Origin: a virus
Length of the DNA stretch: 53,689 bases
Direction: 5' to 3' (one strand)
Virus record (IMG/VR): IMGVR_UViG_3300029309_000059
Span: 1 to 53,689 of that record
The notes beneath the pieces are model-generated. The model ran no database searches. It was not told where the DNA came from and saw only the letters and a list, made by a program, of their open reading frames with translations. Shown here piece by piece: positions 1 through 53,689 of the stretch. Each line of letters starts with the position of its first letter. The stretch's first letter is position 1. The translations under genes and the position numbers were made by a program.

Positions 1-1
1 A

Positions 2-124
2 AAGTGCTCAGAAGAAACTCTTTTTCGTGGTGAGATGAAGTTTCATCAAGCACTAGAAAATATTCAATCATACTTAAATGAAGACAAAGACACAAAATCA
101 CACTACGCAGAATTTGTCGTTTAA
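2..124 (+). CDS. Hypothetical protein, C-terminal fragment
   Basis: An open frame enters from the left edge and stops with TAA at 122-124, giving the last 40 residues of a protein ending HYAEFVV. It is hydrophilic and probably helical, and I do not recognise it. It lies upstream of the SSB-like gene on the same strand, so it probably belongs to the same early replication block. About 110 bp separate the two genes. That gap is AT-rich, with a T-run near 212-219, and could hold a promoter, but no clear TAnnTTTG box is visible. Confidence 0.5.
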   Translation, partial: KCSEETLFRGEMKFHQALENIQSYLNEDKDTKSHYAEFVV

Positions 125-238
125 CAAGCAATCTATATATGATCGCCCGCTGTCAATAAAACACAAGGTCATCATATTCACACTATTCTTTCTATGGATA
201 TTAATGTAACTTTTTTTTAATCTTTTAATTTATTTACC

Positions 239-541
239 ATGAGCGATAAGCTATATGATTCAGTTCTAGTAGGTTGGGCAGAAGCCCCTGACTACAATGA
301 CAACCAAGAACTCCTTTCATGGAGGGTCCGATTGAAGGACACAGAACTCCAGGACATGCTTAAAAAGTATGCAACACGAAAGGACGAGGAAGGTCAAGGT
401 GGCAACGTCTACCTGAAGCTTTTCATGTCCAAGGGAGGTAAGGCATGTTGCAGCGTTTGGGATCCAAACAGCGAAGCAGCAAAGCAGAAGAGAGAGGCAA
501 AGAAAGCCGCTCAACCTGTTGCTGATGACTTGCCATTCTAA
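239..541 (+). CDS. Single-stranded DNA-binding-like protein
   Basis: A 100-residue protein. The body is beta-rich and polar (residues 1-75), followed by a charged Lys/Ala/Glu linker and an acidic, hydrophobic tail ending DDLPF. That tip closely resembles the DDIPF-type C-terminus through which bacterial and phage SSBs recruit replication partners. I cannot verify an OB fold by eye, so the SSB call rests on the tail, the small size and the position immediately upstream of the primase-helicase. The start ATG follows an A/T-rich leader without a Shine-Dalgarno sequence, as is usual in Bacteroidetes. It could instead be an unrelated replication accessory protein. Confidence 0.5.
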   Translation: MSDKLYDSVLVGWAEAPDYNDNQELLSWRVRLKDTELQDMLKKYATRKDEEGQGGNVYLKLFMSKGGKACCSVWDPNSEAAKQKREAKKAAQPVADDLPF

Positions 542-557
542 GGCACCTATATACTAC

Positions 558-797
558 ATGACCGCTCGTGTCGCCTTCAAAAAGAAGAAGGTTGTACACG
601 AGCGTGTTGTGTGGATAGTTTCTGTATTCGAGAATCCTAGTGATATAATCAAGTATGATTTAAAGTCTATACACCGACTGACTAGTGAGTTATATGCTAA
701 AAAATCAGGTGACAATAAACCGATAATTATCAGAGAGATTCTTACTAAAAAATTAATTTCTAATTCTAATCTAAGTTTAGATGAGCACAAAAACTAA
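558..797 (+). CDS. Hypothetical protein, early block
   Basis: A 79-residue protein. I chose the ATG at 558 (MTARVAFKK) because an upstream alternative at 519 would overlap the SSB-like gene and add a tail that does not look conserved. The sequence is basic near the N-terminus and alternates hydrophobic and polar residues. No motif is recognised. The 3' end overlaps the next gene by 17 bp in another frame, so translation is probably coupled. It sits between the SSB-like gene and a nucleotide-metabolism-like gene. Confidence 0.55.
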   Translation: MTARVAFKKKKVVHERVVWIVSVFENPSDIIKYDLKSIHRLTSELYAKKSGDNKPIIIREILTKKLISNSNLSLDEHKN

Positions 798-1146
798 GAT
801 CAAAGCTAAGTGTCGCGTTTTAGAAAAATTACTATGTAATAAAAATGATAGATATGGTAATGCGTCACTAGAACCTATCAATGTATTTTTCTCTGGCAAT
901 TCTGTATCCAGCATCAAAGCACGCATTGATGACAAACTAAAACGAATACAAAACTCAGGCAAACTTGACGATACTGAAGACACTTTATTAGACTTAACAG
1001 GTTATCTAATCCTCCTTATGATCGCAAAAGACAATGAAAGTCACGATATTCAAAAACGTATTCGAGAAGACTACACCACATCACATCCCACTACATCAAG
1101 CGTTACAAAGGATACAGACTGGGAAGTCGAGTACACTGGTATCTGA
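781..1146 (+). CDS. DUF1599/Nmad1-like all-helical protein
   Basis: A 121-residue protein. Residues about 12-85 carry a pattern typical of the DUF1599 (nucleotide modification associated domain 1) family: a KNDRYGNAS-like segment, then IKARIDDKLKRI, then DTEDTLLDLTGYLILL. The acidic helices resemble MazG-type nucleotide pyrophosphohydrolases, so a role in nucleotide metabolism or modification is plausible but not shown. The last ~37 residues are encoded in sequence shared, in another frame, with the first 113 bp of the primase-helicase gene, an unusually long overlap. The start overlaps the preceding gene by 17 bp. Confidence 0.6.
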   Translation: MSTKTKIKAKCRVLEKLLCNKNDRYGNASLEPINVFFSGNSVSSIKARIDDKLKRIQNSGKLDDTEDTLLDLTGYLILLMIAKDNESHDIQKRIREDYTTSHPTTSSVTKDTDWEVEYTGI

Positions 1147-2830
1147 CATACGTAGCGGAGATAAGGACAAAAAGACCGATCTACCTGTAGTGTGTTGGAG
1201 TGGGGAGTTTTCATCTAGATATGATGACTCTTTATTTGAGCACTCTGGATTTATTGTTTTAGACTTTGACTACGTAGATGTAGAGCCAACAAAAAGATCG
1301 TTGGCTACAGACGACTTTATCCATTCTTGTTGGACTAGTCCAAGTGGCACAGGCGTAAAGGCTCTAGTTCAAATAACAAACCCTGAGAGACACAGGGATC
1401 ACTTTCGAGCTTTAGTAAAGTACTTTGAAAGAACTCATGGCCTAGAGCTTGATGAGTCTGGCATCAATGAGTCGCGTGCTTGTTTTGAGTCTTACGACCC
1501 TGACATCATCATCAAAGATGAATCCAAAAAGTTTGGTCATTTCACCACAGAGATGGCTGAAGCACAGGTGCCAACGAACGAGGCTTACGATCATACAGAT
1601 TACATGAAGCTCAACCTTGGCTGCCGTATGATTCGACAGGCAAAGGATGGTGAGAAGTGGGTGACTTTACGCAAAGCTGCCATGCTATGTGGTGGCTATA
1701 TCTCGGCTGGCAAGATGGAAGAGGAGGAAGTGATAAGGATTTTGTTCAGGGAGATATGCAAGCGTAATGTAGACAGCGAGGATCACGCTAAGAAGCTTAT
1801 AATAGATGCCATAGAGAAGGGCAAAGAATTACCTATTAAGGAAATTATTGACGAGGAGAAGTCGGCCAAGAGGGAGATGTTATTAAATGATGGAGATATG
1901 TCATTTGTATCATCCGATGATGAAGACTTCAGGTGGATTGACGACTACTCACAGGGCCTTATTGAGATTGGCCTCACCACTGGTGATCTAAAGCTTGATG
2001 ACTTCTTTAGGTACAAGAAAGAGTTTGTCATCATCAATGGACACTCTAATGTGGGAAAGACAACGACGGCATTATATTTTATAGTCAATGCTGCGATTCG
2101 TCACGATTGGAAGTGGGTCATATACTCCTCAGAGAATAGAACCGCATCCATCAAGATGACACTAATGCAGTTTGCTGTAGATAGGAGGGTGGGGGACATG
2201 ACTTACAGCGAACGTAAAAGAGCTTACAAGTGGGTTCAGGAGCATTTTGTAGTTATCAGTAACAAACACATATACAGCTATAGCGATCTGATTCTTTTTA
2301 TTGAAAAGATTATGCTGCAGCAATCCGTAGATGCTGTGTTTATAGACCCATACAACAGTCTTAAATTAGATATGAGGGGGTCTGGTATAGGAGTCCACGA
2401 TTATCACTATGAAGCTGCCTCTGAGTTCTTGACGTTTAGCAAGGCAAACAACGTAGCGGTATGGTTAAATATGCATGCGGTGACAGAGGCACAGCGTAGA
2501 AAAGGTGACGACGGATTACCTGTAGCTCCATATGCGGAGGATACAGAAGGTGGTGGAAAGTTCGTAAATAGATCCGATTGCTTCCTTACACTTCATCGAA
2601 AGGTTCAAGCAATGGACCCTATCATACGGAAAATCAGTGAGTTACATGTAAGGAAAGTTAGAGAGGTAGAAACGGGTGGAGCACCGACTCCGCTAGAGGA
2701 TCCGTATAGATTACAGATAAATCTTTCCCACACAGGATTTCAAACCATGACAGGACAAAAGGCTCTATTTGAGTCAATTGACTTGCCTCACTTAGATGAG
2801 GTCAGATTTGAGTTTTCCACAAAATCTTGA
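1034..2830 (+). CDS. Primase-helicase fusion (VirE_N/BT4734-like plus RecA-type ATPase)
   Basis: A 598-residue replication protein. Residues 1-170 match the VirE N-terminal/BT4734-like domain of Bacteroidetes elements: an opening MKVTIFKNV, a SGEFSSRYDDS segment, the acidic strand HSGFIVLDFDYVD and TSPSGTGVKALV. This is a primase-polymerase-related domain. A helical middle precedes a DnaB/AAA_25-like ATPase with Walker A GHSNVGKT at about 336-343 and Walker B VFIDPYNS near 435. It probably primes and unwinds DNA at the phage fork. The start is supported by the conserved opening of the domain even though it lies 113 bp inside the upstream gene. The protein contains no separate zinc-finger primase. 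Confidence 0.85.
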   Translation: MKVTIFKNVFEKTTPHHIPLHQALQRIQTGKSSTLVSDIRSGDKDKKTDLPVVCWSGEFSSRYDDSLFEHSGFIVLDFDYVDVEPTKRSLATDDFIHSCWTSPSGTGVKALVQITNPERHRDHFRALVKYFERTHGLELDESGINESRACFESYDPDIIIKDESKKFGHFTTEMAEAQVPTNEAYDHTDYMKLNLGCRMIRQAKDGEKWVTLRKAAMLCGGYISAGKMEEEEVIRILFREICKRNVDSEDHAKKLIIDAIEKGKELPIKEIIDEEKSAKREMLLNDGDMSFVSSDDEDFRWIDDYSQGLIEIGLTTGDLKLDDFFRYKKEFVIINGHSNVGKTTTALYFIVNAAIRHDWKWVIYSSENRTASIKMTLMQFAVDRRVGDMTYSERKRAYKWVQEHFVVISNKHIYSYSDLILFIEKIMLQQSVDAVFIDPYNSLKLDMRGSGIGVHDYHYEAASEFLTFSKANNVAVWLNMHAVTEAQRRKGDDGLPVAPYAEDTEGGGKFVNRSDCFLTLHRKVQAMDPIIRKISELHVRKVREVETGGAPTPLEDPYRLQINLSHTGFQTMTGQKALFESIDLPHLDEVRFEFSTKS

Positions 2831-2861
2831 GATCGAATTTTTCCCTTGGTAACTTCGATTT

Positions 2862-3323
2862 ATGAAGAGACAGAGGAAGACTACTAAAAAGCGTTCAAGC
2901 GCAAAGAAAAAACGCTTAGGAAGGTACGCTAGTTCGATAGAGAAGTATTGCGCTGACCAGCTTAAAGAATACGGGATAGCTTTCGATTATGAAGAACACA
3001 CCTATGTGTTGAGTGAAAAGTTTAGATTTCCTAATAAGTATTTTAAGATGACAGCCAAGGGTAAAGAAATGGCTGACAGAACAGATTCAGTGGTATTGCC
3101 TATCACATATAAGCCTGATTTTGTTGGTAAGGATCACGACTGGATTATTGAAACAAAAGGCTTTCTACCATCACATCACGACTTTCCTATGCGTTGGAAG
3201 CTTTTTCTAAAACATTTGGTTGCAAACGAGGCTAAAACAATTGTATTTTTAGCTAAGAACAGTGGTCAGGTTGACCACGCTATCCAAGAGATATTGCAAT
3301 CTATACAAGATGGAAAAATCTAA
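2862..3323 (+). CDS. PD-(D/E)XK nuclease, endonuclease I-like
   Basis: A 153-residue protein with a very basic N-terminus (residues 1-20, Lys/Arg-rich) followed by a compact nuclease core. The catalytic pattern is visible as YKPDF (Asp86) and WIIETKG (Glu97, Lys99), with a candidate helical Glu27. The spacing matches T7 endonuclease I and DUF1064-type phage nucleases, which cut branched or recombination intermediates. It lies 31 bp after the primase-helicase. Its end overlaps the next gene by 14 bp. A resolving or debranching role is inferred from the family. Confidence 0.7.
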   Translation: MKRQRKTTKKRSSAKKKRLGRYASSIEKYCADQLKEYGIAFDYEEHTYVLSEKFRFPNKYFKMTAKGKEMADRTDSVVLPITYKPDFVGKDHDWIIETKGFLPSHHDFPMRWKLFLKHLVANEAKTIVFLAKNSGQVDHAIQEILQSIQDGKI

Positions 3324-3531
3324 AATAAGCTGGTATTATTTCTATGCCTGCGATAAGATCCATGATGTTATAGATGATTTATATGAAGCCCTGCACGAGG
3401 AGACTGGAATACCTAAGGAAAGAATCGGGCTTGTTGATGAAGCAATGGAGGGTGTTAAGTCTGCTATTTATCAAGAATTAGATTTAATTAAATCCATTGC
3501 AAATGAATGCGAAAGAGAGGACAAGGTATAG
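3310..3531 (+). CDS. Hypothetical helical protein
   Basis: A 73-residue protein. I chose the ATG at 3310 (MEKSKISWYYF) over an in-frame upstream TTG-type start because it gives a short overlap with the nuclease stop. It is aromatic at the N-terminus, then acidic and helical (DVIDDLYEALHEETG). No family is recognised. It overlaps the following nuclease-like gene by 29 bp, consistent with a tightly packed early operon. Confidence 0.55.
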   Translation: MEKSKISWYYFYACDKIHDVIDDLYEALHEETGIPKERIGLVDEAMEGVKSAIYQELDLIKSIANECEREDKV

Positions 3532-4000
3532 CTCTACTACTGGTAGAGTTGCTGAGGTAAGATTCCTGAGGGCTGCAAGAAACAGAGGTTTACTTGTAAA
3601 GAAATCAAGCCATACAGAAGATATACATTCTCACGTTGATTACTGGCTTGCTCTAAAAGATGGTGGAAGATGGGGCGTTGATGTAAAGGGTAATAATCTA
3701 CCAGATGAGATATGGGTAGAATTTAAAAATGTATCAGGAGACAAAGGATGGCTGTACGGGGGTGCTTTTTTGATCGCATTTGATATGCCTGAGGAGGGAG
3801 GCTTTGCTATAGTTGACAGAGATGAACTAGCATCTTTTTGCGAAAAACATGTGAAGAGTGAAATCGTTACTAATAAAAACGATGCATACCTGAAAAGGTA
3901 TACCAGGAGAAACAGGGGCGATTCAATAACCATGCTTAAGCTGCATGATCTTAAAAGCTTGCTATCTTATAGAATTTGGGAATACGATAAAAAGTATTAA
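3503..4000 (+). CDS. Putative PD-(D/E)XK-fold nuclease
   Basis: A 165-residue protein starting at the ATG at 3503; a TTG two codons upstream is a less likely start. A restriction-endonuclease-like core can be read as a helix with Glu19, then HVDYWLAL (Asp46) and WGVDVKG (Asp60, Lys62), followed by WVEFKNVSGDKGWLYGG. That last segment is reminiscent of small phage and virus nucleases with an EFKN...GWLYG signature. It is the second nuclease-like gene in the block and probably acts in DNA processing or recombination. I am fairly sure of the fold and unsure of the substrate. Confidence 0.55.
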   Translation: MNAKERTRYSSTTGRVAEVRFLRAARNRGLLVKKSSHTEDIHSHVDYWLALKDGGRWGVDVKGNNLPDEIWVEFKNVSGDKGWLYGGAFLIAFDMPEEGGFAIVDRDELASFCEKHVKSEIVTNKNDAYLKRYTRRNRGDSITMLKLHDLKSLLSYRIWEYDKKY

Positions 4001-4077
4001 TCATATGCAGGCGTGACATAAATATCATTATATGGTATTATATTGGCTACCGTTGCGATTGTATTTAGATTAGTCGC

Positions 4078-4338
4078 ATGAAATCAATAGCATTTTTTTC
4101 TTGTCTTTTATTTGTCTCATGCATGAGAGTACCACAAAAGCTCTATGTTCAGCCAGAAGATTACAATTGTGACTTGATAATCTCTACATCATGGGACGGA
4201 TGTCACCCAGTTCAGCACTTTGAAAAAGAATTGTTAGTAAATCATACGCATACGGACTATATGGGGATGAATTATAAATTGATATCAACTGAAGATCCTA
4301 AAATATTTATTCTTCAAGTTTCAATACCTTCCCCGTAA
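4078..4338 (+). CDS. Small predicted lipoprotein
   Basis: An 86-residue protein starting with a classical lipoprotein signal: MKS, a hydrophobic stretch, then the lipobox FVSC with Cys at about residue 15. The mature part (about 70 residues) has two further cysteines (YNCDL, WDGCH) and is beta-prone. It should be exported by Sec and lipidated. No known family is recognised. About 77 bp separate it from the nuclease-like gene, so it may have its own promoter. Phage lipoproteins often act in superinfection exclusion or lysis; neither role is shown here. Confidence 0.6.
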   Translation: MKSIAFFSCLLFVSCMRVPQKLYVQPEDYNCDLIISTSWDGCHPVQHFEKELLVNHTHTDYMGMNYKLISTEDPKIFILQVSIPSP

Positions 4339-4368
4339 CTTTATTGAGTTGGATGGCGTAGTGTAAGT

Positions 4369-4539
4369 ATGATGTGGTCAACTTACATAATGGATTTTTT
4401 GCTTCTCTTAGCAAACTATGGCCAAGCAGTTAGTCCTGACTCTCATGCCGCATGCATGGACTTCAATGGTGACGGATTTATTACCATGTATGACTTTCTT
4501 GAAATGCTGTCTATGCAGCCTAAGCCAGAGAAGTCATGA
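4369..4539 (+). CDS. Dockerin/EF-hand-like microprotein
   Basis: A 56-residue reading frame. It carries the half-repeat MDFLLLLANYG and then a complete calcium-binding loop, MDFNGDGFITMYDF, fitting the D-x-N-x-D-G-x-I-x-x-x-D pattern of EF-hands and dockerin-type repeats. Two-repeat modules of this kind (DLLxFLSNFG ... DxNGDGxVxxxD) are common in secreted Bacteroidetes proteins. This gene looks like a minimal version without a signal peptide. Either of two adjacent ATGs (4369 or 4372) could start it. Its stop overlaps the ATG of the next gene (ATGA at 4536-4539). Confidence 0.55.
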   Translation: MMWSTYIMDFLLLLANYGQAVSPDSHAACMDFNGDGFITMYDFLEMLSMQPKPEKS

Positions 4540-4769
4540 TGAAGAATACGAAACATCATCAGATAGTCAAGGCTGTTGTTTCCAGGGATTTTAAGTTCAT
4601 CCACATTGACGCTGGCATGGGTGACAACGGTTTGCAGCGAATAGTAACTGAAACTAGCGAGGAAGAAGTGATTCACTGTTATCTATACCCTATCATAGAT
4701 AAGATATGTAGAGAGGAGTTTAGAGATCTAGAAGATATCGCCCTTACAATAAAGGTTACTTGGGTCTAG
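4536..4769 (+). CDS. Hypothetical protein, last gene of the left + block
   Basis: A 77-residue protein starting within an ATGA overlap with the dockerin-like gene, so co-translation is likely. It is a mixed alpha/beta protein with no recognised motif. It is the last + strand gene before the long - strand arm. Its final 4 bp overlap the end of the convergent thioredoxin-like gene, leaving no room for a separate terminator. Confidence 0.6.
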   Translation: MMKNTKHHQIVKAVVSRDFKFIHIDAGMGDNGLQRIVTETSEEEVIHCYLYPIIDKICREEFRDLEDIALTIKVTWV

Positions 4770-5131
4770 AAGTCGTTAAGCATGATGTCGTCAACGGCCT
4801 CTTGAACTTCTTTAAGAGTGGCTTCCATAGTCATCATGATGTTTGCCTGGAATCTTTCTGCTTCTTCCCCTTCATTGAAAACAACAATGGTGGGTACCAC
4901 GACAATCTTGTGCTTCTTCTGAAGGTCTGGATTTGAAGCTATATCTATACGAGCTGTCTCACAATCGTCAAGCTTTTCAATCCAAGGCACACTGTTCTGT
5001 GAGTTAAAACTTGCGTTGAACTCAACTACACAGATGCCTGATCCGCATACGTCTTTATCTTCTGCAGGCGTCGCAAAGACTGCCGCCAGTAATAATGCAA
5101 AAGATACACATAGGGTTGATATTAATTTCAT
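4766..5131 (-). CDS. Exported thioredoxin-fold protein without CXXC
   Basis: A 121-residue protein with a signal peptide (residues 1 to about 20, MKLISTLCVSFALLLAA). The mature region reads as a thioredoxin fold: strand CVVEFNASF, a short helix, strand ARIDIAS, KHKIVVVPT with the expected cis-proline (Pro80), and VVFNEGEEAERFQ. The usual CXXC that should follow VVEFNA is replaced by SFNSQN, so a normal redox role is unlikely. Cys29, Cys34 and Cys57 remain. It lies at the 3' end of the exported-protein cassette, 3 bp from its upstream neighbour. It may be a periplasmic chaperone-like or binding protein. Confidence 0.6.
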   Translation of the reverse strand: MKLISTLCVSFALLLAAVFATPAEDKDVCGSGICVVEFNASFNSQNSVPWIEKLDDCETARIDIASNPDLQKKHKIVVVPTIVVFNEGEEAERFQANIMMTMEATLKEVQEAVDDIMLNDF

Positions 5132-5134
5132 GTG

Positions 5135-5419
5135 TCATTTTAGTTGATCTATTTTCTCTTCAATGCGCTTAATATCTTGCTTGATTTCAGTGACATCTTC
5201 TTGAGTAGTCATAATTGTTTGACGCACAAGCTGGTCTTTCATATCAAACTCCATGCGCGTGATCTCTGGCTCAGAAGGAAGCGGTAGCTCTTTTGCCTCT
5301 GCTATGTCAGCCTGCAAAGCAAACCACATCCCCACGATTGTTGCTATTCCCGCTGCCACCATACCAAGTGTCTTCAGGTCTAGTGTTACTTTAGTGTCCT
5401 CTCCAATTTGTTTTGCCAT
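5135..5419 (-). CDS. Single-pass membrane protein with coiled coil
   Basis: A 94-residue protein. The start at 5419 (MAKQIGEDTK) forms a TGATG overlap with the stop of the barrel gene; an upstream start would extend back into that gene. It has one transmembrane segment (about residues 17-36, LGMVAAGIATIVGMWFAL), then a proline-containing linker and a long charged coiled coil to the C-terminus (DVTEIKQDIKRIEEKIDQLK). The topology resembles small phage lysis or inner-membrane spanin-like proteins, but there is no lipobox partner beside it. The function is unknown. Confidence 0.6.
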   Translation of the reverse strand: MAKQIGEDTKVTLDLKTLGMVAAGIATIVGMWFALQADIAEAKELPLPSEPEITRMEFDMKDQLVRQTIMTTQEDVTEIKQDIKRIEEKIDQLK

Positions 5420-6465
5420 CACAATAGTATATAATTGAGTCCTACAGAGAAGTCGTGCCACTCTCTGTTCCAGTATCTGTTGTATTTACCTTCGGCAAAT
5501 ACGCCGAGGCTCTTTGTGAGCTTGGTTCCAAAAACAAGCCCAAATCCCAGGTCAACCCATTGACTGCTGTTAACGAAGTTGTGATAGGAATACTCGTCAC
5601 CTGTCTCAAGGTGGTAGGGCATTACGTTGCCCCATGAGTGCAACCAAAAATCTTTTTCGTAGTGATAGAAGTCAAAGCCCAGCACGGCAGAATAAAGCCA
5701 TTGGTTGTCTAGCTGCGCCCTCTTGTCAGAAACATATTCATCAAGCACCTGCGGGATGACCACCTGTTCCCATACCGCTTGATCGTTTGCAATCATGTTG
5801 CCGTCTGGAGAAAAGAACTCACCTGTGTTTACGTCAACGCTATATCCTTGCTGTATAGCTAAGGCGGTGTAGTGTATCTGATTGTTGTCTAGAAGCCATT
5901 GTTGCAGCGGATCGTACCCGTAGGGTTCAGATATTCTTTGCACCACTCCCACATTGAGAGAAAGCTTCTTACCAATCTTCACTCTCGCTCTTTCTGACGC
6001 TTCAAAATATCTGACATCAGCAAAACCATCTTGTAAGTATTCGGCCTTGACTATCCATGTATCTGCCACATATCTAGCAAAGTAGTCTTGATCAAGAAAG
6101 TTCTTCCCTTGTTGTCTTCTCCAGTCAGCTTCGGCCAAGAACTCAAATCCGTCGTATTTTCCTACTGTTGCTGCGTCTCCGTATGTCTTCTCTGTTCCGT
6201 CGTAAAAGATATTAGCTCTGTTCTCGTACCCAAACCTTGCAATCTTTCTCACGCCAAGTGTTAGGGAGTAATCAAAGGGAGTCTCTACAATCTCTGTTGT
6301 AAGCGGTCCTGTAGATACAGAGAATACGTCCTGATCTGACACGGAGTTACCTCCGTTTACGGATGCGTAGAACGTAGCTCTTCTTAACACATTTTTGTAA
6401 AAGTCGCTTTGTCCAAGGGCAAACAAGGGCAAAAGCATAAAGGCTATGGCTACAAGTCTCTTCAT
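5419..6465 (-). CDS. Predicted outer-membrane beta-barrel protein
   Basis: A 348-residue protein with a Sec signal peptide (residues 1-19, ending FALGQ). After it come many alternating strands rich in Tyr, Trp and Phe separated by polar loops, for example FEFLAEADWRRQ, WLYSAVLGFDFYHY and VDLGFGLVFG. The last strand, HDFSVGLNYILL, is barrel-like, though it ends in Leu rather than the usual aromatic residue. This is typical of Bacteroidetes OMP_b-brl proteins. It overlaps the T9SS cargo gene upstream by 4 bp and the coiled-coil gene downstream by 1 bp. A role in altering the host surface or receptor is inferred. Confidence 0.65.
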   Translation of the reverse strand: MKRLVAIAFMLLPLFALGQSDFYKNVLRRATFYASVNGGNSVSDQDVFSVSTGPLTTEIVETPFDYSLTLGVRKIARFGYENRANIFYDGTEKTYGDAATVGKYDGFEFLAEADWRRQQGKNFLDQDYFARYVADTWIVKAEYLQDGFADVRYFEASERARVKIGKKLSLNVGVVQRISEPYGYDPLQQWLLDNNQIHYTALAIQQGYSVDVNTGEFFSPDGNMIANDQAVWEQVVIPQVLDEYVSDKRAQLDNQWLYSAVLGFDFYHYEKDFWLHSWGNVMPYHLETGDEYSYHNFVNSSQWVDLGFGLVFGTKLTKSLGVFAEGKYNRYWNREWHDFSVGLNYILL

Positions 6466-8528
6466 TGTCTTACGATTGTTTCTCTCTTGATTCTACCCTT
6501 ATAATTAGCCATGATTACATACGGCCCTGGTGATGGCAGCTCAACTTTGTTTCCCGTGGTTGTTTCAACAACCGCACCCCTTGCATCAAATAAAGTAATT
6601 ACTGTACCCACAGGAGCTTGTATGTTTACGATTCCAGACGTAGGGTTAGGGAAGAAATGAAGCAATGATCTCACTGCCATATCTACCGCAGTGACTCCGT
6701 CTCCACAGTAGTCGTACATCTCTTCGCATACCGCATCCCAAGCTGTTTCACAGCAGTAAGGGTCAACCTCGATCACCCACGAGTAACAGTAGTCATTCGC
6801 CCAGTACGGTTCTCCTGGGCCAGTGATGCAGCCCGCATCATACAAGCAGGCATCTTCGTTAGGAGTGTTTGCTAACTCATTGTAATTGAATGCGTTAGGG
6901 TCCATGCAGTCAAGTATAACTTCAATGCAATCTCCTGTATCTACGTTTGCTTCTGGATCGTAGTTAAGAGCCTCAGGGGACATGCACCCAAACACAGCAA
7001 GCGTCTCACAGCTGCCATCGTCATAGTCAGCTTCATATCCCTGATTGTAGTACTCTACGTAGCCAGCTTGAGTGCATCCAGCATTGTAGTAGCAGCTACC
7101 ATCCTCTGTATTCGCTTCAGCATCGTAGTTCTGTGCGGTGTCGTCAGTGCATCCATACATAAATGGAATACAACTGGTTCCGCAGTAAGGCATGAAGCTG
7201 TATACATTCCACTCAGGATTCTTAAACGGCTGAAGCGCACCCTGACCGTTGTTAAAGAACGGGTTAAGACCCTCAGCCATGAGCGTATCGCCCAGTTCGT
7301 TTGTAACGAGAATGGAGTTGTGAAGTGTCTGAAACTCAGTCTCTTGAGGTGGTTGCTGCGGCCCTCCAACCTCGAAATAATACACATCTACCTTTTCGTC
7401 TGAATCAAGGACTAGGTCCCATGACTGAGAAAACTCTCCAGGACCCATGGTAAAGATCCATTGCAGCTCCCCCTGCTTTACGCCTATATGCGAGTTCCCC
7501 CATCCATCTCCAGCTGCGTCTCCGATTCTTATGGTTGTGAGGCACGGGCTGTTTAGGTCTGAGATCGTAGCGGTTGAGTCGTAATTAAAAGACTCTGGGT
7601 CCATACACCCCCATGTGTGTAGAGTGAGGCAATCCCCCGCATCTGTAGCCTCTGGGTTGTAGTCAACGTAATCGTCGTCCATGCATCCCACTATCACGCT
7701 ATCGGGAGCGCAGGGTTCCACAAAGACAGCCCCAGAGTAATGCACGTTTCCATCGTTGTCTGAATATGCTAAGTCTTCTAGTTCCCAAACAATCTCCTCG
7801 TCACACGCAGTAATCACAACTCCTCCATCCTGGCCCCCACTTGCAGACCCATTGAGTCCGTCTCCGTAAGTGTCTGTGAGTATCAACTCAAAACCCAGAG
7901 CAACACAAAAATCATAAGTATATGTTGCAAGCTGATCGCCAAAATTGAATCCTCCTGGAAGAACTTGCTCGTAGAACTGACCGACAGCCAAGTCAACAAG
8001 CGTAAACCCAGTTTCATTTGGCCAGTTGTCTAAGGTCAACTCCATCGAGACAAAAGCCTGACCCTCTGGACATTCACTCACATTGCAACTACCGTCATCT
8101 ACAGTCGCCCATGGATTGTAGTTGTTTGATGAATCATCTGTACACCCTGGAATCGGAAGAGCACAAGGCTCGGCAATGAAAGGAACTGTTATTTGTGATG
8201 CATCGAAATCAAATACAGCTACATCAAGTCCACAATCGTTGTTTAGAGCAAACCATCCCTCTCCAAACTGACAGCATATACCGTCTCCAAAAGCATCGTT
8301 AACCACAAGATTGTACTCTCCTGATGGCAGCAGTATCAGCTGTTCCGTATAAGAAGAATCAGGGTATGGTCCTCCAGACGTAAAGGCATTGTCAGAGCCG
8401 ATTGGGTATATCTCCCATGTGCTCTCACCCCCGTAGTTGTCAGTCTGAAACTCAAAATTTACCCAGCTAGGCTGAGACAAACAAACAAATGGAATGCAAA
8501 ATAGTATTGAGAAAAAAGATTTCATCAT
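6462..8528 (-). CDS. T9SS-exported, Cys-rich repeat protein with type A sorting domain
   Basis: A 688-residue protein with a signal peptide (residues 1-19). The body holds about seven copies of a Cys/Asp/Asn repeat of the form GC(T/M)D..A.NY(D/N)..A..DDGSC, common in secreted proteins of marine Bacteroidetes. Between them are CUB- or jelly-roll-like segments with GDG/YGDG turns. Residues about 620-688 are a type IX secretion C-terminal sorting domain: FFPNPTSGIVNI, then LFDARGAVV, then GPYVIMANYKGRI ending ETIVRQ. The protein should cross the outer membrane by the host T9SS and be anchored or released at the cell surface. ATGA overlap with the upstream gene; 4-bp overlap with the barrel gene. 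Confidence 0.85.
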   Translation of the reverse strand: MMKSFFSILFCIPFVCLSQPSWVNFEFQTDNYGGESTWEIYPIGSDNAFTSGGPYPDSSYTEQLILLPSGEYNLVVNDAFGDGICCQFGEGWFALNNDCGLDVAVFDFDASQITVPFIAEPCALPIPGCTDDSSNNYNPWATVDDGSCNVSECPEGQAFVSMELTLDNWPNETGFTLVDLAVGQFYEQVLPGGFNFGDQLATYTYDFCVALGFELILTDTYGDGLNGSASGGQDGGVVITACDEEIVWELEDLAYSDNDGNVHYSGAVFVEPCAPDSVIVGCMDDDYVDYNPEATDAGDCLTLHTWGCMDPESFNYDSTATISDLNSPCLTTIRIGDAAGDGWGNSHIGVKQGELQWIFTMGPGEFSQSWDLVLDSDEKVDVYYFEVGGPQQPPQETEFQTLHNSILVTNELGDTLMAEGLNPFFNNGQGALQPFKNPEWNVYSFMPYCGTSCIPFMYGCTDDTAQNYDAEANTEDGSCYYNAGCTQAGYVEYYNQGYEADYDDGSCETLAVFGCMSPEALNYDPEANVDTGDCIEVILDCMDPNAFNYNELANTPNEDACLYDAGCITGPGEPYWANDYCYSWVIEVDPYCCETAWDAVCEEMYDYCGDGVTAVDMAVRSLLHFFPNPTSGIVNIQAPVGTVITLFDARGAVVETTTGNKVELPSPGPYVIMANYKGRIKRETIVRQ

Positions 8529-9265
8529 TTCTTGAGAACCTTGATTTTACCGCCGTATTTATTCAACTTAAAACTAGGTTGAGTTGCTTGCTCCATAAAA
8601 GATTCAACGGGCTCCTGAGTTCTAGGATCGAATGTAGCGTCCTTCAAAGGCGTACTAGAAAGAGAACCACCACGAGCTTCATTAAAAACTTGATCAATAT
8701 CCTTTACTAGTTGTTGATACGATTTATTGTCTAAGTATTCAGTAAATTCTATATCGCGAAGTATATCATCTAATGATGCTTGAAGCTTGTCAAAATCTTG
8801 AATCTCCCCCCGAAGTAAATTTTCCAAATTTATTTGAAGCTCCCCAACAGCCAGACTCTCATCCTTTGCACCTTCTCTTAAAGCTCTATCTGCTATGTTT
8901 TGGAGACGATCATTAAGTTGTTTTTGTTGTAGATTCATAAGAGCTCTTTTGTCTGCTGATCTCTCAGCAAACCCCTCCAACATCTCTCTTCTCGCCATAT
9001 CAATCGCTGGAGCAACAGAACGAGCCCCTCTGCCAGCCAGAGCCCTAACCCCTCTAGCTGCCAGTGAAGCCAACTCCCCTGCCCCCATAAAATCAAAGAT
9101 GTACGGGCGATCTACACTGATAGCCCCAGTAACCCTTGGATCAGGTATGATATTCTGACGCATAGCCTCATCCATCATGACAGCCCTGTCAGCAGCTAAT
9201 TGTTCTCTAGCCATTTTCTCCAAAACAGGGTCTTTACCTCCATTCTGATATTTCTTAATCTTCAC
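8525..9265 (-). CDS. Helical late protein with KKYQNGG and GGKIKV end tags
   Basis: A 246-residue, strongly helical, charged protein of unknown function. It begins MKIKKYQNGGK and ends NKYGGKIKVLKK. Very similar end tags occur on the 434-residue protein at 47379-48683 and, in part, on several small basic late proteins. A short Ala/Gly/Arg-rich stretch (about residues 65-85) is the only low-complexity part. It is encoded between the holin and the T9SS cargo gene with ATGA-type overlaps at both ends. It may be an internal virion protein; that is inferred from the tags and the late location. Confidence 0.5.
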   Translation of the reverse strand: MKIKKYQNGGKDPVLEKMAREQLAADRAVMMDEAMRQNIIPDPRVTGAISVDRPYIFDFMGAGELASLAARGVRALAGRGARSVAPAIDMARREMLEGFAERSADKRALMNLQQKQLNDRLQNIADRALREGAKDESLAVGELQINLENLLRGEIQDFDKLQASLDDILRDIEFTEYLDNKSYQQLVKDIDQVFNEARGGSLSSTPLKDATFDPRTQEPVESFMEQATQPSFKLNKYGGKIKVLKK

Positions 9266-9699
9266 TTTTTTGATTTTTCTATCGTTCTACCTGCGAAGTA
9301 TGCACCAAATGCAGTTAGCATAAGGATCTGTAACAAATCTACGTAAGAATCTTTGACGTTAAATGGCCAGTTGTCCATGCTATCCGCAAGCATCGTGAGC
9401 ATAAACATGCTCATAAGAGCAATCAATGTAACAGGTCTGATAAGCTTGGCTAACTTTACATCGCTACCCATATCTGCCTGCCATCTAGAAGTAACGTTGT
9501 TTTGAAACTGAATCTCAGCATCCACAGCAGCGTTACCCTCATCAGTATCTACGTCAGGGTCTTTTTCAATAAGATTTTTTACAATACCTAGCCCTCCGCT
9601 GTCAGGCAATAGATCCCCTACTACATTAAGTACGTTAGGTGCTTTTGACTTCAACCATTTACCAAGACCTGTGTCTTTAATCTTTTTCTTGTCTGCCAT
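9262..9699 (-). CDS. Holin-like protein (GTA_holin_3TM type)
   Basis: A 145-residue protein with a soluble N-terminal half, then the segment RWQADMGSDVKLAKLIRPV. Two hydrophobic helices follow: about residues 85-107 (TLIALMSMFMLTML) and 117-137 (YVDLLQILMLTAFGAYFAGR), with a charged tail IEKSKK. The order, RW..DM.SD...IRP...TM..SYVDLL...GAYFGGR.IEK, matches the GTA/phage holin family that opens the inner membrane at lysis. It overlaps the giant late protein upstream by 1 bp and the tagged helical protein downstream by 4 bp. The endolysin-like M15 peptidase is far away, near 46.5 kb. Confidence 0.7.
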   Translation of the reverse strand: MADKKKIKDTGLGKWLKSKAPNVLNVVGDLLPDSGGLGIVKNLIEKDPDVDTDEGNAAVDAEIQFQNNVTSRWQADMGSDVKLAKLIRPVTLIALMSMFMLTMLADSMDNWPFNVKDSYVDLLQILMLTAFGAYFAGRTIEKSKK

Positions 9700-12600
9700 T
9701 ATCTTATGAATTGCTTTTTACCAATATAGATATTTCTAGTGTTTTCAACGCCAAGACCAGCCTCTTTAGATATACTGAATATCTTCTTTTTGTGAACGCC
9801 CAGTCTTTCCGCTGCATGCATAAGCTCTCTTATCTCAGCATCAACTTCTGCTAACTTTTCTGTTGCCTTTTCAGAATCGTCATATCTGAGCCTTGTAGCA
9901 TCTCTCCTTCTCTCCCTAAAGTCCCTGAGCTTGTATCCAAGCTGTTCTTCTATATCAATCCTGTAGGGCTTTAGTCCCGTGAGTTGACCAATAAGCTCTC
10001 CCCCTACGTTATCTGCCTGGACTACCTTTCTTATAGACTTTATCGTTCCTGGCTCTATAGTGCCTTGGTACATATAGTTTAAGACATCAAAAGCCTGCTG
10101 AGCAGCATCGTCTTCTGGGTTCCATATTGGGGCTCCACTTCTTTTTTTGTTGGCAGTCATGTCCAAGATTGCCGCAGTTGCTATATCCACCCCAATGAAA
10201 GGTTCTATAACCTGATAGGCACCCTTTGCCACTGCTTGACCAGCTGATTCACCTTCAGCTACAGAATTGATTATTCTATCAAAATTACCGAATGGGTCTG
10301 AGGCTGATAAGTCAACAAAAGTGATCTTCCCTTGACCAGCATCAAGAACGCATATGGCTGATTTTTTTGTCCATGGAGGGCTGAAAAGCCTTATGTCATC
10401 AAGCCTTTGTGATTCATCCTCGTCGTCGAACATCAAGCCATACAACCCCTGAAGACCCACTCCAATACCTTTTGCAAAATGGTACATTATTGCTTTCTTG
10501 ACTGCTTGATACGACAGCACCCCAATAAGTCTTTTTGCGCCAATCTTTCTTTGTTCAGGGTTTTCTGACACAACTTCTCTAACGGCGTACTCAAATGTAT
10601 TGTAGGCCACCCTGTAAGACTCGGCTTGAAACGCTACAAAGTTTCCAACCGCAGGAACCCTTCGGATAAATTTAATCGCATCAGGAACTCGGCTATATGT
10701 AGGAAAAGTATTCTTTACTATCTCAGCAACCGTGGATTCTACCTGAGACATCTCCTGTTCGTTTAACGATTCCGCAGATTTGTTAAACAAAATTTTGGCT
10801 TGTCTCTTTAGCTCCATCTCGTAGGCTACGATCTTAAAAAAGTCATCCTCGGCCTGATAAAGGTTTTCCGCACCCCTTCCAACAGCTCGTGCAGCTCTTA
10901 ATGTAAAATTCTTGATGCCCGTGGCCTCGTTATTGAGTCTGCTCTCTATAGCTTTGGACCAGTTGGCATCCTTGAACATATCCCTAATCTCACCTATTGA
11001 TGCACTTTGCTTTACAATACCCAACTCAATGTATTTATTGAGCTTGTTGTTTAATTCCTCGTTACCACTTTTTCTCAAATCGTTGTAGACAACTTGAAGA
11101 GATTTGTACATCTCAGAACCAGTTTCAAAAGGACTAAACACAAACCCATTGACATACATGAATCCCATGTTACCCAAAAGGTTTTTAGCGTGAGTACCAA
11201 GGGACAAGATGGTCTTAGAGTATTTTGTCGCACCTATAAGCCTGAAGTACGCCTGCAGGAAAGTGTTGTTTGTTTCCTTTTCAACTGCTGCTAGTTCTGC
11301 TGCAAGCTCTTTCGTGGTGTACAACCCATCAAGATCACTGTTGGTGCCTTGTATTTGAGTATCGAAGACTCCACTCCTTCCGTCAAAGAAGAACTTACCC
11401 TTACCAATCTCTATTATTTTATTTAGATACTTTTGAGCTTCTAGCGCAGCAGTCATTCTCATGACAGATTTAGCATAATTTTGCACGGGGTTGCTGTACT
11501 CACCCATGAGTGCTCTAATCTCTTTGGGGATATCCTGTCTTTGCTTAAGTATTCTAGTGTCTACCTTCTTTGTTGCCACTGATTTCGTAGTCTCTTCTGC
11601 AAAAGCTTTGGCTTGTTCTGGATCAATGTACTTGTTTACCTCAGCGTCAATCAAGGACTCATAATATTCGTCACGAGAAAGATTGTTGGGGTTTTGATTT
11701 GTTTGCCACTCTGCGTCAGCCCTATCATTAAGCGATTTACCATCGGTATCTCTATCTCTATTCCTTATAAGTCTTTTTGCGTCCTCTATGATCTTCGCGT
11801 TTTCGTCACGCGCAAGTGATTTTCTCCAAGCCTTTGGGTTGTCAAAAACTTTGTACGATCTGGTCAGGTAAGTACCGAGATTGCCCAAAAGCTTATCAGC
11901 TTCAGAAGACTTGTTAAGAATATCAGACCTCTCTTGCTTTTTGCTCTCCAGCTCTTTTTCAAGTCTTTCCCTTACTGATGGTGTATCCTTGATTCTGCGC
12001 TTGCCAAGAGCAGTTTCAAGCTCCTGTATTTCATCTGACAAGGTTTTCAGTCTAGCTCTATTTGTCTCTGCAGAATCTATATCTACAACGCCAGCGTCAA
12101 TCAACTGCACGGTGAGGGCATCAACTTGATTTCTCATTGATGTAACTATCTCTTGCATCTCTGGAGAAAGGTTGTTGATCCCTTCTCCCCCTCTCATCGC
12201 GCTGTCTAGGTTCTGATAAAAAGCATCATTGTCAAAATCAGCACTTTTGTTTTCTTGTTTTAGCTGCTGATTGAACTTGGCAATTGTTTGCTCAATGACA
12301 CTAGAGCCCTTAGCCACATTTGCTTGGCTCTGTTCTTTCTCTGCAAAAAGAGACTTTGGGAGAAACCTCCTAGCCAAAAGAACAGACCTTCTAATTCTTT
12401 CTGCCGCATTTGCTAGACCTTTACCTCTAACAAAAAGATCTTGATCCTCAAGGGACTCTTCAGTCACTGGTGTGGGGGCGGGGGCCTCTGCTTCAGTTTC
12501 TTCCTGAGTTTGTGCTTCAACATCAGAAGCGTTGGGATCGTCTTGCTCTTCAGGGTCAACTGCGACGTCAGGAACCATATCCGTCAGTCGATCTGTCTCC

Positions 12601-14774
12601 TCCTGCAATGCTGCCTCTGCTCTATCAGCATCTTCTTGAGCTCTCTGCTCAGCAGAGACAGGTTGATAATTATCTATTATATCTTCAATACGAAGCTGAA
12701 GCTCGCTTAACTGGTTAGCTTCTTTTTTGACAAGCCTAGAATCTATTGCGTTAGCTATTTTTCTTTTTAGGTCTGCTTCTTGACTTAACAGAGCATACAA
12801 CTGCTTTTGAGTTGACAAATCGGCATCCTCAGGCACACTGTTTATGATATCCGCAGTTTTATTTATGTCCTCAACTTTAGCGTCATACTGTTCCTTTGTT
12901 ATTTTACCCTCAGCCAAATCTACCTGAGCCTTTGCAATAGCCAAATCTCTGACCATAGGGGGTCTGAAAGAATTAAGACCCTGCATAAGCTCATCAGAGA
13001 ACGTAGACCTAGGATCCATTGCTCGAACAGCAGTAGGTGCGCCAATGAAAAATCCGCCAATAGCTTCGGCTGCAGATGATTTAGCAATTAACTTATAATA
13101 TTCTTTTGAAAAAAATTCAGGAGTTTTAAACTCTCCTGAGTTCTTAGAGGCGTTCCAAAGTCTTTTTGCATTGACTTCAGCAACAGCCTGAAGAGCACCT
13201 GTTTCTGCCTCGGCGAGAGAGCCAGAAGCAAGAACCAAAGTGCCTCTTGCTAGAGCAGACTGTACATCTTGTTGTACAAACTCAGTAAAGCTTTTGTTTA
13301 CAGCCCTTCTGTTCAATGCCCTGAAAGCAAGCTTTGATAATAAGCCGTCTCTGTTGATAACATTTCTAAAACCCAAATCCTCTAAAACGGCAATCACCAA
13401 GGCCAAAGGTGCTTTGTATAAATACTTCTCCTCTTCAGGTACATCCTGCCACTCTTCCCCCTGCATCTCTCTATCTGCAGCCTCCATCGCCTGGATCATT
13501 AACGCCCCTCGTGTAACAAACTTTCCACCTGGCAAGGCAAACGCTGGAATAGATCTGGCGGCACCAAACACCCCTGTTGCCACAATACTCTCTTCTTGCA
13601 ATCTCTGAATGTACTGTTCAGTCACATTTGGCGTTTGAAAAACAGAAGATACTCTTTTGCCCATTTCGGTAATATCAGCCTTTATATCTCTCTGTTGCTC
13701 AGTTAGCCTGGCTGTGGCATCTTCGTCTTCACCAATTTTGGCGATACCAAAGCCTATATCTGTTAGGATTTTAAGGCCACCACCAATAAGATCTTCATTT
13801 ATTCCGCTAATAAACGAGTTGTAAGCCCCCCCAAGAAAGTTTCCCTCATCGGCCTTTTGCTCTGCATACCTTTTAGCTTTCTTCTGTAATGAAGCACCTT
13901 CTAATGAAAGCTGACTAGCTCGTTTATTAAATGCAATAACATCGTTGTTATAGTCCTCCTGTAAGGCTTGAAACTTTATGCTTTCCTCTTCATTCATCTC
14001 AATAAGAGATGCCATCATATCTATTTCTTCTTTTTTAGATATCAAAGAGTCTTTCTGAACATTAAATTGATTTAATGATTCAATAAACTCATCATTTTCT
14101 TGTCTTAGAGCTTCGTCGTTCCTGTATACAGGGGTCGATGTTTCAAGAGTTTTTGCGATGTTGCTGATTAGTTCCTTGTCTTGAACCATGTTCTCAGACA
14201 TCCAAGCACGAATCTCTGATGCTGTTTGAATCTTTTGTTCTTCAGACTGCATACCCCTTGTGGGTCTAGCCTCTCTTGACCGAACACTTCCAGGAGCTCC
14301 GATCTCAGAAAACTGAGCCATAGAAACAGGTCTAGGGTCAAATGAGAATCGAGCTCGCTTCCCATTTGGCGCCTTTACAGACACCACGTCCTGCCCAGGC
14401 AAAGCCAACGTAGCCTCGCTGAACTCAAATCCAAAGTCATTGAAATCAGCGTTTAGCTGTTGCACAGCAGGCTCTTCTGTCAGGCCAACTGTCTGAGCGT
14501 CAACCCTTTTGAGTCTTTCTCGAAACGGCTTGTCCAACGAAAACAGCTCCGAAGAACCATCTTCCAATACGGAATCCGTATCTTTTTTTTTTACCCCCAT
14601 CAACACGCTGAAATCATCAGCACTTTTCTGATATCCAGCGTTAGAAAACATAGTATAGGCGTCACCGAGAGCCTGCTCATCTGTATTTATCAATTCGACA
14701 AACTCCTCAAATGATTTCGTATACCCCCCTTGCTGAAACAGCTTGTAAGCGTCTTGCTGTGCCTGTTCGTTCAT
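9699..14774 (-). CDS. Giant internal virion-type protein (1691 aa)
   Basis: A 1691-residue protein. The N-terminus has two copies of a helical repeat (AYKLFQQGGYTKSFEEF and AYTMFSNAGYQKSADDF, residues about 5-55). It is followed by long coiled-coil-prone, Glu/Gln/Lys-rich regions. The C-terminal third has short hydrophobic patches (KYSKTILSLGTHAKNLLGNMG, VGNFVAFQAESYRVAY). Such layouts are seen in large proteins ejected with phage DNA and in polyvalent-type proteins. No enzyme motif is evident. It sits between the tail genes and the holin, the usual place for internal ejection proteins. Stop and start overlap with the holin. Confidence 0.6.
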   Translation of the reverse strand: MNEQAQQDAYKLFQQGGYTKSFEEFVELINTDEQALGDAYTMFSNAGYQKSADDFSVLMGVKKKDTDSVLEDGSSELFSLDKPFRERLKRVDAQTVGLTEEPAVQQLNADFNDFGFEFSEATLALPGQDVVSVKAPNGKRARFSFDPRPVSMAQFSEIGAPGSVRSREARPTRGMQSEEQKIQTASEIRAWMSENMVQDKELISNIAKTLETSTPVYRNDEALRQENDEFIESLNQFNVQKDSLISKKEEIDMMASLIEMNEEESIKFQALQEDYNNDVIAFNKRASQLSLEGASLQKKAKRYAEQKADEGNFLGGAYNSFISGINEDLIGGGLKILTDIGFGIAKIGEDEDATARLTEQQRDIKADITEMGKRVSSVFQTPNVTEQYIQRLQEESIVATGVFGAARSIPAFALPGGKFVTRGALMIQAMEAADREMQGEEWQDVPEEEKYLYKAPLALVIAVLEDLGFRNVINRDGLLSKLAFRALNRRAVNKSFTEFVQQDVQSALARGTLVLASGSLAEAETGALQAVAEVNAKRLWNASKNSGEFKTPEFFSKEYYKLIAKSSAAEAIGGFFIGAPTAVRAMDPRSTFSDELMQGLNSFRPPMVRDLAIAKAQVDLAEGKITKEQYDAKVEDINKTADIINSVPEDADLSTQKQLYALLSQEADLKRKIANAIDSRLVKKEANQLSELQLRIEDIIDNYQPVSAEQRAQEDADRAEAALQEETDRLTDMVPDVAVDPEEQDDPNASDVEAQTQEETEAEAPAPTPVTEESLEDQDLFVRGKGLANAAERIRRSVLLARRFLPKSLFAEKEQSQANVAKGSSVIEQTIAKFNQQLKQENKSADFDNDAFYQNLDSAMRGGEGINNLSPEMQEIVTSMRNQVDALTVQLIDAGVVDIDSAETNRARLKTLSDEIQELETALGKRRIKDTPSVRERLEKELESKKQERSDILNKSSEADKLLGNLGTYLTRSYKVFDNPKAWRKSLARDENAKIIEDAKRLIRNRDRDTDGKSLNDRADAEWQTNQNPNNLSRDEYYESLIDAEVNKYIDPEQAKAFAEETTKSVATKKVDTRILKQRQDIPKEIRALMGEYSNPVQNYAKSVMRMTAALEAQKYLNKIIEIGKGKFFFDGRSGVFDTQIQGTNSDLDGLYTTKELAAELAAVEKETNNTFLQAYFRLIGATKYSKTILSLGTHAKNLLGNMGFMYVNGFVFSPFETGSEMYKSLQVVYNDLRKSGNEELNNKLNKYIELGIVKQSASIGEIRDMFKDANWSKAIESRLNNEATGIKNFTLRAARAVGRGAENLYQAEDDFFKIVAYEMELKRQAKILFNKSAESLNEQEMSQVESTVAEIVKNTFPTYSRVPDAIKFIRRVPAVGNFVAFQAESYRVAYNTFEYAVREVVSENPEQRKIGAKRLIGVLSYQAVKKAIMYHFAKGIGVGLQGLYGLMFDDEDESQRLDDIRLFSPPWTKKSAICVLDAGQGKITFVDLSASDPFGNFDRIINSVAEGESAGQAVAKGAYQVIEPFIGVDIATAAILDMTANKKRSGAPIWNPEDDAAQQAFDVLNYMYQGTIEPGTIKSIRKVVQADNVGGELIGQLTGLKPYRIDIEEQLGYKLRDFRERRRDATRLRYDDSEKATEKLAEVDAEIRELMHAAERLGVHKKKIFSISKEAGLGVENTRNIYIGKKQFIR

Positions 14775-14794
14775 TCGTCTAAAATACTATGTTC

Positions 14795-16702
14795 TCAATA
14801 TCCTGAGGTATCAGGTGTTTGATCGTTAGGAGTTGAAGCTCCACCCGTAGCGTCGTCCGCTCGACTCATCGCTGCTGCAGCCAGGATGTCTACATCCAAG
14901 AAAACAGACTCACCGTTAGCGAGCTCAATCTTACCATACAAATCTCTCAATGCAGCGTTGATTTGCTTTATGGCAGAAGAGCCATTTGAAGTGGCGGGGT
15001 TCAGTACAACAAGAGGGATGGTTTGCCCTCCGACAGTAGAGCCCGTCTTACCCTCCTTGAGCGGTCTTATCACGTTCTTCAGAGCTATAGTTCCGTCTGG
15101 CCAGAAGGCAAAGTCAACTGGGTTGACATCTATCTTAGTGCCTGGGTTTTCTGGGTCGTCTATACGAATAGTTTTGCCCTGAGACTTGAATTCAGACAGG
15201 GTGTACTCAAAACGAGTTGGATCGTCAGGAAGCTCTACCGCAGTCGTAGTTGGGATGAGACCCATCAAGAAGTTGTAAGCCGCGACTCTATTCGATTCAA
15301 CGCTCAAATCAACATTACCTGTACTCTGTGATGTATTCTTGCTCGTAATCTTAATGACGTTTTTGAATGGATTTGGAGTAAAGACTTGTTCAACTTCAAC
15401 CTTCTCAAAGATGTTAGCGAGCGCTTCATCGTCCGCGTCCAAAGCAGCATTTTTGAGAGCAAACAGAATATCGTTAACTGTTTGTTCAGCAGTGCTTTCG
15501 TTTTGTTTTTTCAAAAATTCAGAAGGTGTAACCACACCATCGTCATTCTGAGCGTTGTTGTTTATCAACTGCTCATAGTTATTACTTCCAATATTGATAG
15601 CGTCTGAAAGTCTGGTCGGGCTCAAGTCCGCAACAGCCCTAGCCTGCCTGTCAGCTCGATTCTTTTGGTCTGCCGTCCTCGTGTCGGTAGTTCTAGTTGT
15701 TTGGGCCTGTTCGTAGCGTTCAGAGTTAAGTATAAAGACTTTTCTCCCCTCTTCGTTGAGCCTTGCTACATCAGACTCATAACCCTCTGGAGCTAACCCA
15801 GTTTGAATGTATGAGTTTTTTACTTCTGAACTTGTACCAATATCTTTAGCTAGCGTATCAAAAATCATTCTTCTAAAATCAACACCATCCTTACCTGTCC
15901 TGTCAATGTGAGTATCCCAATACGCGCCAGCATCTTCTTCATTCCATTTGCCTGTCCTAGTCTTAATCCAGTTGTAAACATCATCGGTTCTAGCAAAGTC
16001 TTCCAAGGGGATAGACTGAGCTGGCTTGACATTCGCCATGAGTATGTTTGAGCCAAGATTTATGTGAGGCATGTCGAAGATCGGTATCTCCTGCTCTGAT
16101 CTCGCTCCATTTGCCATATCAATAGGCTTTGCCACTACATTACCGTCGGTGTCTATCCTTATCGTTTTAGGGTCATATCCGCCAGTATTCAAGTAAGATA
16201 GAGTTTGTTGGGCGCCAAGGTATTCGTCATTTTGAAGCTCTAGATCTTGATCTAAATAAAAGTCTTCAGCCCCACCCTCAGCATCTCTTATCATGATGTC
16301 CATGTAGGTGTTACCTTGTCCTTTGGCAGAGGCGTTACCATATGTATCTTGATAATGCTGTTTCGCAGACTTAATCATGTTGCTCAAGTTGGCAACATCG
16401 TTTTCGTATCTACCAGGATCTCTATCGTAAGCACCGCTATCAAATGTAGATTCAATAAAATCTCGATACATGTTGATGGCGTCTCTGTGTGCGTCATACA
16501 CCTGACCTAGCTGCTCACCGTGAATATCTATGGTAGCCTGCTTTTGCTGTCTTTGCTGCTCTTGCAGTAACCTCTTGGCCAACGTTTGCTGGTCTAAAGA
16601 TCTTGTCTTAAAACCTTCAATACGTTTTTTATACTCAGCTATAGGGTCTACTGTAGAACCAGAAGAAAAAACTCCGTTCAATGACGAGTAATCAATGGCC
16701 AT
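14795..16702 (-). CDS. Late structural or internal protein, unknown
   Basis: A 635-residue hydrophilic protein. The N-terminal 150 residues are coiled-coil-prone (RLLQEQQRQQKQ); the middle is mixed with Asp/Asn-rich loops; the C-terminus is disordered and ends PDTSGY. No known motif is seen. It lies between the giant protein and the KYEHGG-bearing protein with minimal spacing (20 bp downstream, 1-bp overlap upstream). Position suggests a minor virion protein, possibly cargo ejected with DNA. Confidence 0.5.
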   Translation of the reverse strand: MAIDYSSLNGVFSSGSTVDPIAEYKKRIEGFKTRSLDQQTLAKRLLQEQQRQQKQATIDIHGEQLGQVYDAHRDAINMYRDFIESTFDSGAYDRDPGRYENDVANLSNMIKSAKQHYQDTYGNASAKGQGNTYMDIMIRDAEGGAEDFYLDQDLELQNDEYLGAQQTLSYLNTGGYDPKTIRIDTDGNVVAKPIDMANGARSEQEIPIFDMPHINLGSNILMANVKPAQSIPLEDFARTDDVYNWIKTRTGKWNEEDAGAYWDTHIDRTGKDGVDFRRMIFDTLAKDIGTSSEVKNSYIQTGLAPEGYESDVARLNEEGRKVFILNSERYEQAQTTRTTDTRTADQKNRADRQARAVADLSPTRLSDAINIGSNNYEQLINNNAQNDDGVVTPSEFLKKQNESTAEQTVNDILFALKNAALDADDEALANIFEKVEVEQVFTPNPFKNVIKITSKNTSQSTGNVDLSVESNRVAAYNFLMGLIPTTTAVELPDDPTRFEYTLSEFKSQGKTIRIDDPENPGTKIDVNPVDFAFWPDGTIALKNVIRPLKEGKTGSTVGGQTIPLVVLNPATSNGSSAIKQINAALRDLYGKIELANGESVFLDVDILAAAAMSRADDATGGASTPNDQTPDTSGY

Positions 16703-18153
16703 CAGTCTTTGAATTGAGGTTTAGACAAAAGATTCTTCAAAAACTTCAACAGACCCTTGGGGTTGTTATCTTCTATCAGCTTCTCCATTGTATCTGCCTG
16801 CTTAGGATTGAAGACAAGCTCACCTCCAGTAAGCTCTGCCTCCTTTGTCCCGTCCTCTTCGTCGATAACCGCCTTTTTGTTGGTGTCATGGTTGAACTCA
16901 CCCTCAGTCTTGAAGCCCTCTTCCCCCATATACTTCATGCCCATAGCACCCTCTTCAGTTTCTTCAACTTCTTCAGTTTCTTCAGTTTCTGGAGCCTCCT
17001 CTGTGTCTGGAGCCTCTTCTGTGTCTGGAGCCTCTTCTTTGTCTGGAGCTTCTTCAGTTTTTGCAGCAGCTTTTTCTTCCTCTTGCCGCTTGTTATAATC
17101 CGCAATGGCTTGTTCTATGATCTTTTTCAAATTGTCATCGTCAGCAAGCACATCAAATTTCGTGTATGGAGTCTTTTTAATTCTATCCATATAGACAGAC
17201 ATAGGGTCAAGCAAGGAAGATTGACTATTTCCTCTTATAACGGCCATCATTCTGTTTAATCTATCTATAGTATTTAATTCACCACCATGCTCGTATTTTC
17301 TTATTCTGCCACCATTGGCTAAACCCGCAAGTGGGTCAAAATTTTCTTCTAGCATTACACCTCCCATACCACTTCCACCAGCAGGAGAAAGACCAAGAGT
17401 GCTTAAGTCGTTTTCATTTGGGGTAAGCATTTCCTCTGAGTCAGTGCCAGGGATGTCTTTCTTTCCAGTCAAAGCTCCAGTAAGTCCGCTTGCTGCAGTG
17501 TCCATAAGGAAGCCTGTCAAAGCTTGTCTTCTAGCACTTTGTGCAAGCCTTTGAGCATCTCTACCACGTCTAGCATTTAATTCTCCAACTCTTTCAAATG
17601 CCTGACCTCTTTCTATTTCAGCTTGCATCTGCTCATTGAAAGCATCTACATTTGATGTCTCAGTATCAGTGGCGACACGCCCTAAAGCCTTCGCTGCACT
17701 TCTGCGCTGAGTTAAACCAGCAAGAGCATCTTTTCTAGCCATATCACCCATAGCACCAGACTTTGACATAAGTGCCATTCTAACTCTAGGGTCCATAGTT
17801 CCTGTAGCAGAAGTAGCTAAAGCCTGCTCTCTAGCCTCTGCAGAAGCAGCTTCACCTGCTCGACTAAGACTGTCTTCGTATGCGTCTGTGAAATACTTAG
17901 AAAACTTCTGCCTTTTAGGTGCAAACTCAAGTTCACCCCTACGGGCTCTTTCAAGCATAGCTCTCCCTCTTCTAGCATCGGCTTGTCCTCTAGCTTCATC
18001 CATTCGTCCTTGACGCTCCATATCGGTAGCGGCACCCATCTGCTGGATCATACCAGGCAAACCTGAAATAGCAGTTAAAAGAAAAGGGGCTAAAGCATAG
18101 GAAACACCGTCAAGATGCTCAAATAAGCTTATAATAACGTTAAATACTTCCAT
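16702..18153 (-). CDS. Late virion-associated protein with acidic repeat and TGGELVFNPKQA motif
   Basis: A 483-residue protein. Residues 1-35 are hydrophobic, then Ala/Arg-rich helices (30-230), an internal NGGRIRKYEHGGEL segment (about 280-292), and an acidic (EEAPDT)n tract (about 365-400). A conserved-looking end follows: FNHDTNKKAVIDEED, then ELTGGELVFNPKQA (about 440). The TGGE-(L/Y/F)-V-(F/L)-NPKQ pattern recurs in virion-associated proteins of Bacteroidetes and marine phages, as I recall them. A TATCTTTG box ends 5 nt before its ATG. The function is unknown; an internal or tail-associated role is likely from position. Confidence 0.55.
   Translation of the reverse strand: MEVFNVIISLFEHLDGVSYALAPFLLTAISGLPGMIQQMGAATDMERQGRMDEARGQADARRGRAMLERARRGELEFAPKRQKFSKYFTDAYEDSLSRAGEAASAEAREQALATSATGTMDPRVRMALMSKSGAMGDMARKDALAGLTQRRSAAKALGRVATDTETSNVDAFNEQMQAEIERGQAFERVGELNARRGRDAQRLAQSARRQALTGFLMDTAASGLTGALTGKKDIPGTDSEEMLTPNENDLSTLGLSPAGGSGMGGVMLEENFDPLAGLANGGRIRKYEHGGELNTIDRLNRMMAVIRGNSQSSLLDPMSVYMDRIKKTPYTKFDVLADDDNLKKIIEQAIADYNKRQEEEKAAAKTEEAPDKEEAPDTEEAPDTEEAPETEETEEVEETEEGAMGMKYMGEEGFKTEGEFNHDTNKKAVIDEEDGTKEAELTGGELVFNPKQADTMEKLIEDNNPKGLLKFLKNLLSKPQFKD
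16988..17057. repeat. 18-bp tandem repeat encoding (EEAPDT)n
   Basis: Nearly four head-to-tail 18-bp units, of the form TCTGGAGCCTCTTCTGTG on the + strand with one or two changes each, lie inside the 483-residue gene. They encode its acidic Glu/Pro/Asp/Thr tract. Slippage-prone copy variation is expected between relatives. Confidence 0.8.
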
Positions 18154-18158
18154 ATCGA

Positions 18159-18166
18159 CAAAGATA
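18159..18166 (-). promoter_or_regulatory. TATCTTTG box, 5 nt upstream of ATG
   Basis: On the - strand TATCTTTG fits the Bacteroidetes -7 consensus TAnnTTTG and ends 5 nt before the ATG of the 483-residue gene. It lies in the 29-bp gap after the 1859-residue gene. No TTG is found 17-23 nt upstream. Confidence 0.45.
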
Positions 18167-18182
18167 GTAATTATAAGAACAA

Positions 18183-21100
18183 TTAGGTAAACTCCGATTC
18201 TGTCACATCAACAGACACAGCTGATATTTCAAGTGCATATGGTTTTTTTCTATTAGACACAGAGGCATCTAAAATATTCCCGTTATACGTCAAATCTAAT
18301 ATGGCAAACTTATCTCTTAATTTATCTCCATAAATAGATGGATTAGATTTTACAACTAACAGTGAATTGCTTGAAACGTTAGGATGATTTTCAATGATTG
18401 CTTGTAGAACAGTGATACCTTCAATTGAAGCTATTGCTTGATATTCTTGTAGATCTAAAATAGAACTGCCAAATAAATCTACCCCATTATTTCTAGCAAT
18501 AAATCGAATTGTATTGCTGCTTAAAATCTTATGCGGGATAAGATAAATATTTTCAAACCCAAGAGAGCGTTGAAAGTCTTGAGTGCCTGTAGGAAACCTT
18601 GTATTCAGAGATACAGTTTCACTAGTAATTTTTGTTGAATCAAAAGCACTTTCATAAGAATTTAGATTGAATGCAATCTGTGATATATTGTTTTTAAACT
18701 TAATGTCTACGCATAAAGCTTCAGATCCAGCTACATCAAAATTTTCATCTACAATATTGCCTTTGACATCTGTAAACTTTCCAACAGGATCTGTAACTAC
18801 CAAACCATTTATAAGACCTATCGAAACGTACTGTGAGCTAGCTTCTATTGAAGATCTACCTATCTCTGAATATTCCGTGTCTTCGTATACTTTCCATCTA
18901 TTAATATTTGTTGACTCATTTTTTGTCGTAAGACGACAAGCCACAGAAAAATCGTGAGATGGCTCAATAGATATGGTATTAAAATTCTTGCTCTTAAATA
19001 GATCCACATTAAATACAGATCGCAATTGAGACAAAAATGCTCTATCATAAAATTTAGAAAAAGTAAGATTCGATACGTTGTGTCTGTACAAAACATCATT
19101 CGAAGTTCCTTCTGAAATCTTGTAACTAACAAAGTCTTTAGCTACATGTCCATAACAAGTGGGCAAAAAAGAATATCTAGTAATCCAACCCGTTTCAGAA
19201 GCAGCATCGTAAGCTATAGTTACTGGAGCATTATTACTTAAAAGCGCAACAGAAGGTAGGTTGACGCCTGGTGTAGTTAACTCAGGAGCTTCAGATGAAG
19301 AGTCAAAATGTGACGAGTCAGGTGTTTTGATAGTAACTAAAAATTGATCATTAACGGGGTCATAACCGCCGATGATCCTACATTTAGAGTTTCTAACTTC
19401 TTGATTACCAGACGTTATAGCACTATTTACCTGAATAAATACTTTATCAAAAAATTCAATCATATTTTGATCAGATAGAATCTTCATAGACCCTGTAGGT
19501 GATATTGAAACCACTGAAAAGCTATTCCTATCTGAAAAATAAACGTTGTCATTTGCTACCACAACCGACTCTGCATGACCAGCGGTGCCTACATCGTCAA
19601 CAAAATATCTTGGTGAACTTAAAACCCTGGCGCTACTAACCAAATCGTCTGTGCCATCAGCCTTAGTTGTCATAGACTTGGCAACTTGCAATAAAGAACA
19701 CTTAGATTCTTGCATTGATACCATCTCGTTGCCTATAGAGACTATATAGTTTATGGCACCATAGTCTATGTCCAAATCAAAGAAGTTAATATCTAATGGA
19801 GAGAAGAAAGTGTAAAAGATATTACCAGACTGTACGTTTGTCTTTTCAGAGAATGTGATAGACGCCTCGTGTCTTCTCTCTTCTGCATCAGGATTGTAGA
19901 AATGCATCTTGCCATAACCCTTAGATTGAGACCTGTATAGGTCTGTTACAGAGTTACTTTCTAGATAATAGTTAAGGAAGTTCGACTGAGATGAAGCTCC
20001 CGCTAAATCATTGTCAAACTTAATTAAGTCTTCAAATTGATTGCTATCAGAATTAAAAAGTTGGAAGTTTACAGGCAAGCCTCTGAAGAATACATCGCCA
20101 TACTCAATGACAATATTTGTGTTGGAATGCTGATACCTTCCTGCGGCAGGGTTAAAAGACACAGTCCCCCCATATGGAGTTTCGTAGTAAGCCTGAAGCT
20201 CATCAGACAGATCGTTTTTATAGCTTGTAATTTCAAACACACATCTATTTCCCCACTTGTCTGTGCCAGCCCTTATATCAAGAGCGGTAAATCCGTTTGC
20301 TTCTCTGTTGTTTCTTAGAACCACAAACGACCCTGTCCTTCTCAAAATTGGATTCTGCGTCTCTGCATTAAGATTTTCAGTGACATCTGCCTCATCAAGA
20401 AAAGGGTGCTCATCTTGATCTTTTAAAAATTCCTCTTGACCAACAACATCAAAGACCGCTACATCATCAGCCCATACCCTAGAGGTTTCATCATCGTAGT
20501 AGCTCAAAACCCTTAGCTTGTCGCCAGGTGTAAATCTATAAAGCGTAGTCTCACCAGTATCTTGATCGCGAGCCCCGTAAGCATTGCTGTAAGATATGCT
20601 TTTCCTTTGTAAGTAGTTCAGCGATACGTATATCTTATCCTCCGCGCCAGTAGGTTGATTTTCATTAATAAACGCACCACCAGAGGAATACTGAATAAAT
20701 CTGCTGATCTTAGAAGCAGGGGAGTACACTATCTTATATCTCTCTGCCCAACTTGGTGGCGGATGCAAGAGTTTTTGACGTATAGATACTGGACCTTTTG
20801 TAGCCCCTGGAAGATTTCTTTCTTCATCTGAATAGCCAGGGACGTAAACACTTTCAATAGGGAATACCGTAGAAGCCCTGCCCCTTTGGTCGTAATACAC
20901 CATTCCAAAATCATGAGTATCTCTTGTTTTAAAAGAGCCTATTGATGATCCCATAGTGCCTGTCTGAAGGATAGAACCTAAAGAGTTGAAAGGGGCAGAC
21001 TTTAAATCTTCAATACCAACCTTTCTGTCTATATTAGGTGTACTTTCATTTGCACTATAGATGCTATAAGCTGGAATGGTATCTCCTTGAAATAGATACT

Positions 21101-23762
21101 CGCCCTTAAATGTCAGATAAGGCATGTTGTCCACCAACCCTACTAACGTACTAGACCATACAGAACCATACTTGTTAGAACACGCAACATTAGGTCCAGT
21201 AAATTCTAGCTGATTATTTATATTACCAGTCTGTGCGATTCTATATCTCTCCCCTAGCTCAAAGCTAAACTTCTGATCGTCAGAAGCGCCATCAACACCA
21301 GCTCCACCTGGACCAGCAGCGCCATCGACAACACTTACATCCGCGCTAAAAAAATTCAAGGCCCCACCCGCCGTAGGAGAAAGACCGAAAGCAATAGAAA
21401 TGCTGTCTACAAACCCCTGCCAACAGTTAGAGAATGAAGTTGAAACACCACCAGCTTCGGATGGCATCAAGAATTGAACAACGTTGTCATAAGTGTATGG
21501 TAAACCAATACCTTCTACTACTGACGGCCCCTGTATTTCAGCTAATAAATCTGTTTCTTCGTTAGAATTTAAAGACGGTATATCTAAAGAATAATAATCT
21601 ATAACACGAGTGCCTGTAGCTGGATTATTATTGTTTATTGCTGCCTGATTAAATACAAACCATTCTGCTATAGGCGCTGGGATAATAGATCTACCGCTAA
21701 GAGATGTTGAACCGAAGCCACTAGGAAAGTTAGCACCGCCATCACCTATGGGTCCAATAGTAGATATATTTACTGGGCTTCCATCCTTTTGTCTGTGAAA
21801 AGCTGGCATAGTAGCTCCAGGACCTAAATCAAGAGGCACCATAGGCCAAACTATTTTTGCTACAGTATTAACTCCGAAATTAGTCAACCCCCATAGCGTT
21901 TCCGTAGAGTCAGATATTGCTATTGATGGTGATACATTAGTGTTTAATCTTATATGACCCCTACCCTTTACGGGCCTTGGCAAACAAGTGACGAAATCTT
22001 CTTTGGTGATATTCAACTCATCAACGATCATTCTAACAAAACGAACGCTAGACGTTTGAGGGTTAGTTTCTCCCTGACTATTAAAAAACAGAACCCCAGT
22101 GTTTGCGTCACTTACTGATTCAAAAGAGAATTTTACATTACCTGATTTAAGGATAACAAATGCAAGAGGATGATTTCTGTTTCCAAATCTATCAACGACA
22201 CAACTTATAAGCTGAGAGTTAAGGTCTGTTTGAGCTATCCTATCTCCAGATTCAATACCAGTGACAATATTGTGATCGAGCACGACAGGATCACCTATGT
22301 TTTCTACCCCAGGAGCTTCTATAATTGACATACCTATAGGGCCTGAATCATCTCCAGTAAGTATTTTTGAAATATTAAGACCCAGATCATCAGCACTCAG
22401 GTCATCAGTATCGACACTGAAAACTATGTTTATAGACGCAGAGGCGAAAGGTACTATTAAAGGATTTGCAGCGCTAGAACCAATAGTAAAAGAAACACCT
22501 GAAGATGGAAGATTTGTATCTGAGTTTTGATCATACACCCTACCTTTTAATTTCCCCGACAATACTCCTGGGCGTTGACCTGTTCCTGCTAAAGAGCCTC
22601 TAAAAGACAAAGTTCTAGAATCGGCTATATCTTTTGGACCTTCTGCGTTTAGTATTGATGGATCATTAAAATCACTTATACCGTTCTGCAAAAAAGAACC
22701 ATTAACATCTGAATCTTCAAAAGTTAAACCCTGGTCTCTTTCTACAAGGGTAGTGCCGTAGTATTTGTTACCTGCTACATATAGGTGTATGTTCTTTTCT
22801 GCCCTAAAGTTTATAGTCAAATTATAGTTACCAGCAGGTATAACGTCTGGCAAACCGCTAGAATCTATTTTAAAAGCACAAGAGGCTCCGTGCCTACGTG
22901 GTCCCGAAACAGCTTCTTCATTAAAAATAAATGTAGTTTTTACCTCTAGAGTGGCATCAATTAAATCTTTCGGTCTCTCTCTAAATACAACACTACCTTG
23001 TGACCTGCATATTACTGGATCAAACCCATCAATGTAATTACCATACATAAGCCTGTTATCCGCTACAGCTTGAGCTTCGGCTTTTTTAGGCAGGTTATCA
23101 AAGTTCTTTTGAGATATGTCATTAGATACTATAGGGTAAACCTTATCATTATAGAAAGTGTAAAACCCTAAAGGTGTATCTGTATTTGATTCATCATTAG
23201 CTTCATTAAAAAAGAAGTTCTCATTGTCCTGATTTACTTTGGCACTAACCTCATCTATTATCTGCCAAGCATTTTCTTGACCTTCTCTAAAAAGAATCCT
23301 AACCCTAGAGACCTCATTGGATCCTCTTGGGATTGATAGGTTGCAAATATTTTCTACGTTTATTTGAGAAATAGATTGAGCACCAAGGCGTTCTATAGCG
23401 TCTGGATATGCTACCTCCGAATAACCAGAAATAGAACTTAAAAAGCCATCTATGTATACGTTTTGATATGCAAACTGTATACCATTAGTATTCTTAAAAT
23501 TACTTTCTCCTCTTGTAGGGTCGAACTGAAAATCAAATTGTATGGTAGAGGTTGGCGTCTTAGGACAAGCCATTACGAAGTCTTTCAAGTCTTCACCACT
23601 ATAACCTAAAGCATTACCAGTAAAACTTGTATCACCCTCTATGCACCTTCTGATATTAATCTTTTTCGGTTCGTTTTTATTGTCTGTAAAAAACAAGACA
23701 AAATCAACCTCTGAATCAGATCCAACAAATGGATGAACGTCTTTTGTAACATCGTATGCCAT
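18183..23762 (-). CDS. Very large tail or hub structural protein (1859 aa)
   Basis: A 1859-residue protein, mostly beta-strand with many Asn/Ser/Gly/Asp turns and very few Lys/Glu-rich helices, typical of tail hub or spike-like proteins. The opening DFVLFFTDNKNEPKKINI is a pattern I associate with large tail proteins of marine and Bacteroidetes phages. Around residues 800-830 there is a short Gly/Ala-rich tract (GAAGPGGAGVDGASD). It has no signal peptide. Together with the 849-residue neighbour it probably forms the tail tip or muzzle-like assembly; that is by analogy with crAss-like podoviruses. It follows the 849-residue gene with a 1-bp overlap. Confidence 0.6.
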   Translation of the reverse strand: MAYDVTKDVHPFVGSDSEVDFVLFFTDNKNEPKKINIRRCIEGDTSFTGNALGYSGEDLKDFVMACPKTPTSTIQFDFQFDPTRGESNFKNTNGIQFAYQNVYIDGFLSSISGYSEVAYPDAIERLGAQSISQINVENICNLSIPRGSNEVSRVRILFREGQENAWQIIDEVSAKVNQDNENFFFNEANDESNTDTPLGFYTFYNDKVYPIVSNDISQKNFDNLPKKAEAQAVADNRLMYGNYIDGFDPVICRSQGSVVFRERPKDLIDATLEVKTTFIFNEEAVSGPRRHGASCAFKIDSSGLPDVIPAGNYNLTINFRAEKNIHLYVAGNKYYGTTLVERDQGLTFEDSDVNGSFLQNGISDFNDPSILNAEGPKDIADSRTLSFRGSLAGTGQRPGVLSGKLKGRVYDQNSDTNLPSSGVSFTIGSSAANPLIVPFASASINIVFSVDTDDLSADDLGLNISKILTGDDSGPIGMSIIEAPGVENIGDPVVLDHNIVTGIESGDRIAQTDLNSQLISCVVDRFGNRNHPLAFVILKSGNVKFSFESVSDANTGVLFFNSQGETNPQTSSVRFVRMIVDELNITKEDFVTCLPRPVKGRGHIRLNTNVSPSIAISDSTETLWGLTNFGVNTVAKIVWPMVPLDLGPGATMPAFHRQKDGSPVNISTIGPIGDGGANFPSGFGSTSLSGRSIIPAPIAEWFVFNQAAINNNNPATGTRVIDYYSLDIPSLNSNEETDLLAEIQGPSVVEGIGLPYTYDNVVQFLMPSEAGGVSTSFSNCWQGFVDSISIAFGLSPTAGGALNFFSADVSVVDGAAGPGGAGVDGASDDQKFSFELGERYRIAQTGNINNQLEFTGPNVACSNKYGSVWSSTLVGLVDNMPYLTFKGEYLFQGDTIPAYSIYSANESTPNIDRKVGIEDLKSAPFNSLGSILQTGTMGSSIGSFKTRDTHDFGMVYYDQRGRASTVFPIESVYVPGYSDEERNLPGATKGPVSIRQKLLHPPPSWAERYKIVYSPASKISRFIQYSSGGAFINENQPTGAEDKIYVSLNYLQRKSISYSNAYGARDQDTGETTLYRFTPGDKLRVLSYYDDETSRVWADDVAVFDVVGQEEFLKDQDEHPFLDEADVTENLNAETQNPILRRTGSFVVLRNNREANGFTALDIRAGTDKWGNRCVFEITSYKNDLSDELQAYYETPYGGTVSFNPAAGRYQHSNTNIVIEYGDVFFRGLPVNFQLFNSDSNQFEDLIKFDNDLAGASSQSNFLNYYLESNSVTDLYRSQSKGYGKMHFYNPDAEERRHEASITFSEKTNVQSGNIFYTFFSPLDINFFDLDIDYGAINYIVSIGNEMVSMQESKCSLLQVAKSMTTKADGTDDLVSSARVLSSPRYFVDDVGTAGHAESVVVANDNVYFSDRNSFSVVSISPTGSMKILSDQNMIEFFDKVFIQVNSAITSGNQEVRNSKCRIIGGYDPVNDQFLVTIKTPDSSHFDSSSEAPELTTPGVNLPSVALLSNNAPVTIAYDAASETGWITRYSFLPTCYGHVAKDFVSYKISEGTSNDVLYRHNVSNLTFSKFYDRAFLSQLRSVFNVDLFKSKNFNTISIEPSHDFSVACRLTTKNESTNINRWKVYEDTEYSEIGRSSIEASSQYVSIGLINGLVVTDPVGKFTDVKGNIVDENFDVAGSEALCVDIKFKNNISQIAFNLNSYESAFDSTKITSETVSLNTRFPTGTQDFQRSLGFENIYLIPHKILSSNTIRFIARNNGVDLFGSSILDLQEYQAIASIEGITVLQAIIENHPNVSSNSLLVVKSNPSIYGDKLRDKFAILDLTYNGNILDASVSNRKKPYALEISAVSVDVTESEFT

Positions 23763-26311
23763 CAGTACCCTTTAGTTTGTTTTGTTTGTGATGTCTTAGC
23801 AGCTTGACTTGCAGTGGTAAATCCTGAATCTTGAGGCGTTGATTCTCTATTAGATGTTGTATCACCATCTACAGAAGTGATAGAAGAGTCACGGGGTTCT
23901 TTAGTAGAAGTTTCACTTACTACAGAATCTGCATCTTGTGCAACTTCAGAAGCAGCAATTCTTTTAATATTATTGCAAGAGAACAAAGAGCCATAACATA
24001 GGCCTGCATTTATTTGCTCAGGCCAAGTAGATGGGTGTCCCTCAAGCTCTTGAGAGATATCTAAAACACCGTTTCCATTGATATCAAAAACCTCTTGTGT
24101 AAAACTCTCATATCCTGAACCGCTAATGAGAGTTACAATTCCATTAGTCCAATTTTGAATAAAGGTTGGAGACACACTAGAGGTAAGATTATCATACACA
24201 GCTTTTGCTATAGAATTAGAATTGTTACCAGCTTTAGACACAGTCCTTGCTCTAATAATTCTAGGGGAGTATGTTATAGGGATGCCTCCTGGAAAATCTT
24301 GAATAATCTCTCCGCTAGTATCCATATCGTGAAAGCGTTGTGAATCTATACTTAACGACATCTCTCCTGGATTATTTTCTAGAGATTCAGCTTGACCAAA
24401 TCCTAGACTATTTGTATTTAAACCACTCCATTCGTCACGATTTATAATTGCTAATCCAATATTTTCTTTATATAGATATCCTGGACCACTTACCTGTACA
24501 GGAATTAAAAATTCAAATACCCCCGTAGCATAAGTTTCAGGATTCACCAACTCAATTTCACCGTTTAAAGCTGCATTTAAATCGGGAGCTCCTATTGAGC
24601 TAATAGGAGGAGCAAGAGTAGATATACCATTGCCATTTCTTACAAAGAACCCAGGCTTAAATTCAGCGATATCTATAGACGCCCCATTAGGACAGGGAAA
24701 TGGATTTATAAAAGTAATATTACAGTCGTATTCTAAGTTTAATTCCTGAACACGCTGCCAAGCAGCTAAAGCAGCCTGGTACGGGTCGGTGATACTTGTA
24801 TCTCCACTCCAGCCATCACAAGTAGGTTGTTCATAACCATCACATGTCTCATCTCTTTCACCTTCGCGATTCAAATCATCGGATACGTCATCACTTTGAT
24901 TTAAAAAATCAAACAACTGTTGCCAAGAGCTTTTGTATTCAATCCAATCTTCAGTTTGAGAATAATCTATCTTTATCTTACACATAACACTACGCTCCCC
25001 CATAGTATTGCTTCCAGAACTATTGCTATATACAAGGGAAGAAAAATCGTGATATGCACCCCCTTCATCATTATCATAACTCAAACCAGAAAGCAGGTCA
25101 GGTATTATACTTCCACCGACGATGGAAGCTGCGCTAGTTGAATAATAAGCTGATGTCACAATCACACTATTTGAATCAGTGTCGTGGCCAAAAGCAAGAG
25201 TTGTAATGTCTGATGTATCTCCCAGTAATTGACTAGTTAAATCATCCGCTCCATAAGTAAACACATTAGTTGGGGCTTCTCTATTGCTAGGCCAAACAGA
25301 AATAGGTGATGAAAGCGAAACTATAGCAGCTTTATCTACATCAAATGTATCAGTGTTTAATACACGAAGAGTAACTTTTATTGAAGTGAATGGATCATTT
25401 ACAGCGTCAGGGTGAAGGTTAACCTGAAAAGCACCATTTCTTATCCAGCTTCTAAGAGAGCTATCAATATTAGCGTAATCATCAAATTGACTTTGTATTT
25501 CTGAGATATCAGATGTGTCGTTTAAAGTATTAGTAAGATCAAATGCAGCTGCATTAAAACTAGAGGGATTGTTAAATGCTTGTATATTAAGTTCACTCTC
25601 AATATCACCAGCTTCTGGATAGAATGCACCAAGGTGCGGTATGTTGTCGTTAGATATCTCTAACTCCACTCTTATTGCAATAGGCACCGAATCGCCAGAC
25701 CATATAGATTCAGTTTCGTTATTCTGACCAGCGGGTACAGATATTCTCGCTGTTTCAGCCAACAGAGAGAAGTCTCTTTCATAATAGAAAAATTGAGCTA
25801 CAGTATCTATTTGTTCTTCTTCAAATAGGTCCTCATCACCACCGTCAGTTATTGGAGTATTGTCATCACCACCTGGGTCATCATCACTTGGGGTTACAAG
25901 TGACAACTCCTCATCTTGAGGCTTTCTTTTTATTCTTATCAAATCACCTTTTACAAATCCGTTCTCCTCAAAATTTAGAATAGAACCTTTGAAGATTAGC
26001 CTATGTGTTTTAGTCTTTGTACTGTAAGCGTATATCCCATGATTACCTGCATCGTTATGAACGAAAAAGAATATTACGCCTAAATTTTCATCAGAGACAG
26101 TGCCAATAACAGTATTCTTCCCATCAGAATATTGAGTTATACTCTCGCTAAGACTGACTACAGCGTTGCTCATGGTATGTTTTACGATACCAGAATCTGC
26201 CTCTTGTTTGCCACTGAGTTGGATGTTTATAGCATCCATCATCTCATTAGGCTTAAGAAGTGTCTCGTCTGAGTCTGAGTTTAAAACTTTTGGTGTAAGT
26301 CGAGTGATCAT
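23762..26311 (-). CDS. Large tail-associated structural protein
   Basis: An 849-residue protein. The N-terminus (ITRLTPKVLNSDSDETLLKPNEMMDAINIQL) resembles the opening of phage tail-tube or hub proteins in which a LLxPNExxDAxNI segment precedes a beta-propeller-like body with DENLGVIFFFVHN...GIYAY strands. A Ca-binding-looking acidic stretch (DDDPGGDDNTPITDGGDED) sits near residue 150. The C-terminal 60 residues are Ser/Thr/Gln-rich and disordered. It overlaps the 278-residue connector-like gene by 4 bp and the 1859-residue gene by 1 bp, so the three are co-expressed. Confidence 0.55.
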   Translation of the reverse strand: MITRLTPKVLNSDSDETLLKPNEMMDAINIQLSGKQEADSGIVKHTMSNAVVSLSESITQYSDGKNTVIGTVSDENLGVIFFFVHNDAGNHGIYAYSTKTKTHRLIFKGSILNFEENGFVKGDLIRIKRKPQDEELSLVTPSDDDPGGDDNTPITDGGDEDLFEEEQIDTVAQFFYYERDFSLLAETARISVPAGQNNETESIWSGDSVPIAIRVELEISNDNIPHLGAFYPEAGDIESELNIQAFNNPSSFNAAAFDLTNTLNDTSDISEIQSQFDDYANIDSSLRSWIRNGAFQVNLHPDAVNDPFTSIKVTLRVLNTDTFDVDKAAIVSLSSPISVWPSNREAPTNVFTYGADDLTSQLLGDTSDITTLAFGHDTDSNSVIVTSAYYSTSAASIVGGSIIPDLLSGLSYDNDEGGAYHDFSSLVYSNSSGSNTMGERSVMCKIKIDYSQTEDWIEYKSSWQQLFDFLNQSDDVSDDLNREGERDETCDGYEQPTCDGWSGDTSITDPYQAALAAWQRVQELNLEYDCNITFINPFPCPNGASIDIAEFKPGFFVRNGNGISTLAPPISSIGAPDLNAALNGEIELVNPETYATGVFEFLIPVQVSGPGYLYKENIGLAIINRDEWSGLNTNSLGFGQAESLENNPGEMSLSIDSQRFHDMDTSGEIIQDFPGGIPITYSPRIIRARTVSKAGNNSNSIAKAVYDNLTSSVSPTFIQNWTNGIVTLISGSGYESFTQEVFDINGNGVLDISQELEGHPSTWPEQINAGLCYGSLFSCNNIKRIAASEVAQDADSVVSETSTKEPRDSSITSVDGDTTSNRESTPQDSGFTTASQAAKTSQTKQTKGY

Positions 26312-27144
26312 ACCTTAGTAGATAGCTTGAAGTTCTTTCTAGTAACCTGCAAAGCTTCCTCTTTAGTAAAGGTGCTGAGCCTAGCGTTTGCTTTTCTCCT
26401 CTCGTTATAATATTCAGCTCTCGCTCTTTGCTTCTCAGACAAAGGCACGTTAGACTTTCTTTCTACAAGCCTGTAGTATATATAAGCCATCAGAGCTTCT
26501 TCTTGAAACACATGCACACTAGGATTCTTGGCCCTAGCCTCGTCAGCAACATACTCTATAACAAACTCAGTATAAGAGCTCTTTGTATCAAGCTCTATCC
26601 TATTCTGATCAAGGTTTAACCTGTACTGACCTAACTTATGTCCACCGCCAATACCATAAAGCTGCCCCTGGTTGTCTCCATATATGTAGTTAGAAAACAC
26701 ATAGGTAGCGTAGTCTGAATCAGATGAGATTTCAGTTCCCGAAGTAGTTGTCTTGGAATCCACTCTATCAAAAACACCATCGTTGTCAGAATCCACTGCA
26801 GAACTTGAATCAGTAGTAGAATTATCACTGCTGTCAACATACGTCATGGAGTAGTTGATGTTGTTGTTTTCACTGAAAACGTACACCTTACCATCAGATC
26901 CAACGATACCAATCTTATTGAGTCCGACGAAATCGTCTGGCAACTCTACAGTATTATTTGTTGTATTCATAGGTAGCTTGATGGACTTAATCCTTCTAGA
27001 GAAATCAAACCCCATATCTCTTATCCCACGAAGAGCAAAATTCTTTATAGAGACATCACTGGCATGAGTAGTATAATCGTTCTCCTCATTTAAGATGATA
27101 AAGTCATTTACTATTGTGCTGATGCTTACTGTATTCCTAGCCAT
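26308..27144 (-). CDS. Connector or tail-ring-like protein with TSP3-type insertion
   Basis: A 278-residue protein. The N-terminal part (VNDFIILNEENDYTTHASDV ... IKLPMNTTNNTVELPDDFVGLNKIGIV) and the C-terminal helices (QEEALMAYIYYRLVERKSNV ... EYYNERRKANARLSTF) are typical of gateway or tail-ring proteins that assemble under the portal. In the middle, DSDNDGVFDRVDS fits the thrombospondin type 3 calcium repeat D-x-D-x-D-G-x-x-D-x-x-D, which looks like an insertion. It sits immediately downstream of the 229-residue partner (1-bp overlap). The ring assignment is inferred from pattern and order. Confidence 0.55.
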   Translation of the reverse strand: MARNTVSISTIVNDFIILNEENDYTTHASDVSIKNFALRGIRDMGFDFSRRIKSIKLPMNTTNNTVELPDDFVGLNKIGIVGSDGKVYVFSENNNINYSMTYVDSSDNSTTDSSSAVDSDNDGVFDRVDSKTTTSGTEISSDSDYATYVFSNYIYGDNQGQLYGIGGGHKLGQYRLNLDQNRIELDTKSSYTEFVIEYVADEARAKNPSVHVFQEEALMAYIYYRLVERKSNVPLSEKQRARAEYYNERRKANARLSTFTKEEALQVTRKNFKLSTKV

Positions 27145-27833
27145 TATGATTGATTATCTTCATTTCTACCAAACACCTCTACTTGCTGATCTCTTATATT
27201 CAATCCAATCATCTTAGCTATCTCATACACAAGATCTTGCTCGTAATGATATGGGAGCTCAAAGTCCTGAGAGGCTGAAGGATTAAATACTTCTATACCT
27301 CCAGTCTGTAAGAAGACCTGATAAGATGGTGTCAATGGAGATCTGTAATATGACAATTGTATCTTCCTAACAGTGTCTGTTGGGAACACCTCGATATCAC
27401 TAGATATAAGAGCCACAGGGAAATCAGTAGACGGTGCGCTTATATTGCTATTTAAAATGTGTTGAATCTTGTCTTCATCGTAAAGCAAGTGACATGGAGT
27501 AGCTTCCGATGTGTTTAGAGATGAAGTCATATCTACAACAGATATAACGCTATGAAAATCGTTTGGCTTCTGTGTAGGGTTATCTAACCGAACTCTTTCT
27601 ATAAATGTAGACAAGTCACCTTTTGACCTATTAACGATAGAAAGATTCCTAGATGGGTCTACATTCATCCGACGAGCTTTGTTGCCCTCAGGCAAATCAC
27701 CAAACATCTCATAGTATATATTCAGCTGGGCGATCTTAGCGAAAGAATTAAAAATCTCTGGAGTTACAAAGCCTTTCTGGTCTTTGTTAGCTAAGTCCTT
27801 AACTGATTCATATACTGATTGTATACTTATCAT
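27144..27833 (-). CDS. Connector or tail-adaptor-like protein
   Basis: A 229-residue protein. Its start, SIQSVYESVKDLANKDQKGF, with YEIAKMIGLNIRDQQVEVFG near the end and the strand KIQLSYYRSPLTP between, resembles head-tail adaptors of Bacteroidetes podoviruses. It is the first gene of the tail transcription unit. A TATATTTG box lies 17 nt before its ATG, and a strong terminator hairpin of the preceding gene lies upstream of that. Confidence 0.55.
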   Translation of the reverse strand: MISIQSVYESVKDLANKDQKGFVTPEIFNSFAKIAQLNIYYEMFGDLPEGNKARRMNVDPSRNLSIVNRSKGDLSTFIERVRLDNPTQKPNDFHSVISVVDMTSSLNTSEATPCHLLYDEDKIQHILNSNISAPSTDFPVALISSDIEVFPTDTVRKIQLSYYRSPLTPSYQVFLQTGGIEVFNPSASQDFELPYHYEQDLVYEIAKMIGLNIRDQQVEVFGRNEDNQS

Positions 27834-27850
27834 TTCTAATCGTTTGAAAA

Positions 27851-27858
27851 CAAATATA
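27851..27858 (-). promoter_or_regulatory. TATATTTG late-promoter-like box
   Basis: TATATTTG on the - strand (TAnnTTTG consensus), 17 nt before the ATG of the 229-residue adaptor gene and immediately after the T-tract of the terminator hairpin at 27865-27885. No TTG lies 17-23 nt upstream. Confidence 0.55.
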
Positions 27859-27864
27859 CGAAAA

Positions 27865-27885
27865 AGGCCAGCACTAGGCTGGCCT
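27865..27885 (-). terminator. Intrinsic terminator after the 287-residue gene
   Basis: A perfect 8-bp stem AGGCCAGC/GCTGGCCT with a 5-nt loop, followed on the - strand by a run of T (TTTTTCG). It ends transcription coming from the 287-residue gene just before the next TATATTTG box. Confidence 0.85.
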
Positions 27886-27909
27886 CTATCTATGCGGTAA
27901 AGCGGGCTA

Positions 27910-28773
27910 TCAAGCTAGCTTATTGAGTCTTTCTTCTAGAGTAGACAAAACGCTTGCACCCTTCTCTGTAAGACAGAAACGAGTCATCACATCGTCTGGG
28001 TTAGCCCCAACAGGAACAGACACAATCAATCCGTTAGAATCGAACCAGTAGACACCGTCTGCTTTGACTTTGATAATCTGATAATCGGCAGCTTGCTTTA
28101 CTATGCTTCTAGCTACAACCTGAGGGGAATCAAACGAACTAATAAAATCTTTAGGATTCTTCTTAGCTAAGTTCAATAGCTCATATCTAATATCTGCTGT
28201 AGGTCTGTCTATGTTGATTCCATAATAGATAGCGACGGGAAGAAGATCATTAATATCCTTGTCTCTAACCATACTAACAGCCTCTGATTGCTTAAACTCT
28301 TTTTCAAGCCTTTTCTGAGCATCCGTGGTTGGGTCGAGCAACTTAAAAATCTTGCCCCCGTTGGCAAAGTTGTCTGGGTGCTTTTCTAAAAAAATTCTAA
28401 GATTGGGCTTTTCTTTAGGCACCGTAAGAGCACCATCCCTGAATACTACAGCTTCTTTCTTGGCATTATCACTTTGCTCATCAACCCAGATAGAAGGCTC
28501 GTTGGGGCAGTACCTCATAGCTCTAACTGTGTCTGTATTTGAGTCATAGACAGTGACCCCTTTTTGCTTGATCATATATACAATACCACCGAGCTTTGGG
28601 ATAGTGTAGACAACGTCTCTATCTACGTTAGTCTTTCTCAAGATAGGCTTTCGAGAAGGCTTAGGGGGCTGTGGTTTGACCTCTGCCTTTACTACTGGAG
28701 CTTCTGCAACAGCGGTTTCTTGCACGACTTTTTTAGGGCGGCCTGCACGCCTCTTGGTTGTCTGTTCAGACAT
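27910..28773 (-). CDS. Virion-associated protein with AT-hook-like N-terminus
   Basis: A 287-residue protein. Residues 5-16 (TKRRAGRPKK) form an AT-hook-like GRP core, followed by a Pro/Lys-rich linker. The central part, EAVVFRDGALTVPKEKPNLR then FLEKHPDNFANGGKIFKLLD, resembles a recurring phage structural domain (VPK...L..FL..HP.N..NGG..F) seen beside capsid genes. The C-terminal half is alpha/beta. It is a monocistronic unit with its own TATATTTG box 28 nt before ATG and terminators on both sides. DNA-binding inside the head is plausible but unproven. Confidence 0.5.
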   Translation of the reverse strand: MSEQTTKRRAGRPKKVVQETAVAEAPVVKAEVKPQPPKPSRKPILRKTNVDRDVVYTIPKLGGIVYMIKQKGVTVYDSNTDTVRAMRYCPNEPSIWVDEQSDNAKKEAVVFRDGALTVPKEKPNLRIFLEKHPDNFANGGKIFKLLDPTTDAQKRLEKEFKQSEAVSMVRDKDINDLLPVAIYYGINIDRPTADIRYELLNLAKKNPKDFISSFDSPQVVARSIVKQAADYQIIKVKADGVYWFDSNGLIVSVPVGANPDDVMTRFCLTEKGASVLSTLEERLNKLA

Positions 28774-28801
28774 ATCTATTGAATTAAAAATTTAACTGTT
28801 A

Positions 28802-28809
28802 CAAATATA
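28802..28809 (-). promoter_or_regulatory. TATATTTG late-promoter-like box
   Basis: ACTATATTTG on the - strand, 28 nt before the ATG of the 287-residue gene and directly downstream of the T-rich tail of the hairpin at 28823-28838. No -33 TTG at the expected spacing. Confidence 0.55.
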
Positions 28810-28822
28810 GTAAAAAAGAAAA

Positions 28823-28838
28823 AGGCCCCATAGGGCCT
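28823..28838 (-). terminator. Intrinsic terminator after the 243-residue gene
   Basis: A 6-bp stem AGGCCC/GGGCCT with a 4-nt loop, followed on the - strand by TTTTTCTTTTTT. It closes the capsid transcription unit. Confidence 0.85.
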
Positions 28839-28862
28839 AATTCCTAATACGTTATTTAATAT

Positions 28863-29594
28863 TTACGAATCGGTAAAGTCGATAGTTGTTGATACTGATC
28901 GGCTTCCACCACCAGGAGTCGTCAACGTAACAGTAGCCTTTAGATCGTCCGACCCACCATTATCTGGATCAAAATCACTAAGATCTGCTACATTGGTTGC
29001 GTTCCCACTAGCTGTAGATATTAAAGTTGTACCATCGGCTTCGTTTCCGCTAATTGCAGAAGACCTAGTAAAAGTCTGGTCATCACCAGTGCCGCTTCCG
29101 ACCAGGCTTAAAGAAAATTGACAGGTAGTTCCGACCTCTGCACTAGAATCAAGATCTGAATTAGCAGAGGCTAAATCAAAACGAAAAGTTCCAGTTTTTG
29201 CAATTGTAGTAATTGTAGCGCCCCCAGAGTTTACTGCAGTAACAGTAAACGGAGCTGGCGCGATTCCTACAATATGTGGAGAAACTTTTTTATTTATAAA
29301 CGCAGCATCTGCTATGTCTAAAAATGATCCTTTTGAATTGCTAAAAAAACGAGAAATATCAGTCAATGCTTCTTTTACTTTGCTGTCATTTACTTCTAAA
29401 AATAAAATCTCAGACGAATCAGCAGAAATACTGCCAGCATGATCTTTAAAGTGAAGAGCCAATATTTTTCTAGACGCATCATCTTCGCTTACATCACATC
29501 CAAGAAAGGTGCTAGTAGGCGAAATAGTATTAAAGTCATTTTGAATACTACCATCAGCAGCAGCTGCATTGTAGTTGGAGTGAATAAACTTCAT
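28863..29594 (-). CDS. Capsid-region protein, long paralogue with Ig-like extension
   Basis: A 243-residue protein. Residues about 40-110 (KILALHFKDHAGS, then EILFLEVNDSKVKEALTDIS, then NKKVSPHIVGI) share a pattern with the 100-residue protein upstream (LSITFKEIGG, VALNITSGKAKEVMNAI, VYVHPDLTTC), so the two look paralogous. The remaining 130 residues are Ser/Thr/Gly-rich strands ending in a repeat-like VTLTTPGGGSRSVSTTIDF, suggestive of an Ig-like or decoration domain. It follows the major capsid gene and is bounded by terminators. Confidence 0.5.
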   Translation of the reverse strand: MKFIHSNYNAAAADGSIQNDFNTISPTSTFLGCDVSEDDASRKILALHFKDHAGSISADSSEILFLEVNDSKVKEALTDISRFFSNSKGSFLDIADAAFINKKVSPHIVGIAPAPFTVTAVNSGGATITTIAKTGTFRFDLASANSDLDSSAEVGTTCQFSLSLVGSGTGDDQTFTRSSAISGNEADGTTLISTASGNATNVADLSDFDPDNGGSDDLKATVTLTTPGGGSRSVSTTIDFTDS

Positions 29595-29620
29595 GCTTTT
29601 TATTTTCTGTTATAAAGGAG

Positions 29621-29636
29621 GGAGGTTTTAACCTCC
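29621..29636 (-). terminator. Hairpin between the paralogous capsid-region genes
   Basis: A 7-bp stem GGAGGTT/AACCTCC closing a 2-nt loop (or a 5-bp stem with a TTTTAA loop) sits between the 100- and 243-residue genes. It is followed on the - strand by CTCCTTTATAAC. The T-run is short, so it may attenuate rather than fully stop transcription. Confidence 0.55.
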
Positions 29637-29669
29637 TCTCCAATATAACCATTTTAACAATCTCCTACA

Positions 29670-29972
29670 TTAAGGAGTAATAGTGCCACATGTAGTAAGA
29701 TCTGGATGAACATAAACAGAGTTTACATCATCAGCAATTACAACAAACGGATTTCTAGAAAAAGAAATTTCATCAACAATAGCATTCATGACTTCCTTAG
29801 CTTTACCACTAGTAATGTTAAGAGCGACGGAAGCCTCATCAGCAGCCCCACCAATTTCCTTAAAAGTAATGCTAAGAGCGTCAGCAGCTGTTGCATCAAT
29901 ACCCAAGATGTTATTTACTGGAAGCAAAATAGCATCTGAGGTTGAGTTCATAAAAAAACAATATCTATCCAT
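29670..29972 (-). CDS. Small capsid-region protein, short paralogue
   Basis: A 100-residue alpha/beta protein immediately downstream of the major capsid gene (18-bp gap). It resembles residues 40-110 of the 243-residue neighbour, sharing the strand-strand-helix order LSITFKEIGG, ASVALNITSGKAKEVMNAI and VYVHP. It could be a decoration or head-stabilising protein. The function is not established by the sequence. Confidence 0.5.
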   Translation of the reverse strand: MDRYCFFMNSTSDAILLPVNNILGIDATAADALSITFKEIGGAADEASVALNITSGKAKEVMNAIVDEISFSRNPFVVIADDVNSVYVHPDLTTCGTITP

Positions 29973-29990
29973 AATTATAGTTTTTAAAAA

Positions 29991-31424
29991 TTAACCCTTG
30001 AGTGCAACGTGCTGGTTTGGAGCACGAGTAATCAAGTTAATCTCAGAACGGTAGTGGAACTCTGCAACGTCCTCAGTGATGTTAGTGTGTCCGAGAACAC
30101 CACCACCGCGAACCCAGTGCTCAAGCTCACGAGAGTATCCGTTTGACTCTTTGTAGTTCATCTCCAAAGCAGGAGCCTTAGTTCCTGTACGTGGATCAGT
30201 AACCTGAGTCATTGGGACCATAGCACCCATGTATTGAGTAGAAGCTCCGAGCAACGTAGGATCGTTCAACAACTTCCAGTCGTGCTTGTGGAACGTGTAA
30301 CCACCTCTGGTGAAGCTCTTAAAGCCAAGCTGAACAGCGAGGTCTGGAGAGTTTTGGAATGCACCAAACTGACCAGCCAAACCAGCTGTAACGCCAGTAG
30401 AGACACCAGAAGCCAACATGTCGTCAAACGCCAAGTCTTGCTTTCTGTTCAAGTAGCAAGCATACTCCGCAGGAGCTCCCTGCTTATCGAGTTCGATGAT
30501 GATATCATCAAGCTCAGCAAAAGAGTCAATTGGGTTTGCGTTACCACCGCTAGAAACGATACCTCTGGTCTCAACAGCCTCGAAGTAACCTTCAGAACCA
30601 GCAACACCAGTGATCGTGTCGTTAGTTCCAGTGTTGATATTCAAGTTTGAGGTTCCATCAGCCTTGTTTGCGAAGAGCATCATCATCTCACGCTTGTCCA
30701 TGAAGCGAGCACGAGTCTCCTGCTCACCGTGCATGAACCATCTGTAGTCACCTCCAAGGTTGACCCAACCAATGTTCGTTGCCTGAGAACCATTCACCTT
30801 GTATACATCCTTGATGATCATATAAGGGTTGGTACGCAAGGTTGGAGAAGTCTCAACAAAACGTGAGGGCTGCTCAGTGCCTTGATCGTAGATGTTACCA
30901 ACAGCGATAAAGGTACCACTAGTCGCAAGTGCAGTCTGAGTAGTATTGCCATCAAGAGCAGCCAACTTCAGAAAGCCAGCAGTGCCACTAACAGCAGTCT
31001 CTGGAGCGACAAAGTCGCCAGCAATGTTTGTGGACAAAACTCTCCAGCGAGTGCCAGTAGAGGCGTCCATCACAACATCACCAGAGCGAACAACCACATC
31101 AGCGTCGTCACCAACATCAACAATTGCGAGACCGTCAGCACCTGTATCAGAAGCAGCGGACCAACTCTGCAACTTGTGTCTACGCTCTTCTTCCCAGTAC
31201 TGAACTTGGTCGGCAGTACCGCCATTTTTAACAGCTCCAGTGAGCTTCAGAAAACCAGTGATACCTTGATCACCGAAAGTTTTGATCAACAGATCTCTGT
31301 TGTCGGGAGCGTTGTGCTCCAAAAGGGTACCAATAGTAGTGTACTTCTCAGGAGAAGCAACCATCTTGTTCCCAGTTGCGCCACTAGCATCTCCGCTAGG
31401 ACCTGTCTGTGAAATAGTAGCCAT
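29991..31424 (-). CDS. Major capsid protein (predicted)
   Basis: A 477-residue protein, the right size for an HK97-fold capsid subunit. It is placed directly downstream of the scaffold-like gene and in order after terminase and portal. The N-terminal 45 residues are disordered (TGPSGDASGATG), then NAPDNRDLLIKTFGDQGITG opens the folded part. Conserved-looking segments include FMDKREMMMLFANK, CYLNRKQDLAFDDML and FKSFTRGGYTFHKHDWKLL, reminiscent of crAss-like and other Bacteroidetes podovirus capsid proteins. Start upstream sequence is A-rich (AAAACTAAAGAATT), a strong Bacteroidetes-type initiation region. High expression is expected. Confidence 0.75.
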   Translation of the reverse strand: MATISQTGPSGDASGATGNKMVASPEKYTTIGTLLEHNAPDNRDLLIKTFGDQGITGFLKLTGAVKNGGTADQVQYWEEERRHKLQSWSAASDTGADGLAIVDVGDDADVVVRSGDVVMDASTGTRWRVLSTNIAGDFVAPETAVSGTAGFLKLAALDGNTTQTALATSGTFIAVGNIYDQGTEQPSRFVETSPTLRTNPYMIIKDVYKVNGSQATNIGWVNLGGDYRWFMHGEQETRARFMDKREMMMLFANKADGTSNLNINTGTNDTITGVAGSEGYFEAVETRGIVSSGGNANPIDSFAELDDIIIELDKQGAPAEYACYLNRKQDLAFDDMLASGVSTGVTAGLAGQFGAFQNSPDLAVQLGFKSFTRGGYTFHKHDWKLLNDPTLLGASTQYMGAMVPMTQVTDPRTGTKAPALEMNYKESNGYSRELEHWVRGGGVLGHTNITEDVAEFHYRSEINLITRAPNQHVALKG

Positions 31425-31437
31425 AATTCTTTAGTTT

Positions 31438-32559
31438 TTATATTTTAAAAGTCATTGTATTCCCTGTGCCTATAATGTTTTTAAGTTGTTCGACAACAGG
31501 GGAAACATTGGGTTGTCCTGTGTTAGGATTGGGATCTGACACTCCAACATTCGCAGCTTTCTCTACAATACCTTTTTGACCATCACCGAGCCCCTGCTTG
31601 TAAGCGTTGGCGACGATGTTGTCAATGTTGTCGAGTACAGCCAGGTGAGAGTTGAATGTATCATAATCCCAGCTTCCGTCATCACGGACGTAATTAGATA
31701 GATAAGAATCAATGTTAACATTATGCCTGACCATCTGCTCTCTATAGTTGTCATCAACCCCGTATGTGAATGTTTTTCCATTCCCAAGGTCAAACTCTAA
31801 ACCATCAAAAGAAGCTGTTTCTTCGACCATGTCGTTAACCCAACCCTCATCAAAATAATCTGCCTCCTCCTCCATCTGTTCTTGAATCTCAGGAGCTGCG
31901 TATTCGGATCGAATTTTCTCGATCTCTTGCTTTGCAGCCTGACCATCAATCTTCATTTGAAGTTGAGACAACCTAATCTCTTCCTCCGTATGGACGTCGG
32001 GATTAAGCTTGTATTTGCTTTGAAGAAGCGTACTGATTTCTTCTGGAGCTAGGTTCTCATACTGAGCAGCCATGTTGACTCTGATAGCAGTCATATCATC
32101 CATTTCGGATGGGTTTAAAGACTGATATGCAAACCAATCAGAAGGGTCTCTGCCAGTATCGGTAACGAAATTGGCAATAGCCTCAATACGCTCATCAAGA
32201 GCGGTTTGTTCTACTTGTAAATCTTCAATGCTTTCTATATCTCTACCAAGCTTATCGCTAATAAAAGAATAGACAGCACGTTCAATATCTTCTTCAGTAT
32301 ATTGTTGGTCCTGTTGTTGGACCTCAGGAGCAGCTTCAGGATCTACATATTGAGTTTCCTCTGGCTGCGAGTCTGTCTGTGAAAAAGACTCTTGTTGTAC
32401 CTCAGTCTGCGGTTCAGGTTGAGCTTCAGGTTGAGCTTCAACTTGAGGTTCAGACTGTGTTTCCTGTTGTGGCGTTTCCGCCTGATTCATAGATGCAGCA
32501 AGGTCCTCAGGATTACTGAAGACCTTCATACCGCCAATCTCTTCGACTGTATTTTCCAT
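31438..32559 (-). CDS. Capsid scaffold-like protein
   Basis: A 373-residue, very acidic protein. Residues 25-95 are a Gln/Glu/Pro repeat tract (EAQPEAQPEPQTEVQQ), followed by charged helices (EEDIERAVYSFISDKLG). A C-terminal helix-loop segment ends NIIGTGNTMTFKI. Glu/Gln-rich disordered, helical proteins directly upstream of the capsid gene are typical scaffolds. The gap to the capsid gene is 13 bp. No protease motif is visible inside it. Confidence 0.65.
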   Translation of the reverse strand: MENTVEEIGGMKVFSNPEDLAASMNQAETPQQETQSEPQVEAQPEAQPEPQTEVQQESFSQTDSQPEETQYVDPEAAPEVQQQDQQYTEEDIERAVYSFISDKLGRDIESIEDLQVEQTALDERIEAIANFVTDTGRDPSDWFAYQSLNPSEMDDMTAIRVNMAAQYENLAPEEISTLLQSKYKLNPDVHTEEEIRLSQLQMKIDGQAAKQEIEKIRSEYAAPEIQEQMEEEADYFDEGWVNDMVEETASFDGLEFDLGNGKTFTYGVDDNYREQMVRHNVNIDSYLSNYVRDDGSWDYDTFNSHLAVLDNIDNIVANAYKQGLGDGQKGIVEKAANVGVSDPNPNTGQPNVSPVVEQLKNIIGTGNTMTFKI

Positions 32560-32580
32560 TATAATGTATTATTTGATTTG

Positions 32581-32979
32581 TTATCCTTTTTGTCTGGGGG
32601 CAAAATAGCAGATGCATAAACCACTGTGAAGTTCAACTAAATCCCATCTGCCATAGATTGTAACGCCCTTAGGAAATGTATGTGTGGTTGCTGTAGCACC
32701 CTTAATAACGTCTATGGCGTTTGCAGCTGCACCAAATCCATCAGTAGCATGATTATGATCATTTTCAGCGGTCACTGTACTTATAGATCCAATTTCACCG
32801 TTCATCGTTTGAAGCTCCTGAAAAACAGTATCTGCAAGAAACTGAATAGCACAAACATATCTAGTTGCGCTACCACCGTTTAATTGTACACTATCTCCAT
32901 CACTGTCCAATAATGAAGATCCAAACTGGCCAAAGGCCATCATATTCGCTGTTGAAACTTGTGAACTATTATCAGCCAT
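32581..32979 (-). CDS. Small virion protein, unknown
   Basis: A 132-residue protein with a Ser/Asn-rich start and a C-terminal beta region (TTHTFPKGVTIYGRWDLVELHSGLCICYF) typical of small capsid or head-fibre proteins. It lies between the scaffold gene and the tandem family of beta-rich paralogues. It is about the size of those proteins and its C-terminal strand is similarly placed, so it may be a distant relative. Confidence 0.5.
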   Translation of the reverse strand: MADNSSQVSTANMMAFGQFGSSLLDSDGDSVQLNGGSATRYVCAIQFLADTVFQELQTMNGEIGSISTVTAENDHNHATDGFGAAANAIDVIKGATATTHTFPKGVTIYGRWDLVELHSGLCICYFAPRQKG

Positions 32980-32989
32980 GTCTTAATTA

Positions 32990-33409
32990 TTATGTCCCTG
33001 AGCCTCCGAAGATTACTGAAGAGTTGTCGTTTCCAAACACACCGTACTCAATCAAGGTGTCAACCCTTGTGGCATATACTGCGACAGTCTTGTCTACAGC
33101 AACGGGAATGAATGCAAACTCACCACCTCCAATCTTTGCAGAGAGAGCGGAATCGCTTTCGGTTTCGTTTCTAAGGTAAATGTAATCTTCTAGCTCTCTA
33201 GCGAGATTCTTGATATACAGATATGCCCTCTCACTCTTGTCGTTAGCGAGATAGACAATCATGTCATTGGTATCGGCAGCAGTGCCTTTTACTTTAGCTC
33301 TAATCAAAGACCCAGAGTCTACATTCAGATCTACCAGAGCCTGAAGGCTAAGGTTTGAGCTAAGGACATCACTACTTGATAGTGTTAAACTTGCTGAAAG
33401 GGTAGCCAT
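32990..33409 (-). CDS. Beta-rich tandem paralogue 1 (decoration-like)
   Basis: A 139-residue protein, the most divergent of four adjacent relatives. It shares the opening MATLSASLTLSSSDVLSSN and the late pattern GGEFAFIPVA...IEYGVFGND with the others. No Cys-rich or enzymatic motif. The family is probably exposed on the capsid or tail. It overlaps the next copy by 1 bp. Confidence 0.6.
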   Translation of the reverse strand: MATLSASLTLSSSDVLSSNLSLQALVDLNVDSGSLIRAKVKGTAADTNDMIVYLANDKSERAYLYIKNLARELEDYIYLRNETESDSALSAKIGGGEFAFIPVAVDKTVAVYATRVDTLIEYGVFGNDNSSVIFGGSGT

Positions 33410-33810
33410 TATTCGTGCATTAGCATGTATTCAACAGTAAGGGCAGAGCTTACACTAGGAGTGTATTTGAAATCATTTGTATCAGCGTCAGCACCATAAG
33501 GCAAGAAAGCCCAGTCACCTGCGTAAAGTCTTCCAATAGCCTCTGAGTTCATAATAATCGTAATAAACTCTGAAGCTGTAGTGCTGAGATTCTTGATATA
33601 AATCTTTCCAGCCATATTGTCCGTATACTCAGAACCGTCGAACAGAGTCACAGTAGCTGTGGAAGATGTAGTCTTTCTTGCAAGACCTGATGTTTCTGTC
33701 AATCCAGTAGAAGTGCCTGCCTTTGTAAGAACAGCCGAAGTAGACAAAGCTAGCTCATCAGATGTGAGATCGTTGCTACTTAGTGTAAGTGATGCTGTTA
33801 TTGTAGCCAT
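33409..33810 (-). CDS. Beta-rich tandem paralogue 2 (decoration-like)
   Basis: A 133-residue protein. Opening MATITASLTLSSNDLTSDEL, then VLTKAGTSTGL, KIYIKNLSTTASEF, IGRLYAGDWAFLPY and TVEYMLMHE; each segment aligns with copies 3 and 4. The shared IGRLY(A/P)GDW(A/M/C)xxP(Y/F)xG signature marks a small beta-sandwich domain. Predicted virion surface protein. Confidence 0.65.
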   Translation of the reverse strand: MATITASLTLSSNDLTSDELALSTSAVLTKAGTSTGLTETSGLARKTTSSTATVTLFDGSEYTDNMAGKIYIKNLSTTASEFITIIMNSEAIGRLYAGDWAFLPYGADADTNDFKYTPSVSSALTVEYMLMHE

Positions 33811-33813
33811 GTC

Positions 33814-34215
33814 TTAAGCTCCTTCGTGAAAGACTCCAAACTCATAAGACATACCATTCTCTGAAGTGGTGGCCTTAATATTCTCTGTCCCATCAAATGG
33901 GATAAGCATCCAATCACCAGGATAAAGTCTTCCAATGATTACATTAGATCCAACTTCCATTAAGATGAAAGTATTGGCACCAGTAGTAGAGGTGTTTTTG
34001 AAATACAACTTACCAGCCTGGTTGTCAGCATAAGCACTAGCGTCGATAATTGATATATCTGCCGTAGCAGAAGATTGTTCAACTCTTGAGATACCAGTAA
34101 ACTGAGTCAAGCCAACACTAGACCCTGCTTTCAAAAATGTTGTAGAAGCAGAAAATGTAGCCCCACCAGTAAAATCTGGAGCACTTAATGTAAGTGTTGC
34201 TCTTGTTGTTGCCAT
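33814..34215 (-). CDS. Beta-rich tandem paralogue 3 (decoration-like)
   Basis: A 133-residue protein opening MATTRATLTLSAPDF, with FLKAGSSVGLTQFTGI, KLYFKNTSTTGANTF, IGRLYPGDWMLIPFDG and YEFGVFHEG. It is closest to copies 2 and 4. The spacing to the neighbouring copies (3 and 12 bp) indicates one transcript. Confidence 0.65.
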   Translation of the reverse strand: MATTRATLTLSAPDFTGGATFSASTTFLKAGSSVGLTQFTGISRVEQSSATADISIIDASAYADNQAGKLYFKNTSTTGANTFILMEVGSNVIIGRLYPGDWMLIPFDGTENIKATTSENGMSYEFGVFHEGA

Positions 34216-34227
34216 TTTAGTTCTTTA

Positions 34228-34641
34228 TTATGATGCAGCTGATTGAGAAATAACAGCAAACTCTACAGTAACACCAGCATCGCTAGTATCAATATCAATA
34301 TCTAACGTCCCGTCATATGGGAAGAAACACCAATCGCCAGGGTAGAGTCTACCCAGGGGCTCGTTTGCACTAGAATCAATATCGACTGTCACAAACTTGG
34401 TCCCAGAGGTGTTTGCATTTCTGATATACACTTTATGAGCAACAGTTGTATCTACATAATCTGCAGCAGCGACAATATTTTTATCAGTCTGAGCAGCAGA
34501 AAATACCAAAGTTGTCACTCCTGTAAACTGATCCAAACCCGTAACATTAGAATCTGCCTTTGTTAAGGTAGCAGTGGTATTAAGGTTTGTCGCATCGCCA
34601 GTAATATCACTAGTAAGTGTTATGCTTGCTGTTGTTGCCAT
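34228..34641 (-). CDS. Beta-rich tandem paralogue 4 (decoration-like)
   Basis: A 137-residue protein opening MATTASITLTSDITGDATN, with ATLTKADSNVTGLDQFTGV, KVYIRNANTSGTKF, LGRLYPGDWCFFPYDG and VEFAVISQ. It is the first gene of the run and has a TATATTTG box 18 nt before its ATG. Differences from the other copies are concentrated in loops between strands. Confidence 0.65.
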   Translation of the reverse strand: MATTASITLTSDITGDATNLNTTATLTKADSNVTGLDQFTGVTTLVFSAAQTDKNIVAAADYVDTTVAHKVYIRNANTSGTKFVTVDIDSSANEPLGRLYPGDWCFFPYDGTLDIDIDTSDAGVTVEFAVISQSAAS

Positions 34642-34659
34642 TTCATTCTACGTTTGACA

Positions 34660-34667
34660 CAAATATA
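34660..34667 (-). promoter_or_regulatory. TATATTTG late-promoter-like box
   Basis: ACTATATTTG on the - strand, 18 nt before the ATG of tandem paralogue 4, in the gap before the basic-protein cluster. No -33 TTG at the expected distance. Confidence 0.55.
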
Positions 34668-34671
34668 GTGA

Positions 34672-34890
34672 TTATTTCTTTTTGCCCTTACCGCTCTTAC
34701 CAGCTCTAATTTTAGCAGCCTCTTTCCTTCCAAAATCAGATTTTACTCTCGCCATAGCCCAGGCATGCTGAGACACCTTGGGTCTATTACCAGAGCTCAT
34801 ATAAGCAGCCAGACCTCTGCGATACACTTGTTTTTGTGCAGCGTCAAGGCCAGACATGCCCCCGCCTTTCTTAAACTTCTTGACTTTCAT
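34672..34890 (-). CDS. Small basic protein with KKFKKGG tag
   Basis: A 72-residue, Lys/Arg-rich protein. It starts MKVKKFKKGGGMSG, continues GLDAAQKQVYRRGLAAYMSSG and SQHAWAMARVKSDFG, and ends GKSGKGKKK. The middle pattern (QKxVYRRGLAAxxSG.RP..SQHAWAMARV) recurs in marine phage microproteins, as I recall it. Probable DNA-binding or virion component. The gene abuts the 82-residue gene with a 1-bp overlap. Confidence 0.6.
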   Translation of the reverse strand: MKVKKFKKGGGMSGLDAAQKQVYRRGLAAYMSSGNRPKVSQHAWAMARVKSDFGRKEAAKIRAGKSGKGKKK

Positions 34891-35138
34891 TACATACCCA
34901 TAATTTTCTTGGCTCTAGCTCTTTGCTTCGGGTCTTTCAAAAGAGCAGCCATAAGGCTACCACCATCTTTGTATACTTTTCCTCCAGCCATATACATCGG
35001 CATCTTGCCGCCGCCTGGCATCTTCATGTGCATTTTGCCACCACCTGGCATTTTCATTGGCATCTTACCGCCGCCTGGCATTTCTTTAGCCATTCGCATG
35101 CCTTTCATTCCAAGGCCCTTCTTTTTTTTGTGATACAT
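34890..35138 (-). CDS. Small Gly/Met/Lys repeat protein
   Basis: An 82-residue, very basic protein. After MYHKKKKGLGMKG it has about three copies of a 10-residue unit (MPGGGKMPMK-like), then AGGKVYKDGGSL and a basic helical tail (DPKQRARAKKIMGM). The Met/Gly/Lys composition is extreme and suggests nucleic-acid or membrane contact rather than an enzyme. It belongs to the cluster of tiny basic late proteins. Confidence 0.55.
   Translation of the reverse strand: MYHKKKKGLGMKGMRMAKEMPGGGKMPMKMPGGGKMHMKMPGGGKMPMYMAGGKVYKDGGSLMAALLKDPKQRARAKKIMGM
34995..35081. repeat. 30-bp tandem repeat encoding MPGGGKM(P/H)MK
   Basis: Three near-identical 30-bp units inside the 82-residue gene, recognised on the + strand by CC(G/A)CCTGGCAT at 30-bp spacing (35011, 35041, 35071). 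They encode the MPGGGK decapeptide repeat. Confidence 0.8.
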
Positions 35139-35142
35139 ATTG

Positions 35143-35412
35143 TTAGATTTTATCGCGTTGGTTCATAAGTCTTTTTAATCGCGCTTCTACAGCAGGTGGA
35201 AACCCTTTCTTTTTTCTTTTATCCTTAGTGCCTCTATGCTTTTTGTATATATCAGCAATCTGCTGCATAAGTCTTTTTCTTTTAGCTACATCAGCACTAC
35301 CCCGTGTATACTTAGGATTAAACTTCATGCCTTTCTTAGCAGACTTAGGTTTCTTCCCAGCCTTCTTCATGGCAATAGCAATAGCCGCTTGCTGTGCTAA
35401 ATTTTTAGACAT
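35143..35412 (-). CDS. Small basic protein, unknown
   Basis: An 89-residue protein with a short hydrophobic N-terminus (NLAQQAAIAIAM), then a very basic body (KKAGKKPKSAKKG, RKRLMQQIADIYKKHRG) and a helical end. No motif is recognised. It is in the cluster of five small basic genes that face the same way and overlap or nearly touch. Confidence 0.55.
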   Translation of the reverse strand: MSKNLAQQAAIAIAMKKAGKKPKSAKKGMKFNPKYTRGSADVAKRKRLMQQIADIYKKHRGTKDKRKKKGFPPAVEARLKRLMNQRDKI

Positions 35413-35669
35413 TACTTCTTGGGATGATTTACTAATTTAAAATCTGCCTTAGGCACAGCACCTGGATGTGGCTTGTATTCTCCTTTCATGAGATAATATC
35501 TCCCATCCTCAAGCATCCAATGGTGTCCTTTTGGCGGATCAATAGCTACCTTCTTGTTTGATATAGAAAGCTTTGGAGCCTTTCCTCCTTTTTTGAGAAC
35601 TTTCATTCCCTTTTTTACTTTAGGGGGTCTCCCTACTTGTTTTCCGTATGTACCTTGTCCTTGTGGCAT
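35412..35669 (-). CDS. Small basic protein with MKVLKKGGK segment
   Basis: An 85-residue protein. It has an internal tag-like GMKVLKKGGKAPKL (residues 21-34) and then a small folded-looking region, KGHHWMLEDGRYYLMKGEYKPH, with aromatic and His residues. The tag resembles MKVKKFKKGG of the neighbouring 72-residue protein. It overlaps the 89-residue gene by 1 bp. The function is unknown. Confidence 0.55.
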   Translation of the reverse strand: MPQGQGTYGKQVGRPPKVKKGMKVLKKGGKAPKLSISNKKVAIDPPKGHHWMLEDGRYYLMKGEYKPHPGAVPKADFKLVNHPKK

Positions 35670-35679
35670 GATTTTGTTT

Positions 35680-35988
35680 TTAACAGTTCCATTTTCTTAG
35701 AGCCTTGTTGATACGAGAGTTTGGATCTCTCGCAGTCTTTGCGCTGGTTAATCTTTTCTTCATCCCCTTCATCCTAGCACAAAAAGACTTACGTCTCTTA
35801 GCATCTTTACTTCCAGCCTTGAGTTTAGATGGTTTTGTCGTAACAGCGGTTTTAAGTTTGCTGCCAGGATTAGCTGCTCGATATCTTCTAACACCCTTAG
35901 CTGTTAAACCACCAGAGGCAGACTTATCTCCACTTTTTACAGAGAATTTTTTAGGCATCCTGCCCTTTCTTTTCTTCACCCTTGGCAT
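35680..35988 (-). CDS. Conserved basic protein (DUF6321-like)
   Basis: A 102-residue protein. It contains the sequence pattern KKFSVKSGDKSASGGLTAKG, then YRAANPGSKLKTAVT, RKSFCARMKGMKK and TARDPNSRINKALRKW. This is a very conserved combination found in aquatic phages and large algal viruses (I recall it as DUF6321; the number needs checking). It is strongly basic and ends in Cys. The role is unknown; a nucleic-acid-binding virion protein is plausible. A TATATTTG box ends exactly 4 nt before the ATG, so its message is probably leaderless. Confidence 0.65.
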   Translation of the reverse strand: MPRVKKRKGRMPKKFSVKSGDKSASGGLTAKGVRRYRAANPGSKLKTAVTTKPSKLKAGSKDAKRRKSFCARMKGMKKRLTSAKTARDPNSRINKALRKWNC

Positions 35989-35992
35989 ATGA

Positions 35993-36000
35993 CAAATATA
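35993..36000 (-). promoter_or_regulatory. TATATTTG box, 4 nt upstream of ATG
   Basis: TATATTTG then TCAT then ATG on the - strand. Transcription starting a few nt after the box would begin at or next to the start codon of the 102-residue gene. Confidence 0.6.
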
Positions 36001-36011
36001 GACACAACAGT

Positions 36012-36149
36012 TTATACTGTAATCTCTAAAGATACTTCAGATGAAGCATTTAAAGAGGGCATGGTAAAAGTCGAAGAGGCATCAGCAGGGACAGAAATCT
36101 CAACACTAATTCTTTGTATTGTCGGAAGGTTTATTGTTACTTCAGACAT
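36012..36149 (-). CDS. Beta-rich microprotein (45 aa)
   Basis: A 45-residue frame starting MSEVTINLPTIQRISVEI and ending SEVSLEITV, with regular alternation of hydrophobic and polar residues. It fills the gap between the 148-residue structural gene (2 bp upstream) and the promoter of the 102-residue gene. Its composition is protein-like and the spacing fits the operon. It may be a small virion or connector subunit. Confidence 0.5.
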   Translation of the reverse strand: MSEVTINLPTIQRISVEISVPADASSTFTMPSLNASSEVSLEITV

Positions 36150-36151
36150 CG

Positions 36152-36598
36152 TTATACGAATCTTGTTGTTACGTCTTCATTCACGATAAAAGAACCTTTA
36201 ACCCAAGTTTGCACATTATCTATTGCACCACCAATAATAGTATTTGCTTGCAAGTCGTATACATAGACACCGCTTGCAATTTTAGACATTTCCTCAGCAT
36301 CAATAACTATTCTAATCTTCCCATCAGAACCGTCTGATGTCACATTTTCAATAGTTACATTGCTAACCTTGTCCCTGCGTGCGTTGCTATTGGTTGAAAG
36401 TCTTGCGCTATCGACATCATCGGTTGCAAGGTCTCTCACTTCAAAGCTAAATGTATATGTAGGGACAGATCCATCTATATCTCCTACATTAATTACGGTG
36501 CCAGTAGAGTCCTTAAAAGTTATAATCAAACGAAAAGTATCACCCCTACGACAAGTTATGTCGAGTTTTTGAGCTACGTCTAAGTTTACTGAAGACAT
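36152..36598 (-). CDS. Baseplate/BppU-like beta-sandwich protein
   Basis: A 148-residue protein. The order CRRGDTFRLIITFKDSTGTVINVG, YTFSFEVRD, KIRIVIDAEEMSKIASGVYVYDLQ and TWVKGSFIVNEDVTT matches the small jelly-roll at the start of BppU/DUF2479-like baseplate proteins. It follows the portal gene with a 1-bp overlap. I would expect a virion accessory or fibre-anchoring role. Confidence 0.5.
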   Translation of the reverse strand: MSSVNLDVAQKLDITCRRGDTFRLIITFKDSTGTVINVGDIDGSVPTYTFSFEVRDLATDDVDSARLSTNSNARRDKVSNVTIENVTSDGSDGKIRIVIDAEEMSKIASGVYVYDLQANTIIGGAIDNVQTWVKGSFIVNEDVTTRFV

Positions 36599-39033
36599 TA
36601 TCTGTTTATCATTAAGTTAGCTTGAGTATCGTCTTGAACAGGACCCCTCTCTCCCTTTCTCTGAGACATAAGTTTACTCTGTTCTATAGCCTGCTTAGTC
36701 ACCCTCTTATCCTTTCTATCCTCTTTGAAGATTTCTAACTTCTCTCTAAATTGATTGTCATCTTCTTTAAATCCAAGAGTTGCCTGAGCCTTTATAATCT
36801 CTATCTCTTTTCTCATCTCATGCAAAGCAGCCGCCACTTGTATTTCGCTTTGAGCTTTTAATTGTACTTTTTGAGCTTCTAACTGAGCTTCTGATTGCAG
36901 TCTTTGAGCCTCTACCTGTGCGGCGACCTGTTTTTGTTGCATAGCCATTTGCTGTTGTTGCTCGGCAAGCTGCTGTTGCTGTTGCATAGCCTCTGACTTT
37001 CTTTTCTTCCTTCTAATAATAAGAAGTCTTTCTGCCTGATTGATATCCTTCAGATCTCTTATAGCCATAGCATCTTCTAGATCTATTTCTTTCTGACCAA
37101 GAGATATCTGAATCATCTGTTCTATCTCAGCCTTCTCTCTAACCTCCATCTCTTTAACAACAGTAACACCAAAATTATACATCTTCAAATCACTAAATGA
37201 AGACAGCACTTCCATGTTTGATTCTCCTACAGCGTTTTCATATATCTTATATAGGACAGACTCCATAGGAAGTACCTGAAGGCATTTTACAACATCCTGA
37301 CATACCTGCTTAAATAAAGTCATTGAAGCGTCAGTGATATCGTATGTAGCATTATTACTGGCTTGAATAGCCTGCTCTCTGACACCCACCAAAGCATCAG
37401 ACTTAGGTGTAGACGCATCAGTTACTTCATTGATTCCTGTGGTATCCCTAATGAGTCGTAAGTAATGATTATACAGACCAATAAGCTCATTAATATTTCT
37501 GATACTATTACCAATCTCTCTAATAGGTGGATTTTGAAAACCGCCTTCAGGGTTTTTGCTTCTGTAATAGAAGACACCAGTCTGCTCGTAGATATCATGA
37601 AGATCAAGGGGCTGAAGTTCTCCAGCCTTACCAAGCTGAACATTTTCTAAACCCTCGATATCAATAATCAAACCATCTGGCTTGGCTTTTGCTATCGCCT
37701 GCTGAAGCTTCAGGTGAGTGATTTGAAGCATATCAGCAAAACCGATACAGCTATCAACCATAGACTTAGGGACCATATCCCTCAGGTTAGACGCGGCTAC
37801 GGAATAAGAAAGTTTACATCTTGATATATCATGAGCATTCTTGGGAACATTCATTTTCTTCCCATACCCATATAGATGTTTTGTATTAAGAACATAGCTA
37901 CCCTCGTAGATATTCTCAATCTCCATACTATAAGGAGTTCTCTTAAATACACTACCAGACTTTGGCTTGTATTGAAACCCCTTAAAATAAAATCCGCTGT
38001 TGCCAAATCGGTTCTCTTTTTCCTCGAAGTGCATGCACTCAACTGACTTAAACTCAAAGTCTAACACCTCAACTAAATACTCATCGTAGTCATAAGTATT
38101 TCTCTTTGACATCTCATCGTACCTCCTCTTGTGCATATTAGCACTATTGTTACCATACTTCCCAGATACAGATTTAGCAATCATCTCATAATCCTCCTCG
38201 GTGAGATCACTACCCGCTAAACGCTTGAGCTCTTGTATGGTAATCTTCTTTATATGACCCGCATACGATAAATCTTTAAAAGACGGATCGTCAGTAAAGC
38301 TGTGTACAAAATTTGATGGGTCTACATACTCAGTAGATATCCCGTAGTTAGGATCGTTATGCCTTTTAATTACAGCCATTCCGCATGTAACGACATCATT
38401 GACACACCTTCTAAACGTCGAATCAAAAAAGTCTGACCACGTAAGCGTAAGGTTTATACCAAGCTGAGCAGCAACCTCTGCATCTGTCTTGATATTAGTA
38501 CCCATGAAGATCTCAGCTTCCTCAAGATTATCTGGAATCTCAGATGGATCTTTTTTAATAATCAAGCCAGATTCTTCCTTGAGTATTTCAAGCTGTTTTT
38601 TAGCTCTTACCTCAGCCTCTAATCTTCTTTTTTTCTTATCCTTTTCTGAAGAGGAAAGAGGGTCTACTGCTTCTACGTTAGGGTATGGACTTTTTGAAAG
38701 CACATTGTTTGCCACTATACGTACAAACTTTGGTAAGATTGGGACAGGTGTAAAATCTAAGTTCAGAAGAGTCCCGTCTGAAGCATTGTTATCCAGACCA
38801 GTGAGAAGCTTTTTGTAGATAGTAGTATCCTGAGTCCCGTTGGCATATTTACGATTTTTATCAAAAATCTCATGCCTTCTTCTAAAGACTGAATGTCTGT
38901 CAGCTACACTGCCCCACTGTGCCTCGATAGCTTTTGCATACTGCAACCCATAACCCTTTGATGCTTTTTGATCTGGCGAAGCCAAGGGATTGGGAAAGCT
39001 CGTTCCAGTCCTGGTTCCGCTTTCTTTATACAT
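36598..39033 (-). CDS. Portal protein (predicted)
   Basis: An 811-residue protein directly downstream of terminase, where portals are encoded. The N-terminus is basic and disordered. The core has FTPVPILPKFVRIVANNVLS, TFRRCVNDVVTCGMAVIKRHND and EYVDPSNFVHSFTDDPSF, typical of large podoviral portals. The C-terminal region (about 670-770) is a Gln-rich coiled coil (MQQQQQLAEQQQQMAMQQKQV), a barrel-like helical crown. It is close in size to crAss-like portals. A TATATTTG box lies 20 nt before ATG. Confidence 0.75.
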   Translation of the reverse strand: MYKESGTRTGTSFPNPLASPDQKASKGYGLQYAKAIEAQWGSVADRHSVFRRRHEIFDKNRKYANGTQDTTIYKKLLTGLDNNASDGTLLNLDFTPVPILPKFVRIVANNVLSKSPYPNVEAVDPLSSSEKDKKKRRLEAEVRAKKQLEILKEESGLIIKKDPSEIPDNLEEAEIFMGTNIKTDAEVAAQLGINLTLTWSDFFDSTFRRCVNDVVTCGMAVIKRHNDPNYGISTEYVDPSNFVHSFTDDPSFKDLSYAGHIKKITIQELKRLAGSDLTEEDYEMIAKSVSGKYGNNSANMHKRRYDEMSKRNTYDYDEYLVEVLDFEFKSVECMHFEEKENRFGNSGFYFKGFQYKPKSGSVFKRTPYSMEIENIYEGSYVLNTKHLYGYGKKMNVPKNAHDISRCKLSYSVAASNLRDMVPKSMVDSCIGFADMLQITHLKLQQAIAKAKPDGLIIDIEGLENVQLGKAGELQPLDLHDIYEQTGVFYYRSKNPEGGFQNPPIREIGNSIRNINELIGLYNHYLRLIRDTTGINEVTDASTPKSDALVGVREQAIQASNNATYDITDASMTLFKQVCQDVVKCLQVLPMESVLYKIYENAVGESNMEVLSSFSDLKMYNFGVTVVKEMEVREKAEIEQMIQISLGQKEIDLEDAMAIRDLKDINQAERLLIIRRKKRKSEAMQQQQQLAEQQQQMAMQQKQVAAQVEAQRLQSEAQLEAQKVQLKAQSEIQVAAALHEMRKEIEIIKAQATLGFKEDDNQFREKLEIFKEDRKDKRVTKQAIEQSKLMSQRKGERGPVQDDTQANLMINR

Positions 39034-39053
39034 GTTGGGTATTATGCTTTATG

Positions 39054-39061
39054 CAAATATA
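39054..39061 (-). promoter_or_regulatory. TATATTTG late-promoter-like box
   Basis: ACTATATTTG on the - strand, 20 nt before the ATG of the portal gene, in the 50-bp gap after the terminase gene. No -33 TTG at 17-23 nt. Confidence 0.55.
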
Positions 39062-39083
39062 GTAAATCAACAGTTTTTATATA

Positions 39084-41201
39084 TCACATCTTATAACGCC
39101 TAAAAAACTTCTTGTCTATAAAGTTAGACTCTACCTTTTTAGCCCTAACCTTCTGAGCAGCAAGCAGTGCCAAACCTGAACTTATCGTTAAATCAAACTT
39201 AGTTCTGTCTGTTATTTTAAATCCTATCCAGTCCTCTAGCGTCCTGTTGAAATACATGTTGCCCATATTGCCTGTTTCGTAATGTATACCAACGTGATCA
39301 TGTATGTAAGCCTCTATCGCTTGAGCATGAGATTGTATGACATCTTGAGAGTTTGACGGTATGCCTTTTGTCTTTGTCTTTATAGTAGAGTTTGTAGACA
39401 TGAGGTGCTTGGGTCTGTCCATTAGATAACCATCATAACCTCTTGATTCAAAGTATCTTGCAATACCGTACTTATTGTTTTCAATTAAGATGGGATACCC
39501 GTAAAATACAGCAGCCATCAAAACATCCTCGTAAAATATTTTAGCCAAAGGAGGTCTTGAAGCATACTCGACTACAAACATATTCGATGGATGCTCCATG
39601 TGAAACTTATTGTACATATGCAAGGCACCCTTTGAGCCCCGACCATCGACGGTGGCATCTAAATCATAAGAGTCCACCCCACCAACCCCTATATCAGGAT
39701 TAGGTGCAATACGTTTGCCTTTATCAAAGAGTTTCTTGTTTCTAAATTCTTCGGGAGGCATCCATGAAACATGGAATCTACCGTTTGGATCAGGCTTAAA
39801 AAAAACTTCAGTATCCTTCTCCCCATTCTTCCAGTGAAAGTTACCTACTACAACGGGGTTGGGGAACAGGTCTTCATTGTATTGCGTCTGCTCATAGATC
39901 TTACCTATATTAAATAAGCTACCATCTATACTATCTCGAAAAGCTTCATCCTCTGTAAACGGAAACTGTCTAGTAATCTCATTTAATTCAGAAGCATCGT
40001 GTTTGAAACTATTCCTTTCATTTTTCAGGTATGTCTTTGATCCTTGATTAATGCTATCACCATCAATACCAAGAACAGGATTATTAGGATCTTCAGTGAT
40101 TGCAAATCCATGATTATCAAAAAACCCCTCCAAAGAGTCATAAGCAGGTATAAATAAACGATACAGACCGCTTCTAGTTCTTCCGTTTGCGTTTCTATCT
40201 GTAGGATCAGAATCGGACCAAAGGTCTTTGTATTCTTTACCACCTTTGTCCATAGGGTTAACAGTGCTGCCAACCATAGCCTTGCCTACAATCTTTCTAC
40301 CAACTATAAGACATGTTCTCTGTATCCTCCAAGCGTCTCTTATATCAGTAGGTTTCTCCCACTTTCCAGCCTCATCAAGATACAATATGTGCAGCTTCTC
40401 TCCGTCGTATGCGTTGTTGGTGGTATTCTTCCAGTTAATTACCGTATTAAGAGCCTCTCCCGTCTGCGTAGTCTTATTCTTCTTCGTGATTCTCTTACTC
40501 GGCTCGCGAAAAGCCAACTCCATGCGTGGGTTAGTGGTACCATCTTGAATAGGTTTAAAGAAGAAGGGGTAGTGCCTAAACATATAGACGACCTTCTTCA
40601 TGAATATATTTTCTTGGGCATCCTTTCCAGTCTTTGACTGGATGCCAAGGAGTTTATCCTTAACCTGGGTAGCCTCATCTAGTAGCACAGAGGAGCAGAT
40701 ATTTGTATATCCGCTACGTCTACACTTCGTGTATAGTTGACCAATGCATCTTGGGTCAGCTTCACACGCTGCCAAATGTATGAAAATATTTCTTTGAAAC
40801 TCTAAAAAATCTGGATACCCGATATCCATTCGGGTCCACTGAAGCATCATGTAGTGCCTGCCCGTAATATATGTAGGGACACCGTTATTATAAAACCAAA
40901 AACCTTCACGCCTACGGCGAAACTCTTCTTCGATATACGGAGAAAACTTTTGTCTAAACTCCCTTGGCATCTCCCCCCACTCATCCATAGACTTAATCCT
41001 AGACAACTCCTGTGGCATAGAAACCCTCTTCCACAGCTGCATGTCGTTTGGACTTCCATATCCATAAATTTTTTCTTTGGGAGGCTGAGCGGGAAGTATA
41101 ATGACCAGCCCACCAAGTTGAATACTTTCACCTTTCGTACCGTTGGTGCAAATTGAGATAGCAGGCTCATCATATTCTTTTATCTGTACAAGCGTAGACA
41201 T
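39084..41201 (-). CDS. Terminase large subunit (predicted)
   Basis: A 705-residue protein starting at the ATG at 41201 (MSTLVQIKEYDE), because further upstream the frame runs through the tRNA-Arg gene. Visible ATPase elements are a Walker A-like CRRSGYTN region (about 160-170) and Walker B LHILYLDEAGKW (about 270-278). The nuclease half has GVDSYDLDATVDG (about 508), IENNKYGIARYF and an acidic C-terminal segment, giving the RNase H-like Asp set. It packages DNA with the portal. The unusual P-loop lacks a canonical GKT, as in some crAss-like terminases. Confidence 0.8.
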   Translation of the reverse strand: MSTLVQIKEYDEPAISICTNGTKGESIQLGGLVIILPAQPPKEKIYGYGSPNDMQLWKRVSMPQELSRIKSMDEWGEMPREFRQKFSPYIEEEFRRRREGFWFYNNGVPTYITGRHYMMLQWTRMDIGYPDFLEFQRNIFIHLAACEADPRCIGQLYTKCRRSGYTNICSSVLLDEATQVKDKLLGIQSKTGKDAQENIFMKKVVYMFRHYPFFFKPIQDGTTNPRMELAFREPSKRITKKNKTTQTGEALNTVINWKNTTNNAYDGEKLHILYLDEAGKWEKPTDIRDAWRIQRTCLIVGRKIVGKAMVGSTVNPMDKGGKEYKDLWSDSDPTDRNANGRTRSGLYRLFIPAYDSLEGFFDNHGFAITEDPNNPVLGIDGDSINQGSKTYLKNERNSFKHDASELNEITRQFPFTEDEAFRDSIDGSLFNIGKIYEQTQYNEDLFPNPVVVGNFHWKNGEKDTEVFFKPDPNGRFHVSWMPPEEFRNKKLFDKGKRIAPNPDIGVGGVDSYDLDATVDGRGSKGALHMYNKFHMEHPSNMFVVEYASRPPLAKIFYEDVLMAAVFYGYPILIENNKYGIARYFESRGYDGYLMDRPKHLMSTNSTIKTKTKGIPSNSQDVIQSHAQAIEAYIHDHVGIHYETGNMGNMYFNRTLEDWIGFKITDRTKFDLTISSGLALLAAQKVRAKKVESNFIDKKFFRRYKM

Positions 41202-41213
41202 AATTAAATTTAG

Positions 41214-41287
41214 TGCATCTGCAGGGACTCGAACCCCAAACCTGCACATTAGAAGTGTGCTGCTCTATCCAGTTGAGCTACAGATGC
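41214..41287 (-). tRNA. tRNA-Arg(UCU)
   Basis: A 74-nt canonical cloverleaf. The acceptor is GCATCTG/CAGATGC (7 bp), the D-arm GCTC...GAGC with the AACTGGATA loop, and the anticodon stem GCACA/TGTGC with loop CTTCTAA, giving anticodon UCU. The variable loop is AGGTT, the T-arm TGGGG-TTCGAGT-CCCTG has two wobble pairs, and the discriminator is A. CCA is not encoded. It reads AGA and AGG and lies just upstream of the terminase gene. Confidence 0.95.
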
Positions 41288-41293
41288 GATGTA

Positions 41294-41449
41294 TTAATAC
41301 CCGCAGTCTTTGTCTCCATGAGGTCCCATAGGAAAATCGGGACCCTGTTGCTTGTGCTTTTGATATCTCTTGTTGTGTGCAGGAGATGTATATGGACTAC
41401 AGCTAGCCCCTAAAAAAGAAATTAAAAGTAAAATTGAAATGATTCTCAT
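41294..41449 (-). CDS. Small predicted lipoprotein (51 aa)
   Basis: A 51-residue frame with a lipoprotein signal: MRIISILLLISFLGASC with the lipobox LGASC at Cys17. The mature 35 residues are Pro/His/Lys-rich (KRYQKHKQQGPDFPMG). It lies between tRNA-Arg and the zincin-like gene, with its ATG overlapping that gene's TGA (ATGA). It could be a lysis or exclusion lipoprotein, or an o-spanin-like partner of a distant inner-membrane protein. Confidence 0.65.
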   Translation of the reverse strand: MRIISILLLISFLGASCSPYTSPAHNKRYQKHKQQGPDFPMGPHGDKDCGY

Positions 41450-42033
41450 CTATTTAAATTAGATCTAATAGCTCTTAAAAACAAATCTTTTTGCCTGTCG
41501 TCAAAATTACCTTGAGACATTGCACTAGCTAAAAGTCTAAGATTAGTATTGCTTTGGTCTCTTGGAATACTAATTAATGATTGCAATATATCATCAAAAT
41601 CTCCTCGAAAATCTAAACCCTCCGCCTCTGGAGACGTTACTGCCGATCTAACAATAGCTTCAAATTCAATAGGATTTTCAATCATATACTGAAGCGGGTT
41701 AAATCCTTCAGCATCTTTAAAAGCATCTGTATCCATTCTATTAGTTATACCTCTAATAGCTCTTCTAGTTTGCCTGTCTTGAACCCTAGGATTAAATCCT
41801 AAAAGATTTCTTAGTGGTCCAAACTGCTCAGAGTGAATCATCTCGTGTTCTAGAACAGAATCGTCTGCCCCAGGGAACATAACAACCTCGCCTGTATCTG
41901 GATTAAAAAAACCAGCAGGCATAGAGTCCCGTTCAGTCAACATCCTTAAAAGATCCTCTGTTCTAGCATCTCTAACTTGCGTCCTACCTCTTCTTCTACG
42001 AGCTCTTGCTTCTTTTCCAATAATAGGTCTCAT
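41446..42033 (-). CDS. Zincin-like putative metallopeptidase (HEMIH)
   Basis: A 195-residue protein with a basic N-terminus (EARARRRRGRTQ), then NPDTGEVVMFPG and VLEHEMIHSEQFG. HEMIH (residues 63-67) fits the HExxH zinc-peptidase motif. A downstream NPIEFEA (120-126) offers a Glu third ligand, as in several zincin families. The rest is helical. A late phage gene of this type could process virion proteins or act at lysis. Neither role is shown, and the gene is near terminase rather than between portal and capsid. ATGA overlaps link it to both neighbours. Confidence 0.5.
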   Translation of the reverse strand: MRPIIGKEARARRRRGRTQVRDARTEDLLRMLTERDSMPAGFFNPDTGEVVMFPGADDSVLEHEMIHSEQFGPLRNLLGFNPRVQDRQTRRAIRGITNRMDTDAFKDAEGFNPLQYMIENPIEFEAIVRSAVTSPEAEGLDFRGDFDDILQSLISIPRDQSNTNLRLLASAMSQGNFDDRQKDLFLRAIRSNLNR

Positions 42034-42257
42034 CGACTTCTTCTTCTTCTAGGTCTATTGTTAGCCCTGTTTATAGATTGAGGTTGTTGCTTAGTTGCAT
42101 CAGAAATACCCATATGGGCTTCATCGAGACCGTCGCCATTGCCATATGTGCCTTTGCGTCTGTTGATACGATTGAGTGCAGCCCTGTATCTTTTAGCCTT
42201 ACCGCCCTTACCGTATTTGGCATATTCTTTTTTGTAGTCTCTTTTCTTGACTCTCAT
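42030..42257 (-). CDS. Small basic protein with KYGKGGK segment
   Basis: A 75-residue, very basic protein. I chose the ATG at 42257 (MRVKKRDYKKEY) because upstream sequence is the tRNA-like element. It has KYGKGGKAKRYRAALNRINR and KGTYGNGDGLDEAHMG, a combination recurring in aquatic phages as I recall, and an Arg-rich end (NNRPRRRRSR). A TATATTTG box ends 4 nt before ATG. Probably a nucleic-acid-binding late protein. Confidence 0.6.
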   Translation of the reverse strand: MRVKKRDYKKEYAKYGKGGKAKRYRAALNRINRRKGTYGNGDGLDEAHMGISDATKQQPQSINRANNRPRRRRSR

Positions 42258-42261
42258 GATA

Positions 42262-42269
42262 CAAATATA
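42262..42269 (-). promoter_or_regulatory. TATATTTG box, 4 nt upstream of ATG
   Basis: TATATTTG then TATC then ATG on the - strand, located 6 nt after the discriminator base of the tRNA-like element. Predicts a leaderless message for the 75-residue gene. Confidence 0.6.
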
Positions 42270-42275
42270 AGAAAG

Positions 42276-42352
42276 TCCGCGAGGTGGGACTTGAACCCAC
42301 ATGTCACCAGTTACCCTTTCTACAAGGTATAAGCTTGAGGGGATACTCGCGA
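42276..42352 (-). tRNA. tRNA-like element with atypical D and anticodon region
   Basis: A 77-nt element. The acceptor halves TCGCGAG and CTCGCGG pair (one U-G), and the T-arm GTGGG-TTCAAGT-CCCAC is perfect, followed by A as discriminator. The 45 nt between them do not form a normal D-arm: no GG in a D-loop. The only clear hairpin is TACCTT/AAGGGTA around GTAGAA, so the anticodon cannot be assigned with confidence (GUA is a candidate). It directly follows the stop codon of the HNH gene. It could be a degenerate tRNA, an unusual functional tRNA or a tRNA mimic. Confidence 0.45.
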
Positions 42353-42709
42353 TTAAGAATTTCTTCTTTGATGTGTCTTTTTTCTGTGACAATTGGCACA
42401 TCGAACATCACACTTACGTATCTCTGCTTTGATTGAATTTATAGAGAATGGTCTATGAACCATATCTGCTATGTTCTTCACCTTGACACCACATACGTGA
42501 TCAAAATCAAGTACAACGGGGTTTAATTCCCCGCAATCTACACACCCCAGCATTTTCTTTACTCTATTAACAAAGCTTCTATTCCACTTTCTTTGTGCAG
42601 ACTTAGACTTTTTAGCTTTTTGTTTATAGTAGTCCTTGTTTTTAGAGTAATGTTTTTTTTGATATGCCTTGTTATAAGCTCTACGTGATTCAAGGTCTTT
42701 TATAGGCAT
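42353..42709 (-). CDS. HNH endonuclease
   Basis: A 118-residue protein. The N-terminal 50 residues are strongly basic (KAYQKKHYSKNKDYYKQKAKK). The nuclease module has Cys56 and Cys59 (CVDC), LDFDHV with His71, and DVRCANCHRKKTHQ with Cys104, Cys107 and His108, a zinc-stabilised HNH fold. It may be a free-standing homing endonuclease. Its stop codon abuts the 5' end of the tRNA-like element, and its start overlaps the stop of the 47-residue gene by 1 bp. Confidence 0.8.
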   Translation of the reverse strand: MPIKDLESRRAYNKAYQKKHYSKNKDYYKQKAKKSKSAQRKWNRSFVNRVKKMLGCVDCGELNPVVLDFDHVCGVKVKNIADMVHRPFSINSIKAEIRKCDVRCANCHRKKTHQRRNS

Positions 42710-42852
42710 CAGTCCTCAGTATCATCAATATCGGACTCTTGCCAAAATTTATAATTATTCCTACTGTATTGCCAAACTATCTCTTTCCAGTCATTTAGAG
42801 AATCTTTCAGCGAAACCTCCGCTGTAGTCTTTTGCTTCTTTGATTGATCCAT
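42709..42852 (-). CDS. Hypothetical microprotein (47 aa)
   Basis: A 47-residue frame beginning MDQSKKQKTTAEVSL and ending DIDDTED, with a Trp/Tyr-rich middle (DWKEIVWQYSRNNYKFWQ). It starts 62 bp inside the preceding gene and its stop overlaps the HNH start (TGATG). No motif is recognised. The long overlap makes the exact start less certain, but no other in-frame ATG exists. Confidence 0.45.
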   Translation of the reverse strand: MDQSKKQKTTAEVSLKDSLNDWKEIVWQYSRNNYKFWQESDIDDTED

Positions 42853-43081
42853 TTGTCGTAAGGTCTTTGATCATCTGTTCTAACCGTTGTCTTTCAACGA
42901 TAAGTTCTTTGCAGTCTGTGGCAGTCTGTTTGATAGACTGTAGTTCAGCTTTCCTTGCGCTTCCATTGATCTCTGGGTCAACAGGTTTCTTGATCTCGTC
43001 AATCATATTGTTTATAGCAATCTCCATTGACGACATCAAACGCTTAGCAGCTTCTATAGTTGTAAACTTCTTACCCGACAA
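42791..43081 (-). CDS. Hypothetical coiled-coil protein
   Basis: A 96-residue helical protein (SSMEIAINNMIDEIKKP, then CKELIVERQRLEQMIKDL). The longest reading begins at a TTG (43081) that overlaps the upstream stop by 11 bp. The first ATG is 15 codons further in (43036), so the start is uncertain. Coiled-coil character fits an oligomerising protein. No small-terminase HTH is visible. Confidence 0.5.
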   Translation of the reverse strand: MSGKKFTTIEAAKRLMSSMEIAINNMIDEIKKPVDPEINGSARKAELQSIKQTATDCKELIVERQRLEQMIKDLTTNGSIKEAKDYSGGFAERFSK

Positions 43082-43322
43082 AACTCATAAAAATAGGTGT
43101 TTTCTCTCCAACATAAGATCCAACAATATTAAAATCTGCATGCTCTACAGCATCTTCGTAGTCCATACCCTCCTCTACAAGTATCTCTATTATTCTATCT
43201 ATATCGTACACAGCAACTACGTTCGCACCGTATGTGCACCCAACAAGTGCGTCATCAAATCCATCAGCAGTAAGGCATTCTTCTTCTGCGAGCACCTCCA
43301 TCAAGTCTTCTTTGTCAATCAT
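43071..43322 (-). CDS. Conserved phage protein, unknown function
   Basis: An 83-residue acidic protein. The order GFDDALVGCTYG, AVYDIDRIIEILVEEGM, YEDAVEHADFNIVGSYVGEKTPIF is a recurring small phage protein in marine and soil phages. The function is unknown. It overlaps the GroES-like gene by 4 bp at its start. Confidence 0.6.
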   Translation of the reverse strand: MIDKEDLMEVLAEEECLTADGFDDALVGCTYGANVVAVYDIDRIIEILVEEGMDYEDAVEHADFNIVGSYVGEKTPIFMSFVG

Positions 43323-43906
43323 TTTTCTACGTATAAAAGATCTTCGGTTCTAGTTCTATAATATTCCTTGCCATCTATCTTAATACGATAGTCTCGATTT
43401 TGCTTGAAACCAACAACATCCCCAGCTTTCAATCCAAGATCTTCAACCCAAGGAGCCGTAAAAGCGATACGACCCTTTGTTGGTAAGCTCTTTTTAAGTT
43501 CGATAACTTCGATAACATCAGATTTTGTTTTTAATTCATCTTGAACTACAGGCTCAAGAAGAGCCCAACCAGCAAGAGGATGTATGTGTCCACTTTTTGA
43601 ACTCTTATATCCAATGGCTTGATTGTTTATAGTGTGGTTAGGATCGTATCTAACCAGATAATGGTTTTCATGTCCAGTTAATGCTTGGCCCTCATTAAGC
43701 ACAACGAGATGATGAAAATATAAGGTGTCTCCAGACTCTACTCCTGTGTTGTGTTTAAGAGGTGCAGATACTACTGGCCCCTCAGTTACTCTATGTTCAA
43801 ACTCATTAAAGCTAGTATTTACATAAAGCTCAAGACCACCTTCGGTAGTCATAGTGTCGTTAAGCTGTTTTTCTAGCTCTACAACAAACAGATCAAGTGT
43901 TTTCAT
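43319..43906 (-). CDS. GroES-like co-chaperonin, two-barrel form
   Basis: A 195-residue protein. The C-terminal ~60 residues (GRIAFTAPWVEDLGLKAGDVVGFKQN, then YRIKIDGKEYYRTRTEDLLYVE) match the end of GroES: a GDxVxF strand, then the K(V/I)DGxEYxxxRxxDIL(A/Y)V strand. The N-terminal half (GPVVSAPLKHNTGVESGDTLYF) has a similar G.V.A......V..GD.VYF pattern, so the protein may contain two GroES-like barrels or one split by an insert. Like T4 gp31, it may act with host GroEL to fold capsid subunits. This is inferred from family resemblance. Confidence 0.65.
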   Translation of the reverse strand: MKTLDLFVVELEKQLNDTMTTEGGLELYVNTSFNEFEHRVTEGPVVSAPLKHNTGVESGDTLYFHHLVVLNEGQALTGHENHYLVRYDPNHTINNQAIGYKSSKSGHIHPLAGWALLEPVVQDELKTKSDVIEVIELKKSLPTKGRIAFTAPWVEDLGLKAGDVVGFKQNRDYRIKIDGKEYYRTRTEDLLYVEK

Positions 43907-44045
43907 TTTTGTACGGGAACATTGTATTTAATTTTTCTTTTCGTTTTTTACATCCGCAATCCTTAGATACGGATTCAACAACTTTCTTGAGCCCCGTGGC
44001 TCTAGTAATTTTTTCAATTGAATCTCCTAAACCCTTACTTTTCAT
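43893..44045 (-). CDS. Small Cys-containing phage protein (50 aa)
   Basis: A 50-residue frame: KGLGDSIEKITRATGLKKVV, then DCGCKKRKEKLNTMFPYK. The pattern GLGD.(I/V)EKIT(R/K)ATG(L/I)KKVV...CGC.KRKEKLN..FP is a recurring phage microprotein. It overlaps the GroES-like start by 14 bp and the next gene's stop by 1 bp. The CGC pair could bind metal. The function is unknown. Confidence 0.65.
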   Translation of the reverse strand: MKSKGLGDSIEKITRATGLKKVVESVSKDCGCKKRKEKLNTMFPYKNENT

Positions 44046-44281
44046 CAAAAGTCAAGATCAAATTCTAATATACATGGCATATCCTCTATGCTCTTCCACA
44101 AAACTTGCCCGTCTGATTTTTGGATGTATACTAGATATCTAGTTTTACCGTGATTATATAGATGCCTATCATCTAAAACTATAGCCGAGACTCTTCCGTC
44201 TCCTGCTCGCATACCGATATAGTATGCCATAGCATCTTTGGGATCTCTCCCAATAATAATCTTCCTAATAAGACCGTCCAT
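44045..44281 (-). CDS. Conserved small phage protein
   Basis: A 78-residue alpha/beta protein: LIRKIIIGRDPKDAMAYYIG, then TRYLVYIQKSDGQVLWKSIEDMP and the acidic end ILEFDLDF. The RKIIIG...D.M.Y.(V/I)G...LWK.I...P pattern recurs in aquatic phages. It lies in the run of small late-region genes. The function is unknown. Confidence 0.6.
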   Translation of the reverse strand: MDGLIRKIIIGRDPKDAMAYYIGMRAGDGRVSAIVLDDRHLYNHGKTRYLVYIQKSDGQVLWKSIEDMPCILEFDLDF

Positions 44282-44286
44282 TTTAA

Positions 44287-44598
44287 TTAATTAAGAGAAA
44301 TACCTAGACCATCTAACAGTCCGTCGATGTCAAGGTCGTCATCTGAATCTGGTTCAATATACGACTCTTTCATAAAATCTAATATAATCTCTAGCTCAGT
44401 ATTAGTTCTCATGTCATACTGAAAGAAAGCTTTCATAGTGCTATTCTCTTCGTCAAGAGGATGAAATACTCCCAAGACAAAGGCAGATACAACCCTGTCT
44501 TGCATGTCATACCTATTGACTATTTCGTTCACTGCCGAAGTCAATGCTTGTATTTCATACCAAAACCCTTCCTCTGCTATATCTTCGTATTCACTCAT
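44287..44598 (-). CDS. Hypothetical acidic protein
   Basis: A 103-residue acidic protein with YEIQALTSAVNEIVNRYDMQDR and the tail DSDDDLDIDGLLDGL. No motif is recognised. It is the first - strand gene facing away from the lone + gene at 44612, leaving a 13-bp divergent gap, too short for two separate conventional promoters. Confidence 0.55.
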   Translation of the reverse strand: MSEYEDIAEEGFWYEIQALTSAVNEIVNRYDMQDRVVSAFVLGVFHPLDEENSTMKAFFQYDMRTNTELEIILDFMKESYIEPDSDDDLDIDGLLDGLGISLN

Positions 44599-44611
44599 AC
44601 CTCTTAATTAA

Positions 44612-45040
44612 ATGCCAAGAAAATCAGTATCTAAAAAAAAGCTATTTAGAGACTTTTCGAAGCTCAATCAAAGATACGTAAAAAACAACTACCTCAAGGA
44701 TCTGAGAAACAACACGGTAAGTTTCTGCGAGAGTAACGACATCTTTGAGAAAGAACTTATGTTTATGCTATGGGCATATGATCTAGAGTTCTGGACTTTA
44801 GATTACGCAGCAAAAGAATATGGATACTATTCACCTAAGAAGATGGGCGAACGTATTGTATATGAACTAGTTAAGCAAGATTACATATACAAACACTTTG
44901 ATAAAATGACACCTTCACAAACGAGGGAGGATCATCTATTCAGAGATGAAACAAAATATAACTACAGGGTGAGGTATGCTCTCACTCAGAAAGCCCGTCT
45001 TCTAGTGCAGAGGTTTTACTCGATGTTTCAGCGTCCTTGA
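44612..45040 (+). CDS. Putative winged-helix protein, lone + gene in the late arm
   Basis: A 142-residue, basic protein with a predominantly helical body: ELMFMLWAYDLEFWTLDYAA, then KKMGERIVYELVKQDYIYKHFDK and the C-terminal NYRVRYALTQKARLLVQRFY. The arrangement (helix, turn, helix, wing-like RDETKYNYRVRYALT) resembles MarR-type winged-helix regulators. It is transcribed against all its neighbours, as regulator genes often are. Its last 13 bp overlap the convergent 43-residue gene. A DNA-binding regulatory role is inferred. Confidence 0.5.
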   Translation: MPRKSVSKKKLFRDFSKLNQRYVKNNYLKDLRNNTVSFCESNDIFEKELMFMLWAYDLEFWTLDYAAKEYGYYSPKKMGERIVYELVKQDYIYKHFDKMTPSQTREDHLFRDETKYNYRVRYALTQKARLLVQRFYSMFQRP

Positions 45041-45159
45041 CCTCTGTATGACTTTTTATACTTTTTAGAAGCTTTGTGGTTGGAGGTCTTTGATTTTGCA
45101 TGAACTCCAGGGCGCTTCGTGTTAGGGGGAGGTGCATACGTGTTTACTTGTTTAGCCAT
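45028..45159 (-). CDS. Small basic phage protein (43 aa)
   Basis: A 43-residue frame: MAKQVNTYAPPPNTKRPGVH, then AKSKTSNHKASKKYKKSYRG. It is Lys/Pro-rich and the PPP..KRPGVHAK(S/T)KTS.HKASK.YKK.YRGQG pattern is a recurring aquatic-phage microprotein, as I recall. It overlaps the end of the + strand gene by 13 bp. Probably nucleic-acid-binding or structural. Confidence 0.65.
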   Translation of the reverse strand: MAKQVNTYAPPPNTKRPGVHAKSKTSNHKASKKYKKSYRGQGR

Positions 45160-45184
45160 ATTAATCTTTGATTCAACTTAATTG

Positions 45185-45904
45185 TCAATCCTTGAAGCTC
45201 TTGTACTTGTTTCCTTTCCCCTTGATGATGTGGACAGGAAGAGCCGTATTGTAGATCGCAATATCTAAAATCTCACCATTTAATCCGAGCGTTCCGTCGC
45301 TTTTTCCCAAAACGTGATCAATCGGGAGAGCAACGCTGACACCATTAGAATTTACAGCAGCAACATCTGCAATCTTGTTGCCATCTATATTGTAAATATT
45401 AGCCTCAAGTATACCTGTTCCGTCCACTACAATGGCAATCATCTCTACATCTGATCCAAAAGTGTAAGACGTCGTGCTGTTGGCGGTTGAGTTTATGGGG
45501 TAATCTCTTTCTGCAGCGGAACCCTTGGTTCCGTCGGCTTTATATATAACATCTGCACCTCCAGCCTTGATACCCCAGTGTGCATCGTTTGACGTCCCGC
45601 TAACCAACCACGTATCATTAGTGTAGTCACCATTGGTCCATGCACAAATTATTGTATATGTGCTGTTTGCAGCTAACGTTTCTGTCGAGGCAAGGCTCAT
45701 GACGTTCGATCCGTCGCAGGCAAAACTAGCCAAAGCGGGGCTGATAGTAGAGTGGGCATTACCTATTGATTTAGCTGTAGGCTTTTTTGAAGTAGTAGCT
45801 TGAGTAAAGTTGTTTGTGTTGTCACCCTTGCTGGGCTTTGATGCAACTTTCGCTCCGTTTGTTTCGGCGTGCGCGACAAATCCTAATTTTATTCTTCTTG
45901 CCAT
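45185..45904 (-). CDS. Virion surface-like protein with LamG/ConA-type domain
   Basis: A 239-residue beta-rich protein: NSTYTIICAWTNG, WGIKAGGADVIY, VEMIAIVVDGTG, then EILDIAIYNTALP. The order and the end (GEI.DIAIYN..L) resemble concanavalin-type LamG domains used by phage fibres to bind surface glycans. It precedes a 174-residue protein with similar composition, 2 bp away. Predicted appendage or tail-fibre component. Confidence 0.5.
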   Translation of the reverse strand: MARRIKLGFVAHAETNGAKVASKPSKGDNTNNFTQATTSKKPTAKSIGNAHSTISPALASFACDGSNVMSLASTETLAANSTYTIICAWTNGDYTNDTWLVSGTSNDAHWGIKAGGADVIYKADGTKGSAAERDYPINSTANSTTSYTFGSDVEMIAIVVDGTGILEANIYNIDGNKIADVAAVNSNGVSVALPIDHVLGKSDGTLGLNGEILDIAIYNTALPVHIIKGKGNKYKSFKD

Positions 45905-45906
45905 GA

Positions 45907-46431
45907 TTATGCTGTGTCTAGAGAAACAAAGGAGCCGAATTGATTTACGACGGCTGTGGTGTATCCTGGAGCGGTAAAAGTAATTGAGACTGTGTAGTTG
46001 CTTGAATCCACGGAGTTGTCCGTTATGTCGGTGACATCACCAAAAGTAGTAAGGTCTACCAAGGCGGAGCCTTCAGAAAGGAACTCAGCAGGGTTAAAGT
46101 TTGATTGATCTTGATCACTTAGATACACTATTGGATTTGAGCCAGGACCTTTGTATCCAAAAAGAGCCCCTGTCGTTGACGCACCAGTCACTGGGTTGTT
46201 CGAAGAGTCCAACCTGGTTATGGTGGTGGTGAAGGTTCCAGAAAGTTTGTCGCCTAATGAAACCCCATCAAAATTCGTTGCAGCACGGATGGCGGAATCC
46301 GTAAACGCAAGAGCAAAAAGAACGTTTTCATCATCAGGTTCATCAGAGACAATCAGGCCAGTGAAGATGCCTAATTGAGTTATTCCTTCAATATAATTTG
46401 AGACAGTCAGTGTATTTCCTAATCCTAACAT
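45907..46431 (-). CDS. Hypothetical virion-associated protein
   Basis: A 174-residue, Thr/Asp/Ser-rich protein with alternating strands (FTTTITRLDSSNNPVTG, then YTVSITFTAPGYTTAVV). No motif is recognised. Together with its neighbours it looks like an adhesin-like or fibre component. It is separated from the M15 peptidase gene by 1 bp. Confidence 0.45.
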   Translation of the reverse strand: MLGLGNTLTVSNYIEGITQLGIFTGLIVSDEPDDENVLFALAFTDSAIRAATNFDGVSLGDKLSGTFTTTITRLDSSNNPVTGASTTGALFGYKGPGSNPIVYLSDQDQSNFNPAEFLSEGSALVDLTTFGDVTDITDNSVDSSNYTVSITFTAPGYTTAVVNQFGSFVSLDTA

Positions 46432-46432
46432 A

Positions 46433-46915
46433 TCAAAGTGATTTACCGAATATTACTTCGTAGTAAGTCTTGCCCTTACTATCTCTGCAAGCTTTGAGAC
46501 ACCTTTTACGATTAACGCCATCGTGAACGTAAGAAACGTGCACCCAATCAGGATTGTCCTCATCACCAAACTCCCAAACCATCTGATCGAACTCAAGATT
46601 CTCGCGAATGTATTGGAATATCTCAGCGTTTGTACAACCTCCGAAAACGTCTGCGTCAAGGTCGAGTGCTCTTCCTTCCATATGCTGACTACGGCGCGAG
46701 CCCCCGATAGCACGGTTGAGCTCAGGTCCACGATAGCCTGACGACACGTATATAGGACACCCGAAATGATCCCTAACAGGTTGAAATACATGTCTTGCAA
46801 TTGCTTTAAGGTTTTCTTCAATCCATTCATCATCAGGTGTATTATCTATACCTAGACGTTTAGCTGTTGTGCTTTTTGTTGCCTCGGCAAGTGATAGATT
46901 TTTTGACAGCTTCAT
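46433..46915 (-). CDS. M15-type peptidase, probable endolysin
   Basis: A 160-residue protein starting at the ATG at 46915 (MKLSKNLSLAEAT). It carries the peptidase M15_3 pattern: VSSGYRGPELNRAIGG, then SQHMEGRALDLD (His78, Asp85) and PDWVHVSY (His126), which bind zinc. Such enzymes cleave peptides in peptidoglycan and serve as phage endolysins or virion peptidoglycan hydrolases. It has no signal peptide, fitting a holin-dependent endolysin. It sits with surface proteins, not next to the holin, so a virion role is also possible. Confidence 0.8.
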   Translation of the reverse strand: MKLSKNLSLAEATKSTTAKRLGIDNTPDDEWIEENLKAIARHVFQPVRDHFGCPIYVSSGYRGPELNRAIGGSRRSQHMEGRALDLDADVFGGCTNAEIFQYIRENLEFDQMVWEFGDEDNPDWVHVSYVHDGVNRKRCLKACRDSKGKTYYEVIFGKSL

Positions 46916-46925
46916 ATGATATATA

Positions 46926-47351
46926 TTAAGCAGCTGCAAATACTTCTACATCACATGTTGCTGTATCAGCCTGCACTGCTATAGAATCTATGTTTGCCAA
47001 ACTAACAGACGCCCCGCCTGCTGCATTTGCATCCATAGATTGATTATTTAAGATAAAGCTGTCACCAGCTTCAAGCTTTACGAAATACTCTTCGTTGTTA
47101 CCTCTAATTCTTAAAGTAACGAAGTTTCCACTGTCAAGGTTAGTCAACCTTAGGTAATTTAAAGTAGCATCTTTTATTGTGCCAGCCGCTACAGCAGAGT
47201 CGAAAAGCAACACGGTCTGTTCTGCAGAGTGAAGGCAGCTCACAATCCTGTGGTCAATCTGAGTTACTGATTCTGTGTGAGTGTTTGTAGATCCACGAGA
47301 AGCACCGTTAAGTGTTACTGCCTCTGTTATAGTTACCGTAAGTGTTGCCAT
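46926..47351 (-). CDS. Beta-rich virion protein, distant relative of the 33-34.6 kb family
   Basis: A 141-residue protein starting MATLTVTITEAVTLNGAS, with LNYLRLTNLDSGNFVTLRIRG, FVKLEAGDSFIL and the C-terminal strand CDVEVFAAA. Start, length and strand order match the four tandem paralogues around 33-34.6 kb, although identity is low. A TATATTTG box ends 4 nt before ATG. Confidence 0.55.
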   Translation of the reverse strand: MATLTVTITEAVTLNGASRGSTNTHTESVTQIDHRIVSCLHSAEQTVLLFDSAVAAGTIKDATLNYLRLTNLDSGNFVTLRIRGNNEEYFVKLEAGDSFILNNQSMDANAAGGASVSLANIDSIAVQADTATCDVEVFAAA

Positions 47352-47355
47352 AAGG

Positions 47356-47363
47356 CAAATATA
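47356..47363 (-). promoter_or_regulatory. TATATTTG box, 4 nt upstream of ATG
   Basis: TATATTTG then CCTT then ATG on the - strand. No -33 TTG is present at the usual spacing. Predicts a leaderless message for the 141-residue gene. Confidence 0.6.
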
Positions 47364-47378
47364 CTTACTTATTTTTAA

Positions 47379-48683
47379 TCACCCTTTCTGACCTTTTTTC
47401 TTTACTTTGAACTTACCTCCTTGATTGAAATCGGGAAGAAGATCGCGGCCTCTTGGGAAGTATGGATTATATTGAGCACCATAGTAGTCAGATATATATT
47501 TATTAAATAGTTCAGCCCTTCCTTCAGGTGTGCGTGAATAATCTAAAAGATTTACGCCAGTTCCTGATCTAGAGGCTCTAATGTCAGGATTTGTCGTGAA
47601 GCCTGGAAATAGCCTAGCATTGTGCATAGCATATCTTGTATCATAGTCAGCACTAACGCTTCCTTTAAGTTCTCCTATTTGAATGTCCTTGATTATTTCT
47701 GACGCACTGGCCCTTGGGCCGCCAATCTCTGGTGCAATACGAATCGCCCCCAAAACATCGCCATAACTAGTACCCTTTCTTGGATCTGCAAACATAGATT
47801 CACCAAGCAGGGCAGTCTTGGTTCCTTGATACAATCCAGGTCCAAGGTTTCTCCCGCCTCTTCCAGTGCCAATAGGGTCTGTAAGATATTTTACTACGTC
47901 GTCTTGATCACTAGCCTTAACCGCTCTAAAAGAAGTGAGGTACTCTTCTGCAAAGTTTTGCATAGGCTTGTCGAAGTCTCCAGCATCAAATTTTTCAGGC
48001 GTAAACTTTAAAAGAGCGTCAGGATCCGACTCAATCATATAGTTTGTTGCAGCAGTTTCAATCTTTGCGGGGGATCCATACCCCAAAGGACTCATACCTG
48101 TTTTTATTGCCACATCATCATAAGCCTTTTCAGTAATTTTGCTTGCGTGCTTAGAGAACTCCATTGCTTTATCCTTTATAGCTTTGAGCTCATTGAGGAC
48201 AGCATTGTCTTTATTGTTTACAAGAACACGTCTAATATCTTTGTAGGTTTTTACCCCCTCCTTTCTTAGGAGATCTACAGTCTTCTCCAAAGCCTTAGGT
48301 ACTCTCTGTCCAGCCGACCCAGTAACCAGACCGAGTAGAGCGGCACTGCTGTACTCGTTGTCATAGTTTGGATCGTCAATGACACCCGCCATAGCAAGCG
48401 TCGCATAGATGTGATCAAAAGGATTAGCGAGAGCAACTACACTTTGAAAAGGAGAGAAACCACTTCCCTCCAACTCTGCCTGAGTAGGCACGTAGTTACC
48501 CTTGCCAACCTCACGCATGTAATTTAACGGCTGAGACAACGCCCGCAAAAGGTCTACACCCATGTCGGTGTAACTTCTATCTCTTCCCTGAGAAATCTTA
48601 GGCCCGTTGTCGGGTGCAACACCTCCGTTCTGGTATTTTTTTATTACCCTGAATCCAGGCTTGTGTTTTCTGATGCTTTTCAT
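47379..48683 (-). CDS. Large end-tagged protein with possible ADP-ribosyltransferase-like region
   Basis: A 434-residue protein. It begins MKSIRKHKPGFRVIKKYQNGG and ends DFNQGGKFKVKKKGQKG, matching in tag pattern the 246-residue protein at 8525-9265. The middle is helical. Around residues 270-310 the pattern SFRAVKASD ... GRNLGPGLYQGTKTALL recalls the R...GxGxY core of ADP-ribosyltransferases, but a catalytic Glu cannot be assigned. If real, it could be a virion-carried effector. The tags and the late location are firm; the enzyme idea is weak. Confidence 0.45.
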   Translation of the reverse strand: MKSIRKHKPGFRVIKKYQNGGVAPDNGPKISQGRDRSYTDMGVDLLRALSQPLNYMREVGKGNYVPTQAELEGSGFSPFQSVVALANPFDHIYATLAMAGVIDDPNYDNEYSSAALLGLVTGSAGQRVPKALEKTVDLLRKEGVKTYKDIRRVLVNNKDNAVLNELKAIKDKAMEFSKHASKITEKAYDDVAIKTGMSPLGYGSPAKIETAATNYMIESDPDALLKFTPEKFDAGDFDKPMQNFAEEYLTSFRAVKASDQDDVVKYLTDPIGTGRGGRNLGPGLYQGTKTALLGESMFADPRKGTSYGDVLGAIRIAPEIGGPRASASEIIKDIQIGELKGSVSADYDTRYAMHNARLFPGFTTNPDIRASRSGTGVNLLDYSRTPEGRAELFNKYISDYYGAQYNPYFPRGRDLLPDFNQGGKFKVKKKGQKG

Positions 48684-48686
48684 GAG

Positions 48687-49064
48687 TTATGCCTTGAACT
48701 TACCTCTAAAGCGCTCCTTCTTCCCGTCACGTACAATGTACCCTCTCTCGCGAGTCACACCCCTCTTGTTGGTCTTCTGACGAGACTTCATAGTAGTCCT
48801 CCCGTGCTTGTCTTTTACCTCAAGAGTCTCCTTAACCTTGTCCTTCGTCCCCCTTGTCTTAGCAGAGGTTTCCATCTTCGTGACATCACCCGTCTTTCTG
48901 TCCCTTGAGGTGAACTTCTCACTGAGCTCTTCGCGCAACTTGCGCTTCCTACCCTTGCCTTTTTCTGAGGTAGACAGCTTGGAGTCAACTCTTACCTCTT
49001 TTTCACCCGCGCTATCGCCTGGATCGTAGTTCGCCTTGGGTAGTTTCTTCTTTCTTACTCTCAT
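48687..49064 (-). CDS. Very basic low-complexity protein
   Basis: A 125-residue protein dominated by Lys, Arg, Glu, Ser and Thr. It starts MRVRKKKLPKANYD and ends GRYIVRDGKK-like before RFRGKFKA. There is no hydrophobic core. It resembles internal or DNA-condensing phage proteins. A TATATTTG box ends 4 nt before ATG, and the M(K/R)V(K/R)K opening recurs in several other small late proteins. Confidence 0.55.
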   Translation of the reverse strand: MRVRKKKLPKANYDPGDSAGEKEVRVDSKLSTSEKGKGRKRKLREELSEKFTSRDRKTGDVTKMETSAKTRGTKDKVKETLEVKDKHGRTTMKSRQKTNKRGVTRERGYIVRDGKKERFRGKFKA

Positions 49065-49068
49065 ACAG

Positions 49069-49076
49069 CAAATATA
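49069..49076 (-). promoter_or_regulatory. TATATTTG box, 4 nt upstream of ATG
   Basis: TATATTTG then CTGT then ATG on the - strand, in the 17-bp gap after the 97-residue gene. No -33 TTG at 17-23 nt. Confidence 0.6.
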
Positions 49077-49081
49077 AAAGA

Positions 49082-49375
49082 TTAAGACTTACCTCTAGAT
49101 CGTCTGATAGCCTCTTTGCCTCTTTTGAATATAGATGCTACTTCTTTTTTACCCATGACCTCGGCCCTCTGCTCCCCAACAGTAAGTATCTGAATCTTTC
49201 TTGCAAAGGGTTTGTTTATTCTTTTCACTTTAGCCACTGTTGCTCGCGCATCAGCAGGTGTAGCAAACTTGATACTCACAGTATCCTTAGGGTTCTCATC
49301 CGTATAAAGCCTCCTGCCGCTCCCTTTGGGCTTTTTACCCGTCCCAACCTTAGGATCTCGCTTCTTTACCTTCAT
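49082..49375 (-). CDS. Conserved basic phage protein
   Basis: A 97-residue protein: MKVKKRDPKVGTGKKPKGSG, then RRLYTDENPKDTVSIKFATP, then KPFARKIQILTVGEQRAEVMGK. The GTGKKPKGSGRRLYTDENP...ARKIQILTVGEQRA pattern recurs in marine phages, as I recall it. It is the first gene of the long - strand arm. A TAGTTG near-match to the promoter box lies 4 nt upstream of ATG. The function is unknown. Confidence 0.6.
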   Translation of the reverse strand: MKVKKRDPKVGTGKKPKGSGRRLYTDENPKDTVSIKFATPADARATVAKVKRINKPFARKIQILTVGEQRAEVMGKKEVASIFKRGKEAIRRSRGKS

Positions 49376-49654
49376 GGTACAACTATCCTTGCGTTATAAA
49401 CAGAAAAGATTCACTGTGTAAACACAAAAACTAGCTGTTTCTGTCTTAACAAAGTGTCAATCGCTTCGATATCGTAAAGGTATAAACAAATTTCTTAAAA
49501 GTCAATAGTAAAGCTTTACTAGATATAAGGTATGTCAACGCATTGCAAACCAATAAGTTACATGTTTTTACCTGGAGAGCTGTTTTTTGATCTGTGATCA
49601 AGAAAAGCCAAAAAAAATGCTGAGTAATACATAGGGTGGGGATTATATGTATCA

Positions 49655-49671
49655 CGTAGCGGTGTGCTACG
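49655..49671. other. Hairpin CGTAGC/GCTACG
   Basis: A perfect 6-bp inverted repeat with a 5-nt loop (GGTGT) in otherwise featureless intergenic sequence. No T-run follows on either strand, so it is not an obvious terminator. It might be a protein-binding site or part of an origin. Confidence 0.4.
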
Positions 49672-49890
49672 CACGCCTAATTGACTATCATTTCTCAAAA
49701 TTATGTCAAATGCATAGCATTGCGCAAAACTTTCAGCTTTTTGTAACTGCCTGACAATTAGCACGATACGCCGACTCATTGGAGCAATCATTTATGTGAC
49801 TCATTGCAACGTGTTGTGTATCAACTCGGAACAATCACCCCATACCTTCGCGCTCTTACATTATGTACCCTACAACGGGGACGGACTGCG

Positions 49891-50150
49891 TTAACATTTA
49901 TTGGCAAAAATTACTTGCATATGTGCCGCCGTTTATGTAGTAGCGTCCCTTTTGGGCCGTTAACATTTATTAGCAAAATACCTTTGGTGGTTCGTGCTTG
50001 TTTTTGTATGGAGTCACCCCATTTAGGCTTTAACATTTGTTGGCTGTTTTTCTTTGGTGTTTTGGTGCTGTTTTCGTATGAGGTTGGTCGTCAGCTCATC
50101 TCATTATGTCAAGTACAATTTTAACATTTCGGGCCTGTTTTTTAACATTT
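49891..50150 (+). repeat. Degenerate ~70-bp direct repeats with TTAACATTT core
   Basis: TTAACATTT occurs at 49891, 49960, 50030, 50121 and 50142 on the + strand. The first three are 69 and 70 bp apart and each continues (A/G)TT(A/G)GC. Copies 2 and 3 also share CTTTGGTG, a Gly-Tyr-like GTGCT...TTTT.GTATG stretch further on. An inverted copy, AAATGTTAA, is at 50580-50588 beyond the first early gene. This looks like an iteron or operator array. Confidence 0.65.
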
Positions 50151-50158
50151 CAGATGGT

Positions 50159-50187
50159 GTCAGTAATGACATACTGACGTATATTTG
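50159..50187 (+). promoter_or_regulatory. Palindrome plus TATATTTG box upstream of the right early arm
   Basis: An inverted repeat GTCAGTA/TACTGAC with a 6-nt centre occupies 50159-50178. It ends 1 nt before a + strand TATATTTG box (50180-50187). This is where a repressor would block RNA polymerase. There is no TTG at 17-23 nt upstream of the box. A 9-codon frame (50191-50220) starts 3 nt after the box and precedes the first early gene by 11 nt. Confidence 0.55.
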
Positions 50188-50231
50188 AGTATGAATCAAG
50201 GGGAAATAAAAACCCCATAAAAACAACACAT

Positions 50232-50450
50232 ATGAAGGTATTAAATACCATAAACCCACACCCAACGCGTGCCGTCCACGATGGCAGGTATCGGAGGGAG
50301 TATAGCACCAAAACGTGGGGAGCGTCACGGGGCCAACGGGCCTCACGTTCCAAACGCAAGGCAGACGCGCTCGTCGATGAGTTCATGCTTACGGCATCGA
50401 AGGCCCGCGCCTACGATGAACGCCGAGCCAAGCGGAAACGCACGGCCTAA
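50232..50450 (+). CDS. Small basic protein, first gene of the right early arm
   Basis: A 72-residue, very basic protein (starts MKVLNTINPHPTRAVHDG, ends RRAKRKRTA) with a helical Lys/Arg-rich second half. No motif is recognised. The start follows an A-rich leader (CATAAAAACAACACAT). Its coding sequence is visibly more GC-rich than the late arm. It is followed by a row of hairpins rather than by another gene. Confidence 0.55.
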   Translation: MKVLNTINPHPTRAVHDGRYRREYSTKTWGASRGQRASRSKRKADALVDEFMLTASKARAYDERRAKRKRTA

Positions 50451-50457
50451 CATACAC

Positions 50458-50577
50458 GGCCCCGCACGGGGTTATGCATGAGGGAGCCCCTCATGAGTAA
50501 AAACACGGCAAAAGACACACACCAACGGCAAAGGTCGGCACGTGGGAACGTGCGAAGGTTCGACTCCTTCACGTATG
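50458..50577 (+). ncRNA. Row of four GC-rich hairpins ending in a tRNA T-arm-like stem
   Basis: Successive perfect stems: CCCC/GGGG (50460-50471), CATGAGGG/CCCTCATG-type 8-bp stem with a 3-nt loop (50477-50495), GCACGT/ACGTGC with GGGA loop (50538-50553), then GAAGG-TTCGACT-CCTTC (50554-50570), which is exactly a T-arm. CATGAGT (50492-50498) and ACGTATG (50571-50577) could pair as an acceptor with one mismatch, giving an 86-nt class II-like outline, but no U33-bearing anticodon loop is found. A structured RNA or degenerate tRNA is likely. Confidence 0.45.
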
Positions 50578-50637
50578 GCAAATGTTAAAACTGTTAAATG
50601 GTTTTGACTCTTTAGTTTAATCAATCAAAATTGTGAT

Positions 50638-50907
50638 ATGCAAAATATCAAAGACATGACGAATACTGAATTCGTCACACATCTAATGGACTATGGTTCA
50701 AAGTATGGGCCTATGGTTCAAATGGTCGTCATTGACTGCCTTCAAAAGGGACTCAATGAATACATCCAAGCTGAGGACGAAATCATCGCGAAGATGCGAG
50801 AGGACGAAGCCAACGGGCGATATTCGTTCGTCAATATGGAATCTTGGATAGGATGCTGCAAGGAAACGAAGGAACGAATGAATGAAAAATATAATTCCAA
50901 TGCGTAA
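50638..50907 (+). CDS. Hypothetical early protein
   Basis: An 89-residue acidic helical protein (TEFVTHLMDYGSKYGPMVQM, then IAKMREDEANGRY). No family is recognised. It begins the string of overlapping early genes; the inverted AAATGTTAA element lies about 50 bp upstream. Its stop overlaps the ATG of the next gene. Confidence 0.55.
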   Translation: MQNIKDMTNTEFVTHLMDYGSKYGPMVQMVVIDCLQKGLNEYIQAEDEIIAKMREDEANGRYSFVNMESWIGCCKETKERMNEKYNSNA

Positions 50908-51241
50908 AATCACACAACAAGCGGTTGAGGCTTTCGAGGCTCAACGTTCATTCAAAAGCGGGAACACAAAGGTTCGCGTGCTTACTCAATCCCCGTTCTC
51001 TCCTGGCGGTGGGTCTCTCGTCCTCTTGGAGTTGCACGGCAATGTAATTGCACGGCACGAATCTTGGAACGGGCGAACGTTCATCACAAATGCGGGATGG
51101 GAAACACGAACAACCAAGGAACGTCTCAACGGACTACGGGGTGTAAGTATCAGCCAAATGAATTGGGATTGGTATCTCAATGGCAAGTTATGGAATGGGG
51201 AATGGATCGACCCACAAACAGGCAAAAAACCAACGACATGA
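50900..51241 (+). CDS. Conserved small phage protein
   Basis: A 113-residue protein starting at the ATG at 50900 (MRKITQQAVEAF), which overlaps the upstream stop by 8 bp. An upstream ATG at 50882 would enlarge the overlap. The pattern MRKIT..AV.AF ... NT.VRV ... LHGN.IA ... ITNAGW.T.TTKERLNGL.GVSI.Q....WYLNGK.W.G.W is a very widespread phage family of unknown function. Confidence 0.75.
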   Translation: MRKITQQAVEAFEAQRSFKSGNTKVRVLTQSPFSPGGGSLVLLELHGNVIARHESWNGRTFITNAGWETRTTKERLNGLRGVSISQMNWDWYLNGKLWNGEWIDPQTGKKPTT

Positions 51242-51435
51242 ATAATGCAAAACCAACCTTCGCGTCTCAATGCAAGCACATGAGCAATTTCAAACTCATG
51301 GACTATGTGAGCAAGCTGACAAGAATCATTGAACGAGCAAAGAAACGTGACACGTTGCAATCCCGTGTGGATGAACTTGTGGCGGACGCATCGCTCAAAA
51401 TCGTAGTGAAAGAACTGAAAACAAGAACGACATGA
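51238..51435 (+). CDS. Hypothetical helical early protein
   Basis: A 65-residue protein starting at the ATG that overlaps the preceding TGA (ATGA, 51238-51241). It is helical and basic (LMDYVSKLTRIIERAKKRD, then LQSRVDELVADASL). No motif is recognised. Its end overlaps the next gene by ATGA. Confidence 0.55.
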   Translation: MNNAKPTFASQCKHMSNFKLMDYVSKLTRIIERAKKRDTLQSRVDELVADASLKIVVKELKTRTT

Positions 51436-51593
51436 AAGACACATATAAGGTCTACACATACTTCGGGCGTGTAGTGAAAACCATCAAGATGGAGCCGAAC
51501 ACGCTAGGACTTCACGCATTGGCATCAGCACAACGGGCGTGTGCCAATTACATCAAAACAACGGGGAAAGACGCATGGGTCAAACTCGTATAA
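51432..51593 (+). CDS. Hypothetical early microprotein (53 aa)
   Basis: A 53-residue frame, MKDTYKVYTYFGRVVKTIKM, then ALASAQRACANYIKTTGKDA and WVKLV. It looks like a small alpha/beta protein (strand, helix). ATGA overlap upstream, 10-bp gap downstream. The function is unknown. Confidence 0.55.
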   Translation: MKDTYKVYTYFGRVVKTIKMEPNTLGLHALASAQRACANYIKTTGKDAWVKLV

Positions 51594-51603
51594 ATTAAAA
51601 GAC

Positions 51604-51855
51604 ATGAAAACACATACAACGTACTTGGTGACATTAATTGACGGCATCCATGACGGATTTGGATGGAGTGCCAACGGCTCTCACGTTATTAGGAAAAACA
51701 TATCTATGCCTAACAACGCTACCGACAGGCAAATGTGGATGCAGGCGCGGGCAGTTATGGGTTACACCAACGTCCGAGGAAGGTACTTAGATGATGCAAC
51801 TTGGATGACATACAATTCACACATGATGCTTTGCATACAACACGAAGAATCTTAA
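51604..51855 (+). CDS. Hypothetical early protein
   Basis: An 83-residue protein starting at the ATG at 51604 (MKTHTTYLVTLIDGI); an upstream in-frame start would run through the previous gene. The region WMQARAVMGYTNVRGRYLDD is helical; the start is beta. No known family. Confidence 0.5.
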   Translation: MKTHTTYLVTLIDGIHDGFGWSANGSHVIRKNISMPNNATDRQMWMQARAVMGYTNVRGRYLDDATWMTYNSHMMLCIQHEES

Positions 51856-51867
51856 ATCTTATATGCT

Positions 51868-52062
51868 ATGAATGCAGAAAACAAAACTAAAGCAACAACA
51901 AACGTAAGCACACAGGGACTTGGTGACAACCAAGTGGCAGTGCTCGACTACTCCACACGGACTTACACAATCGTAACATTCGATGGTCACTACCCCGACG
52001 ACGTAGAAGAAAAGCTGTATGAACTCGGCTACGAAGTAGCTAATTGTGCATGGATGACATGA
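51868..52062 (+). CDS. Hypothetical early protein
   Basis: A 64-residue protein: a polar start, then VAVLDYSTRTYTIVTFDGHY and VEEKLYELGYEVANCAWMT. It looks like a small alpha/beta domain similar in style to the 53-residue neighbour. The stop overlaps the next start by ATGA. Confidence 0.5.
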   Translation: MNAENKTKATTNVSTQGLGDNQVAVLDYSTRTYTIVTFDGHYPDDVEEKLYELGYEVANCAWMT

Positions 52063-52553
52063 AAGATTACGATAGAAATTCAAACTTCGATTCAATGAAA
52101 AAACTATTAAGCAAAAAGCAACGCGAGCAATGGCTCGATGAGAATTGGCAGTACGGGGTGCTGACATTCCGCTACTCTGACGGGGTGAATGGCAACATCG
52201 TCAAGGTTCTCGACAAGCGAGGCGACAGAATCCAAAGTGTAGGGTGTAGTGGCGGAGGATACGACATGACAGGGACGTGTCTTGGTCAGTTCATCGAACT
52301 ATGCTTTCCCAAAGAAATCAGACGGATTGACCCACGAGAGTTCTATGGCATCAAGCACTACAACATGAATCGCAAATCACGCAAACACAGATACCAAGTA
52401 AGGCAAAGCAAGAACACTAGAACGATCATTGATGGAGCGTGCGGGATGCAGTCAATGCAGAACATCCTTGAGAAGATTGGATTCAAACTAGAATACATCA
52501 CAGAAACTCGTGGCAAGGTTGACACCACCACATACATACTGAAAACAGCATGA
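52059..52553 (+). CDS. Conserved early phage protein
   Basis: A 164-residue protein starting at the ATG at 52059 (MKDYDRNSNF) in an ATGA overlap. The central segment VGCSGGGYDMTGTCLGQFIELCFP resembles a recurring small phage domain with GCSG(G/A)G(Y/F)D..GT..G. The C-terminal part MNRKSRKHRYQVRQSKN is basic. The function is unknown. Its last codons lie in a 19-bp direct repeat. Confidence 0.5.
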   Translation: MKDYDRNSNFDSMKKLLSKKQREQWLDENWQYGVLTFRYSDGVNGNIVKVLDKRGDRIQSVGCSGGGYDMTGTCLGQFIELCFPKEIRRIDPREFYGIKHYNMNRKSRKHRYQVRQSKNTRTIIDGACGMQSMQNILEKIGFKLEYITETRGKVDTTTYILKTA

Positions 52554-52689
52554 ATATGCAAGTCCCCACAAAGGTCTTGAAGCGATTAGAGGCCATCAAG
52601 CAACGCATTGAATTAGCGGATGCAAAACAACGAGAGCAAAGGGTTATACACCTCCTCCTCGACCCACTTTCACATACATACTGAAAACA
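52529..52689 (+). repeat. 19-bp direct repeat flanking the 44-residue gene
   Basis: CACATACATACTGAAAACA occurs at 52529-52547, within the end of the 164-residue gene, and again at 52671-52689, across the end of the 44-residue gene. The two copies are read in different frames. The arrangement suggests a local duplication or a recombination junction. Confidence 0.75.
52550..52684 (+). CDS. Hypothetical early microprotein (44 aa)
   Basis: A 44-residue frame starting at the ATG that overlaps the previous TGA. It is a basic helix (KVLKRLEAIKQRIELADAKQ) followed by LLLDPLSHTY. Its stop is formed inside the second copy of the 19-bp repeat. Function unknown; it may be a remnant or a real small coiled-coil protein. 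A 15-codon frame follows at 52692, too short to call. Confidence 0.45.
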   Translation: MNMQVPTKVLKRLEAIKQRIELADAKQREQRVIHLLLDPLSHTY

Positions 52690-52745
52690 AAATGACAGAA
52701 CTAATTCGAACAAATCAAAATTTTCAAACTTCAAATTAATCCATC

Positions 52746-52970
52746 ATGCTACAAGACATGAACACACGGCAACTTGCCGAAGCAATTCAGGAAGACCTGA
52801 GCAAGGTCGAACTCATCCTCAACTACTGCCGTCGCAGGGATGTGGCACAACTAATGGCCGCGTCATGTGCCTCTTTGGACGGAAAGCACTCATGCAACAC
52901 TCCATTGTACACACTCCTGTCTAACATCGACGAGGCATCTGACCTCATCATCGAAAAAACCTACAAGTGA
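52746..52970 (+). CDS. Hypothetical early helical protein
   Basis: A 74-residue protein, RQLAEAIQEDLSKVELILNY, then CRRRDVAQLMAASCASLDG. It is helical with three Cys. A second ATG four codons in is an equally possible start. It ends in a TGATG overlap with the next gene. Confidence 0.5.
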   Translation: MLQDMNTRQLAEAIQEDLSKVELILNYCRRRDVAQLMAASCASLDGKHSCNTPLYTLLSNIDEASDLIIEKTYK

Positions 52971-53293
52971 TGAAGTATGCAAGACAATGTGACGTAACAG
53001 GCGAAGGCATGAACAAGGGATGGGTCTTTGGAGACGGGGTGTTTTACGCCAAGTACGAAAAAGATGCTTTGGCTGAATGTCGCAATGACAGGGACGATAT
53101 CCTACACGACATCAAGGGCGTTGATGCTATGATGATTCAAGACCCGTCACGATGGGAGGAATTTGATGAGGCAGTGCAACGCACCCTGCAAAACAGGGAT
53201 GACGACCACGACCTGATGACCATCGCATTCCAAACGGACTACTGCTACTACACCGAATGGGAAGACGAAAGCGAATACGAATACGAATCATAA
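52970..53293 (+). CDS. Conserved small phage protein with CDVTG and DYCYYTEWED motifs
   Basis: A 107-residue acidic protein starting at the ATG at 52970 (MKYARQCDVTGEGM). CDVTG.GMN.G(W/Y)VFGDG and the aromatic acidic end TDYCYYTEWEDE are features of a recurrent phage family. Two Cys near the N- and C-terminal parts could bind metal. The function is unknown. It overlaps the preceding gene by 1 bp. Confidence 0.55.
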   Translation: MKYARQCDVTGEGMNKGWVFGDGVFYAKYEKDALAECRNDRDDILHDIKGVDAMMIQDPSRWEEFDEAVQRTLQNRDDDHDLMTIAFQTDYCYYTEWEDESEYEYES

Positions 53294-53308
53294 ACACAAT
53301 AACTCATC

Positions 53309-53635
53309 ATGAAATTCAAACTCGACTTCAAGACCACGCTACCACACGTAGCTATGACCACGGCGTATGACGTAGACCACGACAGAGCCACCAACGTAGA
53401 GATGGACACCACCATCGGGATTGACCCACGCCACCATAGTGGTGGGTGGTACGAAACCTACGACGTAGAAACAGGCGGTGACCGCTTCTATGCAGGCGGT
53501 ATACTTGAAACGGAAGATTCCTCTGACGGGGAAGGCAATGAGCAAGTCGTTCTTACGGGTTACGATGGATGCTTCGAACTTCCTGACTACATCATCAAAG
53601 CCCTCGAAGAGAAGGGCGTAATCATTGACCTATGA
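53309..53635 (+). CDS. Hypothetical early protein
   Basis: A 108-residue acidic beta-rich protein: VAMTTAYDVDHDRATNVEMD, then GWYETYDVETGGDRFYAG and LPDYIIKALEEKGVI. No motif is recognised. It ends in an ATGA overlap with the last gene. Confidence 0.5.
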   Translation: MKFKLDFKTTLPHVAMTTAYDVDHDRATNVEMDTTIGIDPRHHSGGWYETYDVETGGDRFYAGGILETEDSSDGEGNEQVVLTGYDGCFELPDYIIKALEEKGVIIDL

Positions 53636-53689
53636 CACAAGAACAATGCGAATCAGCAGTCAAAGCACTGCAACAACACGGCTTCCGCG
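53632..53689 (+). CDS. Hypothetical protein, truncated by the right edge
   Basis: Only the first 19 residues are present (MTQEQCESAVKALQQHGFR). It starts in an ATGA overlap with the previous gene and runs off the window. The start looks like an amphipathic helix. The + strand continues, so the early arm is longer than shown. Confidence 0.5.
   Translation, partial: MTQEQCESAVKALQQHGFR

Follow-up and report, generated by a model that had tools for sequence, protein, structure and literature searches.

A type A T9SS sorting domain on a late-gene protein of marine Bacteroidota viruses, encoded beside a phage outer-membrane barrel

The late arm of a phage genome deposited as an IMG/VR virus record (53,689 bases, classed linear; the whole stretch is called the window here) encodes a protein of 688 amino acids that carries a genuine type A sorting domain of the type IX secretion system (T9SS), and the phage therefore most likely sends a protein of its own to the host surface, delivery being read from the domain. 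Judging from the sequence, export of this cargo by the host Sec and T9SS machineries is highly probable. The cargo gene is part of a cassette that also encodes an outer-membrane barrel, a coiled-coil protein with one transmembrane (TM) segment, and a Sec-exported thioredoxin-fold protein devoid of the CxxC motif; the domain layout of the cargo, its sorting domain, the cassette and the conservation of that cassette are all supported at the sequence level. A phage-encoded T9SS cargo as such is not new; what is new is that a conserved cargo, in which no enzyme domain is recognised, is paired with a phage outer-membrane barrel in a large marine lineage.

The cargo gene is a single long open reading frame of 688 codons on the minus strand (8528..6462), filling the segment reported in an earlier note on this DNA, which had its coordinates and length right and left the strand unstated. 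Its product comprises a signal peptide, three β-rich domains, seven GCxD repeats, a CC-x3-WD-x2-C segment and the C-terminal domain (CTD). First of all, the signal peptide, MMKSFFSILFCIPFVCLS (8472..8528, minus), precedes Gln19, the predicted first residue of the mature protein, in agreement with the Bacteroidetes Q-rule, whereby Gln after the signal peptide is usual for Bacteroidota (PMC5837995). This Sec signal peptide was read from sequence, and Gln was indeed found directly after the hydrophobic leader in 55 of 55 cargo relatives. Each β-rich domain contains one D-x-x-GDG motif, at residues 78, 219 and 337, respectively. The GC(T/M)D repeats, earlier counted as about seven, are exactly seven, and start at residues 128, 281, 307, 459, 484, 514 and 540; the cysteine segment, PYCCETAWDAVC, is located between the repeats and the CTD of about 69 residues, in which the motifs FPNP, LFDARG, GPYVI and ETIVRQ are recognizable. 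The AlphaFold model of the cargo was of modest overall confidence (pTM 0.29), with the CTD at a pLDDT of about 69-86. Foldseek searches with the whole cargo retrieved mostly generic multi-domain β-proteins with low TM-scores, and the three GDG domains were therefore given no function; no recognised enzyme or catalytic domain was found in the cargo. Among relatives, the main cargo ranged from 674 to 1117 amino acids in length and from 6 to 23 in GCxD repeat number, a variation that is expected for a stalk. The dN/dS values were 0.05-0.07 for the body of the cargo and 0.11-0.17 for the CTD, values that indicate purifying selection on both, less strict for the CTD. These figures could be read to mean that the CTD tracks the T9SS of the host; CTDs from two species proved incompatible in one study (PMC11285876).

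The sorting domain itself occupies residues 620-688 (6465..6671, minus), and is marked by FPNP, the invariant G651, G668, Y670, and the basic/hydrophobic C-terminus ETIVRQ. The earlier note had pointed to the families TIGR04183 and PF18962, and this part of its proposal holds for the family rather than for the window copy, which scored below the curated cut-off of both profiles (E=0.0017 and 18.3 bits against a cut-off of 23 for TIGR04183; E=0.0028 and 18.3 bits against 27 for PF18962). The domain is indeed present in other viral genomes: in a scan of viral contigs, 81 stretches were found to encode cargo relatives, the best 80 of which were kept (42-89% identity) and 40 aligned. TIGR04183 was matched by 39 of the 40 aligned relatives at E<=0.01 (best 8.8e-15), and PF18962 by 38 of 40 at the same threshold (best 3.5e-14), while the curated cut-off was exceeded in 29 of 32 cargo-bearing viral records. 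On the basis of these family-wide matches, which go far beyond chance, we call the sorting domain real, though the window copy alone is sub-threshold. When searched against the PDB, the CTD profile retrieved solved T9SS CTDs, namely 8glk (4.7e-9), 8glj (1.9e-6) and RgpB 5hfs (3.6e-5). The Ig-like fold anticipated in the note was also seen in the predicted structure, in which strands span residues 624-687, as expected for a seven-strand β-sandwich, and for which Foldseek found the RgpB CTD (7pq4) with a probability of 1.00, an rmsd of 2.9 over 79 columns and a TM-score of 0.65 on the target. The glycine at position 651 is invariant in all 40 relatives and is placed by profile alignment on the glycine of RgpB IFDMNGRRV, which is G699 of motif L-β3-β4 in the residue numbers of PMC11285876; replacement of G699 with Arg blocked RgpB secretion (PMC11285876). 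The C-terminal motif is present as well, in endings such as KKIIKS and ETIVRQ.

The genomic surroundings of the cargo are those of a phage. Its reading frame shares 4-base overlaps with both neighbours, 8525..9265 and 5419..6465. The former (minus) encodes a protein of 246 amino acids between the holin and the cargo, likewise with 4-base overlaps on both sides, and no relative of it was found in any other locus examined. Directly upstream of this block lies the holin gene (phrog_3427; 9262..9699, minus), which is found at the matching place in a related phage that is free of the cassette, and is preceded by the late gene of a virion structural protein (phrog_22602; 9699..14774, minus), beyond which are more virion proteins, the portal and the terminase. 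The large terminase (39084..41249, minus) places the phage near Elemovirus and the Cellulophaga podoviruses, its identity being 48% to the terminase of a Manatee Spring podovirus, 42% to those of Elemovirus phages infecting Flavobacterium, and 35-37% to those of Cellulophaga phages. This kinship makes a Bacteroidota host likely, and the presence of T9SS in that host is assumed from it. A scan for promoters and terminators performed no better than shuffles. It is to be noted that the window also encodes a GroES-like co-chaperonin (phrog_13932; 43319-43906, minus), for which annotations exist in its Cellulophaga and Elemovirus phage relatives too, and, at 1034-2830 (plus), a protein of the primase-helicase type, in which a BT4734-like N-terminal domain is combined with a DnaB-like helicase domain.

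Downstream of the cargo, the partner genes follow in close order. The barrel gene (5419..6465, minus), which has a 4-base overlap with the cargo stop, encodes 348 amino acids, including a signal peptide that ends in ALG followed by Q, and its structure model (pTM 0.67) contains about 12 strands. The best PDB folds in Foldseek were NanC-/KdgM-like 12-strand porins, autotransporter barrels and Tsx, with low TM-scores (0.37 for the query), such that the match indicates an outer-membrane barrel and nothing finer. Against viral proteins, one clear relative was retrieved (A0A516LKJ4, E 3.5e-21). Identification of the barrel as PorV (FadL-like) or PorP/SprF was considered and rejected, as no such family appeared in the Pfam matches of 45 members and there was no PDB sequence match; the top Foldseek list, too, gave generic barrel folds only, such as porins and autotransporter barrels. 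The next gene (5135..5461, minus), conserved after the barrel, encodes a small protein that combines a single N-terminal TM segment with a coiled coil and weakly matches phrog_1009/phrog_462. The last gene of the cassette, also conserved (4766..5131, minus), encodes a Sec-exported thioredoxin-fold protein of 121 amino acids that retains the cis-Pro (VVPTIVVF) and matches TIGR01068 weakly (1.9e-5, 24.7 bits against a cut-off of 96.8). The position of CGPC is taken by NSQN or similar in all relatives displayed, within a strongly conserved sequence, FNASFNSQN...VVPTIVVFNEGEE; the protein is thus probably a redox-dead thioredoxin. An active periplasmic disulfide enzyme serving the cysteine-rich cargo was rejected, since the thioredoxin fold of this neighbour lacks CxxC.

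The association of cargo and barrel was then found to be nearly constant. Of the 166 barrel loci fetched, 161 also encoded a cargo with a CTD, which lay within 1 kb of the barrel in 154; most of the remainder were truncated where the contig or the fetched stretch stops. These 166 loci include overlapping pieces of single contigs and do not represent as many independent phages. The usual gene order was cargo-barrel-TM-Trx, with barrel-TM-Trx-cargo in about 11 loci, and two CTD cargoes occurred in 8 loci. A shorter second T9SS CTD protein (411-521 amino acids), with GCxD repeats and other N-terminal domains, was observed between cargo and barrel in L011, L012, L013, L014, L019 and L062 (approximately 8025-9638, plus). 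An alignment-based scan found the barrel encoded in at least 591 viral stretches. The count of 32 out of 32 records is circular, as most of them were picked by their cargo; the nine records reached through the barrel alone avoid this circularity, and the CTD was present in all nine. Both CTD and barrel were absent from six named relatives, namely MW202828, two Elemovirus, Cellulophaga phi38:1 and phi46:3, and Tenacibaculum Gundel_1, and the phage collection held a named relative of the cargo only as a single weak match in the repeats, with none for the barrel and none for the thioredoxin-fold protein. Viral contig G034, the related phage that has the matching site without the cassette, has a terminase that is 82% identical and a holin that is 78% identical, and yet is without cargo or barrel; its holin is followed by small TM/coiled-coil genes, and then by converging genes resembling those of ribonucleotide reductase (L350, 15568-18218, minus). 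Because it is missing from G034 and from the named relatives, the cassette is regarded as an accessory unit that closes the late arm and has been retained in a single section of the phage group.

Similar modules are found in cellular proteins. Counterparts of the GDG domains and of the GCxD repeats, mostly 25-45% identical, were seen in large proteins secreted by Flavobacteriales, Crocinitomicaceae, Saprospiraceae and Aquimarina, and many of these proteins carry a T9SS CTD; the same cellular loci yielded no barrel relative. The phage may have acquired the cargo domains from host surface proteins. Cellular type A cargoes, such as RgpB and flavobacterial surface proteins, share the Sec signal peptide, the Ig-like CTD and the L-β3-β4 glycine with the window protein, which differs from them in being the product of a phage late operon and in having no catalytic domain that could be found. 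The closest precedent is the Bacteroidota 'Cryophage', in which Bellas et al. (2020) described three genes for T9SS type A cargo, proposing that the phage hijacks the secretion system of its host (PMC7468147). The earlier note was therefore mistaken in knowing of no described case, and it overlooked the adjoining barrel and the conserved cassette, while its recognition of a type A sorting domain on a phage late gene has been upheld by the profile, PDB and RgpB fold matches. The Cryophage genes lie in a variable island and encode an endoglucanase, GH39 and PA14, with superinfection exclusion or competition suggested as their role (PMC7468147). The two systems thus have in common a phage-encoded type A sorting domain, the proposed use of host secretion and perhaps superinfection exclusion, but the Cryophage genes are variable and mostly enzymes, whereas the window phage has a conserved, repeat-rich, adhesin-like protein and a phage barrel in a late cassette. 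Secreted proteins following the Q-rule in Porphyromonas gingivalis phages (PMC10367356) resemble the cargo in having Bacteroidota-type signal peptides on phage proteins, although neither T9SS nor CTD is mentioned in that paper. Beyond Cryophage, no phage-encoded T9SS cargo was found in the open-access literature, which was the scope of the search, subscription papers lying outside it.

For the working of the cassette, we infer late expression, transport, surface anchoring, joint action with the barrel, and receptor masking, as follows. The cargo would probably be made late in infection; host Sec would take it to the periplasm, where signal peptidase I would expose Gln19, and the host type IX system would recognise the type A CTD and move the remainder of the cargo across the outer membrane, to be surface-anchored or released. 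Together, the cargo, the barrel, the inner-membrane coiled-coil protein and the periplasmic thioredoxin-fold protein would remodel the envelope of the infected cell. The disulfide-rich stalk and the head of the cargo may cover or tie up surface receptors, which would exclude rival virions and keep progeny from rebinding the dying cell or debris. Receptor masking, or superinfection exclusion, is our leading guess for the role of the cargo, drawn from analogy, and is favoured by three lines of background. Phage resistance in Flavobacterium columnare arises repeatedly via T9SS/gliding mutations (PMC9233685), T9SS-exported adhesins may serve as phage receptors in flavobacteria (PMC13288928), and phage T5 offers a precedent in Llp, which resides in the envelope and blocks the phage receptor (PMC9586334). 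The likeness to T5 Llp / Cor lies in the proposed function alone, receptor block by a phage envelope protein, Llp being a small periplasmic lipoprotein and a protein type quite unlike the cargo. The late-operon position beside the holin counts in favour of the preferred explanation, but exclusion would be expected to act early, and the presence of the cargo gene among the late genes counts against that role. The entire chain, from Sec/T9SS export through envelope remodelling to receptor masking, is a serious possibility rather than a probability. It is possible, though rather doubtful, that cargo and barrel form a dedicated viral surface-display pair that occupies the T9SS route or the receptors, shutting out rivals and freeing progeny.

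Other roles were also weighed. The displayed or shed cargo could be a dispersal adhesin by which cells, particles or progeny virions are attached to new hosts, as its stalk of 6-23 repeats within 674-1117 amino acids and the similar domains of large proteins secreted by Flavobacteriales and Saprospiraceae would suggest; we consider this unlikely, however, because the cargo body is strongly conserved instead of diversified, and no known binding domain was identified in the cargo. It is improbable that the cassette is a lysis or egress module, weakening or opening the Bacteroidota outer membrane late and replacing a classical spanin pair. The nearby holin, the inner-membrane spanin topology (one TM and coiled coil) of the 5135-5461 protein, the occurrence of TM-plus-coiled-coil genes at the same place in a related phage, and the fact that searches of the window recognised no spanin are all consistent with such a module, but the likely endolysin, an M15 peptidase, is located elsewhere (46433-46939), lysis has no need for a large disulfide-rich secreted protein, and the related phage without barrel and cargo retains its holin and coiled-coil genes. 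The porin-like and Tsx folds of the barrel and its nearly obligatory gene pairing with the cargo might recall a binding-protein/porin pair, with a surface binding protein and an outer-membrane channel feeding nutrients or signals to the infected cell; given the low TM-scores, which identify an outer-membrane barrel only, the late gene position, and a search that found no transport or binding motif, uptake is distinctly improbable. Finally, the resemblance of the cargo modules to host surface proteins notwithstanding, a useless residual host gene or misassembled host sequence can be dismissed, since the same gene order in many independent viral contigs and the 4-base overlaps with phage genes exclude contamination and misassembly, which the earlier note had named as grounds for refutation, and dN/dS is well below 1.

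If export and receptor masking by the cassette are true, T9SS use by phages would be fixed in an abundant lineage of marine phages, not a rare cargo swap, and would be tied to a phage-made outer-membrane partner whose barrel is spread over those 591 or more viral stretches. Phage resistance in flavobacteria maps repeatedly to T9SS and gliding genes, so that a phage feeding a protein of its own into the T9SS route would tie secretion, receptor choice and superinfection together in a single cassette that is open to testing. Overall, in widespread viruses of marine Bacteroidota, a host T9SS tag on a surface-type protein encoded beside a viral barrel suggests that infected cells may be coated by means of the host's own export.
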